A stretch of DNA of 64,000 nt from Mesoplasma syrphidae (GTDB lineage Bacteria > Bacillota_I > Bacilli_A > Mycoplasmatales > Mycoplasmataceae), in the NCBI RefSeq assembly GCF_002843565.1, contig NZ_CP025257.1:682001-746000 (forward strand), in the 5' to 3' direction. The position numbers and the translations under genes were made by a program. Each line of letters begins with the position of its first letter. Within the stretch, counting starts at the first letter, position 1. A model generated the notes under the pieces. The model did not search any database. It was not told where the DNA came from and worked only from the letters and a program-made list of their open reading frames with translations. Of this stretch, positions 1 to 64,000 are shown in pieces.

Positions 1-1960
1 ATCCTGGTTTTCCTGCATCTGTTAATAACCAGAATGAATAAACAGATGCTGTTGTTGCAACTCCTGCAGCAATTGCTATAAAGAAGTAGAGTGTTTCAAC
101 TCCATAGGGAACTGCTCCCAGAATTGCCACAATTGGCCCCCCATGTGCAGCAGCATTAGTTACCATCAATGCACCAGCAATTCCTCCAGCCACTGCTGAG
201 CCCAAAACATTTGAAACAACGGCACGCTTAGGATCTCTAATTGCAAAAGGAATTGCTCCTTCAGAAATTCCGATGCATCCCATAATGATTGCTGCAACAC
301 CTAAATTTCGCGTATCTTTATCGAAAAATTTTGGAACAATTATTGTAGTCAATCCCATACCCAATGGTGCAACAGGAATTGCAGCAGCAATCGCTCCCAT
401 TGGTTCGTAAATTTTGGCCGTTACTAAAGCTGATCCTGTCACAAAGGCAATTTTATTAATCGGCCCCCCCATATCAAAACCAGCCATAGCACCAAGAGCC
501 ATTCCTAACCCTAGTCCAGCTCAAACACCTAATTCTGAATTATAAGCATTTTTGAATCCAATTGAAATTTGATCCATTACATATCCAATTGGTCCTCCAA
601 TAACATAAATAAATAGTAGTCCTATTCCTAATCCAACAACAATTGGAATAAAGAATATAGGCATTGCTGCTTGTAATGTTTTTGGAACATTTCATGTATT
701 AATTCATTTAACTGTGTATCCCGCTAGTAAACCTGCAGCGATCGCTCCTAAAAAACCGGCTGGAGTTGCAACAGCATCCATTCCTGGCATTGGCATGAAA
801 TTGTCGGGATTATTACCTAAGAACGCTCCAACCATTGCGGGGACAATGGCTGCTCTACCAGCTATTGAATTAGCAATAAATCCACCAAGTATCGGAATCA
901 TCATAGCAAATGCGGCTGAACCAACCAGATTCATGACATTTAGAATTCCTCATTTATATTGATCATTGGGTCCAGCAGTTCCTGCTTCTGGTCCTCAAAT
1001 AGCCTTAGCTAATCCAATTGAAAATGCTAAACATATTCCACCCAGAACTATAATTGGAATCATATAAGAAATTCCGGCCATGATATGTTGCATTACTCCT
1101 TCTTTTTCACCACTTACGCGATTTTTAGTTTGAAACGAAGGATTTTCTCCTTTTTGAAGTGTTGCCTCAGCAATGGCCAATTTAACAGTCCCCTGTGGGT
1201 CTTTCATTGCTTTAGCAACTTTTGTTTGATAAACTTTTTTTCCAGCAAAACGAGTTTTGTCAACTGATGTATCTGTTGCAAAGATTACTAAATCAGCATC
1301 AGCAATTTCTTGGGGTTTTAAGGGAGTTCCTACACCCTTAGAACCCTGAGTTTCAATTCTTATAGAATGACCCATTTTTGGAACTTCGGATAAAAGTTTT
1401 TCTTCAGCCATATATGTATGAGCTATTCCAGTAATACACGCTGTAATTGCAACAATTTTTAAACCATCGTTAGAAGTTTTTTTATCATTTGATGCAATAT
1501 TTTCTTTAGTCTCTACTTGTTGAAGTAATTCTAAGACTTCCTTATTCGAATTTGTTGACAAAATTTTTCTTTTAAAATCTGTGTTCAATAATTTCATTGC
1601 AATACTGCTCAAAATTGTCAAATGTTCCTCACCAGAAGGCCCTTCAGGAATCATTAAGGCAATTGCAATTTTTGTTGGCTTGCCATCCAATGAATTCCAA
1701 TCTATTGGTGATTTGAGACGGACAACAAAAACAGCCGATTTTTTAATCTCCATAATTCGAGCATGTGGAATTGCAAAGCCATCTTCAAACCCTGTAGATC
1801 CTTCTTTTTCTCTGTCCAAAAAACCTTTTACTAAAGCTTCCTTATTAGAAACCAAATTTAGTTTTAAAGCTTGACTTGCAATAAAACTAAAAACTCTTTC
1901 TTTAGAACTAAATTCCTGATCAAGAAATATGTACTCAGTACTAAAAATACTATCTTTCAT
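1..1960 (-). CDS. Fructose-family PTS permease EIIABC, C-terminal end outside window
   Basis: Membrane sugar transporter that phosphorylates its substrate during import. About 653 codons are visible and the end of the IIC domain is cut off. A IIA domain comes first, with the phospho-His in FAIPHARI (H66). A IIB domain follows, with the active Cys in ITACITGIAHTYM (C175), then a long hydrophobic IIC domain containing GGPINKIAF. TGA codons (for example 995-997) encode Trp. I place the start at 1960, not at the in-frame ATG at 1978. A GGTGA-type ribosome site precedes 1960, and a TATAAT (1977-1982) overlaps the upstream ATG. The RpiR-type gene just upstream is probably its regulator. Domain order matches FruA, but a second FruA with fruK lies at 13896-16001, so this one may carry another sugar. 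Family certain, substrate unknown. Confidence 0.93.
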
Positions 1961-1976
1961 AAATTCACCATCTTTC

Positions 1977-2048
1977 ATTATAAAATATACACACTTTTAT
2001 TCACACTTGTAATATTTTTTCCAAAAAATTTTATTTTTTGGAAAAAAT
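1977..2048 (-). promoter_or_regulatory. Promoter and 15-bp inverted repeat upstream of the PTS EIIABC gene
   Basis: A TATAAT -10 box lies at 1977-1982. Further upstream is a perfect 15-bp inverted repeat, ATTTTTTCCAAAAAA (2014-2028) and its complement (2034-2048), separated by 5 bases. A further GGAAAAAAT half follows at 2049. No T-run terminator logic fits its position between the regulator gene's terminator and the permease promoter. I infer an operator, most likely for the adjacent RpiR-type protein. Confidence 0.5.
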
Positions 2049-2062
2049 GGAAAAAATATAAA

Positions 2063-2091
2063 AAGCGACTAGTTTAATAACTAATCGCGTT
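2063..2091 (-). terminator. Terminator of the RpiR-type regulator gene
   Basis: Ten-pair stem (2065-2074 with 2079-2088) with a U-G wobble that pairs only in the minus-strand RNA. It is followed on that strand by a T-rich run, a few bases after the regulator's stop codon. Confidence 0.75.
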
Positions 2092-2096
2092 CTTAA

Positions 2097-2903
2097 TTAA
2101 TGTTGCTCTCACTTTCAGGCCTCAATTACATCTGATGTCACAATATCCAAGGCCAAAATATTTTTAAAAATTACTTCTCAAATAGCAAAAGCACACAATC
2201 GTGAAGTAAACGAAAATGATCTATATTTGGCATCCTTTGAGTGAATTTCAAAAGCAAAAGTGGAATTTTTTTTCAAATTGGATTCATATGGCCCTGTCAA
2301 TGAAATAACTTTGACTCCCTTTTCATTAGCTTTTTCAATTACTTTATTCATTTCAAATTTGTCTCCCGAATAAGAAACTGCAATAACAACATCATTTTTT
2401 TGCATGAAATTAAGATTAATCAATTGTTGATGCCAATCGGGTCCAATCATTACATACTTACCTATTTGTGAAAGTTTATGTTCAATTTCATGTTTCAGAG
2501 CCATGTTTCCGCCAATTGAAGATACATTAATTTTTTCTGCATTGACAATCAGTTTTGCTGCCTTTTCTACATCTATTTGAATCAGACATGCCAATGTTGT
2601 TTTAATATCATTTAAAATTGTTTGGTTATTTTCAAAGTAATTATTCTTGTTGAAATTATTCTCAAAATAAGAAATAACTTCCTTATTTAACTGTAATACC
2701 AAAGTTCGATATGATTCAGCTTCCAAAACATTTTTAATGTATCGTGAAACAGTTGGTTGACTGCATTGACTTTTTTTTGCCAACTCAGAAACACTAAGAT
2801 CAAAAATTTTGTTAGTAACTATTTCTTCAATTATTGCTTTTGAAATATCAGAATTAGCATTGTTTTGTTCTTTACTATATTTATAAATTTTTTCTAAGTA
2901 CAT
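2097..2903 (-). CDS. MurR/RpiR-family transcriptional regulator with SIS domain
   Basis: A 268-residue sugar-phosphate-responsive DNA-binding protein. The N-terminal helix-turn-helix (about residues 20-65) contains LSVSELAKKSQCSQPTVSRYI. A SIS sugar-phosphate-binding domain (about 105-245) contains VSSIGGN and AVSYSGD, the usual phosphosugar-contact loops. In-frame TGA codons (2178-2180 and two near the C terminus) are Trp; the protein ends at TAA 2097-2099. AGAGG precedes the ATG. The gene is directly upstream of the EIIABC gene and its own terminator separates the two. I infer that it controls that permease through the inverted repeat at 2014-2048. Ligand unknown. Confidence 0.9.
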
Positions 2904-2973
2904 AAAAAACCTCTTTCCCTATAATTTTAATGGAATAATCGTTGGAAACAATAATAATTTAAGTTCTGCTTTT

Positions 2974-3013
2974 GAAATAAAAAATTTCCCCATGCGAGGA
3001 AATCTTTTATTTC
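2974..3013 (-). terminator. Terminator after rplT
   Basis: Long stem with a GATTTCC/GGAAATT core whose outer arms GAAATAAAA and TTTTATTTC also pair. It overlaps the rplT stop codon and ends in a T-run on the minus strand. Confidence 0.75.
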
Positions 3014-3363
3014 AATTTATTTTGAACTTCTTTTACGATTTTTTCAAAGTCTTCAGGATTGTGAATTGCCAATTCTGATAGCATTTTTCTATTGATGTCA
3101 ATATTAGCTAGTTTCAACCCATTCATAAATCTTGAGTATGATAAACCATAAGGTCTAACAGCTGCATTAATACGAACGATTCATAGTTGTCTGAAATCAC
3201 GTTTCTTTTGTTTACGCCCGATAAAAGCATAAGCCATAGAACGAACAACTTGTTCATGGGCTTTTTTATATGAAGATTTTTTAGTTCCGTAGTATCCTTT
3301 AGCACGCTTAATTCAACGTTTTCTTCTTGCTCTAGTTACTTTTCCAAATTTAACTCTTGCCAT
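3007..3363 (-). CDS. rplT: Ribosomal protein L20
   Basis: 118 residues, the normal family length, starting [21 protein letters not shown]20 binds 23S rRNA and is needed early in large-subunit assembly; in Firmicutes it also represses its own operon. Two Trp residues are encoded by TGA, which breaks the frame under the standard code. It is the third gene of infC-rpmI-rplT, 24 bases after rpmI, with AGAGGAA ahead of the ATG. Confidence 0.97.
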
Positions 3364-3387
3364 TATATATTCCTCTCGTTCCTATTT

Positions 3388-3582
3388 CTATTTTTGCAAT
3401 AAACCTTTTAAACGTTTCATATCTGTTTTATGAACGATTGTCATTTTTTCTAAATGACGCTTTTGCTTTGTTGTTTTACCTGTAGCACGGTGTGATCTGT
3501 AGGCTTTCCCTCTTTTAAGGTTTCCGTTAGCAGAAACACGAACACGTTTTGCTAAAGCTTTTTTTGTTTTCATTTTTGGCAT
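3388..3582 (-). CDS. rpmI: Ribosomal protein L35
   Basis: 64-residue, very basic large-subunit protein with the family start [13 protein letters not shown] and the [19 protein letters not shown] core. Full length. It sits between infC and rplT as in most bacteria, 23 bases after infC, so the three genes are surely one transcript. Confidence 0.97.
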
Positions 3583-3605
3583 AATTTTGTCCTCGCTATC
3601 CTTTA

Positions 3606-4151
3606 CTAATTTTTCTTAGGCACAACATACATGTCTAAGAATCTTGATGTCAATTTGGGTTCTTTTTCAATTTTTGCAATGTCTTCAATTAATGCAAAGA
3701 ATTTTTTTAAAGTCTCTTCTCCAAGATCCATGTAAGCAATTTCTCTTCCTTTAAATTTCAAAGATATTTTTACACGATCACCATCTAATAAAAATTCTTT
3801 AGCTTTTCGAGCCTTAGTTTCTAAATCATGTTGTCCGATATTAACTGTTAAGCGGATTTCTTTGTTTTCAGTTTTTGATGAATTTTTTTTAACTTCTTTT
3901 AGTTTTTTTTGTTGTTCGTATTTATACTTACCATAGTTAACAATTTTAGCAATTGCTGTGCCGTCTGGTTGAGTCCCCACTTGTAGCAAATCTAAATCTT
4001 GAGACTCAGCTAATGCAATTGCGTCTCTTTTAGACATTACTCCACGTTTGTCTCCATTTTCATCAATAACAAAGATTTCTCTAGCTTTAATAAATCCATT
4101 GATCGGATCTTGATTTTTAACTGGTTTGGAATTTCTATTTCTTTGATCCAT
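3606..4151 (-). CDS. infC: Translation initiation factor IF-3
   Basis: 181 residues. IF-3 binds the 30S subunit, blocks premature 50S joining and proofreads the initiator codon. The N-terminal domain carries [13 protein letters not shown] and [15 protein letters not shown] lysine-rich linker contains [11 protein letters not shown]. The C-terminal domain carries [20 protein letters not shown] and [15 protein letters not shown], all standard. ATG is preceded by AAGGAG at good spacing, which argues against unusual non-ATG initiation. First gene of infC-rpmI-rplT. The leader upstream can fold into a hairpin followed by T residues (see 4174-4207). Confidence 0.97.
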
Positions 4152-4173
4152 GTAGTATTCTCCTTAATATAAA

Positions 4174-4207
4174 AAATGTGCCGTTAAAGAATTAGAAAGC
4201 ACATTTT
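4174..4207 (-). promoter_or_regulatory. Terminator-like leader hairpin before infC (possible L20 attenuator)
   Basis: In the minus-strand RNA, AAAATGTGC pairs with GCACATTTT around a loop and is followed immediately by a T-run, only about 20 bases before the infC ATG. A second potential stem (CACCATT...AATGGTAG) lies further upstream near 4235-4262. In low-GC Gram-positives L20 controls this operon by leader attenuation, so this is a reasonable equivalent. Binding to L20 is inference. Confidence 0.5.
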
Positions 4208-4374
4208 ATATAAAATAATAATATATAATTTTGACTACCATTTCACTAATAGTTAATGGTGAGCTAAGTGCTTCTTCTTTAAACAATAATATTGTATATG
4301 GATTGAGTATAAATTACAACATTATTTATAGAACTTATTCAAAAACGAGAAATAAAGATTTTTTAGCGCTTTAA

Positions 4375-6141
4375 CTATCTATGAGTTCGTTTTTTCATTG
4401 CATTAGCGACATGCTCTACATCACTTCCAACAACAATTTGCAAAGTCTCATTTCCGAAACGTTTTATTCCAAATGCTCCAGATTTTTTAATTTCGGATTC
4501 ATTAATTTTGCTATTATCTTTTAATTTTAAACGCAAACGAGTTGCACAGTTATCAATTAAAACAATATTATTTTCGCCAATAGCGCTAATGATGTTTTCA
4601 GCCATAATTTCATATTTGTTTCCTGTAAATTGATTTATATTTTTTTTTGAATTTGTTTCTTTATTATCGACTATAATATTTTCTCTACCTGGTGTTTCAA
4701 TATTTAGTCATTTGATTAAAAAGTAGAATGACACAAATCATGTTCCACCAGCAACACTTGTTAATAACAATGTTCATAGTGGATTAGCAGAAACTGTCAT
4801 GTTTCCACCTTCATTAGCAAATCCTCAAGACTGAGCAAATGAAGCCAAGTAATCTATTAGACCCGCGCTAAATCCAAATCCAATTTGAATTTGCATAGCA
4901 GTTGAAATTGCTACAAAGATAAATGACAATAAAACATGAATAACTAATAAAATTGGTGACATAAATACAAATGAAAATTCAATTGGTTCAGTAATTCCTG
5001 AAATTATTGAAACTAGTGCCACTCCACCTAAAAATCCTGATACCTCTTTTCTATTTTCTGGTTTGGCAGCAAAAATCATTGCAATTGCAATTGCAGGAAC
5101 ACCACCCATCATAATTGGAAAAAATCCCCCTTGAAATAATCCTGATCCTTGAATTCCTTTTGCAAAAGCATTAATATCTCCATTTACTCATTGAGTTCCA
5201 GCATTGATTGTTCCAGTTATTGGATCAACAATTGAACCATTAATTGGTAACTGAAATAAGAAAAATGTATTTAAAATTTGATGTAAACCGAATGGTAATA
5301 GTAAACGATTCAATCCTGCATAAATAGCAGTTCCGGGAATTGCGACTGCAGGGTTTTTAGGATTAGCAACGCTTGTTCCAAATAACATTAAAGCATACTG
5401 AATTCAGGGTCAAATAATTGCAAAAGCAAAAGCAGTTGGAATTGCAACTACTAAACCAATCATTGGAACAAACCTACGTCCTCCAAAAAATGATAATGCA
5501 GTTGGCAATTTAATTTCTTTATATTTATTATATAAATAAGCTGAAAAACAACCTGAAACAATTCCACCTAAAACCCCAATATTTAGAACATAAGAAGCTC
5601 CTTTAATTGTGGTTCCGTCTTCTGCATAATTTTTGACATAGATAAGTGATGAATATTGCTTTCCATTTTCATCTGTAAAGGTTAAAACTTTTCCATAGAT
5701 CATATCTGGGAGAGAACCAGCTACAGAAGTTAATGCCGTAATTGTAAAAAAGAATATTGCTCCAACTAAAGCAACTTCACCACGATGGTCTTTTGCCAAA
5801 CCAAACGCTAATCCAATTGCAAATAGTAAGGCTAAATTATCAAAAACAACTGCTCCAGGTTTTTGAATAATAAATGAGATTCAATATCCAGCTTCATTGA
5901 TAATTTTTCCATCAGCAGTTGTTGTATAAGCAATCCCAAGTGCACCAAAACGATTTAATAATGCTGCAAAAGGTAAAACTGCAATTGGAAATTGTAGGGC
6001 TTTACCTAATTCTTGTAAATTTGACAATATCTTAGATCATTTATTAGAATTGTTACTTTTTGTTGTTAAACCCGAAGTTTTTTTTATTTTTGTTTCTTGG
6101 GTTTTAAATAATCTTTGTTTTTGTAGTATTTTTGAGATCAT
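4375..6141 (-). CDS. PTS glucose/N-acetylglucosamine-family EIICB permease
   Basis: 588-residue membrane transporter of the PtsG/NagE family. A basic tail of about 45 residues is followed by the multi-spanning IIC domain (about 50-480), with GLAFGLAKDHRGEVALVG, FGLHQILNTFF and GITEPIEFSFVF. The C-terminal IIB domain has the phospho-cysteine motif NCATRLRLKL. No IIA domain is fused; the separate crr gene nearby (6567-7043) probably supplies it. Several TGA codons encode Trp. AAGGAAA precedes the ATG. Motifs fit glucose and N-acetylglucosamine carriers equally well, so no gene symbol is given. It appears to have its own promoter, because a terminator lies between it and the crr unit. Confidence 0.9.
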
Positions 6142-6235
6142 TAATATTTAATTTCCTTTCAAAAATAAAATATCAAAAGAACAATTTGATTTGTGAAATA
6201 TACAATTTTACAAATCCCAATTCAAAATATGAAAT

Positions 6236-6263
6236 AAAAAACTTTAGTTGTTAAACTAAAGTT
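6236..6263 (-). terminator. Terminator after the crr unit
   Basis: AACTTTAG and CTAAAGTT arms followed on the minus strand by a T-run. The small membrane gene's stop codon (6251-6253) lies inside the loop. Confidence 0.75.
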
Positions 6264-6547
6264 CCGATTGAAATAGGAATTAATATTAGAGAAGCCAATA
6301 AACACGCAAATATTACGAAAATATAAAAATATTGACCTCAAAATTCGAAAACCTTGTATTTTGGAGATACTATTTTAAAATTTTGCTTTTTTTCTCATTC
6401 TTTTTTCTTTTTACGATTAATGTATAAAAACCCACAAGCGATTGCCAAAACAATACATAATATTCCAATTACCAACATTGCAATTGCTCCACCATGCGAT
6501 AAACGCTTTTGTGAAACCTCTATAACAAAAATCATTATCTGGTTCAT
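6251..6547 (-). CDS. Small membrane protein downstream of crr
   Basis: 98-residue protein, intact only with TGA as Trp (two such codons). Two hydrophobic segments (about residues 22-42 and 74-96) flank a charged stretch RKKKKEWEKKQ, so it probably spans the membrane twice. AAGAAAG precedes the ATG. It begins 19 bases after crr and the transcript ends in a terminator overlapping its stop codon, so crr and this gene form one unit. I do not recognise a family; a link to the PTS is suggested only by position. Confidence 0.75.
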
Positions 6548-6566
6548 AAAAATTCTTTCTTAAAAT

Positions 6567-7043
6567 CTATTTTTTTAAAATAGCTACTAAGTCCCCTTTT
6601 TTTACTTTTCCAAATTTAACAACTTCAATAGTTTTTCCATTTGTGTTTGTAAAAACAACAGGTGTTTTAATTGATGGAACTGCAGCAGCAACTTCTTTTA
6701 AGTTAACTTTAACAAGTTCATCTCCAACTTTAACTTTTTGACCTTGTTCAACTTTTGAATTAAATCCTTTTCCTTCTAAAGTAACAGTATCTAAACCAAT
6801 ATGAATTAATAATTCAATTCCAGCAGCATTTTTAATACCATAAGCATGCTTTGTTGGAAACACAGTTACTAGTTCTCCTTCGATTGGTGCTACAAAAACA
6901 CCATTTGCAGGAATTACAGCAAATCCGTCACCCATCATTCTTTCTTGAAATACTTCATCTTCTACTAAATCTAAACTAATGATTTCTCCATCAACTGGAG
7001 CAAAAATTTCGATTTCTTTTTTCTTTTTGCTAAATAGCCCCAT
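6567..7043 (-). CDS. crr: Glucose-type PTS EIIA (Crr-like)
   Basis: 158-residue soluble phosphocarrier that passes phosphate from HPr to IIB domains. It has the conserved FAPVDGEIISLDLVEDEVF start, the second His in KHAYGIK (H66) and the phosphorylated His in ELLIHIGLDTV (H81). Full length, no TGA needed. It lies 93 bases downstream of ptsI beyond a terminator, so it may have its own promoter as well as read-through. Likely partner of the EIICB at 4375-6141, and possibly of the trehalose permease, which also lacks IIA. Confidence 0.95.
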   Translation of the reverse strand: MGLFSKKKKEIEIFAPVDGEIISLDLVEDEVFQERMMGDGFAVIPANGVFVAPIEGELVTVFPTKHAYGIKNAAGIELLIHIGLDTVTLEGKGFNSKVEQGQKVKVGDELVKVNLKEVAAAVPSIKTPVVFTNTNGKTIEVVKFGKVKKGDLVAILKK

Positions 7044-7083
7044 ATAATTCTCCCTTGGTTTTTTATTTATAAATATATTTTAA

Positions 7084-7112
7084 CAAAAAAAGACTTTATT
7101 AAAAAGTCCTTT
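7084..7112 (-). terminator. Terminator after ptsI
   Basis: GACTTT/AAAGTC stem with a long T-run on the minus strand, about 30 bases past the ptsI stop codon and ahead of crr. Confidence 0.7.
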
Positions 7113-7136
7113 TGTTTTTATTAAGTTTAGATCAAA

Positions 7137-8858
7137 TTATTTTGCTGCTAAAAATTCATCAACTAAAGCAAGAACTTCTTCGCTTGTTTCCAAATCTAAC
7201 GCCTTATTAGCCAATTCCTCAGCCTCTTTTATTTCAATTTTACTCATTAATGAACGCGCACGCAACATTGATGTTGCACTCATTGAAAATGCGTCCAATC
7301 CCATTCCTAATAGCAACGGTAAAGCTTGAATATCTCCAGCCATTTCTCCACACATTCCAACTCATCGGTTATTTTTGTGGGCTCCTTCAATTGTCATTTT
7401 AATTAAACGTAAAATTGATGGATTTGTTGGTTGATATAAATATGTAACATTTTCACTCATTCGGTCTGCTGCCATTGAATATTGAATTAAATCATTTGTT
7501 CCAATTGAAAAGAAATCTGCGTATTTTGAGAATTTGTCAGCACTAATTGCTGCTGCTGGGATTTCTACCATCATTCCAACTTGAACATTTTTATCATAAG
7601 CAATTTTTTCTTTATCTAATTCAGCTTTACATTCTTCTACAAATGCTTTAGCATTTTTAAATTCATCAATTGTCGCAATCATTGGAAACATAATTCCTAA
7701 CTCTCCAAATGCTGAAGCTCTTAACAAAGCACGAATCTGATCTCTAAAAATATCCTTACGGTCTAAAGTAAATCTTATTGCTCGGTAACCTAAAAATGGA
7801 TTCATTTCATGAGGAAATTCAAAATATGATAATTTTTTGTCTCCACCAATATCTAGTGTACGAATAACTACTAACTTACCGTTCATGGCATCAATAACTT
7901 TTTTGTATGACTCAAATTGTTCATCTTCTGTTGGAAAATGATCATTATCCATATATAAAAACTCTGAACGGAATAACCCAATTCCTTCTCCACCATTTTC
8001 AAGTACAGATTCAACATCCAATGGAGAACCAATATTAGCTTCAATTAATTTTTCAGCACCATCTTTTGTTAAAGAAGGCAATTCCTTAAATTTAGACAAC
8101 TCTGCTTTCATATTTGCAAACTCTTTAGCCAATGATTCATATTCTTTAATATTCTCTGCAGATAAATCTAACACGATTTCTCCAGTTGCCCCGTTCAAAG
8201 CAAAAACTTCACCATCTTTAACATCTTCAGTAATTGTTTTTAAAGCCAATACTGCTGGAATTTCTAAGCTTCTTGCCATAATAGCAGCGTGTGATGTTCT
8301 GCCACCAACATTAGTTGCAAATCCCTTGACAAATTTTTTATCTAATTGTGCAGTTTGTGAAGGTGTTAAATCTTCAGCTACTAAAATTACTTCTTCAGAA
8401 ATTGTTGACAAATCGACAATTTTAATTCCCATAATATGCTTAATAATTCTTGACGCAACGTCTTTAATATCTGCAGAACGTTCTTGAAAATAATGATCCT
8501 CCATTGCTGCAAACATTTCATAATAGTTGTTTGTGATAGTTTGTGCAGCAAATTCTGCATTAACATGATCCTTTTTAATCATAGTTTCAATTTCTTCTTT
8601 AATTGCTGGATCAGCTGCAATATCTTTATGTGCTTCGAAAATTGCAGCCTTTTCTTCTCCAAGTTTAACTAAAGTTGATTCCTTCAAACCATTCAGATCG
8701 GCTACTGCTTTAACAATAGCATTATCCAATTTAGTAATTTCAGCTTCAACATCTGAAATTGCATGCTTTTTAATAATAATTTGTTCTTCTTTTAATACTA
8801 ACGCTTTAGCTACGGCTACGCCTTCACTAGCACCAATACCTCTCATTTTTTTACTCAT
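7137..8858 (-). CDS. ptsI: PTS enzyme I (phosphoenolpyruvate-protein phosphotransferase)
   Basis: 573 residues, normal length. Enzyme I takes phosphate from phosphoenolpyruvate and passes it to HPr, starting all PTS uptake. The swivelling His domain shows [12 protein letters not shown] with phospho-His H190. The C-terminal barrel shows [33 protein letters not shown] and the cysteine motif GMCGEMAGD. One TGA (7359-7361) encodes Trp just before that motif and would split the gene under the standard code. AAGGTGAAAGAAT precedes the ATG. No HPr gene is present in this window. Confidence 0.97.
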
Positions 8859-8944
8859 ATTCTTTCACCTTACTATACATAATATTATAGAATATTTTCC
8901 ACTATAATTACAACGATTAGGAATGTTTTTTTAGAATATGACTA

Positions 8945-9295
8945 TCAAAAAATTTTTGTACCATGAAAAACTTTTCGATAACTATACAAACCATACAAAA
9001 AAGCAAAAACATTTAGTGTTAAGCCTTCTACAATTACCAACCAAAAAATTAAGCTGCTAATTTTTTCTCTATTATAATAGCCATCAATCTTTATTTTAAA
9101 GATTGCGATATAGCAATAAACTAGACTTACAATAACTTGAATAATCACAACAATTAAAAATATTCATCAGTACTGAAAATCTTTAACAACAACCATATAA
9201 ATGACACCAATGACAAATAGTATTGTCGAAATTAAAGTCACGACAACACTGGAGTTTAGAGCAAACTTGGCATTTTCTCGTGAATTATATCTCAT
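8945..9295 (-). CDS. Small membrane protein overlapping treC
   Basis: 116 residues with three to four hydrophobic segments (about 14-36, 45-66, 78-99). Two adjacent TGA codons encode Trp (FQYWWIF). The ATG lies 11 bases inside the 3' end of treC, with AAAGGTAA ahead of it, so translation is probably coupled. No family recognised. Its place as last gene of the trehalose operon is all that hints at a role. Confidence 0.75.
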
Positions 9296-10916
9296 GGGTT
9301 ACCTTTTGCAAAATAACCAATTGATATGGAGATAATTTTTTAATGTCAAAATTGGCCGTATTGTTATAAATGACTTGAAACTGATTTGGCAACTCTTTTA
9401 GTTGTGTTGTTTTATAATTTTCACTTCAGTTTGTTAAAACTCAGATTTCTTCATTACCATATATTCTTTTATACGCATAACTTAGGTCTTCAAAAAACTT
9501 TATTGCTCCACAATATAACGGCTTTAAAGTTTTCCTTAAGTTAATAATTTTCTTATAATGATTTAAAATTGAGTTCCCGTCATTATTTTGCTTTTCAACA
9601 TTTATTGTCAAGTAATTTGCATTTACATATTCACTGCACTTTTCATTTTTGGTAAAGCCTGCAAATCTATTTTCATTTCATTGCATAACACTTCTAGCAT
9701 TGTCCCTAGCCTTGGAGTTTAATATTTTCAAAACATTATTTGCAGAATATTTTTCCAGCAACTCAGGAATATGCCCAATTGTTTCAACATCGACAAATTC
9801 ATTTATATTCTTTAGATTTAGGTTTGACATTCCAATTTCTTCGCCTTGATACAGAAATGGTATTCCTTTCATTAAAGCTGTAAATCCAAAGATGGCAGTT
9901 GCACTTTCTTTTCAAAATTTTTCTATATTTCCAAAGCGACTAACGGCTCGAGGTTGATCATGATTATTCATAAACAAAGCTAATTCAGCGTGATGCTCTT
10001 GATAATATTCTTGTCATTCTTTTACTAAGTCTCAAAACATTTGCAAATCTGGGTTGCTATACGTTCACTTATTGTTATTTATATAGTCAACTTTAAGATG
10101 TAAAAAAGTAAATACTGAGTCTAATTGTTCATTATTATCTTTAGCATATTTTGCCGACTTTTCCTTTGTTGTCGATGAGACTTCTCCAACTGTAAAACAG
10201 TCTTCAATCTTACTAAAAACTTCCTGATTCATTAGTTGAAAATATTTTTCAATATTGGGACCATCTGTATAAAATTTACGCCCATCGCCTAATTGGTCAT
10301 CTTCAAAAATTAATGGCTTATCATACAAGTTACATACATCTAATCTAAATCCCTTGATTCCTTTATCTTTTCAAAAGTTTAAAATCTTAATTAGTTCTTG
10401 TCTTAATTCCAAATTTTGTCAATTCAAATCCGGTTGCTCCTTAGCAAATAAATGCAAGTAATATTTATTTAGCTTTGGCACAAATTCTCAAGCTGATCCG
10501 CCCATTTTACTTTTTCAGTTAGTAGGTGGTTTCCCATTCACAGGATCTTTAAAGATGTAATAGCTCATATACTTATCATCTCCTTGCAAAGCTTTTTGAA
10601 ATCACTTGTGTTGATCTGAAGTATGATTAAAAACTATGTCTGTAATAATTGAGATATCAAGCATTTTGGCTTTTTCAATTAATAATTCTAGATCTTTTAA
10701 GGAACCAAAATCAGAGTTGACTTGACAATAATTCGCTACATCATATCCGCTATCTTTAAATGGCGATTCATAAAAAGGTGAAAGTCAAATTCTCGTAACA
10801 CCTAATTCTTTTAAATAAGATAGCTTTTTAATAACTCCTTGAAGATTTCCCCTGCCTGTTTTTAAACCATCATTAAAAGTCGGAATAAAGACTTCATATA
10901 TTAGTTCGTTTTTCAC
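9285..10916 (-). CDS. treC: Trehalose-6-phosphate hydrolase (GH13)
   Basis: 543 residues. It splits imported trehalose-6-phosphate into glucose and glucose-6-phosphate in the cytosol. Alpha-amylase-type barrel with phosphotrehalase signatures: SGYDVANY, DIVFNHTSDQHKWFQ, GGSAWEFVPKLNKYYLHLFAKEQ (split by key residues), nucleophile Asp in GFRLDVCN, acid Glu in TVGEVSS, third carboxylate in NNHDQPRAVSRFG, and GEEIGMSN. The start is GTG at 10914-10916, with AAGGAG just upstream; the nearby ATG (10918) is out of frame. Many TGA-coded Trp residues are present. It follows treB by 25 bases and overlaps the next small gene. Confidence 0.93.
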
Positions 10917-10941
10917 ATTCTCTCCTTATTTTTTAAATTAA

Positions 10942-12519
10942 TTATTTTAGTAATTCCGCTGCTTTCATTTCAATGTTAAATTTTTTAAAATAGCTAACTT
11001 TTGAAAACAACATTGTTAATGATATCGATAATGCTGTAGTGATAAGCATTGAAATCATAAATCATGTATACCCTGTTCCAATTCATGTATTAACACCAGC
11101 AATTTGTGACTCAGCTTGAACATTTAGAATTCCTAGTCAGGCTCCATTACCTGAGTTATAAGCACTTGTTCCTGAAATAACAGCAATTTCTAATCCAACT
11201 CCAGTCGCAATTGAAGCTGCTACAAATGGATACATATGTTTTAAATTTACTCCATACATTGCTGGCTCTGTTACACCTAAGTAAGCAGAAACAATTGAGG
11301 GAATTCCTACATCTTTGGTTCTTGGATCTTTACGATTAACTAAAATTCAACCAATAACAGCTCCTCCCTGTGCGATTGCTTGTGCACAAGTTCCAATAAA
11401 CAAGAAGTTTCCACCATTTTGGGCAGTATCCTGAATAAAAATTGCATTAAATAAATGATGCACTCCAGTCAGAACAATTGGTGCATAAGCAAATCCTACA
11501 ATGAATCCAGAGAAATATTTAGCAATTGGATTTGTAAATGATCATGAAACAGCATAGCCAATTGCTGAAGCAATTACAAATCCAACAGGCCCAACAATAA
11601 ACATTGCAATCATAAATGTTGGAATAATTGTTACTAGCGGCACTGAAATCTGACTGATATACCCTGGAGAAATTCGTTTAATTCATTTATTTATATGAGC
11701 CCCAACAATTCCAATTGCAAATGCTGGAATAACTTGCGCTGTATATTGAATTTTTCAAGGATATTTCATAAATCCTCAGTCGAATGCTGCATCTTTGCCT
11801 TGCTTTTGAAGTTCTTTGATAATGTCCCATATTCAAATTGGGGAATCTTTACCTGTTCCTCCAATAACCTCATAAGTATTAATTAGGGGTGGTACCATCA
11901 AGCAAAGTCCCACTACTATTCCCAGAACTTGATCAGCTTCCATTTTTCTAAAAATGCTTCAGCAAATATGAACAGGCAATCATCAGAAACATACTTGAGC
12001 GGGAATTCATAAAAAGTCATTTAAACCAACTCAAAATTGCCCCTGCTCAACAATTTTTCAGCCATTAAAATCAGCTTCCAAGACATTTCTAAATCCTAAG
12101 ATGATTCCTCCAGCAACAAGAACAGGGACAATTGGAATAAATACTTCACCTAGAAAATTTAATCCTCTAACAAAAAGATTTCCTTTTTCATTAGCAGCTA
12201 TTGCTTTGCTTTCTTCTTTAGAAACACTTTTGATTCCTGTTACTTTTACAAATTCTTTAAAGTATTTTTCAACATCAGTTCCAATAATAATTTGAAATTG
12301 GCCTGAGGATTTGAAAGTGCCCTTTACGCTAGGCATTTTTTCAACATCACTTTTTTTAATTAAAGCCTCATCTTTGATCACTAATCGTAGTCTAGTTAAA
12401 CAATGTGCGGCAGAAATTACATTGTCAGAACCACCTAAAAGCTCCAACATTTCTTGAGATCAAGCTATTAAGTCAACTTTAACTGCTTTACTCTTACTTA
12501 TTTTGTCTTTTTTTTGCAT
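10942..12519 (-). CDS. treB: Trehalose-type PTS permease EIIBC
   Basis: 525 residues. IIB comes first (about 22-100), with the phospho-cysteine in AAHCLTRLRL (C40), then a IIC domain of about ten hydrophobic segments with GVHHLFNAIF, YLGVTEPAMYGV and many TGA-coded Trp residues. There is no IIA domain, as in other TreB proteins, so it needs IIA from another protein such as Crr. Substrate is assigned from the adjacent treC and LacI-type regulator; maltose- or sucrose-type carriers share this layout. GAAAGGAATGT precedes the ATG. Transcription probably starts inside the operator at 12531-12550. Confidence 0.88.
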
Positions 12520-12530
12520 ACATTCCTTTC

Positions 12531-12562
12531 TATTGGAAACGTTTCCAATATAAATAATTATA
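12531..12562 (-). promoter_or_regulatory. treB promoter with perfect 20-bp LacI-type operator
   Basis: TATTGGAAACGTTTCCAATA at 12531-12550 is a perfect 20-bp palindrome with the TGGAAACGNTTCCA-like core of LacI/CcpA-family sites. A TATAAT -10 box (12557-12562) lies just upstream on the minus strand, so the operator covers the expected start of transcription. The nearest regulator is the LacI-family gene at 12580-13527. Repression by occlusion is inferred. Confidence 0.85.
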
Positions 12563-12579
12563 CAAAAAAAATGAAACCA

Positions 12580-13527
12580 TTAAATAATTTCAAAGTTTTT
12601 TTTATAAATAAATTTAATATCCAATATTTTTTTAGCAATCTGGCAACCAATTAAAAAGTAATCAACAAAAATTAAATATTCTGCTTTGACTAGCTCACTA
12701 GTTCTGCCAACTTTTCCAATATCAGATAAAATGGAAATATTTCTTACACCCTTTTTTGTTAAATAATCATTAACGGTTAACGCTATAGTATGTGTCGCAC
12801 AAACGTATATGTCAGCAAAATTATTTTTTAAGTGATCTTCAAATTCTTTTTGAATTACCTCAATAGTATTTTTAGATACCACCAATGAAGAAACACTATT
12901 ATTTTTTGTATTTTCTAAAAATCCTTTTTTACGCATTTTTCCTGTTGTTGTATCTGCATCAGGCAATCCTATATACAATATATTTTGCTTTGAATATTTT
13001 TGATCTATTTTTGAAGCTAAATTTTTAAACATTACGTAATCTTCAATTTCATAAGTATCTACATTTTTTATTTTTTTATTGTATGTAACAAGTTTAGTAG
13101 TTTTTATAATTGATATTCTTTCTTCTAGTTCTTTAGTAGTGTCTTTTGGCAATAATAAAATTACCGCATACGGGTTTCTTGAGATTAAATAGTTCAAATC
13201 TGTTTCATATTGTTTACTATCATCTGATGATATAAATACAAAGAAACTAATATCTTTTTGCTCAAAATAGCTTTTAACACCATTAACTATTTCCATATTT
13301 GCTGTTTCATCATTATTAAAGGGCAACATTAAATACACATCTTTGACTTTCTTCTTAATCGAAGAGGCAGCGAAGTTTGGAACATAATCAATTTTCTTTA
13401 AAACATCGCCAATTCTTTTTTTTGAAGATTCCGAAATATTGTAGTTATTAAAATATCTAGATACGGTTCCTACTCCCAAGCCAGAAAGCTTAGCAATTTC
13501 ATGATATGTAATTTTAGTTTTATTCAT
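12580..13527 (-). CDS. treR: LacI-family regulator of the trehalose operon
   Basis: 315 residues. The N-terminal helix-turn-helix (about 4-55) shows ITYHEIAKLSGLGVGTVSRY followed by a hinge helix region YVPNFAASSIKK. A periplasmic-binding-protein-like sensor domain (about 60-310) follows. The upstream in-frame ATG at 13569 lacks a ribosome site, while GAGGTTGAAT precedes the ATG at 13527, so I use the latter. It ends 30 bases before the treB promoter and operator, which makes control of treB-treC, and perhaps of itself by read-through, likely. The inducer (trehalose-6-phosphate in related regulators) is not visible from sequence. Confidence 0.85.
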   Translation of the reverse strand: MNKTKITYHEIAKLSGLGVGTVSRYFNNYNISESSKKRIGDVLKKIDYVPNFAASSIKKKVKDVYLMLPFNNDETANMEIVNGVKSYFEQKDISFFVFISSDDSKQYETDLNYLISRNPYAVILLLPKDTTKELEERISIIKTTKLVTYNKKIKNVDTYEIEDYVMFKNLASKIDQKYSKQNILYIGLPDADTTTGKMRKKGFLENTKNNSVSSLVVSKNTIEVIQKEFEDHLKNNFADIYVCATHTIALTVNDYLTKKGVRNISILSDIGKVGRTSELVKAEYLIFVDYFLIGCQIAKKILDIKFIYKKNFEII

Positions 13528-13856
13528 ATTCAACCTCACTTTATAACTATTTATAATTATAATCAACATTTTAAAAATGTTTGTATTTTATATAAAATGA
13601 CTTTTTATAGAGACCAGATTTTAAAAATAAACTAATTTAACTAATCTTGAATTATGATAATTGATTATGTTTATATTTCAGGTTTTTTGTAATATATTTT
13701 GAGTCACTTAATTAACAAATATTATCAAATTCACTTTCAGATTTTTGCTAAAATATTAGCACTTTTTAAAAATTTCAATAAATTTGTTATTGCATTTTTT
13801 ATTAGCAATATCCAACTTTCTTTATTATAATAATTAAAAATTTTCAATTTTGAGAT
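13528..13856. other. AT-rich intergenic region between treR and fruA
   Basis: About 330 bases with no open frame, RNA gene or recognisable remnant. It holds the presumed treR promoter at the left. Two short palindromes of TGCTAA/TTAGCA type lie near 13746-13761 and 13785-13810. Confidence 0.6.
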
Positions 13857-13885
13857 AAAAAAACAGATGATGAACATCTGTTTTT
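13857..13885 (-). terminator. Terminator of the fru operon
   Basis: AAACAGATG and CATCTGTTT arms around a five-base loop, with T residues on the minus strand, ten bases beyond the fruA stop codon. Confidence 0.85.
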
Positions 13886-13895
13886 AGAATAGTAA

Positions 13896-16001
13896 TTATT
13901 TGGTAGCCACAACTTTTTTTGTTTCTTTTATAATATATGCTGCGTCAACTACCAGTTTACCTTTTTTAATATCGTTATTTTTTCAGAAACCTAAAATAGT
14001 TGCCATAACTACAATTCCAATTACAACTGACATAATGTAAAATACAATACCCATTGCAATCCCTAAGTTACCTTCAAAAAGAAATGATCTTAATAAAGGA
14101 AATACTACAACTCCTCCATGAGGTGCTCCAAGTCCAATATTAAATGCTCCCACTAAAACTCCTGTTATAGTTCCACCAATTAAAGCAGATACTGAAATTC
14201 TTTTTGGGTCAGAAACCATAAATGGAATTGCTCCTTCAGTAATGAAAAAAGCTCCCATTAATCAGTTGGCCTTAGCTGCATCACGTTCTTTTGCTGTTCA
14301 TGTTTTTTTGAATAACACAGTACATAAGGCAATTCCTAATGGTGGAATCATTCCACCTGCCATTGCAGCAGCCATAAATACTGATGCTTGATTATATTCA
14401 ATTCCATTTTGAACTAGTGGAATATATATTCCGCTAGTAGCTGTTGCTCCAACAGTTAATGTCCCTGTAACATAAGCAATTTTATTGATCGGTCCTCCCA
14501 TATCAATACACATCATCATTCCTAACAATGCTGCTACTAAAACAATTAAGTTTTTATTAGCTAATCATTTTAATCCTTCTTGTAGTCCAAACATTGTATA
14601 TCCTAAAGGAATGCTCAAAGCAAACATTGCAACTGCAACTCCAATTAGTGATAAAACTGGAACAAACACAATGTCTCTAACTCCTGCAAATGATTTTGGC
14701 ATTTTTGCCATTCCTTTTGATAAACCAAAGACAATAAAAGCAGCTACATAAGCTCCAACCATTGCTCCAATAAATCCTGATGTTGTTGGAATATTTCCAG
14801 GTAAAACTCTTGACCATAAGGCAGATCAAGCATTTTGTGAATCATATTTTCCTCACAAGAATCCACCAGTCCCATCAGCAATTAATCCAGCAATAATTCC
14901 TGGCATTAATCCTTGAGGGCCAACTATTGAATAAGCAATATATCCTCCAAGAATTGGTACCATCATCATCATTGCTGTTTTACCAATACCTGATAACATT
15001 CCCGCAAATTCGTTAGTTACACCTAATCCACCTCCAGATGCTCCTGTCAATGAATCAATTAAAAATCCAAGTCCTAAGATAATTCCTCCAGCAACAACGA
15101 ATGGTAGCATACGAGAAACTCCTCCCAAAAGGTTTCCTTTAATATCTTTAAACTTTTTAAGTGAAAATTCACCAGTATCGTCATCACTTGCTGATCCGCC
15201 TTTTGCTTCAACAGCCTTAGCTTCAAAGTTAGTAATTAAATCTTTACCATTATAAATGGCATCCTTTGTCGATGTATCTATAACTTTTTTTCCAGTAAAT
15301 CTTCCCAATCCTTGTAAAGCTTTGTCATGGGCTAAGATAATAACTTTGGCATTATTAACTTCATCTTGAGTTAATTTATCTTCAGTTCCACGACGTCCTT
15401 GAGTTTCAATTTTAACTGTCATTCCCAGTTCTTGAGCATACTCAGTTAACTTTTCAGCTGACATATAAGTATGGGCAATACCTGTTGGACATGCTGTAAT
15501 TCCGACAACATCATAATAACCATTGTCCGACTTTGCATCAGCTTTCGCTGTTTCTTCAACATTAAAATTTTTAATAAATGTGCTAAATGTTTTAGCGTTT
15601 CTAAAGTTTTTTTGCAGTTCGGCCTTCATTAAGAAAGTTGATAGTTGAGATAGAGCTGCTAAATGTTCTCCCCCGCCTTCATCATTTGTTGCAATCATAA
15701 ATATTAAGTCAACTGGTTTATTATCTAAACTTCCTCACTCAATAGGATTTTTTAATGACATAAATGCAATTGTTGGTTCTTTAACCACCTCAGTAATTGC
15801 ATGGGGTAATCCAATTCCATCTCCAATTCCTGTTGAGTCTTCTTTTTCGCGTTTCAAAATCAACTTTTTAAATTCTGCTTCATTGCTAATAATTTTCTGT
15901 TCAGCTAATTGCTGAGTTAGAAAGTTAATAACTTCTTCTTTAGAATTTAGATCTTGTTTAAAAAACGCTGCTTTAGCTTTAAATAGATTTTTAAGTTCCA
16001 T
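13896..16001 (-). CDS. fruA: Fructose PTS permease EIIABC
   Basis: 701 residues. It imports fructose as fructose-1-phosphate. IIA (about 1-145) has the phospho-His in GIGLPHAITE (H67). IIB (about 163-260) has the active Cys in ITACPTGIAHTYM (C171). IIC (about 285-670) has GGPINKIAYVTG and GAPHGGVVVF. An Asp/Ser/Gly-rich linker joins IIB to IIC. TGA-coded Trp residues occur throughout. It follows fruK by 12 bases and ends at a strong terminator, so it is the last gene of fruR-fruK-fruA. Substrate assignment rests on fruK and on fructose-family similarity. Confidence 0.95.
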
Positions 16002-16013
16002 TGTTTCCTCTTT

Positions 16014-16946
16014 CTATAGTTTTTCTACACTAATTTCTTTAACGAGTTTTTCAATATCGCTACGTTCTGCTAGCCATTGAGTAAAAGCAGTTGCCGCTCC
16101 GCTTGCTGCTCCATACTGTAATGTTGTTTTTAAATCAAATTGTTTATACAAGCCATATGTAAATCCAGCAATCATACTGTCTCCAGACCCAACTGAATTT
16201 ACTAGAGTTCCTTTTGCAACTCCAACTTTATAAATATCACCATTTTCATCAAAGAAAATACTTCCTTGAGAACCTTGGCTCACAAGCACGTTTCGAGCTC
16301 CTAATTTTTTTAATTTATCGACCATAATTTTAGTTTCTTCAAAAGAATACTCTTTAAAGGGTAAGTCCAATATTTCACAAATTTCTTCAATATTTGGTTT
16401 GATTAAATATGGTCGAGACTTTAATCCCTCTAGCATTTGTTCTTTTGAAGTATCTAGGATAAATACCGCTTGCTTTTCGGCAGCTATTTCACCAATTTCT
16501 TGATATATAGTTGTTGGTGTGCCTTTTGGAATACTTCCAGCAGCTACAACGATATCTCCAGCATCCAGATTTGATGCTAAATATGTTTTTATTTTTGTTA
16601 GTAATTCTAAATCAACTTCAATCCCACGTCCATTGATTTCTGTTTCTTGCTTAAGGTTTAAATTTTTAATCTTAAAATTGGTTCTTGTATCGCCATTGTA
16701 AAAGAAAAAATGTGTTTTAACATGCAACTCATTAAACTTATCAATAAAATGATGCTGATTTGCTTTTCCCATCAACCCTGTTGATAAAACATTTGCTTTT
16801 AAATTGTTCAAAATAATTGACACGTTTATTCCCTTACCACCAATAACAACATAATCCTTATTATAATAATTAGTTTCACCGATATTAAATCCACTGGTCT
16901 CAATTATGTGATCTAAGGCCGGATTTAAAGTTATCGTATATATCAT
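16014..16946 (-). CDS. fruK: 1-phosphofructokinase
   Basis: 310-residue PfkB-family sugar kinase that makes fructose-1,6-bisphosphate from the product of FruA. It starts MIYTITLNPALDH and has the GGKGINVSIIL substrate loop near residue 38. The C-terminal PfkB signature NSVGSGDSMIAGF includes the catalytic Asp in GSGDS. No TGA codons are needed. It lies between fruR (9 bases upstream) and fruA. Tagatose-6-phosphate kinase is the close alternative, but the FruA neighbour decides for 1-phosphofructokinase. Confidence 0.95.
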   Translation of the reverse strand: MIYTITLNPALDHIIETSGFNIGETNYYNKDYVVIGGKGINVSIILNNLKANVLSTGLMGKANQHHFIDKFNELHVKTHFFFYNGDTRTNFKIKNLNLKQETEINGRGIEVDLELLTKIKTYLASNLDAGDIVVAAGSIPKGTPTTIYQEIGEIAAEKQAVFILDTSKEQMLEGLKSRPYLIKPNIEEICEILDLPFKEYSFEETKIMVDKLKKLGARNVLVSQGSQGSIFFDENGDIYKVGVAKGTLVNSVGSGDSMIAGFTYGLYKQFDLKTTLQYGAASGAATAFTQWLAERSDIEKLVKEISVEKL

Positions 16947-16955
16947 GTGTCTCTC

Positions 16956-17651
16956 CTAACTAATTAATTCAAGTTCATCTGCGGTTGCAAATTTATAAAA
17001 CGATTTTGAGTTATACTTACTTGAATCTGCCATACCATAAGCCTTTTGTGAGTGCTTAATAATCTCAACTTTGATTTGGGCATGTTCTGAACTTGTTGTA
17101 AAAATATCTTGATTTTTGTCAACTGCATTAACTCCCAAAAAACTTTTATCAAAAAAGTAATTTTTTAAAGCCTCAATTGCTTCGTATCCTAAAATAGCGC
17201 CTGTAATACTTGTAAATTTTCCACCAAGCAAATAAACATTTGTATGACCATTTTTGGCGAGTTCCTGAACGTTATAAATTGAATTTGTTACAATTGTTAA
17301 ATTCAGCTTTGGATCTAATAGTTTAGATATATAAAAAGTACTTGAACCAGTATCTAAAAAAATTGATTCGTTTGCTTTAATCATCTTAACAGCTTTTTGA
17401 GCTAAGCGCTTTTTTTCTTCAATATTGTATTCAACTTTATTTTCAAATTTATCTTCAACTACCACGTTATTGCTAATTATTTTAGCTCCTCCACGTAGTT
17501 TAAGAATTAAGCCGCGCGCTTCCAAATCCGCTAAGTCTCTTCTTAAAGTTGTCATTGGAATATTTAAATCCAATGACAACTTTTCTAAAGACTGAATTTC
17601 TGAATTGGATAACTTTTCTAAAATCATTTCATAGCGTTGTTCTTTAATCAT
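16956..17651 (-). CDS. fruR: DeoR-family regulator of the fru operon
   Basis: 231 residues. The helix-turn-helix (about 5-60) reads MIKEQRYEMILEKL then SLDLNIPMTTLRRDLADLE. The sugar-phosphate-sensing DeoR C-terminal domain contains NESIFLDTGSSTFYI and TNSIYNVQELA. AGGAGGAAGC precedes the ATG. First gene of fruR-fruK-fruA. In Spiroplasma citri the equivalent FruR has been reported as a putative activator of the fructose operon. Here the promoter has a good -10 box, no clear -35 and a phased repeat array (17678-17710), which fits an activator. Confidence 0.9.
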   Translation of the reverse strand: MIKEQRYEMILEKLSNSEIQSLEKLSLDLNIPMTTLRRDLADLEARGLILKLRGGAKIISNNVVVEDKFENKVEYNIEEKKRLAQKAVKMIKANESIFLDTGSSTFYISKLLDPKLNLTIVTNSIYNVQELAKNGHTNVYLLGGKFTSITGAILGYEAIEALKNYFFDKSFLGVNAVDKNQDIFTTSSEHAQIKVEIIKHSQKAYGMADSSKYNSKSFYKFATADELELIS

Positions 17652-17669
17652 GCTTCCTCCTCATTTTTA

Positions 17670-17710
17670 ATTATATTCCAAAATAAACCATTTTAAACCA
17701 TTTTAGACCA
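17670..17710 (-). promoter_or_regulatory. fru promoter with four 10-bp-phased operator repeats
   Basis: On the minus strand TGGTCTAAAA, TGGTTTAAAA and TGGTTTATTT follow one another and a fourth TGG comes next, with TGG starting exactly every 10 bases (plus-strand CCA at 17678-17680, 17688-17690, 17698-17700, 17708-17710). The TATAAT -10 box is at 17670-17675. The region where a -35 box should lie is inside the repeats and does not resemble TTGACA. One helix face per repeat suggests cooperative binding, probably by FruR. Confidence 0.65.
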
Positions 17711-17874
17711 TAATTAGAAAAAATATTATATTTTCAACTTTTTCTGGAAAATATTATTGTAAACGGTTCATTAATTATTTTACCTCTTTTTTATTTAGAG
17801 ACATTTAAGAATAAACATTATGCCATAAATGTTATAAAATGAGAATATTATAATAATTATATTAAGGAGTATAT

Positions 17875-19119
17875 ATGATCAAAAATTTTATAGGGTATCA
17901 TCATTTAAAGGCAGAAACAAAAGTTAAGGATTATAAAAATACGGATAAATTTACATTTTTAATTTTAGAGCAAACATGTTTTTTTGCTGAATCAGCTGGC
18001 CAAATAGGAGATTCCGGTATTTTAATTATTAATGGTTTGGAGTATCCTGTACTAGGATTGGTACTAGATAATGATGAAGTTATACACAAAATAGCTTTGG
18101 TTAAAGACATTGAAATAAATGTTCCAGTTGTTGCTAAGATTGATGCAGCAAAAAGAAAATTAGTAAGTGCTAACCATTCAGCTGCACATCTTTTATTTGA
18201 TACTCTTAGAGAGCAATTCCCCTCAAGCATTGGAAAGGGTTATTTTAATGATGAAAATGGATTGAGAATTGATATGTGAATTGAAGAAGAAATGACATCT
18301 AATATAATCGAAGCTATTCAAAATATTGTCGCTAATAAAATAGCCTCGAACTCTTCTAAAGAAGAAATTATTACTGATGCGCAAATTGTTCAAAGTGAAT
18401 ATAATTTGGATATTTCTTTTGGAAATAAGGAGCTTAAAGGTGAACTACGAATTGTTAAGTTTGGCGACGTATCAATTCAGCTTTGCAGTGGAACTCATGT
18501 CGATAATACTAGCGATATTCCTGACTTTTATATTTACAATTTCGAAAGCAAAGGAAACAATGTTTATCGTTTTTATGCTAAAACATCGCTTGAGCAAATT
18601 GAACAAGCAATTAAACAAACTTTAGAACAAGAACAGGAAGAAATTAAAGCTTTGACGGACAAATACGAAATGACAAAATCAAAAATGTCTAATTTGGAAA
18701 TTGAAAGTCTAATAAGCGCTATTGCTACAAAAGAATTATCTAAAGCAACTTTTTTTCAATGAAAAACTAATTTAATTTTGCTGAAAAGCAAAATTAAAGA
18801 GCACTACATTCAGTTTGAGAAAATTAAAAGAGATAATTACATTCAAAAGTATAGTGAAGCAGCATTTGTAAATATTGATAATATTAATTATTTGGAAATT
18901 AAAGATGATACCATGGAAATTAAAGATATGAATTTTGTTGCTGATTGATTAATGAAAAGCAATTCAAATGCTTTAATAGAATTGGTTAATTTAAATTCTA
19001 AAATTTACTTATGTAAATCAAATAGCTCCAAAAGTGCAATTGAGACTATGAAAAATCATGCTTCCTTAAGTATTAAAGGCGGAGGCAATGAAAAAACTGC
19101 ACAAGGAAAAATTACTTAA
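17875..19119 (+). CDS. AlaX-type alanyl-tRNA editing protein with DHHA1-like C-terminus
   Basis: 414 residues resembling the editing half of alanyl-tRNA synthetase without the catalytic core. The editing domain has GQIGDSG and the two zinc-ligand pairs, NHSAAH (H101, H105) and CSGTH (C203, H207). A coiled-coil region (about 240-270) leads to a C-terminal part ending SIKGGGNEKTAQGKIT, like the DHHA1 glycine-rich end. Such proteins hydrolyse Ser- or Gly-mischarged tRNA-Ala in trans. Three TGA-coded Trp residues. AAGGAG precedes the ATG. It is divergent from the fru operon and stands alone. Amino-acid specificity cannot be read from sequence. Confidence 0.85.
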
Positions 19120-19370
19120 AAAAATAAGTTAAAGCTGTTTTTTATTTTTGTTAGGCTTCCAAAATATTGACACTAAAGTTTTTGGCTTACAAATATGAAT
19201 CCATTCTGATATATAAAAGTTGTGTGGTATTTTGCTTTTTCAAACATTTGCCTTGCGATAAGTTTTTTTTACATTACAAGTTTTTAGGTATTACCATTTT
19301 ATGTGAAATTACAAATGATGATCAATATTTTTCATCAATCTAAATATTTTTTATAACTAAATATTGAGCA
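19120..19370. other. Intergenic region after the AlaX-type gene
   Basis: About 250 AT-rich bases without an intact gene. A minus-strand reading near 19170-19250 looks faintly protein-like but is broken by stops. I see no clear family. Confidence 0.5.
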
Positions 19371-19402
19371 AAAAACTTGGCTAAAATATGAGTCAAGTTT
19401 TT
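19371..19402. terminator. Bidirectional terminator between convergent genes
   Basis: AAAAACTTG (19371-19379) pairs with CAAGTTTTT (19394-19402), giving T-runs on both strands. It can serve the AlaX-type gene (plus) and the HEPN-motif gene (minus). Confidence 0.75.
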
Positions 19403-19409
19403 TTACTTC

Positions 19410-19955
19410 TTATAATTTTATCAAAATTGACTTATCTGGAATGTCCAAATTTTTTTGACAGTTTTTTATCGCTTGGATAAATTTTTGCTTATGCGATTGT
19501 GGGATTACTAGCGCCAAAGCTTTTATTTTTTCTTCAACTTCTGTTTTAGATTCAAAAATCAGTGGAGTGAAATGAGCAATTTTGTTGCGTAACTCACGTA
19601 TCATTTCTAAATTTTCTTTTGTCTCATATTCAAGATTGGCATGCGTTTTAATAATTATTTGATTAATTTCGTTTAAACTTGTTTTAGTATTTTTTTCTAA
19701 AAAGTTCTCCAATGTGTAGTCATCGTCAAGCTTATTATCAATAACTCTTGCTTTAAGCATATCTTCAACCAACCCAATGTAATGATATAGATCATATCGT
19801 AAACGAAGATCATAGCGAATTGCTGATGCAACACAACTATAATTAAAATTATTTAATTGTCTAGCAATGTAATGATAATATTCCTTGCCCTTCAAATAAG
19901 CATATTTCTCATATTCATACTTTTCTTGATCGTTTTTAAAAATTATTTCGCACAT
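19410..19955 (-). CDS. HEPN-motif protein, possible Abi-like RNase
   Basis: 181 residues, helical and charged, no signal peptide or membrane segment. It contains ELRNKIAHF, a match to the R-x4-H active-site motif of HEPN-domain RNases (R123, H128), near the end of a helix-rich domain. An upstream helical block reads AIRYDLRLRYDLYHYIGLVED. Such proteins act as abortive-infection or toxin RNases, though some HEPN proteins are non-catalytic. No nucleotidyltransferase antitoxin gene is adjacent. It stands alone between two terminators. The fold call rests on the motif and helix pattern only. Confidence 0.55.
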   Translation of the reverse strand: MCEIIFKNDQEKYEYEKYAYLKGKEYYHYIARQLNNFNYSCVASAIRYDLRLRYDLYHYIGLVEDMLKARVIDNKLDDDYTLENFLEKNTKTSLNEINQIIIKTHANLEYETKENLEMIRELRNKIAHFTPLIFESKTEVEEKIKALALVIPQSHKQKFIQAIKNCQKNLDIPDKSILIKL

Positions 19956-19983
19956 GCTAATCTCCTACTTTTGTTTATAAATA

Positions 19984-20009
19984 AAACTACAAGCTATTGC
20001 TTGTAGTTC
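19984..20009 (-). terminator. Terminator of the secreted-protein gene
   Basis: ACTACAAGC (19986-19994) and GCTTGTAGT (19999-20007) form a nine-pair stem followed on the minus strand by TTTTATTT. Confidence 0.8.
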
Positions 20010-20046
20010 CAAAATCAATTTACAGTCATTTTATTTTTTTATTAAA

Positions 20047-20736
20047 CTATTGATGTGTAAATTTAAATTCAAGTTCATTTCCAATATTGGTTCAACTTCT
20101 CGCATTAGACAATGACCACTTTGGGTTAATATATGAACCAACATATCATACAAGTCTTATTTTCCCTTCATCATATCAATCTGGGTAATATCCTAACGCT
20201 GAGTATTCTCTATAATCTAAAACTGCAAGTCCATCTGCTCATTCGTGAGTAGCAATTCGTTTTAACGAATCTTCAACTCAATCAGATGGTCATAATGGAT
20301 AAATAAGTGATAGACCTTTATTTTCAGTGTAATCACGCTTTGCAAATGCACTTCAAGGATAGAAAACATCTCCACCTCAAGTTACTTGAGATGATTTTTT
20401 GCCTCCTTGGAAATTATTTGAAACTTTTATTGATACATTTTTGTCAATAATAGATGGAACATCGAAATCTGTTTTAATTTCATAATATTTATATGAGAAT
20501 GATGGGCTTCCAACAGCAGTTGAACTATTATAAAAAAATTCATTAGCTCCTGTTTTATTTAATTTATACTTATAGGTTTCTACTTTGTCACTAGAACTAA
20601 CAAGTTCTAATTTATTATCATCAAGTTTATCTTCATTTTGAACTTGATCTTTTCCGTCTATTCCATAGCTAATTGCTGTCGGAATTCCAGCAATTCCTAG
20701 CGATACAACGCTTATAGATGTTAATAATTTTTTCAT
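20047..20736 (-). CDS. Predicted secreted protein, unknown function
   Basis: 229 residues. The N terminus MKKLLTSISVVSLGIAGIPT is a Sec signal peptide without a lipobox cysteine, so the protein is probably released or held by an uncleaved helix. The mature part is rich in Trp and Tyr, many encoded by TGA. I use the ATG at 20736 because AGAGGGAATTTT precedes it. Its middle and end (VTWGGDVFYPW, LKRIATHEW, GYYPDWYDEG, TNIGNELEFKF) align by eye with the 182-residue protein at 23810-24358, suggesting distant paralogs. No known domain recognised. Confidence 0.8.
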
Positions 20737-20812
20737 AAAATTCCCTCTTTTATAAATCACTAATGATTCTCATTAGCATACCTTCATATTATCATTGTGA
20801 AATTAAAATAAA

Positions 20813-20848
20813 TAAAAAAGGCCATTTTTTTTAAAAAAAGACCTCTTA
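20813..20848 (-). terminator. Terminator of the thrS-deoR transcript
   Basis: AGGTC and GGCCT arms extended by a T-run pairing with an A-run, then a T-rich tail on the minus strand, just after the DeoR-type gene. Confidence 0.65.
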
Positions 20849-20871
20849 ATTTTGCTATATAATTTTTAAAT

Positions 20872-21570
20872 TTAGTTTGTAATGATTTTAATTCTTTTAG
20901 GATTTGGAAATTCATAACATGTTTTAAAATTAAATTTTGATTTGTCAACCAGTCCATAAACCACTTGTGATTTTGCGAATAAAGCTTCCTTTATTTTAAT
21001 AAATTTTAAGTTTAACAAATATATTTTTCCATCACAATATCCGTCAATTCCAATAAAACATTTATCAATCTTATATCCAAGTACTTGCTCAACAGCTTCA
21101 GCGCCAACAATCGTTCCCGTGAATGGATCATAAGTTCCTCCCAAAATCGAAATATTTTTGTGACCTGCTTCAGCCAAAACTTGAAGATTCATAGCAGAAC
21201 TTGTAACAATTTTCAAATTTAATTTTGGATCTAATTGCTTTGCAAAATAGTAAACTGTTGAACCACCATCCATGAAAATTGTCTCATTTGGTTTTACAAG
21301 AGTTGCCGCTCGTTTTGCAATTGCTTTTTTTGCAGCAATATTCAATTTAATTTTTTCATCAATGTAGTATTCTTGAGGAATATCAGGATTTGCTGTTGCA
21401 ATTACTCCACCATGCATTTTGTATATCTTCCCTATTCCATGAAGATGGTTTAAATCTCGACGTAATGTAGTGAATGGAATTTTCAGATCAGTCGCAATTA
21501 AATTAGTTGAAATAATGCTTTTTCCCTGCAAATATTTCAGGATCAGTTCATACCTTTGCTCTTTTATCAT
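20872..21570 (-). CDS. DeoR-family regulator downstream of thrS
   Basis: 232 residues, a paralog of FruR (same start MIKEQRYE and the LKIPFTTLRRDLNHL recognition region). The DeoR sensor domain contains NETIFMDGGSTVYYFAKQL and VTSSAMNLQVLAEAG. No TGA codons are needed. It begins 18 bases after thrS with no promoter visible between, so it shares the thrS transcript and its T-box control. No sugar gene is adjacent, so its target is unknown. This link of a sugar-type regulator to threonine supply is unusual. Confidence 0.88.
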   Translation of the reverse strand: MIKEQRYELILKYLQGKSIISTNLIATDLKIPFTTLRRDLNHLHGIGKIYKMHGGVIATANPDIPQEYYIDEKIKLNIAAKKAIAKRAATLVKPNETIFMDGGSTVYYFAKQLDPKLNLKIVTSSAMNLQVLAEAGHKNISILGGTYDPFTGTIVGAEAVEQVLGYKIDKCFIGIDGYCDGKIYLLNLKFIKIKEALFAKSQVVYGLVDKSKFNFKTCYEFPNPKRIKIITN

Positions 21571-21588
21571 TTTTATTCTCTTAGTTAC

Positions 21589-23520
21589 TTATTGCTTAGA
21601 AGCAATTTCTTTTTTAATTATATCAATAAATTGCTGTTGCGAAATGGTTACTTGATTTTCACTTCCATAACGTCTAAAAGTTACAGTTTGATTTTGAGTT
21701 TCAAGATTTCCGATCACTAGTTGAAACGGAACCTTGTGAGTCTGAGCATCACGAATTTTGTAGCTCAAACGTTCATCACGCAGATCAATATGCGATCTGA
21801 TCATTTCTTTTTTAAATATTTGACGCAGTTGCTCAGCATAGTCAAAGTTTTCAGAATTTCCAATTGGAATAATCTCAACTTGATTTGGAGCTAGCCATAA
21901 AGGTAAAACTCCCTTAGTTTGTTCTAGCAAAGTTGCGATGAAACGTTCATAGGTTCCAATAAGACCACGGTGAATCATAATTGGCGTTTGATATTCTTGA
22001 TTTTGGTCAACATAGGTTACATCAAATTTTCGAGGCAACAAAAAGTCTAATTGTATTGTTGATACTGTGATTTCATGATTCTGAGCTGTCTTAATTTGGA
22101 TATCTAATTTTGGTCCATAAAAGGCCGCTTCTCCCACACATTTTTTGTACTCTAAATTTAACTCATCCAACACAGCCTCCAAAGCGGCTTCAGCATCATT
22201 TCACATCTTATCGTCTTGAAAGTATTTATTTTTATCTTGGGGGTCACGAAGTGAAAAACTTAAGTAATCAATTTCAATATTAAATGTCGTTAAAACTTCA
22301 CTAATTAATTTATAAATCTGTTTAAATTCAGTTGCCAATTGATCTGGGCGAACAAAGATATGTGAATCAGTTAGCTCCATCCCGCGAACACGTTCCAATC
22401 CTGTTAATGAACCTGATGATTCATAGCGGTGCTGAATTGCATGTTCAGCAATACGTATCGGCAACTCGCGATATGAATGTTGCTCTTGCTTGTAAACTGC
22501 AATATGATGAGGACAATTCATTGGACGAAGAACAAATTGCTCTTCGCTCCCATTTCCACCACTAAATGGTTGAAACATATCTTCACCATAATGATCTCAA
22601 TGTCCAGATGTACGATACAAATCCACAGATCCAATGACCGGAGTTGTTACATGAACATAGTCATATTCCCATTCTTTTAATTTCAAATAAGTTTTAATTT
22701 CATCTTTTATAATTGTTCCATTGGGCATTCATAAAGGTAGACCCGGGCCAACTAAATTATCAAATCCAAAGATATTCAATTGTTTATTAATTAAACGGTG
22801 GTCTCGACTTCGACGCTCTTCAATCATGGCCTTTTTTTCATCTAAGCTAATTTGGTTAATTCCACACATTCCGTGAACTCTTTGTAGCATTACATTTTCA
22901 GAATCATTTAATCAGTATGAACCAGTCAATTGTTGAATATCAATTACTTTCATCACCTTAATATCAGTTATGATTCCACCAATAACAACTGCTTTTATAT
23001 CACATAATGTATAAACTGGGACGTAACCAAAAGTTTCATTTGCTTGTTGAGCCAAATGCAATTGGTATGGGTTATGTGCAAACTCCTTTTCAGCCTGAGC
23101 CATTGTCATTTTACTTGACTTAATTGTTTCAAGTTTCAAAATATTATTGACCTCTGCCTGAATTGATTCTAGTTGTTCCAAGCCAATTCTTGGTTCAACT
23201 TCAAACGTAATTGCAAACTCCTTTTCATCAGCATTATAATATGTTTCTGCTAAATTAGCTTTGTATAATTTGGCAATTGCAATTCCAGTAATCAATGCTG
23301 ATGTCATATTCATATAATCATCAAAATACTCACTACGAGTAGTTACTAATTCTAAATTTACATCTTTATCTACAACAAAATCCGCTGAAACAAAAACACC
23401 ATTAACTTTCGCACCAACTGTAGATTTTCCCAATGAAATTGCAATACTTGAAGCAATTTCCTTAACTGACAATGCTTGATCGAATTCTTTAAATGAACCG
23501 TCTAATAATTTGATTTTCAT
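21589..23520 (-). CDS. thrS: Threonyl-tRNA synthetase
   Basis: 643 residues, full length. TGS domain first (about 1-60, starting [15 protein letters not shown]), then the editing-domain region, then the class II core with motif 2 [16 protein letters not shown] and the zinc-binding Cys/His, motif 3 and [17 protein letters not shown], and a C-terminal anticodon-binding domain with [18 protein letters not shown]. The typical HxxxH editing residues of bacterial ThrRS are not obvious around residues 70-180, a hint of weakened editing. AAAGGAGAAAAC precedes the ATG at 23520. Controlled by the T-box leader upstream; co-transcribed with the DeoR-type gene. Confidence 0.95.
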
Positions 23521-23540
23521 GTTTTCTCCTTTAAATAAAT

Positions 23541-23735
23541 AAAATTCGCTCCACATATAGGAGCGAATTTATCGCGGTACCATCCTAATTTATAACCATT
23601 GGCTACATCTTAATTAAGCTTAACGCGCCTTACGTAACATATTTACTTGGTAGTAATCTTAATCATATCCCATTGACTTGCACCAACCGTCAATTCTCTT
23701 ATAGGCCTTTGATAAAAATCTTGTCCAAATGTTAT
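23541..23735 (-). ncRNA. T-box riboswitch upstream of thrS
   Basis: The leader has the T-box sequence AGGATGGTACCGCG (complement of 23573-23586), close to the consensus AGGGTGGNACCGCG. A terminator hairpin pairs AAATTCGCTCC with GGAGCGAATTT (23543-23570) and has a T-rich tail. Stem I shows the apical GGTTGGTGCAAGTCA, then GATTACTACC on the 3' side, which includes ACT and ACC, both Thr codons, as possible specifier. Uncharged tRNA-Thr should favour the antiterminator and allow thrS transcription. Exact ends are approximate. Confidence 0.92.
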
Positions 23736-23809
23736 TTTTTATTTAATTAACTTTATTTTAATATTAACTTTATTTAAAAGCAAGATGTAAAAATACTATA
23801 AACCCATTT

Positions 23810-24358
23810 TTATGAAAATTTGACAGCATATCCTAAATTAATCGTACTCTTGGCAATTGGTTGGGGAGACCCAGTATCACAAAATTGAAGAAAAACTAGC
23901 TGAAAATAATAGTTGCCATTTTCAAAATATCAAGTGTACCCATAATTTAATGATGCCATGCATCAATTAGCTACATTATTGTATGACTCTTCATAAATAT
24001 TCAAAGTAGCAAATCTTTTTGCCTCGCCACTATCAGTAATTTTAAAATTATTGCTAGTATTAAAGTCGGTTACAAAAAATTTGCCAATATCTAAATCATT
24101 TCAGGTATAATAGTCGTTTCCTCATTCCAGCTTGATACGATCATTTACAAAATTACTTGGAATCAGCACCATTTGTTTTGCAAGTCTCAAATCATAATCT
24201 TGGCAATTTACGGTTACTAAAGTTATTAAAGATTGTACATTATCATTGGATGAACCTTCTGGTCTGGATTTTGTAATTTTAATAAGCTCAGAAGAATCTT
24301 GTTTGAAAAGAAAAACTCTGCTAAGGATTTTTTCCTCAGTTACCATGTTTTTTAGCAT
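23810..24358 (-). CDS. Hypothetical protein, distant paralog of the secreted protein at 20047
   Basis: 182 residues with four TGA-coded Trp codons. No signal peptide at the chosen start, although AAGGG lies nine bases ahead of the ATG; an in-frame TAA just upstream (24371-24373) rules out a longer N terminus. Aromatic-rich. KLEWGNDYYTWND, EAKRFATL, NYGYTWYFENG and TINLGYAVKF match in order with segments of the signal-peptide-bearing protein at 20047-20736. It may be a copy that has lost its export signal, or a cytosolic relative. Function unknown. Confidence 0.65.
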
Positions 24359-24537
24359 ACATTCATACCCTTATTTCAAAATTAGAATAATAATAACTAA
24401 CCTACCACTCCAATTTCGAAATTCCTTTTTTAAATCATTTAATACATTCAATGTTTTAAATATTAAGTTGGTTGAAAAAGCAATAATTTAATTGATCCTT
24501 ATGGTCCTTTCATAATTAATATTAATTCTTAATAAAA

Positions 24538-24564
24538 AAAATCCAAGAAGTTTCTTGGATTTTT
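24538..24564 (-). terminator. Terminator after pyk
   Basis: AATCCAAGAA (24540-24549) and TTCTTGGATT (24552-24561) form a perfect ten-pair stem with an eight-base T-run on the minus strand. Confidence 0.9.
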
Positions 24565-24572
24565 TTATTTAA

Positions 24573-26009
24573 TTACGCAACAGTAATTTCTCTGATGTCA
24601 GCATTTCTTACAACTAACACTTTCTCACCGTTAACAGCTCCTCATAATTTAGCAATTGCTGATAAATCATGATCATTTGTTTCTAAAGCTACTAAATCAG
24701 GTGTTTTATTCATGAAAATTGAATGTCATGATCCAAATGCAGTTCATAATCTTTCTGATTCAGAAACTCCCAAAATAGCAACATTAGGACGGAATTTTGA
24801 TATAACTTTTAGTAATTCTCCCGTTCTTGATAAAACGATTGCAAATTTATATTGCCCATCTCTTGTTCTTTCAGCTAAGTCCGCAGCAATATCAGCACGT
24901 GGTCCTGAAGATGTTTTGTGAGCATTATCTAATTGAACTTGGTAGTATCCTTTATTATAGAATTCAACTTCAGCACGTTTGTTAATTGTTGCCATTACAT
25001 TTGTAGTAATGAATGGGTAATCTCCAGCTGCTGATTCTCCTGATAACATAGTTGCATCTGCTCCCAATTCTGTAGCAAAATAAACGTCAGTTACTTCAGC
25101 ACGAGTTGGTGAAGGGTGTTCTGTCATTGTTTCTAACATTTGAGTTGCAACAATAACTACTTTCCCAGCTTCACGACATTTTCTAATAATTATTTTTTCT
25201 CAGTATGGTACATCATAGTAAGGAATCTCTAATCCTAAATCTCCACGAGCAACCATAATTCCATCAGAAGCAGCAATAATTTCATCAATATTATCTAGCC
25301 CAACTTGTGACTCGATTTTTGAAATAATTTGAATATCAGTTTGTTTCCCCTCAATAAGAATATCTCTAATTTCTTGAACGTTTGCAGCTGTGTTAACAAA
25401 TGATGCTGCAATGTAGTCAACTCCCTGTTCACAACCATATAAGATATCTGTACGATCTTTTTCAGCTAAAAAGGCCATTGAAAAATCAATCCCTGGTAAG
25501 TTAACACGCTTATTTGTTTTAACTGTATGATTGTTGAAAGCAATCGCTTCAACGATTCCTGGTTTAACTGCTGTTACATTTAATTCTAATTTACCATCGT
25601 CAATTAAAATTTGATCTTCAATTTTTAAATCAACTGACATGTCATAAGCAACAGTCATTTCTCCCTGACCACATTCTTTATTTGCAAAAGATTCATTATC
25701 AGTAAAAATAGTGATTTTTTGTCCTGCAGCAACTTCTTGTTTACCATCTTTAAACTTTCCGACACGAATTTCAGGACCCTTAGTATCTAATAAAATTGAA
25801 ATTGGTTTACCAATTTTATTTCTAATTGCTTTGGCTCCTTTTATGCGATAACCTTGTTCTTCATGATCACCATGTGAAAAGTTCAAACGGATTGTTGTCA
25901 TCCCATTTTCAAACAATTCTTGAATTTGTTCAGGTTCGTGTGTTGCTGGACCAATCGTTGTAATAATTTTAGTACGTTTAATTCTTTTAGCTAATTCTTT
26001 TTTATTCAT
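24573..26009 (-). CDS. pyk: Pyruvate kinase
   Basis: 478 residues. It converts phosphoenolpyruvate and ADP to pyruvate and ATP, the last ATP step of glycolysis. Barrel domain with TIGPATHEPEQIQEL, RLNFSHGDHEEQG, LLDTKGPEIRVG and the catalytic signature ISKIESQVGLDNIDEI. An Asp/Gly motif MVARGDLGLEIPY follows. The C-terminal domain ends near residue 478 without the extra PEP-utiliser domain of bacilli. TGA-coded Trp residues occur at about 25140-25200 and near the end. It follows pfkA by 75 bases and is probably co-transcribed. Confidence 0.97.
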
Positions 26010-26084
26010 TTTTTTCTCCCGTTGTTACAATATAATAATATTTTAACTTGTATTTATTCTTTTTGAAACTTAATATTAATTATT

Positions 26085-27077
<993 letters not shown>

Positions 27078-27104
27078 TCATTTTATAAAAAGTAATACTA
27101 ATTT

Positions 27105-27134
27105 ATTATATCTTATTCTATGTTTTTTTTGCAA
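27105..27134 (-). promoter_or_regulatory. pfkA promoter
   Basis: On the minus strand TTGCAA (27129-27134), an 18-base spacer and TATAAT (27105-27110), about 45 bases ahead of the pfkA ATG. Confidence 0.7.
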
Positions 27135-27385
27135 AAAAGTGCGACCTAAAACATCTATATAAACCATACATGTAGACTTTTTATTTTGAGTCATTTTAGA
27201 TTTTGAAAAATAAAAAGAACCCGCAGGTTCAAAAAATACTAAAATGATTTGATAATATAAATATATTTAAAAATGACTTTACATTTTAGCATTAGCAAAT
27301 TGCTATCAACAAAAGCAAATTTAATATTCTACTTTTGCAAAATAAAATTAATCTGTGTTAAATTATTTTAATTATAAATAACTAA
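27135..27385. other. Intergenic region between pnuC and pfkA
   Basis: No gene visible. It contains the pnuC terminator (27212-27236) and, near 27292-27306, a TAGCA/TGCTA palindrome. The rest is AT-rich sequence. Confidence 0.6.
27212..27236 (-). terminator. Terminator after pnuC
   Basis: GAACC (27217-27221) and GGTTC (27226-27230) with a CGCA-type tetraloop, followed by TTTTTATTTTT on the minus strand. Confidence 0.75.
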
Positions 27386-28372
27386 TTATTCTTTTATTGA
27401 ATACTTGGGAAATAGTCAAGCAACAATATATTTAAGTTGATTTTCTCAAAATCCAAACGATGCTAAAATTGTTCAAATTGAATATTGGATAATTAATGTT
27501 CAGACTCACTCTGAACTTGAAACTGGCGTATATTGAATAACTTTTCATACATTTAAGAACATTCATATTCAAAATTGTTCTGAGACATTCATTAACTGAA
27601 ATCCATAACCCACTAAGTTTCCACCATTTCCAATTGAGTCAAACAGTAATTGTGTTTTACCAATTTGTTCATCATAATTTAAACCTGTTGTTCCTTCATA
27701 AATTTTTGGAATTGCCAATGATCATAAGTATGACATTAAAGCTACTGCAAAAATTGTTACTAAAACAAAAGTTATTTTATAGATCGGTGAGCGTCCGCGA
27801 ACTGTAAACTGCTTTTTATGCTTATAATTAAACAAATACCATCCCAAACTTGCTCCAAGAATAAAAATAACATTCATAATAAAATCACCAATAAATCCTG
27901 CTATTAAAGCGAACATACAATAAAAAAATCCATTAATTAAGCCTCATAAGAATTGTGACATTTTTCCGTAAACAATCATTGATACTGATAAAAGCCCTGT
28001 AAAAGCTGCTAATCCACTCATCGAATAAAGAATGGCAGTGGCGATTGCCAATCCCTGTGAGGGTGCTCCAATGACAGAACCAAAGACATAAGCGTTAGAA
28101 TATTTAATTAACGGCGTAAAATGTGATCCCAAATTATGAATTACATCTTCTAATAACACTTTCTGTTCATCAGTTAAACTATTTGCATCAATTTGTAATC
28201 CTTGAAAACTATAGAAATTTAAAAAAGTCAGCGCAAAAGCCCCAAAAATTAAAAAAATTTTCAAAAATTTTGGCAGTTGTTTCAAGTCCTTAATACATGT
28301 GCCTAAACCTAAATAGTTAAGGTCTTTAATCAGACGTTTCGATTTTTGTTTTTGAAGGTCTTGTTTGGTCAT
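27386..28372 (-). CDS. pnuC: PnuC-family nicotinamide riboside transporter
   Basis: 328 residues with about eight hydrophobic segments. A PnuC-like core contains GFIGDFIMNVIFILGASLGWYL (two parts) and a following NYKHKKQF loop, plus several TGA-coded Trp residues in the last third (MFLNVWKVIQYT region). PnuC proteins import nicotinamide riboside, which suits an organism lacking NAD synthesis. The N-terminal part is longer than in typical PnuC (about 230 residues). GAGAGGTACTACT precedes the ATG. Other vitamin PnuX carriers (thiamine, riboflavin) share the fold, so the substrate is probable, not certain. Confidence 0.8.
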
Positions 28373-28463
28373 AGTAGTACCTCTCAGTCGAATTCATTAT
28401 AGCAAATATGCTTTAACTCTGAAAGCAATAATTCAATTTGTTGTAATTTCTTACATATAAAAT

Positions 28464-28485
28464 AAAAAAGAGACGATGGTCTCTT
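28464..28485 (-). terminator. Terminator after hpt
   Basis: GAGAC/GTCTC stem followed by TTTTTTATTTT on the minus strand; it overlaps the hpt stop codon. Confidence 0.75.
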
Positions 28486-29053
28486 ATCATTTTCAATCAG
28501 CTAACTTTGTTGTATCACAAATTGCCACATATGGCAGATTTCGTAAGCGTTCTTGATAATCTAATCCAAATCCTATTACAAATTCATTAGCAATTGTAAA
28601 GCAACTTCAATCAGGAGTAATTACAACTTGACGCCCTTCTGGCTTATCTAATAAAGTTAAAACACGAACGCTTTTAGCTCCACGATTAAGAAAGTATTTT
28701 TTAACATACTGTAAAGTATATCCTGAATCAATAATATCTTCTACAATTAGGACATCACGGTCTTTTAGTGAAGTATTCACATCTAACATAATTTTGGGAT
28801 CACCCGAAGTCTTTGTTCCTCCGCGATAAGATGATACAACCATAAAATCTGTATCGCATTCAAAATTAAAGTTTGCCATAAACTCAGCATAAAACGGAAT
28901 GCATCCCTTTAACAATCCAACTAACAGCAATGTATTGTCTTTTAAATTTTGGGTTTTATAAAATTTTTCTATTTCTTGAGCAATTTCTGATGTTCGATTT
29001 TTAATTTGTTCTCTTGAAAATAAAATTTCTTTTACCAATGGGTGTTTTTGCAT
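28484..29053 (-). CDS. hpt: Hypoxanthine phosphoribosyltransferase
   Basis: 189-residue purine-salvage enzyme. It has the PRPP-binding motif VLIVEDIIDSGYTL (acidic pair then the phosphate loop), LLVGLLKGCIPFYAEF and SSYRGGTKTSGD. The C-terminal part, reached only with TGA as Trp, contains ANEFVIGFGLDYQERLRNLPYV, the base-binding hood of this family. AAGGAACTAAACT precedes the ATG. It follows ruvX by 60 bases on the same strand. Salvage of this kind is needed where purines are not made. Confidence 0.95.
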
Positions 29054-29113
29054 AGTTTAGTTCCTTTTTAGTTTAGTAAAAATTATATTACACAAAAACT
29101 AGATTGACAACAC

Positions 29114-29548
29114 TTAATCAGAAAAACTTTGTTGATTAAGATATTGTTCTAATATTAGTTGTGCTGCCAAAGAATCTTTGGACAATTTTTGCTTGTCTCG
29201 ACTAATTCCGGCTTCAATCATAATTGATTTTGCCATTTTTGTTGTTCGACGTTCATCGATGCGAATAATTTGTGAATCTAAGTACTTTGGATTGTAAACT
29301 TTGACTCCTTCAATGAAATAATCAACCATTTCAGCTCGTTCACCGACTGAACCATTCATATTTTTAGGATAACCAAAAATTAATACTTCAGGTTGAAACT
29401 CCTCAATAAACTTAGTTAACTTTTGAATTCCTTCTTCAAACTCTCATTCAGTAAATCTAATTGTTGGTCCTGGTTGAGCAATTAAGCTTGTCGAGGTTGC
29501 TAATCCAACTGTTTTGGAACCAATATCCATTCCCAATGCTCTAACCAT
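29114..29548 (-). CDS. ruvX: RuvX/YqgF-family pre-16S rRNA nuclease
   Basis: 144 residues. RNase H-like fold with ALGMDIGSKTVGLATS (first catalytic Asp), FGYPKNMNGSVGERAEM and RIDERRTTKMA. The family was first proposed as a Holliday junction resolvase and is now linked to 16S rRNA 5'-end processing. TGA-coded Trp in the FTEWEFEEG region. AGAGGAAAA precedes the ATG, which lies 8 bases inside the end of the PAP2 gene, so translation is probably coupled. Confidence 0.92.
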
Positions 29549-30461
29549 TTTTTTCCTCTTTAGCGGGCAATTTGAAGCATTTAAATTTGCATTGTTTGTT
29601 TCTTAGTGAAGTGACACCAACTAAAGTCACAAAAGCAATGATTGTCGCTGCTACAACGTCTGATAAAAAATGTGCGGTCATTATCATTCGAGAAAATCCA
29701 ACAAGTAATATACAAATTCATCCTACTAAGTGGGCAATCAGATACTTTCCTTTTGAGTCTTCTTTATCAAACAAAATTGTTAATCCTAGCATTGTTGATG
29801 CTGCTGCTACATGCCCTGAAGGAAATGAGCGATTTTTTCCAGTATAGCGAATTTTTCATCAAGGACGATACTCTTCAAGACTATTTTCTGCAAAAATTGT
29901 TTGCGGACGTGGACGAGCAAATATTTCTTTAAGAATTAGAACTGATAGATTAACGATAACTATAAAAATAATCATTAGAATTACATGACGAATAAGACGG
30001 CGATCTTCAATAATTCATTCTGGATCAGTATCAACATATAAAACTACTCCCAAAAAGATTAAACTTACTAGCGCGCTATTTAAAACAAGAGAAATAATAA
30101 TTCCATCATCAATAACAGAGTTATTAAGGTATTTATTTAAACCTTCTGCCAAAAAAATTGTCATAACTATTGCTCAAAAGCCAAAATAAATTGAGTACTC
30201 AATAAACTTTTTGATTTTTTTATTGAAATGTTCTTTTAAACTTTTAATAGTTAGTACTATTCCAATAAAAAGAGGTAAGGAATATATAATTTTTCCAAAC
30301 CAGTCAAAAAACACACCAAAAAAACTATTTGGATTGCCAACTTTTCGAGCAATTTGTAAATCCAAAAAAGTTCCAACTAAAAACAATGCCAGCAGTAAAA
30401 TCGCAATAATCGCAATTGATAATCAGTTTATAAACTTTTGGCGATCTTTGTGTAATTTCAT
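29541..30461 (-). CDS. PAP2-superfamily membrane phosphatase
   Basis: 306 residues with about six membrane segments. All three PAP2 signatures are visible: KEIFARPRP (motif 1, about residue 185), FPSGH (motif 2) and SRMIMTAHFLSD (motif 3 with the catalytic His). Such enzymes dephosphorylate phosphatidate, undecaprenyl or other lipid phosphates at the membrane; the substrate cannot be told here. GAGGTTCAT precedes the ATG. The last 15 residues are lysine-rich and the stop overlaps the ruvX start. A second PAP2 gene lies at 44002-45423. Confidence 0.88.
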
Positions 30462-30531
30462 ATGAACCTCACTTTTAGATATTTTATCAAATTTTGAATA
30501 CTTGGTGCTAATACATTTTTGTTCTTTAAAT

Positions 30532-30560
30532 AAAAAAAGAAACTGAAATGTTTCTTTTTA
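30532..30560 (-). terminator. Terminator after eno
   Basis: AAAAGAAAC and GTTTCTTTT arms around a short loop with T-runs on both strands; 20 bases beyond the eno stop codon. Confidence 0.75.
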
Positions 30561-30579
30561 AAAATTTTTTTTAATGAAA

Positions 30580-31941
<1,362 letters not shown>

Positions 31942-31971
31942 ATGTATTTCCCTCTTTCAATATATAAGATG

Positions 31972-32000
31972 ATTATAATATTTTTTCAGTCTATTAACAA
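31972..32000 (-). promoter_or_regulatory. eno promoter
   Basis: TTGTTA (31995-32000), 17-base spacer and TATAAT (31972-31977) on the minus strand. A TTGCTA/TAGCAA palindrome (32010-32026) lies just upstream of the -35 box and could bind a regulator. Confidence 0.7.
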
Positions 32001-32102
32001 TAAAATTGCTACGAATTAGCAATATAGATTTTTGCTAATATTTTGTCGAAAGTTTAAAATTTGGATCTCAAAAACTTAAAACAACTCAGTAAAAATTTAA
32101 AA

Positions 32103-32124
32103 TAAAAAACGAGCCAAAACTCGC
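32103..32124 (-). terminator. Terminator after typA
   Basis: CGAG/CTCG stem with TTTTTTATTTT on the minus strand, a few bases after the typA stop codon. Confidence 0.75.
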
Positions 32125-32131
32125 TTCAAAT

Positions 32132-33973
32132 TTAACTAATTACTTTTTTCTGATCATTTCGGTGTTGTTTTCTTTCAACCAAAGTTAATCATTTTTTACG
32201 TAAACGTAAATCAACTGGAGTAACTTCAACTAGTTCATCTCATTCGATGTATTCTAAAGCCTCTTCTAAAGTCATTTTACGGTACGGAGTTAATTTAACT
32301 GAATCATCGGTTCCACTTGAACGTGTATTTGTCAATTTTTTTCCTGTTGTTGGGTTAACGTCCAAATCATTATCACGCGAATGTTGTCCTACAATCATTC
32401 CCTCATAAACTTCAGTTTGTGGAGCTACGAATAAAATTCCACGTTCTTCAAGATTTCCTAAAGCATAAGCCAAAGTTTTTCCATTTGCCATTGAAATCAT
32501 TACTCCATTTTGACGTGATTCAATTTCTCCCTTGTATGGTTCAAATCCATTTGCAGATCTAACCATAATTCCTTCTCCATGAGTATCATTTGTAAATTCA
32601 CTTCTAAAACCAATTAAGGCTCTTAGAGGAATATTATAAGTTACTTTATCACGAACTCCATCTGAATCCATATCAATCATTAATCCCTTACGTTGATTTA
32701 ACTTATTGATAATTGTTCCAGCATATTCTGAAGGAACATTTATTGTAACTTTTTCCATTGGTTCTAAAACTTCCCCAGTAACTGGATCTTTATGAAGAAT
32801 TACTTCTGGTTTTGAAATAGCCAATTCAAATCCTTCACGACGCATTGACTCAATTAAAACAGACAAGTGTAACTCTCCGCGTCCTAAAACTTTAAATCCC
32901 TCAACTGAAGAACTTTCTAATGGTTCAACTTTTAGTCCAACATTAACTTCTAATTCTTTTTCCAAACGCTCACGAATGTTACGTGATGTGACAAATTTTC
33001 CTACTTTTCCAGCAAACGGTGAAGTATTAACTAAAAAATTCATTGACATTGTTGGTTCTTCAATCGTGATCGCTTCCATTGGACGAACATCATTTAAATC
33101 ACAAATTGTATCTCCAATTGATATATCTTCGATTCCTGAGATTGTTACAATTTCACCAGCCACAGCTTCTGAAACAGCAATACGATTTAATCCGCGATAA
33201 ACCATTAATTTAGTAATTTTTCCTTGCTTAACTGAACCATCATTTCTTGAAATTGCAACAGTTTGACCTTCTTTTAATTTTCCTTCAAAAATACGTCCAA
33301 TTCCCAGACGACCAATAAATGAATCATATGCTAAAGTTGAAACTTGCATTCTTGTTGTATTATCAGCTAATTCAGTTGGATAAGATCCTACTTGAGTTAC
33401 GATTGTTTCAAATAAAGGAGTTAAGTCTTCTGATGGATTTTCCATTGTAAATTGTGCAATTCCATTTTTAGCAATTCCATAAACTGTTGGGAAGTTCATT
33501 TGATCATCATTAGCATCTAGTTCCATAAATAATTCTAAAACTTCATCTAAAACTTCTTCAGCTCTTTGATCTTTTTTATCAATTTTATTGATCATCAAGA
33601 TTGGCTTTAATTTTAATTCCAATGCTTTTGAAAGTACAAAGCGAGTCTGAGGCATTGGTCCTTCACTTGAATCTACTAATAAGATTACTGTATCAACAGT
33701 TTTCATAATACGCTCAACTTCTGATGAGAAATCAGCATGACCAGGAGTATCAACAATATTAATTTTAATTCCTTTATACTCGATTGAGCAATTTTTTGAA
33801 TAAATTGTGATTCCACGTTCTCTTTCTTGATCATTTGAGTCCATAATTTGGGCTGCTACTTCTTGATTATCTCTAAAAGCTCCACCTTGTTGCAATAACG
33901 CATCCACCAAAGTAGATTTACCTGCATCAACGTGAGCAATTACAGCAATGTTAATAATTTTTTGATTTGACAT
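32132..33973 (-). CDS. typA: Ribosome-associated GTPase TypA/BipA
   Basis: 613 residues. Translational GTPase that binds the ribosome and aids assembly and stress responses. G1 AHVDAGKSTLVDAL, effector RERGITIYSKN, G3 DTPGHADFSSE, G4 NKIDKKDQR; then EF-G-like domains and the BipA-specific C-terminal part with GRGELHLSVLIESMRREGFE and HSRDNDLDVNPTTGKKLTN. The C-terminal 36 residues lie beyond a TGA-coded Trp (32240-32242) and are lost under the standard code. AAGGAGTAAGAA precedes the ATG. Stands alone between terminators. Confidence 0.96.
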
Positions 33974-34025
33974 TTCTTACTCCTTTTAATTTATATAACT
34001 TATAAATAATACCATTTTTTGTTTA

Positions 34026-34062
34026 ATAAAAAAATTAGGAAAAGAAACCTTTTCCTAATTAA
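34026..34062 (-). terminator. Terminator after the 34104-34907 gene
   Basis: Perfect 12-pair stem, AATTAGGAAAAG (34033-34044) with CTTTTCCTAATT (34049-34060), then TTTTTTTATT on the minus strand. Confidence 0.9.
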
Positions 34063-34103
34063 TTCTTAATATTGGCCTCGTCATAAAGTTTTTTTATGAA
34101 AAC

Positions 34104-34907
34104 TTAGCTCTTAACACGAGAATTGTTCAAAGCCTCAACCATTTGAATACGTTCATCACGCTCCAAAACTAATGGTTTTGAATCAATATCATTGATTCCA
34201 ATCTTAACTAATTCAGTATATTCCAATGTTTCATTTAATAGCAATAAATAATACAATTGAGTTTCTACAATAGTGATATATTTTAAAATTTCATTAGCTT
34301 TAAACATATCTTCTGGAGCAACATCAAAATTCAATTCATCCAAATCATCGATATAGTCTGATAAAAATTCTTGGAATTGATATAACTGATCAAAATACTC
34401 ATTGGCGCTTTCGACTTTTTGTAGTTTGGAAAACATTAGAGCGATTTTTTTATAAACATCTAAAAAAACTTTAATTGGTTCCAGTCTTTCAAATCTTTCA
34501 ATAAACATATCCAAATATTGTTTGCTTAACTTAAAGTGAGTGCGTTTGATTAATGGATCAATTCCTAAATCGTTAACACATGTTTCTTTATTTTTTTTAA
34601 CTCCATTTTGATAAATCATTTTAAAGTTCGTTAAAACTGTTGCCAAAGATTGAAGACGAATAATTATCATTTCACCAATACCTTCAGGTAAAGGTATATC
34701 ATCTGGACCAATAAAAATTGGTTTAATATTAACAAACATTTGTAACGTTCATTCAAGATAATTTTCAATACCTTGACGTTTACGCCATTCATCTCCAGCC
34801 ATTTTAGCAATCATTTCGCTTTTAAAATCGGGATAGTACTCGATCAAAAAAACTTCATCATCTAATATGTCTCATAGTTCTTTTTCATATCTAAAAGCAT
34901 TTTTCAT
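34104..34907 (-). CDS. Conserved-looking hypothetical protein
   Basis: 267 residues, acidic, predicted mostly helical, no membrane segment or signal. Three TGA-coded Trp residues lie in the first 55 residues (including KELWDILDDE). A strong AGGAGG ribosome site sits eight bases ahead of the ATG, so it should be well translated. It is the last gene of the lepA group, 58 bases after lepA, and ends at a strong terminator. I recognise no family or motif. Confidence 0.75.
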
Positions 34908-34965
34908 ATGCGACCTCCTGTTTCCTCATAAAGTATTAGAGAAAATAATCTAAAATGATGCGTAT

Positions 34966-36768
34966 TTAGTCATCCAGTTTTAAAACTGCGATAAACGCTT
35001 CTTGTGGAACTTCCACAGACCCAATTTCTTTCATTCTTTTCTTTCCCTCTTTTTGCTTTTCAAAAAGTTTCTTTTTACGAGAAATATCTGCAGCATGAAG
35101 TTTTCAAATAACATCTTTACGATAAGCCTTAATTGTCTCACGCGCCACAATTTTATTTCCAATTGCTGCTTGAATTGGTACCTCAAAATTTTGACGAGGA
35201 ATTAGTTCTTTTAATTTTTTAGTTAGCTGCGAACCACGATTATAAGCAAATTTTGTATTTACAATCATTGAAAAAGCATCAACCATATCTCCGTTAAGCA
35301 AGATATCCATTTTAACTAATTTTGATTCTTTATATCCAATTAGTTCATATTCAAAAGAAGCGTAACCACGAGAAATTGACTTTAGTTTATTGAAAAAATC
35401 AAAAATAATTTCTGCTAAAGGCATATCATAGACTAAAACACGACGCTGATTATCAATATATTCTAAATCCTTATAAACTCCCATCTTTGTTTGACATAAA
35501 TTCATTAAATCTCCAATATATTCTTCTGGTGTCGTTATTTTAACATTAACAAATGGTTCTTCAATTCTCAATATTTTTTGAGGATCTGGTAATTTCGCTG
35601 GGTTATCAATAACAATATCTTCACCATTGGTTAAAAAAACCTTATAAATTACTGAAGGCGCAGTTGCTATTAAGTTTAAATTATATTCTCGTTCTAAACG
35701 CTCTTGAATAACTTCCATATGAAGTAAACCTAAAAAACCACAACGAAACCCAAATCCTAATGCTTGTGAAGTTTCTGGTTCATAGACAAGGGATGAGTCA
35801 GATAATTCAATTTTTTCCAACGCTTCTTTAAAATCTTGATACTTATTAGTATCAACTGGATAGATTCCACAATAAACCATCGGTTTCATTTTTTTATAAC
35901 CATCTAATGGCTCAAGAGCTGGATTCGCAGCATTAGTAATTGTGTCTCCAACATTAATATCTTTAATTGTTTTAATCGAAGCAGCAATTCAGCCTACTTC
36001 TCCTGCTTCTAAACTTCCTGTTTTCACAATTTTAGGAGTTTTAACTCCCACTTCCGTAACCTCATATTCAGCACCCGATGCCATTAAGCGAAGTTTATCT
36101 CCCACTTTAATGACTCCTTCTCGAACACGAATTGACATTACCACACCTAAGTATTTATCATAATAGCTATCGAAAATTAATGCTCTCAATGGTGCTTGAT
36201 CATTGGCATCATCGGGTGCTGGAATTTTACTAACAATGGCTTCTAATACATCTTCAATATTTAATCCTGTTTTAGCAGAAATCAGCGGAGCGTCACTACA
36301 ATCAAGACCAATGATGTTTTCAATTTGTTCTTTAACTCGCTCAACATCGGCACTTGCCAAATCAATTTTATTAATCACTGGAATAATTTCTAAGTTGTTA
36401 TCAATTGCTAAATAAACATTAGCCAGTGTTTGAGCCTCAACGCCTTGTGTTGCATCAACTACCAGAATTGCTCCTTCGCAAGCAGCCAAACTTCTTGAAA
36501 CTTCATAACTAAAATCTACATGACCAGGAGTATCAATTAAGTGAAAAACATACTCTTGTCCATCCTTGGCTTTATATTCCAGTTGCACAGAATTTAATTT
36601 AATTGTAATGCCACGTTCGCGTTCAATGTCCATTGAATCTAATAATTGCTCTTGCATTTCTCGCTTTGTAACCGTTTTGGTCAGCTCTAAAATTCGATCA
36701 GCCAAAGTCGATTTACCATGATCAATATGGGCAATAATACTAAAATTCCTAATTTTCGATTTATCCAT
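34966..36768 (-). CDS. lepA: Elongation factor 4
   Basis: 600 residues. Ribosomal GTPase that can back-translocate stalled ribosomes. G1 [23 protein letters not shown]3 [13 protein letters not shown]4 [11 protein letters not shown]; then the LepA-specific sections [28 protein letters not shown]-less [15 protein letters not shown], and a basic C-terminal domain with [23 protein letters not shown]. Trp codons TGA at two places interrupt the standard-code frame. It follows the lipase gene by 11 bases in the same operon. Confidence 0.96.
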
Positions 36769-36779
36769 TTTAACTCCTT

Positions 36780-37712
36780 CTAAAAATGATTTTGCTTATT
36801 TTGATTAATAAACTTTAAAATATCTTGCTCTACAAGATTTTTGTCCAACTCAAATAAAATTTCATGACGTAGTTTTGGATAAATAATCAATTCACTATCA
36901 TATCCCAAACTTGTTAGCTTATTATGTAATTTTTCTGGAGTTTTTCCATATTGTCCAACGACATCATCTTCACCTGAAATAATTATAATTGGCAAGTCAT
37001 TGCGCATATATTTAATATTTTTATTTTTTGAATTAAACAGCATTCCTTTAAACATATCACGAAATGCTGAAGTACTAAATACTTGGCCACATAGTTTGTC
37101 ATCTATAAATCATCCCTGAACCAGTGGATCTTGGCACTGTCATTCACATCCATTGCTTGTTTCGCTATCTCATTTTTTATTCAAGTTTTTGTAGCTCATA
37201 TTTCAAATAAACTTTGCAGGATGTTTAGCTCCTTTGAACAACATTTCAATTGCTGACATATTTTTGGCTAAGTTAATTAAAAGTCTTGGCATTTCGGCAG
37301 TTCCTGATAAAATAAGTCCCGAAATTGTTTCTGAATATTTACACGCATAAGTTCTTGCCATAAAACTTCCCATTGAATGACCCAACATAAAAATTGGCAG
37401 ACCTTGTCAATTACGCTTAATATAAGCATTAATAACTTTTAAGTCTTCAACAATAATATTTCAGCCATCTTTCTTAGCAAAAAAGCCTAACTCTTGATTT
37501 TCTAAAATTGCTGTCTTGCCATGACCACGGTGGTCTTCAGCTACAACAACAATACCTTGCTCATTCATACGTCTAGCAAACTCATCATAGCGAGCTGCAC
37601 GTTCTGCTGAGCCATGCACCAATTGAATTACTGCTACAGGATTTTTGACATCTGTTCATTCATATGTTGTTAGTTCTTTTCCATCAATCATTTGTAATTG
37701 AAATTCACGCAT
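36780..37712 (-). CDS. Alpha/beta-hydrolase, lysophospholipase-like
   Basis: 310 residues. Serine hydrolase with oxyanion region [18 protein letters not shown], nucleophile elbow GHSMGS, acid in ISGEDDVVG and catalytic His in KLRHEILFE. No signal peptide, so it acts in the cytosol or at the inner face of the membrane. The layout matches monoacylglycerol lipases and lysophospholipases, which may recycle host lipids. Several TGA-coded Trp codons. Its ATG lies one base after the stop of the RNase H gene, with AAAGGAGAACTTTAAG ahead of it. Substrate unproven. Confidence 0.85.
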
Positions 37713-37713
37713 C

Positions 37714-38370
37714 TTAAAGTTCTCCTTTATACAGTTTTTCGGTTGCATTTGCAGCTAATTTATCAGCCAGTTCGTTTCCATAATCACCACTATGACCTTT
37801 AACTCATTTAAAAGTTACATTTACTGATTTGGAAATTTCTTGATAAAACTTTTGATAATTTTTCGTTCCTTCAAGATTTGCCTTTCATGTACCTAGTGCT
37901 CAAGCAGCAATTCCTTGATAATCATGAAATAAAGTTAAATATTGAATTTTATGATCTCGAGCAAATTCCATGGCTTTCTTAGCTCCTTCTAACTCCCCAG
38001 CTACATTTCGCATTGCTGCCAAAGCTTTGTTATTAAATCTCTGAGAGAAAGTATAAGTTTTACCTTGCCACATAATTGCTGCTCCATAAGAATAAGTTTG
38101 TGCCTCGGAATTATAACTTCCGTCAGTATAAGCGATTGCCGATACTAAATCCTCTAAGCCAGTAATTTGCAATTGCGGACTTATTGTTTTTGAAGAGGAA
38201 ACTTTTGCAGGAGACTTTGGATTTCTCAAAAAGTCTCAGGCATCCTTTGGATTAGCAAATGATTTGTAAATTGCTCCAGAATAACCATTGACACTTTTAA
38301 AGCATTCATCTCATGATTCAAAAACTCCAGTTTTATGTCCTCGTTTTACTGCGTAAAATTTTTTAGCCAC
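37714..38370 (-). CDS. Ribonuclease H with N-terminal viroplasmin domain
   Basis: 218 residues. An N-terminal domain of about 48 residues starting MAKKFYAVKRGHKTGVFESW is the RNA/DNA hybrid-binding viroplasmin (RNase H1 N) domain. RNase HI follows, with catalytic carboxylates in AYTDGSY, GELEGA, FHDYQG and GNELADKLA. The start is GTG (38368-38370) with AGGTGG upstream; no suitable ATG exists. Removes RNA from hybrids during replication and transcription. Trp codons are mostly TGA. It sits between proS and the lipase in one operon. Confidence 0.92.
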
Positions 38371-38404
38371 TTAAACCACCTGCTTTCATATATTTTCAAG
38401 ATTT

Positions 38405-39826
38405 TTAGTAAGCTCTAGCAAAATAAACTTTTAATGTTGATTTCATTCCGCAATTAAAACATTTAGCACATTCCTGTTCAACATCAAACGGAATACAGCG
38501 AGAGTTTGTTGAAGTTTTTTGTTTGACCTCAGTTTCACACTCCACTCGACCACAAAACGGTACCAAAACAAACCCTTGATTGTCTTGCAATTTTTGAACG
38601 TATTCTTCAATAGTTGAAGCTGTTGAAGTTCTTAATTTACGATTTGCTAACGCATTAGAGTATAACGCTCTATCATAATCAGCAATCATTATTTTGACAG
38701 TAGACTGAACATCTTTTAATGCTACTGTATTTTTTTCTTTTGTATCGCGACGAGAAATTGTTACTTGGCCCATTTCTAAATCTCGTGGTCCTATCTCAAT
38801 ACGAACTGGAATCCCTTTGATTTCTGCTTCAGATATTTTAAATCCAAATGACTTATCACTTTTATCAACATCAACTCGTAAACCTGCCAATTGTTTTTGA
38901 ATTTGGGTTGTTGCTTCAAGAACTTCATCGGTATCCTTAATTTGAATTAGCCGAACTTGAATTGGAGATATTGCGCTTGGCAATACTAAACCATTATCAT
39001 CAGAATGAGTCATAATGATTGCTCCAATTAAGCGAGTTGAGACTCCTCATGAAGTGGAGTAGGCATTTTCCAATTTTCCTTCTTTATTTTGAAATTTAAT
39101 GTCATAGACTTTTGAAAAGTTATCTCCAAAATAATGTGAAGTTCCACATTGCAAAGCTTGGCCATCATGCATTAGAGATTCAATTGTATATGTTTCTTGA
39201 GCCCCAGCAAATTTTTCCTTTTCAGTTTTGCGCCCAGTAACAACAGGTAACAACAATACTTCTCGAGCAAATTTTGCATAAATTTCTAAAATTTTTAAAG
39301 TTAATTTTTTGGCTTCAGCTGGATTATTATGAACAGTATGGCCTTCTTGTCATAAAAATTCTGATGTTCTTAAAAAGGGACGAGTAGTCTTTTCCCAGCG
39401 CATTACATTAACTCATTGATTGTAAACTAATGGTAAGTCACGATATGAACGAACCTCATTTTGGAAAAAGTTAGCCATTAAAACTTCACTTGTTGGTCTA
39501 ATATACAATGGTTCATCCAATTCCTTATCACCAACACGAGTTACTGTTGCAATTTCAGGTGAAAATCCATCAATATGTTCTTTTTCTTTATTAAATAACG
39601 ACTGCGGAATTAGTAGCGGAAAGTAGACATTTTGCACTCCAATTTTTTTGAACTCGGCGTCCAAATATTTTTGCATTAACTCTCAAATTGCATATCCATA
39701 CGGACGAAAAATTGTTGTTCCCTTAACTGGTCCATATTCTACAAGTTTTGCATTTAAAACAGTATCAGTGTATCACTGAGAAAAGTCTGTTGCTCTTGGG
39801 GTAATTTTATCTAATTGTTTTGCCAT
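38405..39826 (-). CDS. proS: Prolyl-tRNA synthetase (archaeal/eukaryotic type)
   Basis: 473 residues, the short type found in mollicutes. Class II core with [50 protein letters not shown] and TSHYFGDNF. Anticodon-binding domain with GIPVRIEIGPRDLEMGQVTISRRDT. The C-terminal zinc-binding part has CGRVECE and CAKCFNCG. It ends in a Tyr, as this type usually does (VYFARAY). Lacks the INS editing domain of bacterial-type ProRS. AGGAGACCATAATA precedes the ATG, which lies 20 bases inside the upstream gene. Confidence 0.96.
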
Positions 39827-40466
39827 TATTATGGTCTCCTATTCCTTTTCTTACTAAACCTTCATCACCTAAATAGATATCAATTTTAAGGTCTTCTTCT
39901 TTAATAAGAATTTTTAATTTATTATATGTAGTTTCATCTCTTACCATGACTCAGCTGATTGCTTCTGGTTGGATATTTTCTGTAATATTAACTAGGTTCG
40001 CCGATTGATCGAAGATTCAGTCTCGCTCTGTTAAGCGATTTAAAATATCCGGGTCAATTCCAATAACCGCCATTTTCTTAGGATTAAAGTTAATATCACT
40101 TGTTCATTTTCAAAAGTTTCCACGAGTTGATAAATCAAATTCAAGATCGATTGAATCATCATGCTGTAAGTAACTTCACACATAATATGCTTCTTCTTCT
40201 TGAAGATTGATATCTTTTAGCATTCGAATTCCTTGATTTAAAATATTGGGAACATTGCGTAAATCAGTATAAAATAACAAATTTTGAACATTGTGTTTTT
40301 CAATAATTGTCAAAACCTTTTTCTTTTCTGATTTATTTAAAACTAACAAAGAATTCAAAATACTGTCAAAATACCCTGATTGTAGAGAATCATCAATTGG
40401 CTTTCAAAACATTAAGCGATAAAAAAACTTTTTGAACTTTACTTTAAAATTTCGCTCTTTTCCCAT
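39807..40466 (-). CDS. Unknown protein with ADP-ribosyltransferase-like motif
   Basis: 219 residues, soluble, four TGA-coded Trp codons. The segment LLFYTDLRNVPNILNQGI (about residues 65-82) resembles the NAD-binding start of DarT/ART-fold proteins (pattern hhxTxxxNhxxIhxxGh), and IQPEAISWVMV near residue 170 could hold the late Glu. The middle has DLEFDLSTRGNFWKW. I cannot confirm catalytic residues. It overlaps the proS start by 20 bases, so it is translated with a housekeeping operon, unusual for a toxin. No macrodomain antitoxin is adjacent. It may instead be an inactive or RNA-modifying relative. Confidence 0.5.
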
Positions 40467-40526
40467 TGTGATTCACCTTATTTCTTGTCTTTTATAATTA
40501 TATATAGATTTACCCACCAATAATAT

Positions 40527-40549
40527 AAAAAAGTGCTTAAATAAGCACC
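40527..40549 (-). terminator. Terminator after tRNA-Ser(GCT)
   Basis: GTGCTTA and TAAGCAC arms with TTTTTTATATT on the minus strand, shortly downstream of the tRNA gene. Confidence 0.75.
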
Positions 40550-40564
40550 TTGTTATTTTTAAAC

Positions 40565-40654
40565 TGGCGGGTCAAAAGAGACTCGAACTCTTGCGCCGGA
40601 AACCGACCTATCACCTTAGCAGGGTGACCTCTTCACCAACTTGAGTATTGACCC
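40565..40654 (-). tRNA. tRNA-Ser(GCT)
   Basis: Acceptor stem GGGTCAA/TTGACCC with encoded CCA. Anticodon stem TCACC/GGTGA around loop CTGCTAA gives anticodon GCT, reading AGC and AGT. A long variable arm marks it as a type II tRNA. Single gene with its own terminator. Confidence 0.95.
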
Positions 40655-40837
40655 ATCAATACTTTAATATTATACATAATTTTAAATTTAATAAAAACTG
40701 CTTTTTAGGCAATCTTTATTTTTTAATGATATGTGTGAATATATAAAGTATTGAAGCACAAACAACATTTGACAATTCTCTCTTAAGTTTTGCTTTGATG
40801 CTTGTTATTTTAAGATTCTATTGCTTTTTACCAAAAA

Positions 40838-42559
40838 TTATTTGCCCTTATCAATATTGCTTCTAACTTTTTTATCTTTTAACTGCTTACGTTTTAAGAT
40901 TTTTGCCTCTTTTTTTGAAAACTGTGCCTTTGTGATTAACTTTGTATCTTCTTCAAACATATTTTCATTTTTAGCAACTAAGGTGGAAGCAAAAACTCCA
41001 CCGGTTACATTAGTAGCTGTTCTTCCCATATCAAAAAGTCCATCAATCGCTCCAAAGATGGCATAAACTGGAGCAAAATAAATTCCAAATCCCATTCCGT
41101 TTAATACCGCTGAAGTAACAACCGTTGCTGTTCCTGGAATTCCCGCAATTCCAATACTGGCAACAACTGTTGTAAATAACGCCAAAATAAAGAATGCAAA
41201 TAAATTCATTCCACTGGCCACAGAGTCTGATCCTGTGTACAATACCGAAGTAATCAATCCTGCCTGAACTCCAGCACAAGCTACCAGCCCCATTGACGTT
41301 GAAATCGATGCTATAACACTAGCAACTTCAGGTTTTATTTTCATATCATTTGTTAAAGTATCTATTGTGATTGGCAAAGTTGCATTTGAAGATTGTGTTG
41401 AAAATCCTTGTACAAGTGGTCTTCAAGCATGTTTCCATCAAACTTTAATATTAACTTTGTTAATAAATAACACAAGAGTCATTATTCCAAGCATTATGGC
41501 TAATCCCAAATATCCTATTAACAAAATCATTCCAATTGATTGCAACGCCCCAATTGGTCTTGTTGTAATGGCTGTTGCGAACATTGACATTACAGCCAGT
41601 GGCATAATTTTTAAAAATGTCATTAGCACTGACATAATAATATCTCAACTACGATCCATAAAATTATTTAGATTATCCATTGATTTAGGATGTTTTTTGC
41701 GAACATATTTAGTTGCTTGTCCAAACAACGCTGCTAAAACAATTATTGGAATAATTGCCGTTCCCGAAAAAGTTGCAATTATATTTGATGGCAAGTATCC
41801 TCAAATAATTTCTGGTAATGGTTTAGAATCAGTTCTTCCAGAACTTCCTCCAATTTGATTATCAAAATTTAGCTTTCCTCCGATATTTAAGAAATACCCT
41901 ATTCAAAAAGTAATTGTAAATGCAATCGCTACAAATAGTAATAAAACCGCAATTCCTTTTGCTGAAATTTTTCCCAAACGGTTTACTCCCGGTTTAGCGA
42001 CAACTCTAAAGATTGCTATAAACACGACTGGAATTGTAATTAACAAAATTCCATTAATAAAAATTTGTTTTAACATGCTGGCTCAAGTATTAAATTCTCC
42101 AACCCATTTAATTCCGCTTTTAATTTCAGCCATTCATGAATCTATATTTTCAAAAACATTATCGCGATTCGAATTTAAAACTAATTTTCAACCATCACCA
42201 AAGCCTATTTTGTCTATAATTTCTGGTGTAATTTTAATTAATTGGTCTTGATCACCAAGTATATAATAACCTGACAAATTGACTCAATTTCCATCAACCT
42301 TGGCTCAAACTGCTTGACCACCATTAGCAAATCACTCACCAGCTGGAAATCCGATTATTCCTTGAATTATGAGACCCACAGATAAACCTAATATCATTCC
42401 AATTAAAACCCGATAAATAAACTTGATTTTAATTTTTTTTAGCCCGTAATAGAATCCTCCCATTACTCCAAAAAAAAGGAAAATCGCTAAAAATGACTGT
42501 CACATACTGATACTTAAGAAACCTTCAAGAAAAGTTTCTCTAAAACCACTCATTATCAT
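40838..42559 (-). CDS. Dicarboxylate/amino acid:cation symporter family protein, cystine-type likely
   Basis: 573 residues with about ten membrane segments of the DAACS fold. The last third has the family signatures FSTQSSNATLPITIDTL (split serine-rich loop) and the GIAGIPGTATVVTSAVL and FDMGRTATNVTGG helices. A hydrophilic loop of about 100 residues follows the second membrane segment (AGEWFANGG to NSNRDNV), making it longer than usual. AAGGAAT precedes the first of two nearby ATGs (42559). It lies 21 bases after a CoA-disulfide-reductase-like gene. TcyP-type cystine carriers share this layout. The C-terminal 50 residues are very Lys-rich. Confidence 0.85.
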
Positions 42560-42580
42560 ATTTATTCCTTTTCTAGTTTT

Positions 42581-43912
42581 TTAAACCAGCTTACTTATTG
42601 CAATTTGAATTATATCTGTTGTTCTTGAAAACGGGGGCGAATATGGCAAATCAATTTGTTCCAAGTGTTCGTCAACTGATGTTCTTGATCACATTAATCC
42701 AATTAACCCATAAATTCTCATAACTGCTTTATCTTTACCCAATATTTGAGCATTAACAATTTGTTTAGTAGCTTGATCAATTGTAAGTTTCAGAACTAAA
42801 TCATTTTGATTTTCAAGATAATTGGTGTGATCCTTGTCCTTTACTAAAACACTTTTTGTTAAAACTCTTTGATTTTCCAAAACAAAATTATTTTCTCCTG
42901 TTCTCGCCAATTCTAAATCAAAAAAGCGCACAATTGCAGTTCCCAATGTTCCTTTAAACTCAAAAAATTGTGCTTTAAAAATATTATTAGCAATAATTTT
43001 TGCATGCTTATTAGCAATTGTTGCCAAATACAAAACTTTTGGGTCATTATATAAAAAACCAAAAGTTTCAGCACAATCTCCACCAGCATAAACATTATTG
43101 AAATTTGTTTGACAGTATTTGTCAATAATAATCGATCCTCTTGAATTTAAATTTAAACCTGAGTTTTGCAAAAATTCTGTATTCGGAGCAAACCCAATTG
43201 CCAAGATAACCATATCGCATAGAATTTTTTCTCCAGTTTTTAAAATTGCTCCCTTAACATCACCATGATTATTTAAAACAAATTTATCAACTTCATTATT
43301 TTTAATTAAATTAATATTTTTCTCAGCCATTTTTTCTTCAATAACTGATGTAAATTCTTCATCAAATAATGATTGCAAAGGACGTTGTGATTTCTCAATT
43401 ATAGTAATATCAATTTTCGAATTAAAAGTTTTAATATTTTCAATCATCTCTAATCCAATCAAACCTGAACCAACAACCAAAACATTTTTAGTAGATGCTA
43501 ATTTGGCTCTAATATTCTCACCGTCTTGCTTTGTGCTAACTGTAAAAATATTATTTCCGCTAATATTTTCAATTGATGGAATAATTGGTTTGGCTCCTGT
43601 TGCGATAACTAAATTATCGTAATATTCAACATTATTATTGTAATAAACCTCGTGATTTTTAAAATCAATTTTGGTAACATTCGAATTAATAATAACTTCA
43701 ATTTTTTGCTCTCGAAATTTTTCGACTGTCCTGGCAATTAAAGTTTGCGAATTATCAAAATGATTACCAATATAATATGGAATTCCGCAAGCTCCCAATG
43801 ATACATAATTCTCTTTTTGAATTACTTTAATCTCCATTTCAGGATTTAATCGTTTTAACTTTGCAGCAACGCCCATTCCGGTAGCTGCCCCACCAATAAT
43901 AACTGTTTTCAT
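42581..43912 (-). CDS. FAD-dependent pyridine nucleotide-disulfide reductase, CoA-disulfide-reductase-like
   Basis: 443 residues. FAD-binding start MKTVIIGGAATGMGVAAKLK; a single redox cysteine in VSLGACGIPYYIGN (about C42) typical of CoA-disulfide reductase and NADH oxidase; NAD-binding VVGSGLIGLEMI; second FAD motif YAGGDCAETF. It has the C-terminal dimer domain. The GIPYYIG form favours CoA-disulfide or polysulfide reductase over water-forming Nox. AGAGGTATCT precedes the ATG. First gene of a unit with the symporter downstream, so a role in handling imported disulfides is plausible. Confidence 0.85.
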
Positions 43913-43930
43913 AGATACCTCTATAGTTTA

Positions 43931-43957
43931 AAAATTGCTTAATATATAAGCAATTTT
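43931..43957. terminator. Terminator after the aldolase-tsaE-tsaB-PAP2 operon
   Basis: AAAATTGCTTA and TAAGCAATTTT arms, T-rich on both strands, between the PAP2 stop codon and the reductase gene. Confidence 0.7.
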
Positions 43958-44001
43958 ATTTTATCACAAGCTGCACTAATAATGCTTGGAATGTCCTTAT
44001 T

Positions 44002-45423
44002 CTATATAAAAGTAATCTCCTTGAACTCACTAATTCATGCTTTATACTCATGATTTTCGAAAGTCTCATTAAAATAGACAAATTCAACTTTATCATATGA
44101 GAGCTGGTATTTAGTTTCAGCATACTTAATGATTTTTTTCATAATCACCCTTGGTGCCCCCCGACGACTATTCAAACGTGGTCTAAACTGCTTAACTAAA
44201 TGTTTTTTACCATACTTGACTATATAAACTTGGGCCTTTGCATTTTTAAATTTGACCAAAATTGAAGAAAGAAAAATTTCATTTTTATTATCATATTGAA
44301 CAATTGGCTTACGAATTGACTTACCAACAGTTTTATTAGTTATCACTATTACAATAATACCCAACATTACTGAAAAAGTTGTATCTGTAACTCAATGAAA
44401 GCGATAAACAACTAGCATCAAATTCATTGCTACTAAATTTAAAATTCAAAAACTTATAAAAAAATATTTAGCTAAACTTATTTGCGGCTTATTTTTACCA
44501 ATAAAATAAATCATTAATGAAATTAGTGAAAACATCGAAACAGTATGCCCTGAAGGAAAGTCACGATCACCTCAATGATTTGGTCCCCCCAGATGATTAC
44601 CCCACGGTTGTCAAAATTTAAAATTTGTAAAGAAATTCCCATTAATCTTATATCATGGCAAATAATTAGCTTGTGATCATCGATCATAATTTTTTTCTAA
44701 TATATCATGAGCATTATCAATTCCGTTTTTTTGCATTAATTCTAGCAATTCATTTTTGACTCCATCGTCAAAAATTGTATTGTAATAAAATGGTCTGCCT
44801 GTAGTTTGTTTAATAAAAAAAACAATTACAAAAAGGGCAACTACAAATACCATAATTTTAATACTATCAACTCAATACTCTCCTGATAAAACATCATTAC
44901 GTTTGCTAAAACTAATTCGCAAATATATCATTACTCCAACCATTACAATCGAAATAGTTCCTAGAGCAATTGCTCGACCAACAAAACGATAAATTCAAGT
45001 TCCCATAATTTTAGGATCAATACCGGGACCAGCTCCCATATCCATATTTTTGCCATAGATTAATCACAAAGCAATTATAGAAATGCTGAATCATCCTACA
45101 AAGAAAATAGTATATCAAATTCCAATTAAAGAACGATAGCGCTGCTGAATTTTTTTATTAGAAATTTTTTTGTAATAAACACGAGTTTCTAAAATTACAA
45201 AAATAGGAATAAACATTAAAACAATCGGTTGAAATAGGCCAAATTCATCAAAAATTCCGATTCATCATTTAACTGCTTCATATTCAATTCCTTTAGCAAA
45301 AAATGCACTAAGCCTTTGATCATAAAAAGTTGCTATTATAAAAACTATTAACGAAATTATAAACAAGATAGCTAATGATATGTAAATTTTTGATTTTTGT
45401 TGCTTATGTTTTCTTAATAACAT
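44002..45423 (-). CDS. PAP2-superfamily membrane protein with C-terminal extension
   Basis: 473 residues, about seven membrane segments. PAP2 motifs: KQTTGRPFYY (motif 1), FPSGH (motif 2) and VVYRFHWVTD (motif 3). After the last helix (about residue 365) a basic soluble tail of about 110 residues contains KFKNAKAQVYIVKYGKK and NSRRGAPRVIMKKI, absent from ordinary PAP2 enzymes. A large loop rich in Asn and Trp precedes motif 2. GGAGGTAGTA is the ribosome site. It is the last gene of a four-gene operon, 20 bases after tsaB. Lipid-phosphate phosphatase is likely; the tail's function is unknown. Confidence 0.85.
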
Positions 45424-45443
45424 TACTACCTCCGTCCGAATCT

Positions 45444-46010
45444 CTAAATGAAATTTTTGATATACACTGGATTTAAATCAGCAATATTCTTAACTTCCTC
45501 AAATTTATTTTTTAATTTCAAATAATTTTTGACAAATGATATATTTTCATAGTCCCTAATAACTTTCATTTCTGGATACTGTTTAAAGATTGCTGGTAAT
45601 TCATTATTTGTAACAACAGTTTCATTAATTAAAGGCTGAGAATTTTTATAAATTCCCAAATAGCTTTTATTACCACGAGCATCTAATAAAGAAATTGTTG
45701 GCTCATCTCCTGCTTGAAACATTAGCGAGTTTGCTACAAAAACATTATAATCATTATTCAAAGTTTTCAAAGTTTTGGCAACTGCTAAACCAATTCTTAC
45801 TCCAGTATAACTTCCAGGTCCTGTTGTCACATAAATATTTTCAATATTGCGAACCGTTAAACCCTCTTTTGCTAAAAAAAGTTTCAACTCTTCTACTGCA
45901 ATATCAGAAATTTTTTTAATATCACGTTTTTCATAACTAGCAATAATTTGATCATCTTTTTCTAATAAATAAATTAAACTTCAATTTGTTGTATCTATAA
46001 ACAAATTCAT
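45444..46010 (-). CDS. tsaB: tRNA threonylcarbamoyladenosine biosynthesis protein TsaB
   Basis: 188 residues. ASKHA-fold partner of TsaD in making t6A37 on ANN-decoding tRNAs. N terminus MNLFIDTTNWSLIYLLEKDD (the Trp is TGA) and the conserved VTTGPGSYTGVRIGLAVAKTL. Adjacent to tsaE by three bases, as expected for the t6A system. GAAAGGAATTAGATT precedes the ATG. TsaD and TsaC are not in this window. Confidence 0.95.
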
Positions 46011-46013
46011 AAT

Positions 46014-46439
46014 CTAATTCCTTTCTAAAATAACTTTACGGCTATTTTCATTAATCATTTGAATACTAATTTTAATATATTTTATATTTTTCAAATCTAA
46101 ATTTAAATTTTCATATCATTCAATAATATTTAAGGCATCTTCAAATTCTTCCAAATACATTTCTAACTCAGCGTCATTGCTCAAGCGATAAGCATCAACA
46201 TGGTTTATTTTTAAATTATTGCTACCGTGATATTGATTCATAATAACAAAAGTAGGTGAAGTAACTCTTTGCGTAACGCCTAATTCTGCTAACAAATATT
46301 TAGAAAAAGTTGTTTTTCCAGCTCCCAAATCTCCACTTAACAAAAGATAATTTGGTTGGTTGAAACGCTTAAGATCTTGAGCCATTTTCGTTGCAAATGC
46401 TTTTGTTGCTGATAAATCATTAAGAATAATTGTTTCCAT
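46014..46439 (-). CDS. tsaE: tRNA threonylcarbamoyladenosine biosynthesis protein TsaE
   Basis: 141 residues. ATPase that drives the TsaB-TsaD cycle in t6A synthesis. Walker A in LLSGDLGAGKTTFSKYL, SPTFVIMNQY, and HVDAYRLSN near the middle; the C-terminal IIEWYENL motif needs TGA as Trp. It lies eight bases after the aldolase-like gene and three bases before tsaB. Confidence 0.95.
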
Positions 46440-46447
46440 ATGTTTTC

Positions 46448-47299
46448 CTACTCTTTGGGTTTTGGTTTTTGACCAACTTCAAGGATTTCTGGACTTATAT
46501 CTCAATTAGAATTCTTTGCACGCTCTGCTAAAAACTCTGGGGAATATGCTCATGGTTCTTTTCGAACTTTCATTGATATATTTGCCGCCTTGTCAATAAT
46601 TTCATATACTCCGATGATTTCATCAAAATCTTTAGCCGCTGCAATTAATCCATGATGTTTTAAAACAACTAAATCTTTATTCAAAAACTTTTGAGCTACA
46701 TCATCTCAACTTTGCTTTAAAAAATATTTGTCAACTAATCCAACACCATGAGGAATAAATTCCATAATATGAGGCATGGCATCTCATAAATCATAAGAAA
46801 AAACATTCTCGTCATTCATGTGATCAGTCATTGTTTTCATCATTAAATTTGTTGGGTGCGCGTGAGTTATAATACGATGCATTTCATTTTTAGAAATTGC
46901 ATGATTATGGGCTTTTAAGTGCAATTCTAAATAACGAGTTGGCTCAACTTCTTGATCCTTAAAACCTCATAAAATTTTATAACCATCTCCCCTAAAATTG
47001 ATACGAATGATTCCAATCATTTTGTGAACTTTAAATTTAAACTTTTGTAAATTTCTTAGGGGAATGTTATTTCCCGTAACTAAAATATAACAATCACTCA
47101 AATTCGGTACTTCATAACCTAACTTATATTCCTTGTTATTATAATGATCTTCAAAGTAAGGGTAGATATCTTCATAATCCAAAATTGCAGTAACACTTCC
47201 AGTATTACCTTCTAGTCAAAGTTTTTTTGCTAAATAATCTACACAATCAAAAAAGTAATACAACGGAGATGATTTAGTGACGATATTGTTCAATCTCAT
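46448..47299 (-). CDS. Class II aldolase, rhamnulose-1-phosphate aldolase-like
   Basis: 283 residues. Zinc-dependent aldolase fold. Metal-ligand histidines in IITHAHPTNL and LKHHGLIAA, with FIPHGVGL and the EIIDKAANISMKV end, all like RhaD. It would split a phosphorylated ketose into dihydroxyacetone phosphate and an aldehyde. No rhamnose isomerase or kinase is nearby, so the natural substrate is unknown. Six or more Trp codons are TGA. GAGGAAGCAAA precedes the ATG. First gene of an operon with tsaE, tsaB and PAP2, an odd pairing of sugar and tRNA-modification genes. Confidence 0.82.
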
Positions 47300-47334
47300 T
47301 TTGCTTCCTCCATAATTAGTTTATATTATAAAGC

Positions 47335-47362
47335 AAAAAAGCAAGGTATGAAACCTGCTTAT
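47335..47362 (-). terminator. Terminator after mgtA
   Basis: GCAGGTT and AACCTTGC-type arms (one bulge) with a TTTTTT tail on the minus strand, just after the mgtA stop codon. Confidence 0.65.
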
Positions 47363-47367
47363 TTATT

Positions 47368-50157
47368 TTATAATCAGCTTTTATAAATTTTAATATACCC
47401 AACTTTAACAGCTTGAGCTAATCCTACGTATGACAATAAAATACCTAAAACAATTGGTGCGTATCATAGTGGTGGAGATTGCATTTTCAATAATGTTGCT
47501 GCTGGTGTAAATGCAAACACAAAGGCACATCCAGTCACAATTCCAGTAGACAGCATCACTGGTCATGGAGCACGTGATTGAATAAATGGAATTTTTTCAG
47601 TTCTCATAATTTGTACTACTCATGCTTGTGTTAACAATCCAACAACAAATCATGAAGCATTAAATTGCGCTTTTGCTTGAGCCATCGCTTCTAGGTTACC
47701 ATTAGCATTATTGTAATCTCCAATGTATCCTAATCCAAATCCAGCAATAGCAAATGTTACTAAATCAAACACAGAACTTACTGGTCCATTAATCAATGTA
47801 AATGGAACTAAGGATTTCGCATTTCATCGTTGAGGTTTTGCCACAAAGGTGTCATCAACTCTATCTAATGCAATTGCAAATTGTGATAGATCATATAATA
47901 AGTTTTGGAACAATAGTTGAATTGGTTCCATTGGTGAAAAGGCTAGCAATGGAGCCACTATTAACATTGATAAAACATTTCCAAAATTTGAAGCAGTTGT
48001 AATCTTCATATACTTAAGAATATTTCCAAAAATTGTGCGTCCTTGAACAATTCCCTTTTCCAGAACTAATAATGATTTTTCCAATAAAATAATATCTGAC
48101 GCATCTTTAGCAATATCAGTTGCATTGTTAACTGAAATTGCCACATCTGATTGACGAAGAACTGGAGCATCATTAATTCCATCTCCCATAAATCCAACAA
48201 TATGATCATTTTGTTTCAAAACTTTAATAATCTTAACTTTTTGCAACGGATTCAATTTGACAAAAATATTATTTTCCTCAACCATACGTCGCAATTGAAT
48301 TTCATTGGCTTCATCAATCTCTTTTCCTGTTACCAATCCAGAGATTTTTAAATCCACCATTTTACAAATTGAGCGTGTTATATGTTCATTGTCACCTGTT
48401 AAAATCTTTAGTTGAACACCATATTTATCAAGCAGCTTAATCATTTTTTTTGCTGATGGTTTTGGTGTGTCTAAAAATGATGCAAATCCAAAGAAAACTA
48501 ACTCTGATTCATCACCAACTTTAAATGTAGTTTTACCATCAGTAATATCTTTATAAGCAATTCCCAATAGACGCTTTCCTTCTTCATTGATTGAATCATT
48601 GTACGCTAGCATTTGACGTTTTAAATCTTCATCTAAATCAACAACTTTTCCTTGGTAGTAAACTTTTGTACATGATTCAATTACTTCTTCAACTGACCCT
48701 TTAGTAACCATTGTTGTTCCAACCTCATCAGTTTTAAAAACAATTGTTAGTTTGCGTCGATTAAAATCAAAAGGAATTTCATCAATTTTAGTAACTGAGT
48801 CTAAAAAGTTTGAATTTATTTGACTATTATTAGCAATATAATCAATCACAGCTTTATCCATTGGGTTTTTTAAACCTGTTTGAAAATAACTGTTAATATA
48901 CAATAATTTTAATAGTCTCTCGTCACGTTTTTTATCAGTTGTTACAAAATCAATTAATTCAATTTTGTCATTTGTTAAAGTTCCAGTTTTATCAGTACAC
49001 AGAATATCAATTGAACCCAATGACTGAATTGATTCTAATTTTTTAACAACAACTTTATTTTTGGCCATACGTGCAGCTCCACTCGCCAAGTTTGTAGTTA
49101 CAATCATTGGTAACATTTCTGGAGTTAGTCCAACTGCTACTGATGCAGCAAACAATGTTGCAGTAATTCAAGCTTCACTTGCATCTTTACCATTTAAAGT
49201 TCAAGTAATTCCATTAATTGTTAATACAATTGGAATCATAACTAACATAAAAATAATTAGCATTCTAGTAACGTTTCTTACTCCTTTTTCAAAAGAAGAA
49301 ACTGGGCGTTTTTCCATAATTGATTTGCTAATTGTTGAGAAATAAGTATTTCTTCCTGTCCCAACTGCAATTGCAATTGCAGAACCTGAAATTACGCTTG
49401 TTCCTGTAAAACAAATATTTTCTAAATCTAAAATATTTTCAGTATCAACTGAATTTTCAGCATGTTTTTCAACAGGCATTGATTCTCCTGTTAATGAAGA
49501 TTGGTTAATAAATAAATCTGTTGAACGAATAATTCTTACATCTGCTGGTATCATATCACCACTTGATAAATAAATTAAATCACCAGGTACTAATTCACGA
49601 ACATCAATTTCTTCTCCCAATTTAATTAAACCCAGTTGATTTGTTTGACTAACAGTTGTATACACATTTAATTGATCATCATTTTGATGACGAATAATTG
49701 TTGCTTTATTATTTACAATATTTCCTAGTTTTTTAGTAATAAAAAAACTTTTTGCTGATTGGACTAATGACATAGTCCCACTACTAATAATCATTGTAGC
49801 AATGATAACTACTCCGATATAATCAAAAATTTCTGGTCCACCCTCTTCTGTTCCAAAATTTCCAGTCGAAAAGCTAATAACATTAAATGCCAAAATTAAC
49901 ATTAAAATAATATTAAATGGTCCAAAAAATGCTTTAATAAATTCTGAAAATCAGCTAAAACGTGATTTGTCCAATTCGTTTTTACCATATTTTTCAAGGC
50001 GTTCTTTATATTCTTCATTTGTTAATCCAAAGTTAACTAAATTAAACTCCTTCAAGATTTGAGTTTGATCTAATGTTGAAAAATTGTGCAAAACTTTTTC
50101 ATTTGGAAAGACATTTTTGATTTTATCAGGAGCTCTTTTTGATTTGTTTTTAATCAT
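47368..50157 (-). CDS. mgtA: P-type Mg2+-transporting ATPase
   Basis: 929 residues, MgtA/P3B family. Cation-ATPase N domain first; actuator loop with LTGESMPVEKH; phosphorylation site CTDKTGTLTND (D389); nucleotide-binding KGSVEEVIESC; hinge GFMGDGINDAPVLRQSDVAISV; ten predicted membrane segments, the last four after residue 780. TGA-coded Trp codons split the frame in three places under the standard code. It imports Mg2+ using ATP. AAGGAG precedes the ATG. A 38-codon leader ORF (50189-50305) lies on the same transcript 31 bases upstream and probably controls expression. Confidence 0.95.
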
Positions 50158-50188
50158 TTTTCTCCTTATTTTTAAGAATTGAATAAAA

Positions 50189-50305
50189 TTAAAAACTATT
50201 TATAGATTTTGAAATCGATAGATAATTTATAGTATTATTCAATAATTTACTTATGCTGGTACGGGACTCCGGACTGTCGGAAGCCGGTAAAGGACTTGAT
50301 GCCAT
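50189..50305 (-). CDS. Putative mgtA leader peptide
   Basis: 38-residue ORF directly upstream of mgtA, starting MASSPLPASDSPESRTSI and ending TAA 50189-50191. GAGGTGAT lies at ideal distance from the ATG. The first half is about 58% G+C, using CCG, TCC, GAG, CGT and ACC codons that are rare here, and its RNA can form TCCG/CGGA and CCGG/CCGG stems. The alternation of Pro with Asp and Glu near the N terminus resembles the Mg2+-sensing MgtL leader principle, in which ribosomes falter at low Mg2+. No sequence match to MgtL is claimed. Confidence 0.65.
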   Translation of the reverse strand: MASSPLPASDSPESRTSISKLLNNTINYLSISKSINSF

Positions 50306-50333
50306 AAACTATCACCTCTTTCTTACTTAACTT

Positions 50334-50339
50334 ATTATA
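50334..50339 (-). promoter_or_regulatory. -10 box of the mgtA leader transcript
   Basis: TATAAT on the minus strand about 28 bases before the leader peptide ATG. No convincing -35 box is visible at the usual distance. Confidence 0.55.
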
Positions 50340-50380
50340 ACTTGTAAATTGAATAAAAAACCACTGAAAGTTTTTAAAAT

Positions 50381-50413
50381 AAAAAAATAGTCAACTTAAA
50401 TTGACTATTTTTT
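50381..50413 (-). terminator. Terminator after the peroxiredoxin gene
   Basis: AAATAGTCAA and TTGACTATTT arms around CTTAAA with a TTTTTT tail on the minus strand. Confidence 0.85.
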
Positions 50414-50427
50414 GCTATTTACAACTA

Positions 50428-50874
50428 TTATATTGTTTCTAAAAACTCAATAATTTCGCGAACATGTTTGGTTGGCTCAACATCTCTAAATTCTTTAATA
50501 ATTTCAAGTTTGTTATTTAATACAAATGATGAACGCTCAAATTTTTCAAACTGTTCACCACCTAAATCAATAATTTCGCTTGATAAATTAAAAGCTTTAA
50601 TCAATTCTTGGTTTTGATCGGAAATTAATGGATATTCTAATGCAAACTCTCCACAAAATTCATTGTTATAATCTGCTTTATCTTGACTAACACCAATAAC
50701 ATTAAATCCCATACTTTCAAAAACAGCCAAAAATTTTTGATATTGTTGAACTTCTAACGAGCATAATCCCGTTTTTGCTTTTGGATAAAAGAAAATTATA
50801 ATCCCTTTGTCCCCCAAAAGTTCTTTTAGCATTACAACTTTTTGCTGATTAGTTAATAATTGAAAATTTTTCAT
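50428..50874 (-). CDS. BCP/PrxQ-type peroxiredoxin
   Basis: 148 residues, thioredoxin fold. Peroxide-reducing Cys in FFYPKAKTGLCSLEVQQY (C38), where usual BCP proteins read TPGCT; the helix and following VIGVSQDKADYNNEFCGEF and LISDQ fit the family, so the altered residues around the Cys are notable. A second Cys (C78 region, EFCGEF) may resolve. I use the ATG at 50874, with AGGTGAG upstream, rather than the GTG nine bases earlier. Stands alone next to mgtA, divergent from the dehydrogenase gene. Confidence 0.82.
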   Translation of the reverse strand: MKNFQLLTNQQKVVMLKELLGDKGIIIFFYPKAKTGLCSLEVQQYQKFLAVFESMGFNVIGVSQDKADYNNEFCGEFALEYPLISDQNQELIKAFNLSSEIIDLGGEQFEKFERSSFVLNNKLEIIKEFRDVEPTKHVREIIEFLETI

Positions 50875-51048
50875 TGTGCTCACCTTCCTTGGTTATTAAT
50901 ATAATATGCTTTTTAAATCCAAAATAATGATTTTTTTACTAAAAAGCGCATTTTGAAAAACTATTTGGTGTTTGAAATTCAAAACTCTCTGAGTTTATCA
51001 AATGAGTTATTAAATGAAAGTAAAATTTTGATATACAAAGGAGATATT

Positions 51049-52056
51049 ATGAAAATATTATGTTATGGAGTAATTAAATCTGAAATTCCAGTTTTTAAAA
51101 AAGCTAATGAACCTTACAATAATGAGTTAATTTTTAAATCTGAGTTATTAAATGATGAAAATGTTAATGACCTTCCAGAAGGTCTTGATGCAATTGTTTT
51201 ATTTGTCAACTGTGACGCCAATGCCAAAAATTTACAGTTTTTTAAAAATAAAGGTGTTAAATATATCGTTACTCGAACAGCAGGATTTGATCATATTGAT
51301 TTGCCAGTTGCAAAAAAACTTGGTTACAAAATTGGTAGAGTTCCTGCCTACTCTCCAACTGCAGTTGCCTCGCTTGGTTTTGCAGCAGGAGTTTCAATGC
51401 TGAGAAAAACAGCTTATATCTGTAATCAAACTGCCAATCGCAATTTTAAAATTGATAATTCAATGCTTGCAAAGGAATTTAGAAATTCTGTAATTGGAAT
51501 TATTGGTACTGGCAAGATTGGTTATGAAACAGCAAAATATTGAGCTAGTGTCGGAGCAACTGTTTTAGGTTATGACATTTATGAAAATGAGAAATCCAAA
51601 GAATATTTGGTTTATACCGATTTAGATACTTTACTGACAAAATCTGACTTAGTTTCGCTTCATATTCCATATATAAAGGGCCAAAATGAGAAGTTTGTTA
51701 ATGCAAAGTTAATAAGCAAAATGAAGAATGGAGCTACTCTAATTAACGTTGCTCGCAAAAACTTAGTAGATCTTGAAGCTGTTTGTAAGGCTGTCAAAGA
51801 TAATAAACTTTGAGGATATGCAGCTGATGTTTTTGATTACGAAGAGCGCTTGATTCATAAAAGTTTCGACAGCGATCAATTAAGAGAAATTGTTCCAGTT
51901 TTAGAAGAAGCTATTGAGCTTTATCCACGTATTTTAATAACTCCTCATATTGCTTACTTAACAGATGAAGCTGTCAAAAATATGGCAGAGGTTTCCTTTG
52001 CCAACTTACAACAGTTAGTTGAAACTGAAACTTGCGATAATCTAATTCCCGAATAA
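51049..52056 (+). CDS. D-isomer 2-hydroxyacid dehydrogenase, D-lactate dehydrogenase-like
   Basis: 335 residues. NAD-binding GIIGTGKIGYETAKYW (Trp is TGA), active Arg in LINVARKNLVD, Glu region ADVFDYEE and catalytic His in ITPHIAYLTDEAV. It would regenerate NAD+ by reducing pyruvate to D-lactate, but other 2-hydroxyacids are possible. AAAGGAGATATT precedes the ATG at 51049; the reading frame is open further upstream to 50953, but without a ribosome site. Monocistronic, convergent with gpmI. Confidence 0.88.
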
Positions 52057-52064
52057 AAAAAATA

Positions 52065-52096
52065 AAAAGGACTCATGAAACTTGATGAGTCCTTTT
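52065..52096. terminator. Bidirectional terminator between the dehydrogenase and gpmI
   Basis: AAAAGGACTCAT (52065-52076) and ATGAGTCCTTTT (52085-52096) form a perfect 12-pair stem serving both converging genes. Confidence 0.9.
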
Positions 52097-52106
52097 AAAC
52101 TGTTAA

Positions 52107-53699
52107 CTATTTTTTAATCATTGAAGGTTGAGTCATTTCACTTGGAATTTCCAGTCCCATGATTTCTAATATCGTTGGTGCCACTTTTGCAATCGCAGCA
52201 TCTTGTTGAACTAATTCAATTGAAGAATCAGTAACAATAATTGGTACATAAGATGTAGTGTGTTTTTTATTTGGTCCGCCTTGAGCATCCAACATAATTT
52301 CAGCATTCCCGTGATCTGCTGTAATAACCATTACCCCATTGTGTTTTAATACAAATTCATCATGAATTCGTTTTAACTGTAAGTCTAGTATTTTAACTGC
52401 CTCAACAGTTGCTTGATTATTTCCAGTATGTCCCACCATGTCACAATTTGCAAAGTTTAAAACTATTAAATCAAATTCATTTTTGTCAACCTCTTCTAAC
52501 AGCTTATCAGTAATTTCGACAGCGGCCATTTCTGGTTTCAAATCATAAGTTGCCACTTTTGGAGAAGCAATCAAATCAATGCTTGCTCCCGGTAATGTTA
52601 CTTCTTCAGGAGCTGCAATTCCATTTTTGAAGTAATCATTTCCTCCATCAAAAAAGAAAGTTACGTGAGCAATTTTCTCAGTCTCGCCAATTCGTAATTG
52701 CTTTAATCCTAATTTAGATATATATTGCCCTAAAGTATTATCCAAAGGATGTGGTGGATAAGCAATAAATGGTGAAATTACTGAATCAGCATATTTCATT
52801 GTTGAAACAAAATGAATTGAGTTACCAATAAAAGGTAAAGCTGTAAATGCCTCATCATTTCAAGCATCATATCCAGGATTAGTCATTATTGATGCTATTT
52901 GAATCGCGCGATCAGGACGAAAATTAGTAAAGATCATTGCATCTCCGGCTTTTAATTGTCCATTAACATCATTGATATTAAAAGCAGGATCAATCATTTC
53001 ATCATCTTTTCCTAATGCATACTGAGATTCAATGTAGGCAATTGGATCGGTAAACGATTTTATATTATCACGAGTAACAATTGCTTTGTAGGCTTCTGCA
53101 CTACGTTCAAAGCGCTTGTCACGATCCATTGCATAATAACGACCATTAATTGATGAAATTACTCCAATTTCATTATTTGCTTTAATCTCATTTAGCAGCT
53201 TGGCAACATATTCTTTAACCACTGTGGGAGCTGTATCTCTTCCATCAGTAATCAAATCAAACTTGATATTTGTCAAGCCAAATGCTACTGCAGCTTTATA
53301 AATTGCAATCATGTGATTCATATGAGCGTGAACTCCTCCATCTGAGAATAGTCCCATTAGATGCAAAGCTCCATTATTAGATTGTGCATATTTAAATGCC
53401 TCAACATATTCTAGATTTGTAGCAATTTTATTAGTCTTAACTTCATTGTTTAACTTTGCTAAAGACTCAAAATTAATTCTACCTGCTCCCAAATGAATGT
53501 GGCCAACTTCAGAATTTCCCATTTGACCTTCTGGTAAACCAACTCATTCTCCTGAAGCATGAGCTTCAACATGCGGATATTTTGTTAACATTTCTTTTAC
53601 AAATTTCATATCAGCATTGGCAATGGCATTTCCAGGAGTTTGAACCTCAATCCCTCAACCATCTAAAATTGCTAATATTACGGGTTTTTTAACTTGCAT
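52107..53699 (-). CDS. gpmI: 2,3-bisphosphoglycerate-independent phosphoglycerate mutase
   Basis: 530 residues. Manganese enzyme converting 3- to 2-phosphoglycerate. VILAILDGWG (metal Asp), nucleophile Ser in GQMGNSEVGHIHLGAGR, DGRDTAP, NGRYYAMDRDKR, NFRPDRAIQ, LNFANCDMVGHTGN and TADHGNAE. TGA-coded Trp at several places. It begins 17 bases after the Cof-type phosphatase gene in the tpiA operon. Confidence 0.97.
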
Positions 53700-53716
53700 T
53701 GTATTTCTCTCTTCTT

Positions 53717-54532
53717 CTATTTTAAAATATATTTTTCAATTAAATGCTTAACTGCTGCATCATGTCCATGAATATCAATATAAAGATCAGCAATATCTTT
53801 AATATTTTGAACTGAGTTTGACATTGCCACGCCAATTCCGGCGTGTTTAATCATTGAATAATCATTCATTCCATCTCCAACAGCCATCATATTAGCAATT
53901 GGAATATTTAGGTATTCACTAAACCAATCAAGCGCAAAACGTTTATTAATTCCGGTAGCGTTAATTTCTGCTACAACATCATCTCCTGAAGCAATTTCAA
54001 GATTAGTTTGTTCTCTTAATTTTTGAACAAATCCTGGTTTTGCTCCTAGTGCTAATAATTTAAAAAACTTAAAATCAAAATTTTTAGAAACTTCATCATA
54101 TTGCTGAATTTTTCCATCAAAAAATTCTGCTTCTCCAAAATACATTTTGTCGTTACGATATTGAACGACAACATTTTTCAAATCATCAACATATCCTCAA
54201 ATTTGTGTTCCAGCAAATTCAGGTTGCTTTGCTAATTCAAAAACATATTGCGCATCCTTTGCATCAATTGGATTAGATGCCAAAACTTTTTGTTGTTGCA
54301 AATCATAAATACAAGCACCATTACAGCCTGCAATGATTGCGTGGTTACGAACCAACCCGTGGCCTTCTAAATTATTTTGCTTTGCTAATACTGGGCGTCC
54401 TGTTACAAACATTACACCAACTCCTTGGTCTTGGGCCTTTTTAATTGGCTCAATATTGTCTGGCACGATTTCTCCCATTTTATAGTAACTTGTTCCATCC
54501 ATATCTAATACTAATAATTTAATATTGTTCAT
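53717..54532 (-). CDS. HAD-superfamily Cof-type phosphatase
   Basis: 271 residues. HAD motif I VLDMDGTSYY, motif II FVTGRP, motif III/IV AVGDGMNDYSMIKHAGIGVAM. Cap subtype IIB between residues about 85 and 185. Such enzymes remove phosphate from sugar phosphates or flavin mononucleotide; specificity cannot be read. Located between tpiA and gpmI, so a housekeeping role against side-product sugar phosphates is plausible. TGA-coded Trp near residue 112 (QIWGYVDDL). Confidence 0.9.
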
Positions 54533-54551
54533 CGAAATTTTCCTAACTAGA

Positions 54552-55298
54552 TTATTTATTATAGTTAACTAATGCTAAATAATCGTTTGCTAATAGTGAT
54601 GCTCCACCAACTAAAGCTCCGTCAATATTTGGCATTGACATTAATTCTTTAATGTTATCTGGTTTTACTGATCCACCATATTGAATTGTAATTTGATCAG
54701 CTGTTTGTTGATTATAAATTGTTGCCAAGTTTTGACGAATCGCTTTACATACTTCTTCAGCATCTTGACTAGTTGCTGTTTTACCTGTCCCAATTGCTCA
54801 AATTGGCTCATAAGCAATAATTGTTTTAATGGCATCAGTTGCTGTTATTCCTTCATAGGCAGCTTTAATTTGTCCATTTACTCATTCAATCGTTTTTCCA
54901 GCTTCTTTTGTTGCCAATGTTTCTCCACAGCATACTAGTGGAATCATATTTGCTTGTAAAATAGCTTTTGCTTTAGCATTAACTGTTGCATCAGTTTCAT
55001 TAAACATTTCACGTCTTTCTGAATGTCCAATAATTACGTATTCAACTCCAATTTCTTGCAACATTTCAATTGAGATTTCACCAGTAAATGCTCCGTTTTT
55101 TTCAAAGTGGACATTTTGAGCAGCAATTTTAACGTTTTTTGCATTTGTAATTCCTGTTGATAATGCTGTAAAAGGTAATCCTAATCCTGCAATAACTTCG
55201 CTATTATTAGCACTTTGATCAACTGCTTTTAAAAACTCCTTAACAGCAGCATTTGTTCCATTCATTTTTCAATTCCCAAAAATAACTTTATTTCTCAT
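54552..55298 (-). CDS. tpiA: Triosephosphate isomerase
   Basis: 248 residues. N terminus [14 protein letters not shown] with the active Lys, catalytic His in [11 protein letters not shown], catalytic Glu in [14 protein letters not shown] (W is TGA), and phosphate-binding [11 protein letters not shown] and [20 protein letters not shown] precedes the ATG. First gene of tpiA-Cof-gpmI, with a TATAAT upstream in the gap. Confidence 0.97.
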
Positions 55299-56518
55299 AA
55301 TAATATTCCCTCTATATTTTGACTTTCTTATAGATTATATAACTTATAGATTTCTTTTGGAAATTAATTGTTTAAAAGCCTGTAAATATAAATCATTTTA
55401 TTTCTTAATTAGTAGAAAATATTTATTTTTCAAGAATTATATTTTTTATTGCTACTAATTATTAAAAGAAATTTTACAAAATGAGTTATCTCATTTATTA
55501 ATTTCGTTACGCAACAATTCTTAGTTATTTAAATATTTACCATCAATACATGAATAAAGGGTATTCTTTAATATATTTATCGATCAGCATTTTTGCATGT
55601 ATACTTGAATTAAACAAAATAATCTCTTTAAAATTTTATGAGGAACTAATCAATCAATTAAAACCTACAAATCTTATTTTTGATCTCTAAAAGTCTTAGG
55701 AGTAAGTTAAATATTTTTGGAAAAGTATGATCAGTATTGATGTAAAATATTTTGTCCTTTTTAATATTTACTTTTAAATTAAATTTTTCAGACTTTTACT
55801 TGATACTACCTAAAGAGTAAATTTTCATATACTTCTTTAGTTAAATATTTTACAAATCAACATATTAGCAATATTTTGATACATTTTACCAAACTTAATC
55901 TCAAATTATTTTACAGCTTTTTTAAATAATATATTTTCATCTGTAAGTATACAAGTAGCGGTTATTTTTTGTCCTGCAAAACCATATATTTAAATTTTTA
56001 TACCAGCGAATTTGTAGCTATTTTCTCTACGTTTATTAACAATGACAAATTCTTTCCTATTTAGACTATCTTTCTAATTTTGATTAAATTATTTTATTTA
56101 GGAAATTATTTTTCGATAATAACTTTTTATTACCTATTAATTATATTTAAATTCTTCAACGACCTCGTTACTCTTAAAATATTTTATAATAAAAAAAGTT
56201 GGAACATTTTAATCCAAAATATGAAGCATTTTAGTTATATTAAATGCAAATTCTAAAGGCTCAATTACTGCTTGACCATTTTCACTTTTATTTGTAAAAG
56301 TTCAAATGACTTTACATGCAAAAATAGATGTCTAATGAAATTTAACGCCTTGGATCTTCATTAGATTTTTCTCTTGCTGCCATATAACGGATTGATTTAA
56401 TATTTATTTATCAAATAGGTATTTAAAAAAGCTACAATCAGTTTTGAGTTCATTAATAAAATTATAGTTTAGAATTTTAGAGAGATAATTTAATTGAGAA
56501 CAGACACATCAATTAATT
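55299..56518. other. Long region without an intact gene
   Basis: About 1.2 kb, over 70% A+T, between tpiA and the secreted/membrane pair. I see no intact gene on either strand. Minus-strand readings around 55840-56060 and 56330-56400 look partly protein-like (for example a 75-codon stretch with two internal TAA), but the number of stops is not clearly below chance. It may be a decayed gene or transposon, or plain spacer. Confidence 0.55.
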
Positions 56519-56532
56519 GGGCGGGCGGGCGG
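56519..56532 (+). repeat. GGGC tandem repeat, G-quadruplex-like tract
   Basis: GGGCGGGCGGGCGG, three and a half copies of GGGC in a genome averaging about 30% G+C. It lies six bases upstream of the ribosome site GGAGAG of the next gene, inside its presumed leader. It could fold as a G-rich four-strand structure or vary in copy number by slippage. Function not known. Confidence 0.7.
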
Positions 56533-56549
56533 TGATTTGGAGAGACTTT

Positions 56550-57107
56550 ATGCCAAAAACATTATTAATGTTTTCTTCTGCAATAGGATTAAGTATTTCG
56601 CCATTATTATATTTTAACAATTCTATTAACAATATTGAAAGAAAAAATGTGACACTAAAAAATGCCAAAGACATTGATATTATTGACTTTAATAGAAAAC
56701 TTTATTTAGAGCAAAACGGTGAACTGTCTAACACTCTTAAAGTTGAAAAACTTTTAAAATACTTGTCAGAAAATGAATCTACATACAAAATTTTAAGTCA
56801 ATATTCATCTCCAAGAAATGATGTTGAATATTACTGATGAGGTTATAAAATTTTCTTCGACTGAGAAACCTTGAAGCTAAATGGCAATCCTGGATTAAAT
56901 CCTACAAAAGGAGTTTCAGTAGGTACAGTTGTAAAGTTACTTAAAATATTTCTACCAAAGGTACTAAAGGGTGGAATTATTTTAGGAGGGGCAATATTGC
57001 TTGAAATAGCAACATGCTTGGTTGCTAAAAAGTTTTGAGAAAATAGTAGTGGAGTTGTTGTTAGAATGTTGTGAATTGGAATAATGACAGGATGCTATGA
57101 CCAATAA
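56550..57107 (+). CDS. Predicted secreted/membrane peptide of unknown family
   Basis: 185 residues. N-terminal hydrophobic stretch MPKTLLMFSSAIGLSISPLLYF reads as a signal or anchor; after a charged middle come YYWWGYKIFFDWETLKLNG (aromatic, Trp by TGA), then a long hydrophobic/glycine stretch GGIILGGAILLEIATCLVAKK and a second hydrophobic end with two Cys. I use the ATG at 56550, with GGAGAG ahead; a TTG at 56517 is in frame but would start inside the G-repeat. The aromatic WGYKI block then glycine-rich membrane helix recalls secreted bacteriocin-like proteins. Overlaps the next gene by 11 bases. Confidence 0.65.
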
Positions 57108-57846
57108 ATTAAAAGTCAATTCCCTACTGAATTTAAGTATTTTAACATCTCTAAATTTTTTAGAATATTTAATTTTTGCATTAGTTTTTGATGCTTCAGT
57201 TTATTTCAAGATATTATCGCCCTTTGTAATAACAGGTCTATCATTTTTGCTTAATTACATGTGATACTGGTTTCTTATTAAAAAAATAAAACTTGATTCA
57301 AATTTAACTAACTCCAAAGTTATGTATTATGACATTATGCTCAATATTTTAAGTTTAGTAATAGTTAGCCTTGTAGCTATTAAAATTATTTTGAGTATAA
57401 ATTATTCATTACTAAAATATGTTAAATTCATAATACTTAATATTACATTGACTATTCTAATAGACTTTATTCTTTTGTATTTACACGCAAGGATTTTAAG
57501 CAAAAACTTTTTTAGTTCTGCAAAGTATACTTTCAGCGATTTTATTAGTTTTTTATTAATGATTTTTTCAACATCAATTGTTTGTTCTATTATTTTACTA
57601 TTGTTAAAATACCAGTTAAAAGATTATGTTGTTGACGAAAAGTTTTCAATCTTTGATGGCTATGTTTATTCAAATATTTTTATAATGATAACAATGATAA
57701 CAGTCTCTATTTTTGAAATAATATGTTTTGTAATTTCTAAATACTTAAACAAACCTAAAAAAATATTTTGATTAAGTTTTTTTAGTCTCAATCCATTTAT
57801 TTTTTTGATAGCATTAAAAAAATATAGATCAGCAAAAAATAACTAG
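57097..57846 (+). CDS. Polytopic membrane protein paired with the secreted peptide
   Basis: 249 residues, mostly hydrophobic, about seven membrane segments separated by short Lys-rich loops. Its ATG overlaps the end of the upstream gene by 11 bases, so both are translated from one message. Two TGA-coded Trp codons (YMWYWF region and near the C terminus). No recognised family. If the first gene encodes an antimicrobial peptide, this could be its immunity or export partner; if not, they may form a complex. Ends at a strong terminator. Confidence 0.65.
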
Positions 57847-57916
57847 TATACTAACTGTCAAATATATCATATAAAAACAAATAAACTATTTTTCTGAAAA
57901 AATAAAGTTGAGTATT

Positions 57917-57949
57917 AAAAAGCACACTAATTATTATGATGTGCTTTTT
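57917..57949 (+). terminator. Terminator after the secreted/membrane pair
   Basis: AAAAAGCACA (57917-57926) and TGTGCTTTTT (57940-57949) arms around a 13-base loop with a T-run on the plus strand. Confidence 0.85.
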
Positions 57950-58003
57950 AAATTTTCATTCTTTTTTTGCAACATCATGTTTACGATAACTCAAAATATT
58001 TCT

Positions 58004-58546
58004 TTAATCTTGAAGAATATCTTCTTTGCTTTTTTCGTAATCTAATAATCAACGCTTTCGCTCAATTCCACCATTATATCCGCCAAGTTGCCCATTACTA
58101 CGAATCACCCGATGACAAGGAACAATAATTGTAAAATGGTTTGCTCCAACACAATTTCCAATTGCTCTTTGTGCATTTGGTTTTTTAATTTTTAGTCCTA
58201 ATTCTTGATAACTTAAAGTCATACCCGACTTAATTAGCAGCAGTTGATTCCAAACTTGTATTTGAAATTCACTTCCCTGGTAAAAGATTGGAATAGTAAA
58301 TATTTTTTTAGGATTTATAAAATACTCTTTAATTTCTTTTTCAACCAAAAGCGAAATTTTTGTGGTTGCTTGTTTTAATGTTGTTTGAAAACCTTGCTCA
58401 AATTTCTTAAACTTTGGAATCTCGTTTATTTGATTACGAAATTTTAAAAAAAACAAATAATTATTATCAGTGATACTTATCATTTCTCCCAAAGGAGTTT
58501 CAAAATTATTTATATATAATATCTTTTTTTTATTAGTTCTAAGCAT
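58004..58546 (-). CDS. ogt: Methylated-DNA-protein-cysteine methyltransferase
   Basis: 180 residues. Removes O6-alkyl groups from guanine by transferring them to its own Cys. The acceptor Cys is in IVPCHRVIRSNGQLGGYNGG (C144), preceded by the DNA-binding helix AQRAIGNCVGANHF. The N-terminal domain is loosely conserved, as usual. The last 15 residues lie beyond a TGA-coded Trp. Single enzyme with no regulator nearby. Confidence 0.93.
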
Positions 58547-58559
58547 TATTATACCCTCT

Positions 58560-58586
58560 TAAAATAATATTAAAAATATTATTTTT
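58560..58586 (-). terminator. AT-only hairpin after nagB (weak terminator)
   Basis: AAATAATATT pairs with AATATTATTT and T residues follow on the minus strand. Stem of A-T pairs only, so strength is doubtful. Confidence 0.35.
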
Positions 58587-59301
58587 CTAGCAAACTTGCT
58601 GCTTTTTTATCAATAATAATTGTGGTATTGGAATGTTTTTGTAAAATTGAGCATGGTCATTGTTCAGTAACTTTGCCTTTTACTAAATGATAAACAGCCT
58701 CTGCTTTATTTGATCCTGTAGCAATTAAAAGTATCTCTTTTGCATTCATAATTGATGCTAAACCCATAGATACAGCTTGAGTCGGAACTTCTTCTTTAGT
58801 AGAAAAGAAACGAGAATTTGAACTAATAGTTGATTGTGCCAAATCAACAACCGCTGTTTTTGAGTCAAAACTTGTCCCCGGTTCATTAAAACCGACATGA
58901 CCATTAACTCCTAATCCTAGCAACTGTAAATCAATTCCCCCTGCAGATTCAATACTATTATCATATTGTTCTGGATCTTGTAGGTCAATTCCCGAAGGTA
59001 TAAAAGTTTGAGCTTTATTAATATTAATGTGGTCAAATAAATTTTGATTCATAAAATAACGATAAGACTGTTCGTGGGTTGGCAGTAAACCTTTGTATTC
59101 ATCCAAATTAAAAGTTGTTATTCTGCTAAAATCCAAATTATCTTCTTGACACTTTTTCACTAAAGTTTGGTAGGTTGTGATTGGAGTGGACCCTGTTGCT
59201 AATCCCAAAACAATTTTCGGATTTTGTTTAATTCTTTCTGCAATAATATTTGCAGCTACAGTTCCTGCTTCCTGATTGTCCTTAACAATAATAACTTCCA
59301 T
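58579..59301 (-). CDS. nagB: Glucosamine-6-phosphate deaminase
   Basis: 240 residues. Converts glucosamine-6-phosphate to fructose-6-phosphate plus ammonia, feeding amino sugars to glycolysis. Catalytic motifs LGLATGSTPITTY, FNLDEYKGL, LGLGVNGHVGFNEPG and the SMGLASIMNAKEILLIATG end. I start at the ATG at 59301, with AGGAAC upstream, rather than the in-frame ATG twelve bases before. The last residues after a TGA-coded Trp include CSILQKH. N-acetylglucosamine-6-phosphate deacetylase (nagA) is not in this window. Confidence 0.94.
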
Positions 59302-59426
59302 AAAGTTCCTCATGATTTTCTATATTTCTATATAATCATATCAATTTTAGAGTTTTTTTCCATTATAATCAGTGAAGATAAAATACAAAACAAAAAGTCA
59401 AATAAGTTTTACTTTTAAGGTTTCTG

Positions 59427-59900
59427 TTATTTATTTTTGATTTTGTTTAGGCTTGCCATTTTTTGAGCAATTTTGGTTTTTTTAAAAAAGTAACGTTTTG
59501 ATTTTTTAAGAGGCTTAGAACCACAAATTCTGGGCTCTTGGTTACCATTAACTATGCAAAAAAAGTACTTGTCAAAAAATAAAATATAGCCAATAAATAA
59601 CAGTTCAAGGCTAAAAGCTATCAAAGATCATACAATTTGTTTTTTGACAGTATACTCATTCGTAATATCATATCCAAAAAAAGTGGGAGAGTATGTTCAT
59701 ATACTTCCTTTAATAATTGCTACAATAATGAAAATGCCAAAACCAATCGTAAGACATAAAAATGGCCATGAAAATTCTTTATCATCTTTTGCTAATCAAA
59801 ATTTAATAAAATTTACGCCAAGATAAAAAGAACTAATTACAAATAATACTAGTGCTAATAAAAGAAATAGCTCTGTAATTAGTGAATAAAAATTAGTCAT
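59427..59900 (-). CDS. Small membrane protein downstream of the surface glycosidase
   Basis: 157 residues with three hydrophobic segments (about 10-30, 45-66, 90-112) followed by a very basic tail KPLKKSKRYFFKKTKIAQK. Three TGA-coded Trp codons. AAGGATAGAT precedes the ATG, which lies two bases after the glycosidase stop codon, so the two genes are translated together. No family recognised; it may anchor or assist the glycosidase. Confidence 0.75.
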
Positions 59901-59902
59901 AT

Positions 59903-62038
59903 CTATCCTTTCTTGTTAAATGTATCTACGTAATTGCGAATTACTTTGTAAGCGGTAGTTTCATCATTTTTAGCCTTTGGTGAAAACATTTTTAAAATGC
60001 TTGAATTCAGTTTGAAATTTTTGTTAATTTCGTTAAGCAAACTAGTGTCTCTATAGTTTAAATTAAACTTCTGGTTACTCATGATTTTGGAATTCTTATT
60101 TCGAATATCTATATTCTCATATATTTTGTAGTATTCCTTTTCTGACATATAATTATTGCTTCTTAAAAAGTTAAGCTTTTTGACCAAGTTTGAACCTTGA
60201 ATTAATGCTTCTAATCGAACGCTTGGAATAAATTCAATGTTGCCCTGTTTAGGAGCATTTTCTGGTGAATATGCGGGATAAGCTAATAATGTATCTCCTG
60301 ATAAATATTGAATTTCTTTTGGACCTCCATACTCATCACGTTCCTCATAGTCTGAAGATCAAGTAGCAAATTTTGGATTTCATGCATTTAAAGAATATTT
60401 CATATAATGTCCAGCATTTTCTTTTGATAATGCTAATAATAAGTAAGAGTTTATTCCCGGTTCAGCTCTTGTCAAATTAAACGAGTTGTCAGCATCTAAG
60501 AAGTACTGCCCAGTTTGTTTGCCAAGTTTTTTTCGTTCTTTTACAAAGGCTGAAAAATTGGCGTTATTTTCGTTATAGACATCTAAAAAGTAAATTCAAA
60601 TCATATCCGCATTATATAATTTAGTAATGTTACTATAGTCAATATCGCGTTCTCATGCACTCATTGCAAATTTGTAATTTGAACGTGTTTTGTCATATTC
60701 GTCTAGTCATGCAATAATATCAGCATTAACAACAGTTGATTTTTCATCAGTATAAATAATGTATTCCATATCAGGGGTATCAATAAATTTGCTTTGACGT
60801 TTTTCAGTAATTTGATCAAGAATCATTTTCATATTTTGATTACCCTCAATTCCTGATCCAAATGGAATTTTGATATGTTTTTTTAAAACTTCATCATAAA
60901 CGTAAAATGAATCTGAGTTTAGAGCTCAGCTTGATTGAAACCCTTGCATATAAAATTTTCGCATCCCTATTTCATACATTTTTTCTAAATAAAATTTTAA
61001 TGCCTCTCAGCTTCTTTCAGTCGCGTAAATTTTGCCATCCGCTGATCGTCTTCATTCCATTAATGACATATTAATTGACTCTGATGTTCAATAATATTTA
61101 TCTAAATTTGATGGATCAATAACTGGAACAATATTTGAAATAAACGATGTATGTTTTTGAACTTGAGCCATATACTTATATTCTTCTTCTAGATAACGTC
61201 ATGTATGATTTATGAATTCCAAAGGATTAGTAGGATCTTTTATTTCTTTGGGGATTTGACCTTGCTGTCAATAGTTAGCTGCTCGTGAAAAATTTGAAAA
61301 GGCAAAAACTGATGTTTCAAAGTCTTCAGTTGGTAAACAATATTCACTGATGTTTAAATAAATTGTGTTAGTTGTAAGAACTGTGCCATTTTTTTCAATA
61401 TTCACTTTTATCTTTACTGACTGTGCTTCTGTTTGAGGAGTTGTCAGAATTCTAAAATAAGCAACATTTACTTTATTTGCCACAACATTGTTAAGTACTT
61501 TTTTTTCTGTCATTTTTTCAGGCACTAATAAAGTTTCATGAACTCCAGACGGGTTTAAAATTCTTAGTTTATTATTGTAATTTTTTGAAGCATAGACAAA
61601 ATCATTGAATCCATACTTTATATAAACTTTTTTGTTGCTTAGTTCTTCTTCATTTTGAATTTTTATTTCAACACCTTCATTGTCTATGTCTACTTTGTTA
61701 GTAAAAACAATTTGTGTATTTACATTATCATTTTTTCAAGCATTAAGATTTATATCAGGCTTATATGCATACTTATAAGAGTCAAAGTTTCCATAAAACT
61801 TTGCATTATTTATATCTTTTGATAGTTCTGTAGGCTTGTAAAGTGCCATATTATCGGCTTCATCAGCAAAGAAAGCATGATAGTCATTGTTATTCACATG
61901 ACCCTGATTTTTAAATCCAGATAAATATACATTACGCCCACTAATATGACTAATATTGAAATATGCAAAAACTCCCAAAAATGATGCCAAAAAAACCGTT
62001 AATGTTGTAGCTCATATAAATATCTTTTTCACTACCAT
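59903..62038 (-). CDS. Membrane-anchored DUF4091/GH123-like glycosidase
   Basis: 711 residues. N-terminal membrane helix (about 8-28) without a clear cleavage site, so the protein is held on the outer face. A beta-rich region (about 50-240) precedes a barrel. DUF4091 signatures: WSSDYEERDEYGGPKEI (about residue 560) and FIPSVRLEALIQGSNLVKKL. The pair YTDEKS (D431-E432) matches the adjacent Asp-Glu that GH123 enzymes use. GH123 members release N-acetylgalactosamine from glycans. TGA-coded Trp codons throughout. AAAGG precedes ATG 62038; a GTG at 62032 is also possible. Nearby nagB supports amino-sugar scavenging. Confidence 0.8.
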
Positions 62039-62070
62039 TGGCCTTTCAGTATAATATATATATTTTTTCA
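62039..62070 (-). promoter_or_regulatory. Promoter region of the surface glycosidase with TA repeat
   Basis: On the minus strand, GAAAAAATATATATATTATACTG lies just upstream of the start codon (shown here in parts: a TA dinucleotide run then TATACT as -10). The preceding 17-T tract of the tRNA terminator supplies the only -35-like sequence. Both runs are prone to slippage. Confidence 0.4.
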
Positions 62071-62123
62071 AAAAAAAAAAAAAAAAGCAAGTAGTTTTAG
62101 CTAAAAAAGCCAAAACTACTTGC
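62070..62123 (-). terminator. Terminator of the tRNA operon with 17-base A/T tract
   Basis: Long stem, GCAAGTAGTTTTAGC (62087-62101) pairing with GCCAAAACTACTTGC (62109-62123) with one mismatch, followed on the minus strand by 17 consecutive T (A at 62070-62086). It ends the tRNA transcript and directly borders the glycosidase promoter. Confidence 0.9.
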
Positions 62124-62253
62124 ATACCAACTAATATCTATTGTCTAAAGTAATTATTTACCCTATTTCTTTAAAAATACAACATAATGGTTTGTTTTTA
62201 AAATTCAAATTGTTAAATAAAAAGTGACCTCAGTCACTAATTTTATATTTCAA

Positions 62254-62329
62254 TGGTGGTCGTGGACGGAGTTGAACCGCCGACACGCAGAGCTTCAATC
62301 TGCTGCTCTACCAACTGAGCTACACGACC
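62254..62329 (-). tRNA. tRNA-Phe(GAA)
   Basis: Acceptor GGTCGTG/CACGACC, anticodon stem GCAGA/TCTGC, loop TTGAAGC, encoded CCA. Last gene of the nine-tRNA operon. Confidence 0.97.
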
Positions 62330-62334
62330 ATTAA

Positions 62335-62411
62335 TGGCGACCCCAACGAGACTCGAACTCGTGATCTCCTCCGTGACAGGGAGGCGCGATAACCAACTTC
62401 GCTATGGGGCC
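62335..62411 (-). tRNA. tRNA-Asp(GTC)
   Basis: Acceptor GGCCCCA/TGGGGTC with one G-U pair, anticodon stem CCTCC/GGAGG with loop CTGTCAC, encoded CCA. Confidence 0.97.
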
Positions 62412-62414
62412 AAA

Positions 62415-62490
<76 letters not shown>

Positions 62491-62511
62491 TTACCTTGTT
62501 TGTTTTTAAAA

Positions 62512-62604
62512 TGGCGGAAGATGAGGGATTCGAACCCCCGCTCGGGTTTCCCCGACTCTCGGTTTTCAAGACCGATCCCTTCAGCCGGACTTGGGTAATC
62601 TTCC
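62512..62604 (-). tRNA. tRNA-Ser(TGA)
   Basis: Anticodon TGA in loop CTTGAAA, long variable arm GTCGGGGAAACCCGAGC (type II), acceptor GGAAGAT/ATCTTCC, encoded CCA. Reads UCN codons. Confidence 0.97.
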
Positions 62605-62654
62605 GTGATTATTTTGTCCGGTATCCACATCACCAACATTTTTAATTTCAATGA

Positions 62655-62731
62655 TGGTGGACCTTATTGGACTTGAACCAATGACCGTCCGGTTATGAGC
62701 CGGATGCTCTAACCAACTGAGCTAAAGGTCC
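62655..62731 (-). tRNA. tRNA-Ile2(CAT), lysidine type
   Basis: Anticodon CAT in loop CTCATAA, acceptor GGACCTT/AAGGTCC, encoded CCA. The body differs from both Met tRNAs in this operon and resembles mollicute tRNA-Ile2, where C34 becomes lysidine and reads AUA. Assigned by similarity and by operon order. Confidence 0.85.
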
Positions 62732-62741
62732 TTATAAATAA

Positions 62742-62818
62742 TGGTAGCGGGACCGAGACTTGAACTCGGGACCTTTCGGGTATGAACCGAACGCTCTAAC
62801 CAACTGAGCTATCCCGCC
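62742..62818 (-). tRNA. Elongator tRNA-Met(CAT)
   Basis: Acceptor GGCGGGA with a G-U first pair, anticodon CAT in loop TTCATAC, encoded CCA. It lacks the initiator signs seen at 62415-62490. Confidence 0.9.
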
Positions 62819-62835
62819 AAAAATAATAATAAAAA

Positions 62836-62911
62836 TGGTGGACCCTAACGGGATCGAACCGTCGACCCCCTGCGTGCAAGGCAGGTGCTCTCCCAGCTGA
62901 GCTAAGGGCCC
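62836..62911 (-). tRNA. tRNA-Ala(TGC)
   Basis: Acceptor stem GGGCCCT/AGGGTCC with a G-U pair, anticodon TGC in loop CTTGCAC, encoded CCA. Confidence 0.97.
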
Positions 62912-62918
62912 ATTTAAA

Positions 62919-62995
62919 TGGTCGGGAAGACAGGATTCGAACCTGCGACCCTTCGGTCCCAAACCGAATGCTCTACCAAGCTGAGCCACTTCCCG
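62919..62995 (-). tRNA. tRNA-Pro(TGG)
   Basis: Acceptor CGGGAAG/CTTCCCG, anticodon TGG in loop TTTGGGA, encoded CCA. Confidence 0.97.
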
Positions 62996-63064
62996 ATAAC
63001 AATGGTGTTATCATAAATATTTAAATCTTCAATAACAACATCAATTGGCGTTTCTAATAAAAAG

Positions 63065-63141
63065 TGGTGCGCCCGAAGGGACTCGAACCCCTAACCTTTT
63101 GATCCGTAGTCAAACGATCTATCCAATTGATCTACGGGCGC
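63065..63141 (-). tRNA. tRNA-Arg(ACG)
   Basis: Acceptor GCGCCCG/CGGGCGC, anticodon ACG in loop CTACGGA, encoded CCA; A34 is presumably changed to inosine by TadA. First gene of the operon Arg-Pro-Ala-Met-Ile2-Ser-fMet-Asp-Phe. Confidence 0.97.
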
Positions 63142-63200
63142 GTGTATAATAAATGCCTTCATTGTTATTGGTCACCAAAGCCATTATTAGCGACTTTTAT

Positions 63201-63230
63201 ATTATAGCAAAACATTTGAATTAAATACAA
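63201..63230 (-). promoter_or_regulatory. Promoter of the nine-tRNA operon
   Basis: TTGTAT (63225-63230), an 18-base spacer and TATAAT (63201-63206), about 60 bases upstream of tRNA-Arg. Confidence 0.75.
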
Positions 63231-63276
63231 TAGTTTTTTACAAATTAATTAAAAAATATTAATGATTTTAAAAACA

Positions 63277-63300
63277 AAAATAGCACCGTAATGCTATCTA
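63277..63300 (-). terminator. Terminator after tRNA-Cys
   Basis: ATAGCA/TGCTAT stem with TTTTTGTTTTT on the minus strand, just beyond the tRNA-Cys gene. Confidence 0.75.
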
Positions 63301-63313
63301 TATTTTAACAAAT

Positions 63314-63388
63314 TGGAGGCACCAATCGGATTCGAACCGACGATCAGGGTGTTGCAGACCCACGCCTTAGCCACTTGGCCATGGTGCC
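63314..63388 (-). tRNA. tRNA-Cys(GCA)
   Basis: Acceptor GGCACCA/TGGTGCC, anticodon GCA in loop CTGCAAC, encoded CCA. Its own promoter and terminator make it a separate unit from the nine-tRNA operon. Confidence 0.97.
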
Positions 63389-63925
63389 ATATAATGTACT
63401 TTATAAGTATAAATAAATATTACTCATATTCCAAGTGTCTTAACCAAAAAACTTATATCCACGCTATTTTTACAAATTATTACGCTTGAATATTTTATAA
63501 TTAATTAAGAAGTGCAGTAATTTTTAATTTATTATCTATTGAAGCAAAACAAGGTTTTCTTATTTTTAAAGTACTTAAGAAAATTGACAAAAATTTTTAA
63601 AAAGTGTTTCGCCCATCTTCAATTAATATTCGTACATGAATTACAGCAGATTTTCGGCTTTTTAGCATAATAATATTTGCAAATTTGTGAGGTATTTTAG
63701 TATTTTATTGATTCCCATATTACATATTAAAATTTACTAAAAATTTAAGTATTTTTTAAAAATTAATGTAACTGTAATTTAACACAAGTTTTGAAAAATT
63801 GACAAAATAAAAACTAAATTAACACCCAACAAAATTTGCTAAACTATTTAACTTTAGTCTTTTTAATTCAAAGTATATTATTTAATCGCTCATTATATTA
63901 TATATAAGTTATCTTGAATTGTATT
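63389..63925. other. AT-rich region at the right end
   Basis: About 540 bases without an intact gene. The left edge holds the tRNA-Cys promoter (63406-63434). A 23-codon minus-strand frame at 63597-63668 is slightly richer in G+C, but I have no support for it as a gene. Confidence 0.6.
63406..63434 (-). promoter_or_regulatory. Promoter of tRNA-Cys
   Basis: TTGGAA (63429-63434), a 17-base spacer and TATACT (63406-63411) on the minus strand, ending about 18 bases before the mature tRNA. Confidence 0.75.
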
Positions 63926-63975
63926 ATGAATATAAAAAAATTATGATTAGATAATCATAATTTTTTTATATTCAT
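63926..63975. terminator. Perfect 24-bp inverted repeat, likely bidirectional terminator
   Basis: Arms 63926-63949 and 63952-63975 are perfect complements around a two-base centre, including runs of seven A and seven T. It probably terminates a gene lying beyond the right edge. A longer pure palindrome than other terminators here. Confidence 0.6.
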
Positions 63976-64000
63976 AGAGCTATATTTTTAACGTTATATT

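Follow-up and report, generated by a model that had tools for sequence, protein, structure and literature searches.

A putative leader-peptide attenuator ahead of the magnesium pump gene mgtA in Mesoplasma syrphidae and its relatives

The gene mgtA of Mesoplasma syrphidae lies within the DNA stretch analysed here (the window, 64,000 nucleotides of contig NZ_CP025257.1), where it is preceded by a short open reading frame, the leader, and by the signals collected in Table 1. The product of mgtA is a genuine Mg2+ ATPase, and its nearest solved structures are those of MgtA. At the thresholds used, MgtA homologues occur in 57 of the 60 genomes of the window's family and in 69 of the 148 genomes of the order. 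Two of the copies in group g8, L050 and L074, contain an in-frame TAA and are possible pseudogenes. No CorA was found in the M. syrphidae genome, and a leader of the mgtA type was not seen before mgtE or before the three other P-type ATPases of this genome.

Table 1. Features of the mgtA locus, in window coordinates
Feature	Position	Strand	Basis or remark
mgtA, magnesium-translocating P-type ATPase, 929 aa, 9 TGA read as Trp	47368..50157	-	TIGR01524, 945.6 bits (cut-off 610.75)
mgtA ribosome-binding site AAGGAG (element 3)	50162..50167	-	sequence
UUCUUA, predicted partner of the mgtA ribosome site	50173..50178	-	spacer folds
Element 2, TTATTCAAT, spacer, predicted 3' arm of anti-sequestor helix	50178..50186	-	covarying helix; RNAalifold
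Leader ORF, 38 codons, TGA-free, MASSPLPASDSPESRTSISKLLNNTINYLSISKSINSF	50189..50305	-	ORF read from sequence; counterparts in relatives
Element 1, ATTGAATAA, leader codons 21-24, predicted 5' arm of anti-sequestor helix	50235..50243	-	covarying 9-bp helix; RNAalifold
Rare Ser codon UCC, codon 14	50264..50266	-	UCC enrichment across leaders
Pro/acidic/Ser motif SPLPASDSPES, codons 4-14, proposed slow or ribosome-destabilising patch	50264..50296	-	low pN/pS
Rare Ser codon UCC, codon 9	50279..50281	-	UCC enrichment across leaders
Leader ribosome-binding site AGAGGTG	50313..50319	-	sequence; AGAAAGAGGTG(G/A) in most leaders of the family
-10 promoter element TATAAT, 6/6 match	50334..50339	-	begins 34 nt 5' of the leader ATG

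A leader of this length with a good ribosome site ahead of mgtA had been proposed in an initial annotation, and its coordinates proved exact, with a strong site and a perfect TATAAT. The site, AGAAAGAGGTG, ends 7 nt from the leader ATG, and the leader stop stands 31 nt from the ATG of mgtA. The leader has a promoter of its own and is the first ORF to follow it; the promoter position allows only some 20-25 nt of RNA 5' of the leader ATG. The composition of its first half is also as first described: codons 2-18 have 56.9% G+C against 30.8% for the whole window, and they make use of codons that are rare (TCC, 2.9% of Ser; CCG, 9.1% of Pro; ACC, 5.4% of Thr). The run SPLPASDSPES had been read as an alternation of Pro with Asp or Glu; both kinds of residue are there, but the wording was slightly generous for three Pro, one Asp and one Glu among Ser. 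A hairpin in the G+C-rich core was considered and rejected, since shuffled sequences fold equally well (z -0.09) and no counterpart was seen in more distant leaders. The other equally G+C-rich spots of the window are tRNA genes and two short spots at its left end (100-157 and about 461-511; 57% or more over 51 nt), which are not tRNA genes.

Comparable leader ORFs were recognized 5' of 55 mgtA copies in relatives, one per upstream region being picked by eye among all ORFs with a ribosome site, and 53 of them passed the automatic location of the mgtA start. A TATAAT is found 30-40 nt 5' of the leader in nearly all of the window's family. Since leaders sharing this layout of promoter and ribosome site stand before mgtA in relatives, the ORF goes beyond chance, and at the level of sequence comparison its reality is confirmed. 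The peptides themselves are dissimilar and, for most relatives, 21 to 44 aa long. Examples from the window's clade are MATSPLPLEDSPESGYKNT..., MAKINVLDDNPES..., MAEQVNSMSDNPEP..., MTLVNVVSGEGPES..., MTIVNAVVGDFPDPES... and MTNAITPEPEPGE..., while the MSIPS... and MSPLSSFNDDVP... types are the commonest in the rest of the family. The Pro/acidic chemistry recurs across the window's clade, with motifs such as SPLPLEDSPES, DDNPES, SDNPEP, GEGPES, GDFPDPES, PEPEPGE and DTPDS, and residues 2-15 carry there a net charge of -1 to -3, one species excepted. It is not universal, however: acidic residues are sparse beyond this clade and its nearest groups, and the MSIPS-type leaders, which make up much of the remaining family, are poor in them. 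Judged across these sequences, the most widespread mark of the leaders is the UCC codon, not the Pro/acidic motif. In the second mgtA copies of group g8 (L076, L078, L079 and L080) two overlapping frames run through the leader region: an ATG opens MLGQQEQSG..., and a start other than ATG, four bases further, gives DNRNSPEPGTG or YNRNSPDSCYN, so that the SPEP-like motif falls in the other frame. Outside the window's family, short leader-like ORFs precede mgtA at L123, L131, L132 and L133 (f7) and at L127 and L129 (f3), with the sequences MELQSSER..., MEVQSSDR...; MNPHLNNNADSDYY..., MNVHLNESSSADYY....

The two halves of the leader evolve in different ways. Alignment at the codon level, suggested in the initial annotation as a check, bore out the motif half: pN/pS is 0.17 for codons 2-17 between the two closest species (G000 and G002), 0.32 for codons 2-14 among three species of the window's clade, and 0.09 for codons 2-13 in group g12. 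By this measure, codons 2-17 evolve as protein under purifying selection. Conservation of the whole peptide did not hold, codons 18-38 not being conserved as peptide; pN/pS of the second half is 8.2 (G000/G002), 1.9 (g12) and 1.9 (g2/g5). Tolerated frameshifts, named beforehand as evidence against a leader peptide, may occur in this second half, because the G000/G002 nucleotide alignment allows there a compensated +1/-1 shift, and not in the motif half. An exception is one g11 group, in which the C-terminal peptide is conserved (0.23) and the first nine codons are nearly frozen as DNA. A small protein acting in trans on MgtA, like MgtR or MgtS, would account for the codon-level conservation of the first half, but such a protein is hardly to be expected given the lack of an obvious membrane segment, the pN/pS of 8 in the second half of the two closest species, and the mostly short (21 to 44 aa), mutually dissimilar sequences.

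The second half is, on comparative evidence, selected as RNA and not as peptide. A test for a structured RNA by covariance, proposed at the outset, detected a helix of 9 bp between leader codons 21-24 (element 1) and the spacer (element 2), with 98.1% of cells paired and both sides changed at three of the nine pairs. Over six gap-free clade sequences, with arms trimmed by hand, its covariation is 0.385; shuffles gave 0.192 (0 of 500), and sliding the helix gave no value above 0.178. The same helix was recovered by RNAalifold from seven untrimmed sequences. In M. syrphidae the motif (codons 4-14) is separated by several codons from the helix, which starts at codon 21-22. A third stem formed by the N-terminal half with element 1 or with the spacer was rejected (combined p 0.42).

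Folding, in a model that leaves out ribosome dynamics, predicts that, once this helix forms, the mgtA ribosome site is no longer sequestered; the predicted effect is strong for many relatives and modest for the window. Making leader codons 13 onward available lowers the cost of opening the mgtA site in many of the tested genes: from 6.6 to 1.1 kcal/mol in G003, 5.0 to 1.3 in G005, 5.9 to 1.9 in G015, 7.0 to 0.1 in G069, 7.7 to 0.5 in G071, 5.9 to 1.6 in G040, and 11.0 to 0.6 in the second copy of G068. The corresponding values in the window are 3.5 kcal/mol without the 3' half of the leader and 1.8 with it, and the site is partly paired in both predicted folds. When second halves were swapped in from other species, none of 39 matched the native effect for 15 of the 40 genes, and the combined p was 1.7e-5 for the ten genes of the window's clade, shared ancestry being uncorrected; for the window itself, four of the 39 foreign leaders do as well as the native one. 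No site-opening effect was predicted by folding in groups g5, f7 and part of g11, and the leader-like ORFs of f7 have neither UCC nor the attenuator fold.

These features suggest, with somewhat more confidence than doubt, a translational attenuator run by the leader peptide, by which the pump would be made when Mg2+ is scarce. According to the predicted folds, element 2 would otherwise help to keep the ribosome site of mgtA (element 3) sequestered, and pairing of element 1 with element 2, which the covariation supports, would free it. Ribosomes reaching the leader stop would melt this helix, and translation of mgtA would stay poor. A pause or drop-off within the Pro/acidic/UCC patch, of which low Mg2+ would be the cause, would instead leave element 1 free to pair, and mgtA would be translated, so that the pump would be produced under Mg2+ scarcity. 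That faltering means "on" is the direction we infer. An argument against the attenuator is that a ribosome at the leader stop would itself mask part of element 2. Plain translational coupling, in which ribosomes finishing the leader would help to open mgtA and no signal would be involved, takes its appeal from the stop being 31 nt from mgtA, a distance at which a ribosome ending translation could upset the spacer fold. Coupling seems quite unlikely, for it leaves unexplained why the first 17 codons are conserved, why UCC is there, and why a helix should free the mgtA site only while the second half of the leader is unread.

The UCC codon bears on how the patch might be sensed. Among 33 non-redundant leaders, UCC makes up 26 of the 41 UCN codons in codons 2-17, compared with 20 of 958 (2.1%) in mgtA of those species, a codon test that ignores phylogeny, and occurs only once past codon 17. 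It is present in 24 of the 33, at codon 4, 5, 6, 7, 9, 12, 13 or 14, and the leaders of the window's clade that lack it have CCC, UCG or GGC at the same place, which are likewise rare codons. By reading frame, TCC is found 47 times in frame and 0 and 39 times in the others; these counts alone cannot separate selection on the codon from selection on the RNA, since X-Pro pairs create out-of-frame TCC. Pairing of UCC with the rest of the leader and the spacer does not go beyond shuffles. A function of the motif as an anti-ribosome-site element was rejected, as its duplexes with the leader site and the mgtA site match shuffles. The simplest reading of the enrichment, which falls short of proof, is selection on decoding. 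Twenty-nine tRNAs were found in the genome, and the serine anticodons among them are limited to UGA and GCU; UCC is therefore read through a U34-C3 pairing by the sole UCN-reading tRNA, that with anticodon UGA. An unmodified U34 is common to superwobbling tRNAs, including those of mycoplasmas (PMC10853795), and superwobbling is sometimes less efficient than normal pairing, depending on the codon box (PMC3499367). It is conceivable, though on balance doubtful, that the leader holds a codon sensor, in which tRNA-Ser(UGA) would read UCC by U34-C3 superwobble markedly worse at low Mg2+ and the resulting pause, aided by the Pro and acidic residues, would set the mgtA switch.

The same attenuator might respond to another signal, the slow rare Ser and Pro codons reporting tRNA charging or the general speed of translation. 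This would be in keeping with the UCC enrichment in leader codons 2-17 over the mgtA genes, with the single UCN-reading tRNA found, and with the failure of UCC to pair either with the ribosome sites or with the remaining leader. Such a signal is nevertheless rather improbable: nothing obvious ties a Ser or Pro signal to Mg2+ uptake, the gene encodes a Mg2+ pump, and orthologues in a sister family carry the M-box. Moreover, slow decoding may belong to the Mg2+ response instead of rivalling it. The M-box (ykoK, RF00380) was not detected in the window or in the window's family, but it lies directly 5' of mgtA orthologues in five sister-family genomes (107-134 bits; 5 of 148 across the order). It follows that mgtA is under Mg2+ control in relatives, with the leader standing in the place of the riboswitch. 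As mgtA encodes a Mg2+ pump and an M-box precedes these orthologues, a Mg2+ response is the simplest assumption, and Mg2+ is probably the signal of the leader. One sister-family genome, G102, has two mgtA copies, L108 with an M-box and L064 with a leader ORF, MTEESSV...; elsewhere in the genus (L062, L065), leader copies are accompanied by a second mgtA copy without an M-box match.

A metal-binding riboswitch in the RNA, with the ORF incidental, might also be proposed from the covarying helix and from the M-box at the same place in sister families. It is very improbable: Rfam scans, covering the window and, at a relaxed threshold, the region, returned no family match (a single chance match fell below gathering), the short RNA before the leader ATG offers no space for an upstream aptamer, and the N-terminal half shows conservation at codon level and pairs with the rest no better than shuffled sequences do. 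Compared with the preferred attenuator, the M-box differs in that an RNA aptamer senses Mg2+ directly.

Several known systems share parts of this design. Enterobacterial MgtL, which the initial annotation took as the model, is likewise an mgtA leader ORF with Pro and acidic residues near its start, a character beyond which the sequences share no similarity. The output of MgtL is Rho-dependent transcription termination, an output that is excluded here since the genome is without Rho (best matches of 42.6 and 22.2 bits against a cut-off of 509). The erm attenuators (ermBL, ermCL), in which a pause on the leader refolds the RNA so that the downstream ribosome site becomes free, work as is proposed here; their signal is a ribosome-bound macrolide. 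By analogy, the closest counterpart is mgtQ of the Salmonella mgtCBRU operon, a short ORF with a strong ribosome site 5' of a Mg2+ P-type ATPase, whose action ribosomal protein L31 counteracts. Experiments on mgtQ-mgtB have demonstrated that acidic codons destabilise ribosomes, whereupon alternative stems form and the ribosome site of the pump is freed (PMC8092293). Early acidic residues (in the window's clade), alternative stem-loops that would hide or free the pump's site (here predicted and backed by covariation), and control at translation (here proposed) are common to both. Unlike mgtQ, which is a uORF of 8 aa between mgtC and mgtB inside the operon, the leader is the first ORF of its transcript, is mostly 21-44 aa long and unrelated in sequence, has a recurrent rare UCC, and would supply one arm of the anti-sequestor from its own second half.

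Mollicutes are minimal bacteria with few transcription regulators, and no description of leader-peptide control of Mg2+ uptake in them was found in the open-access literature. If the attenuator is real, Mg2+ control of mgtA in the order would have swapped between an RNA aptamer and a ribosome-based device, and the latter would operate without Rho. The recurrent UCC would offer a testable case in which decoding by a reduced tRNA set serves as a signal. With regard to the tRNA complement of relatives, ARAGORN calls as "SeC" a tRNA of G000 with the anticodon UCA (L151, L153) that adjoins tRNA-Trp(CCA); as this genome reads TGA as Trp, it is presumably a second tRNA-Trp.
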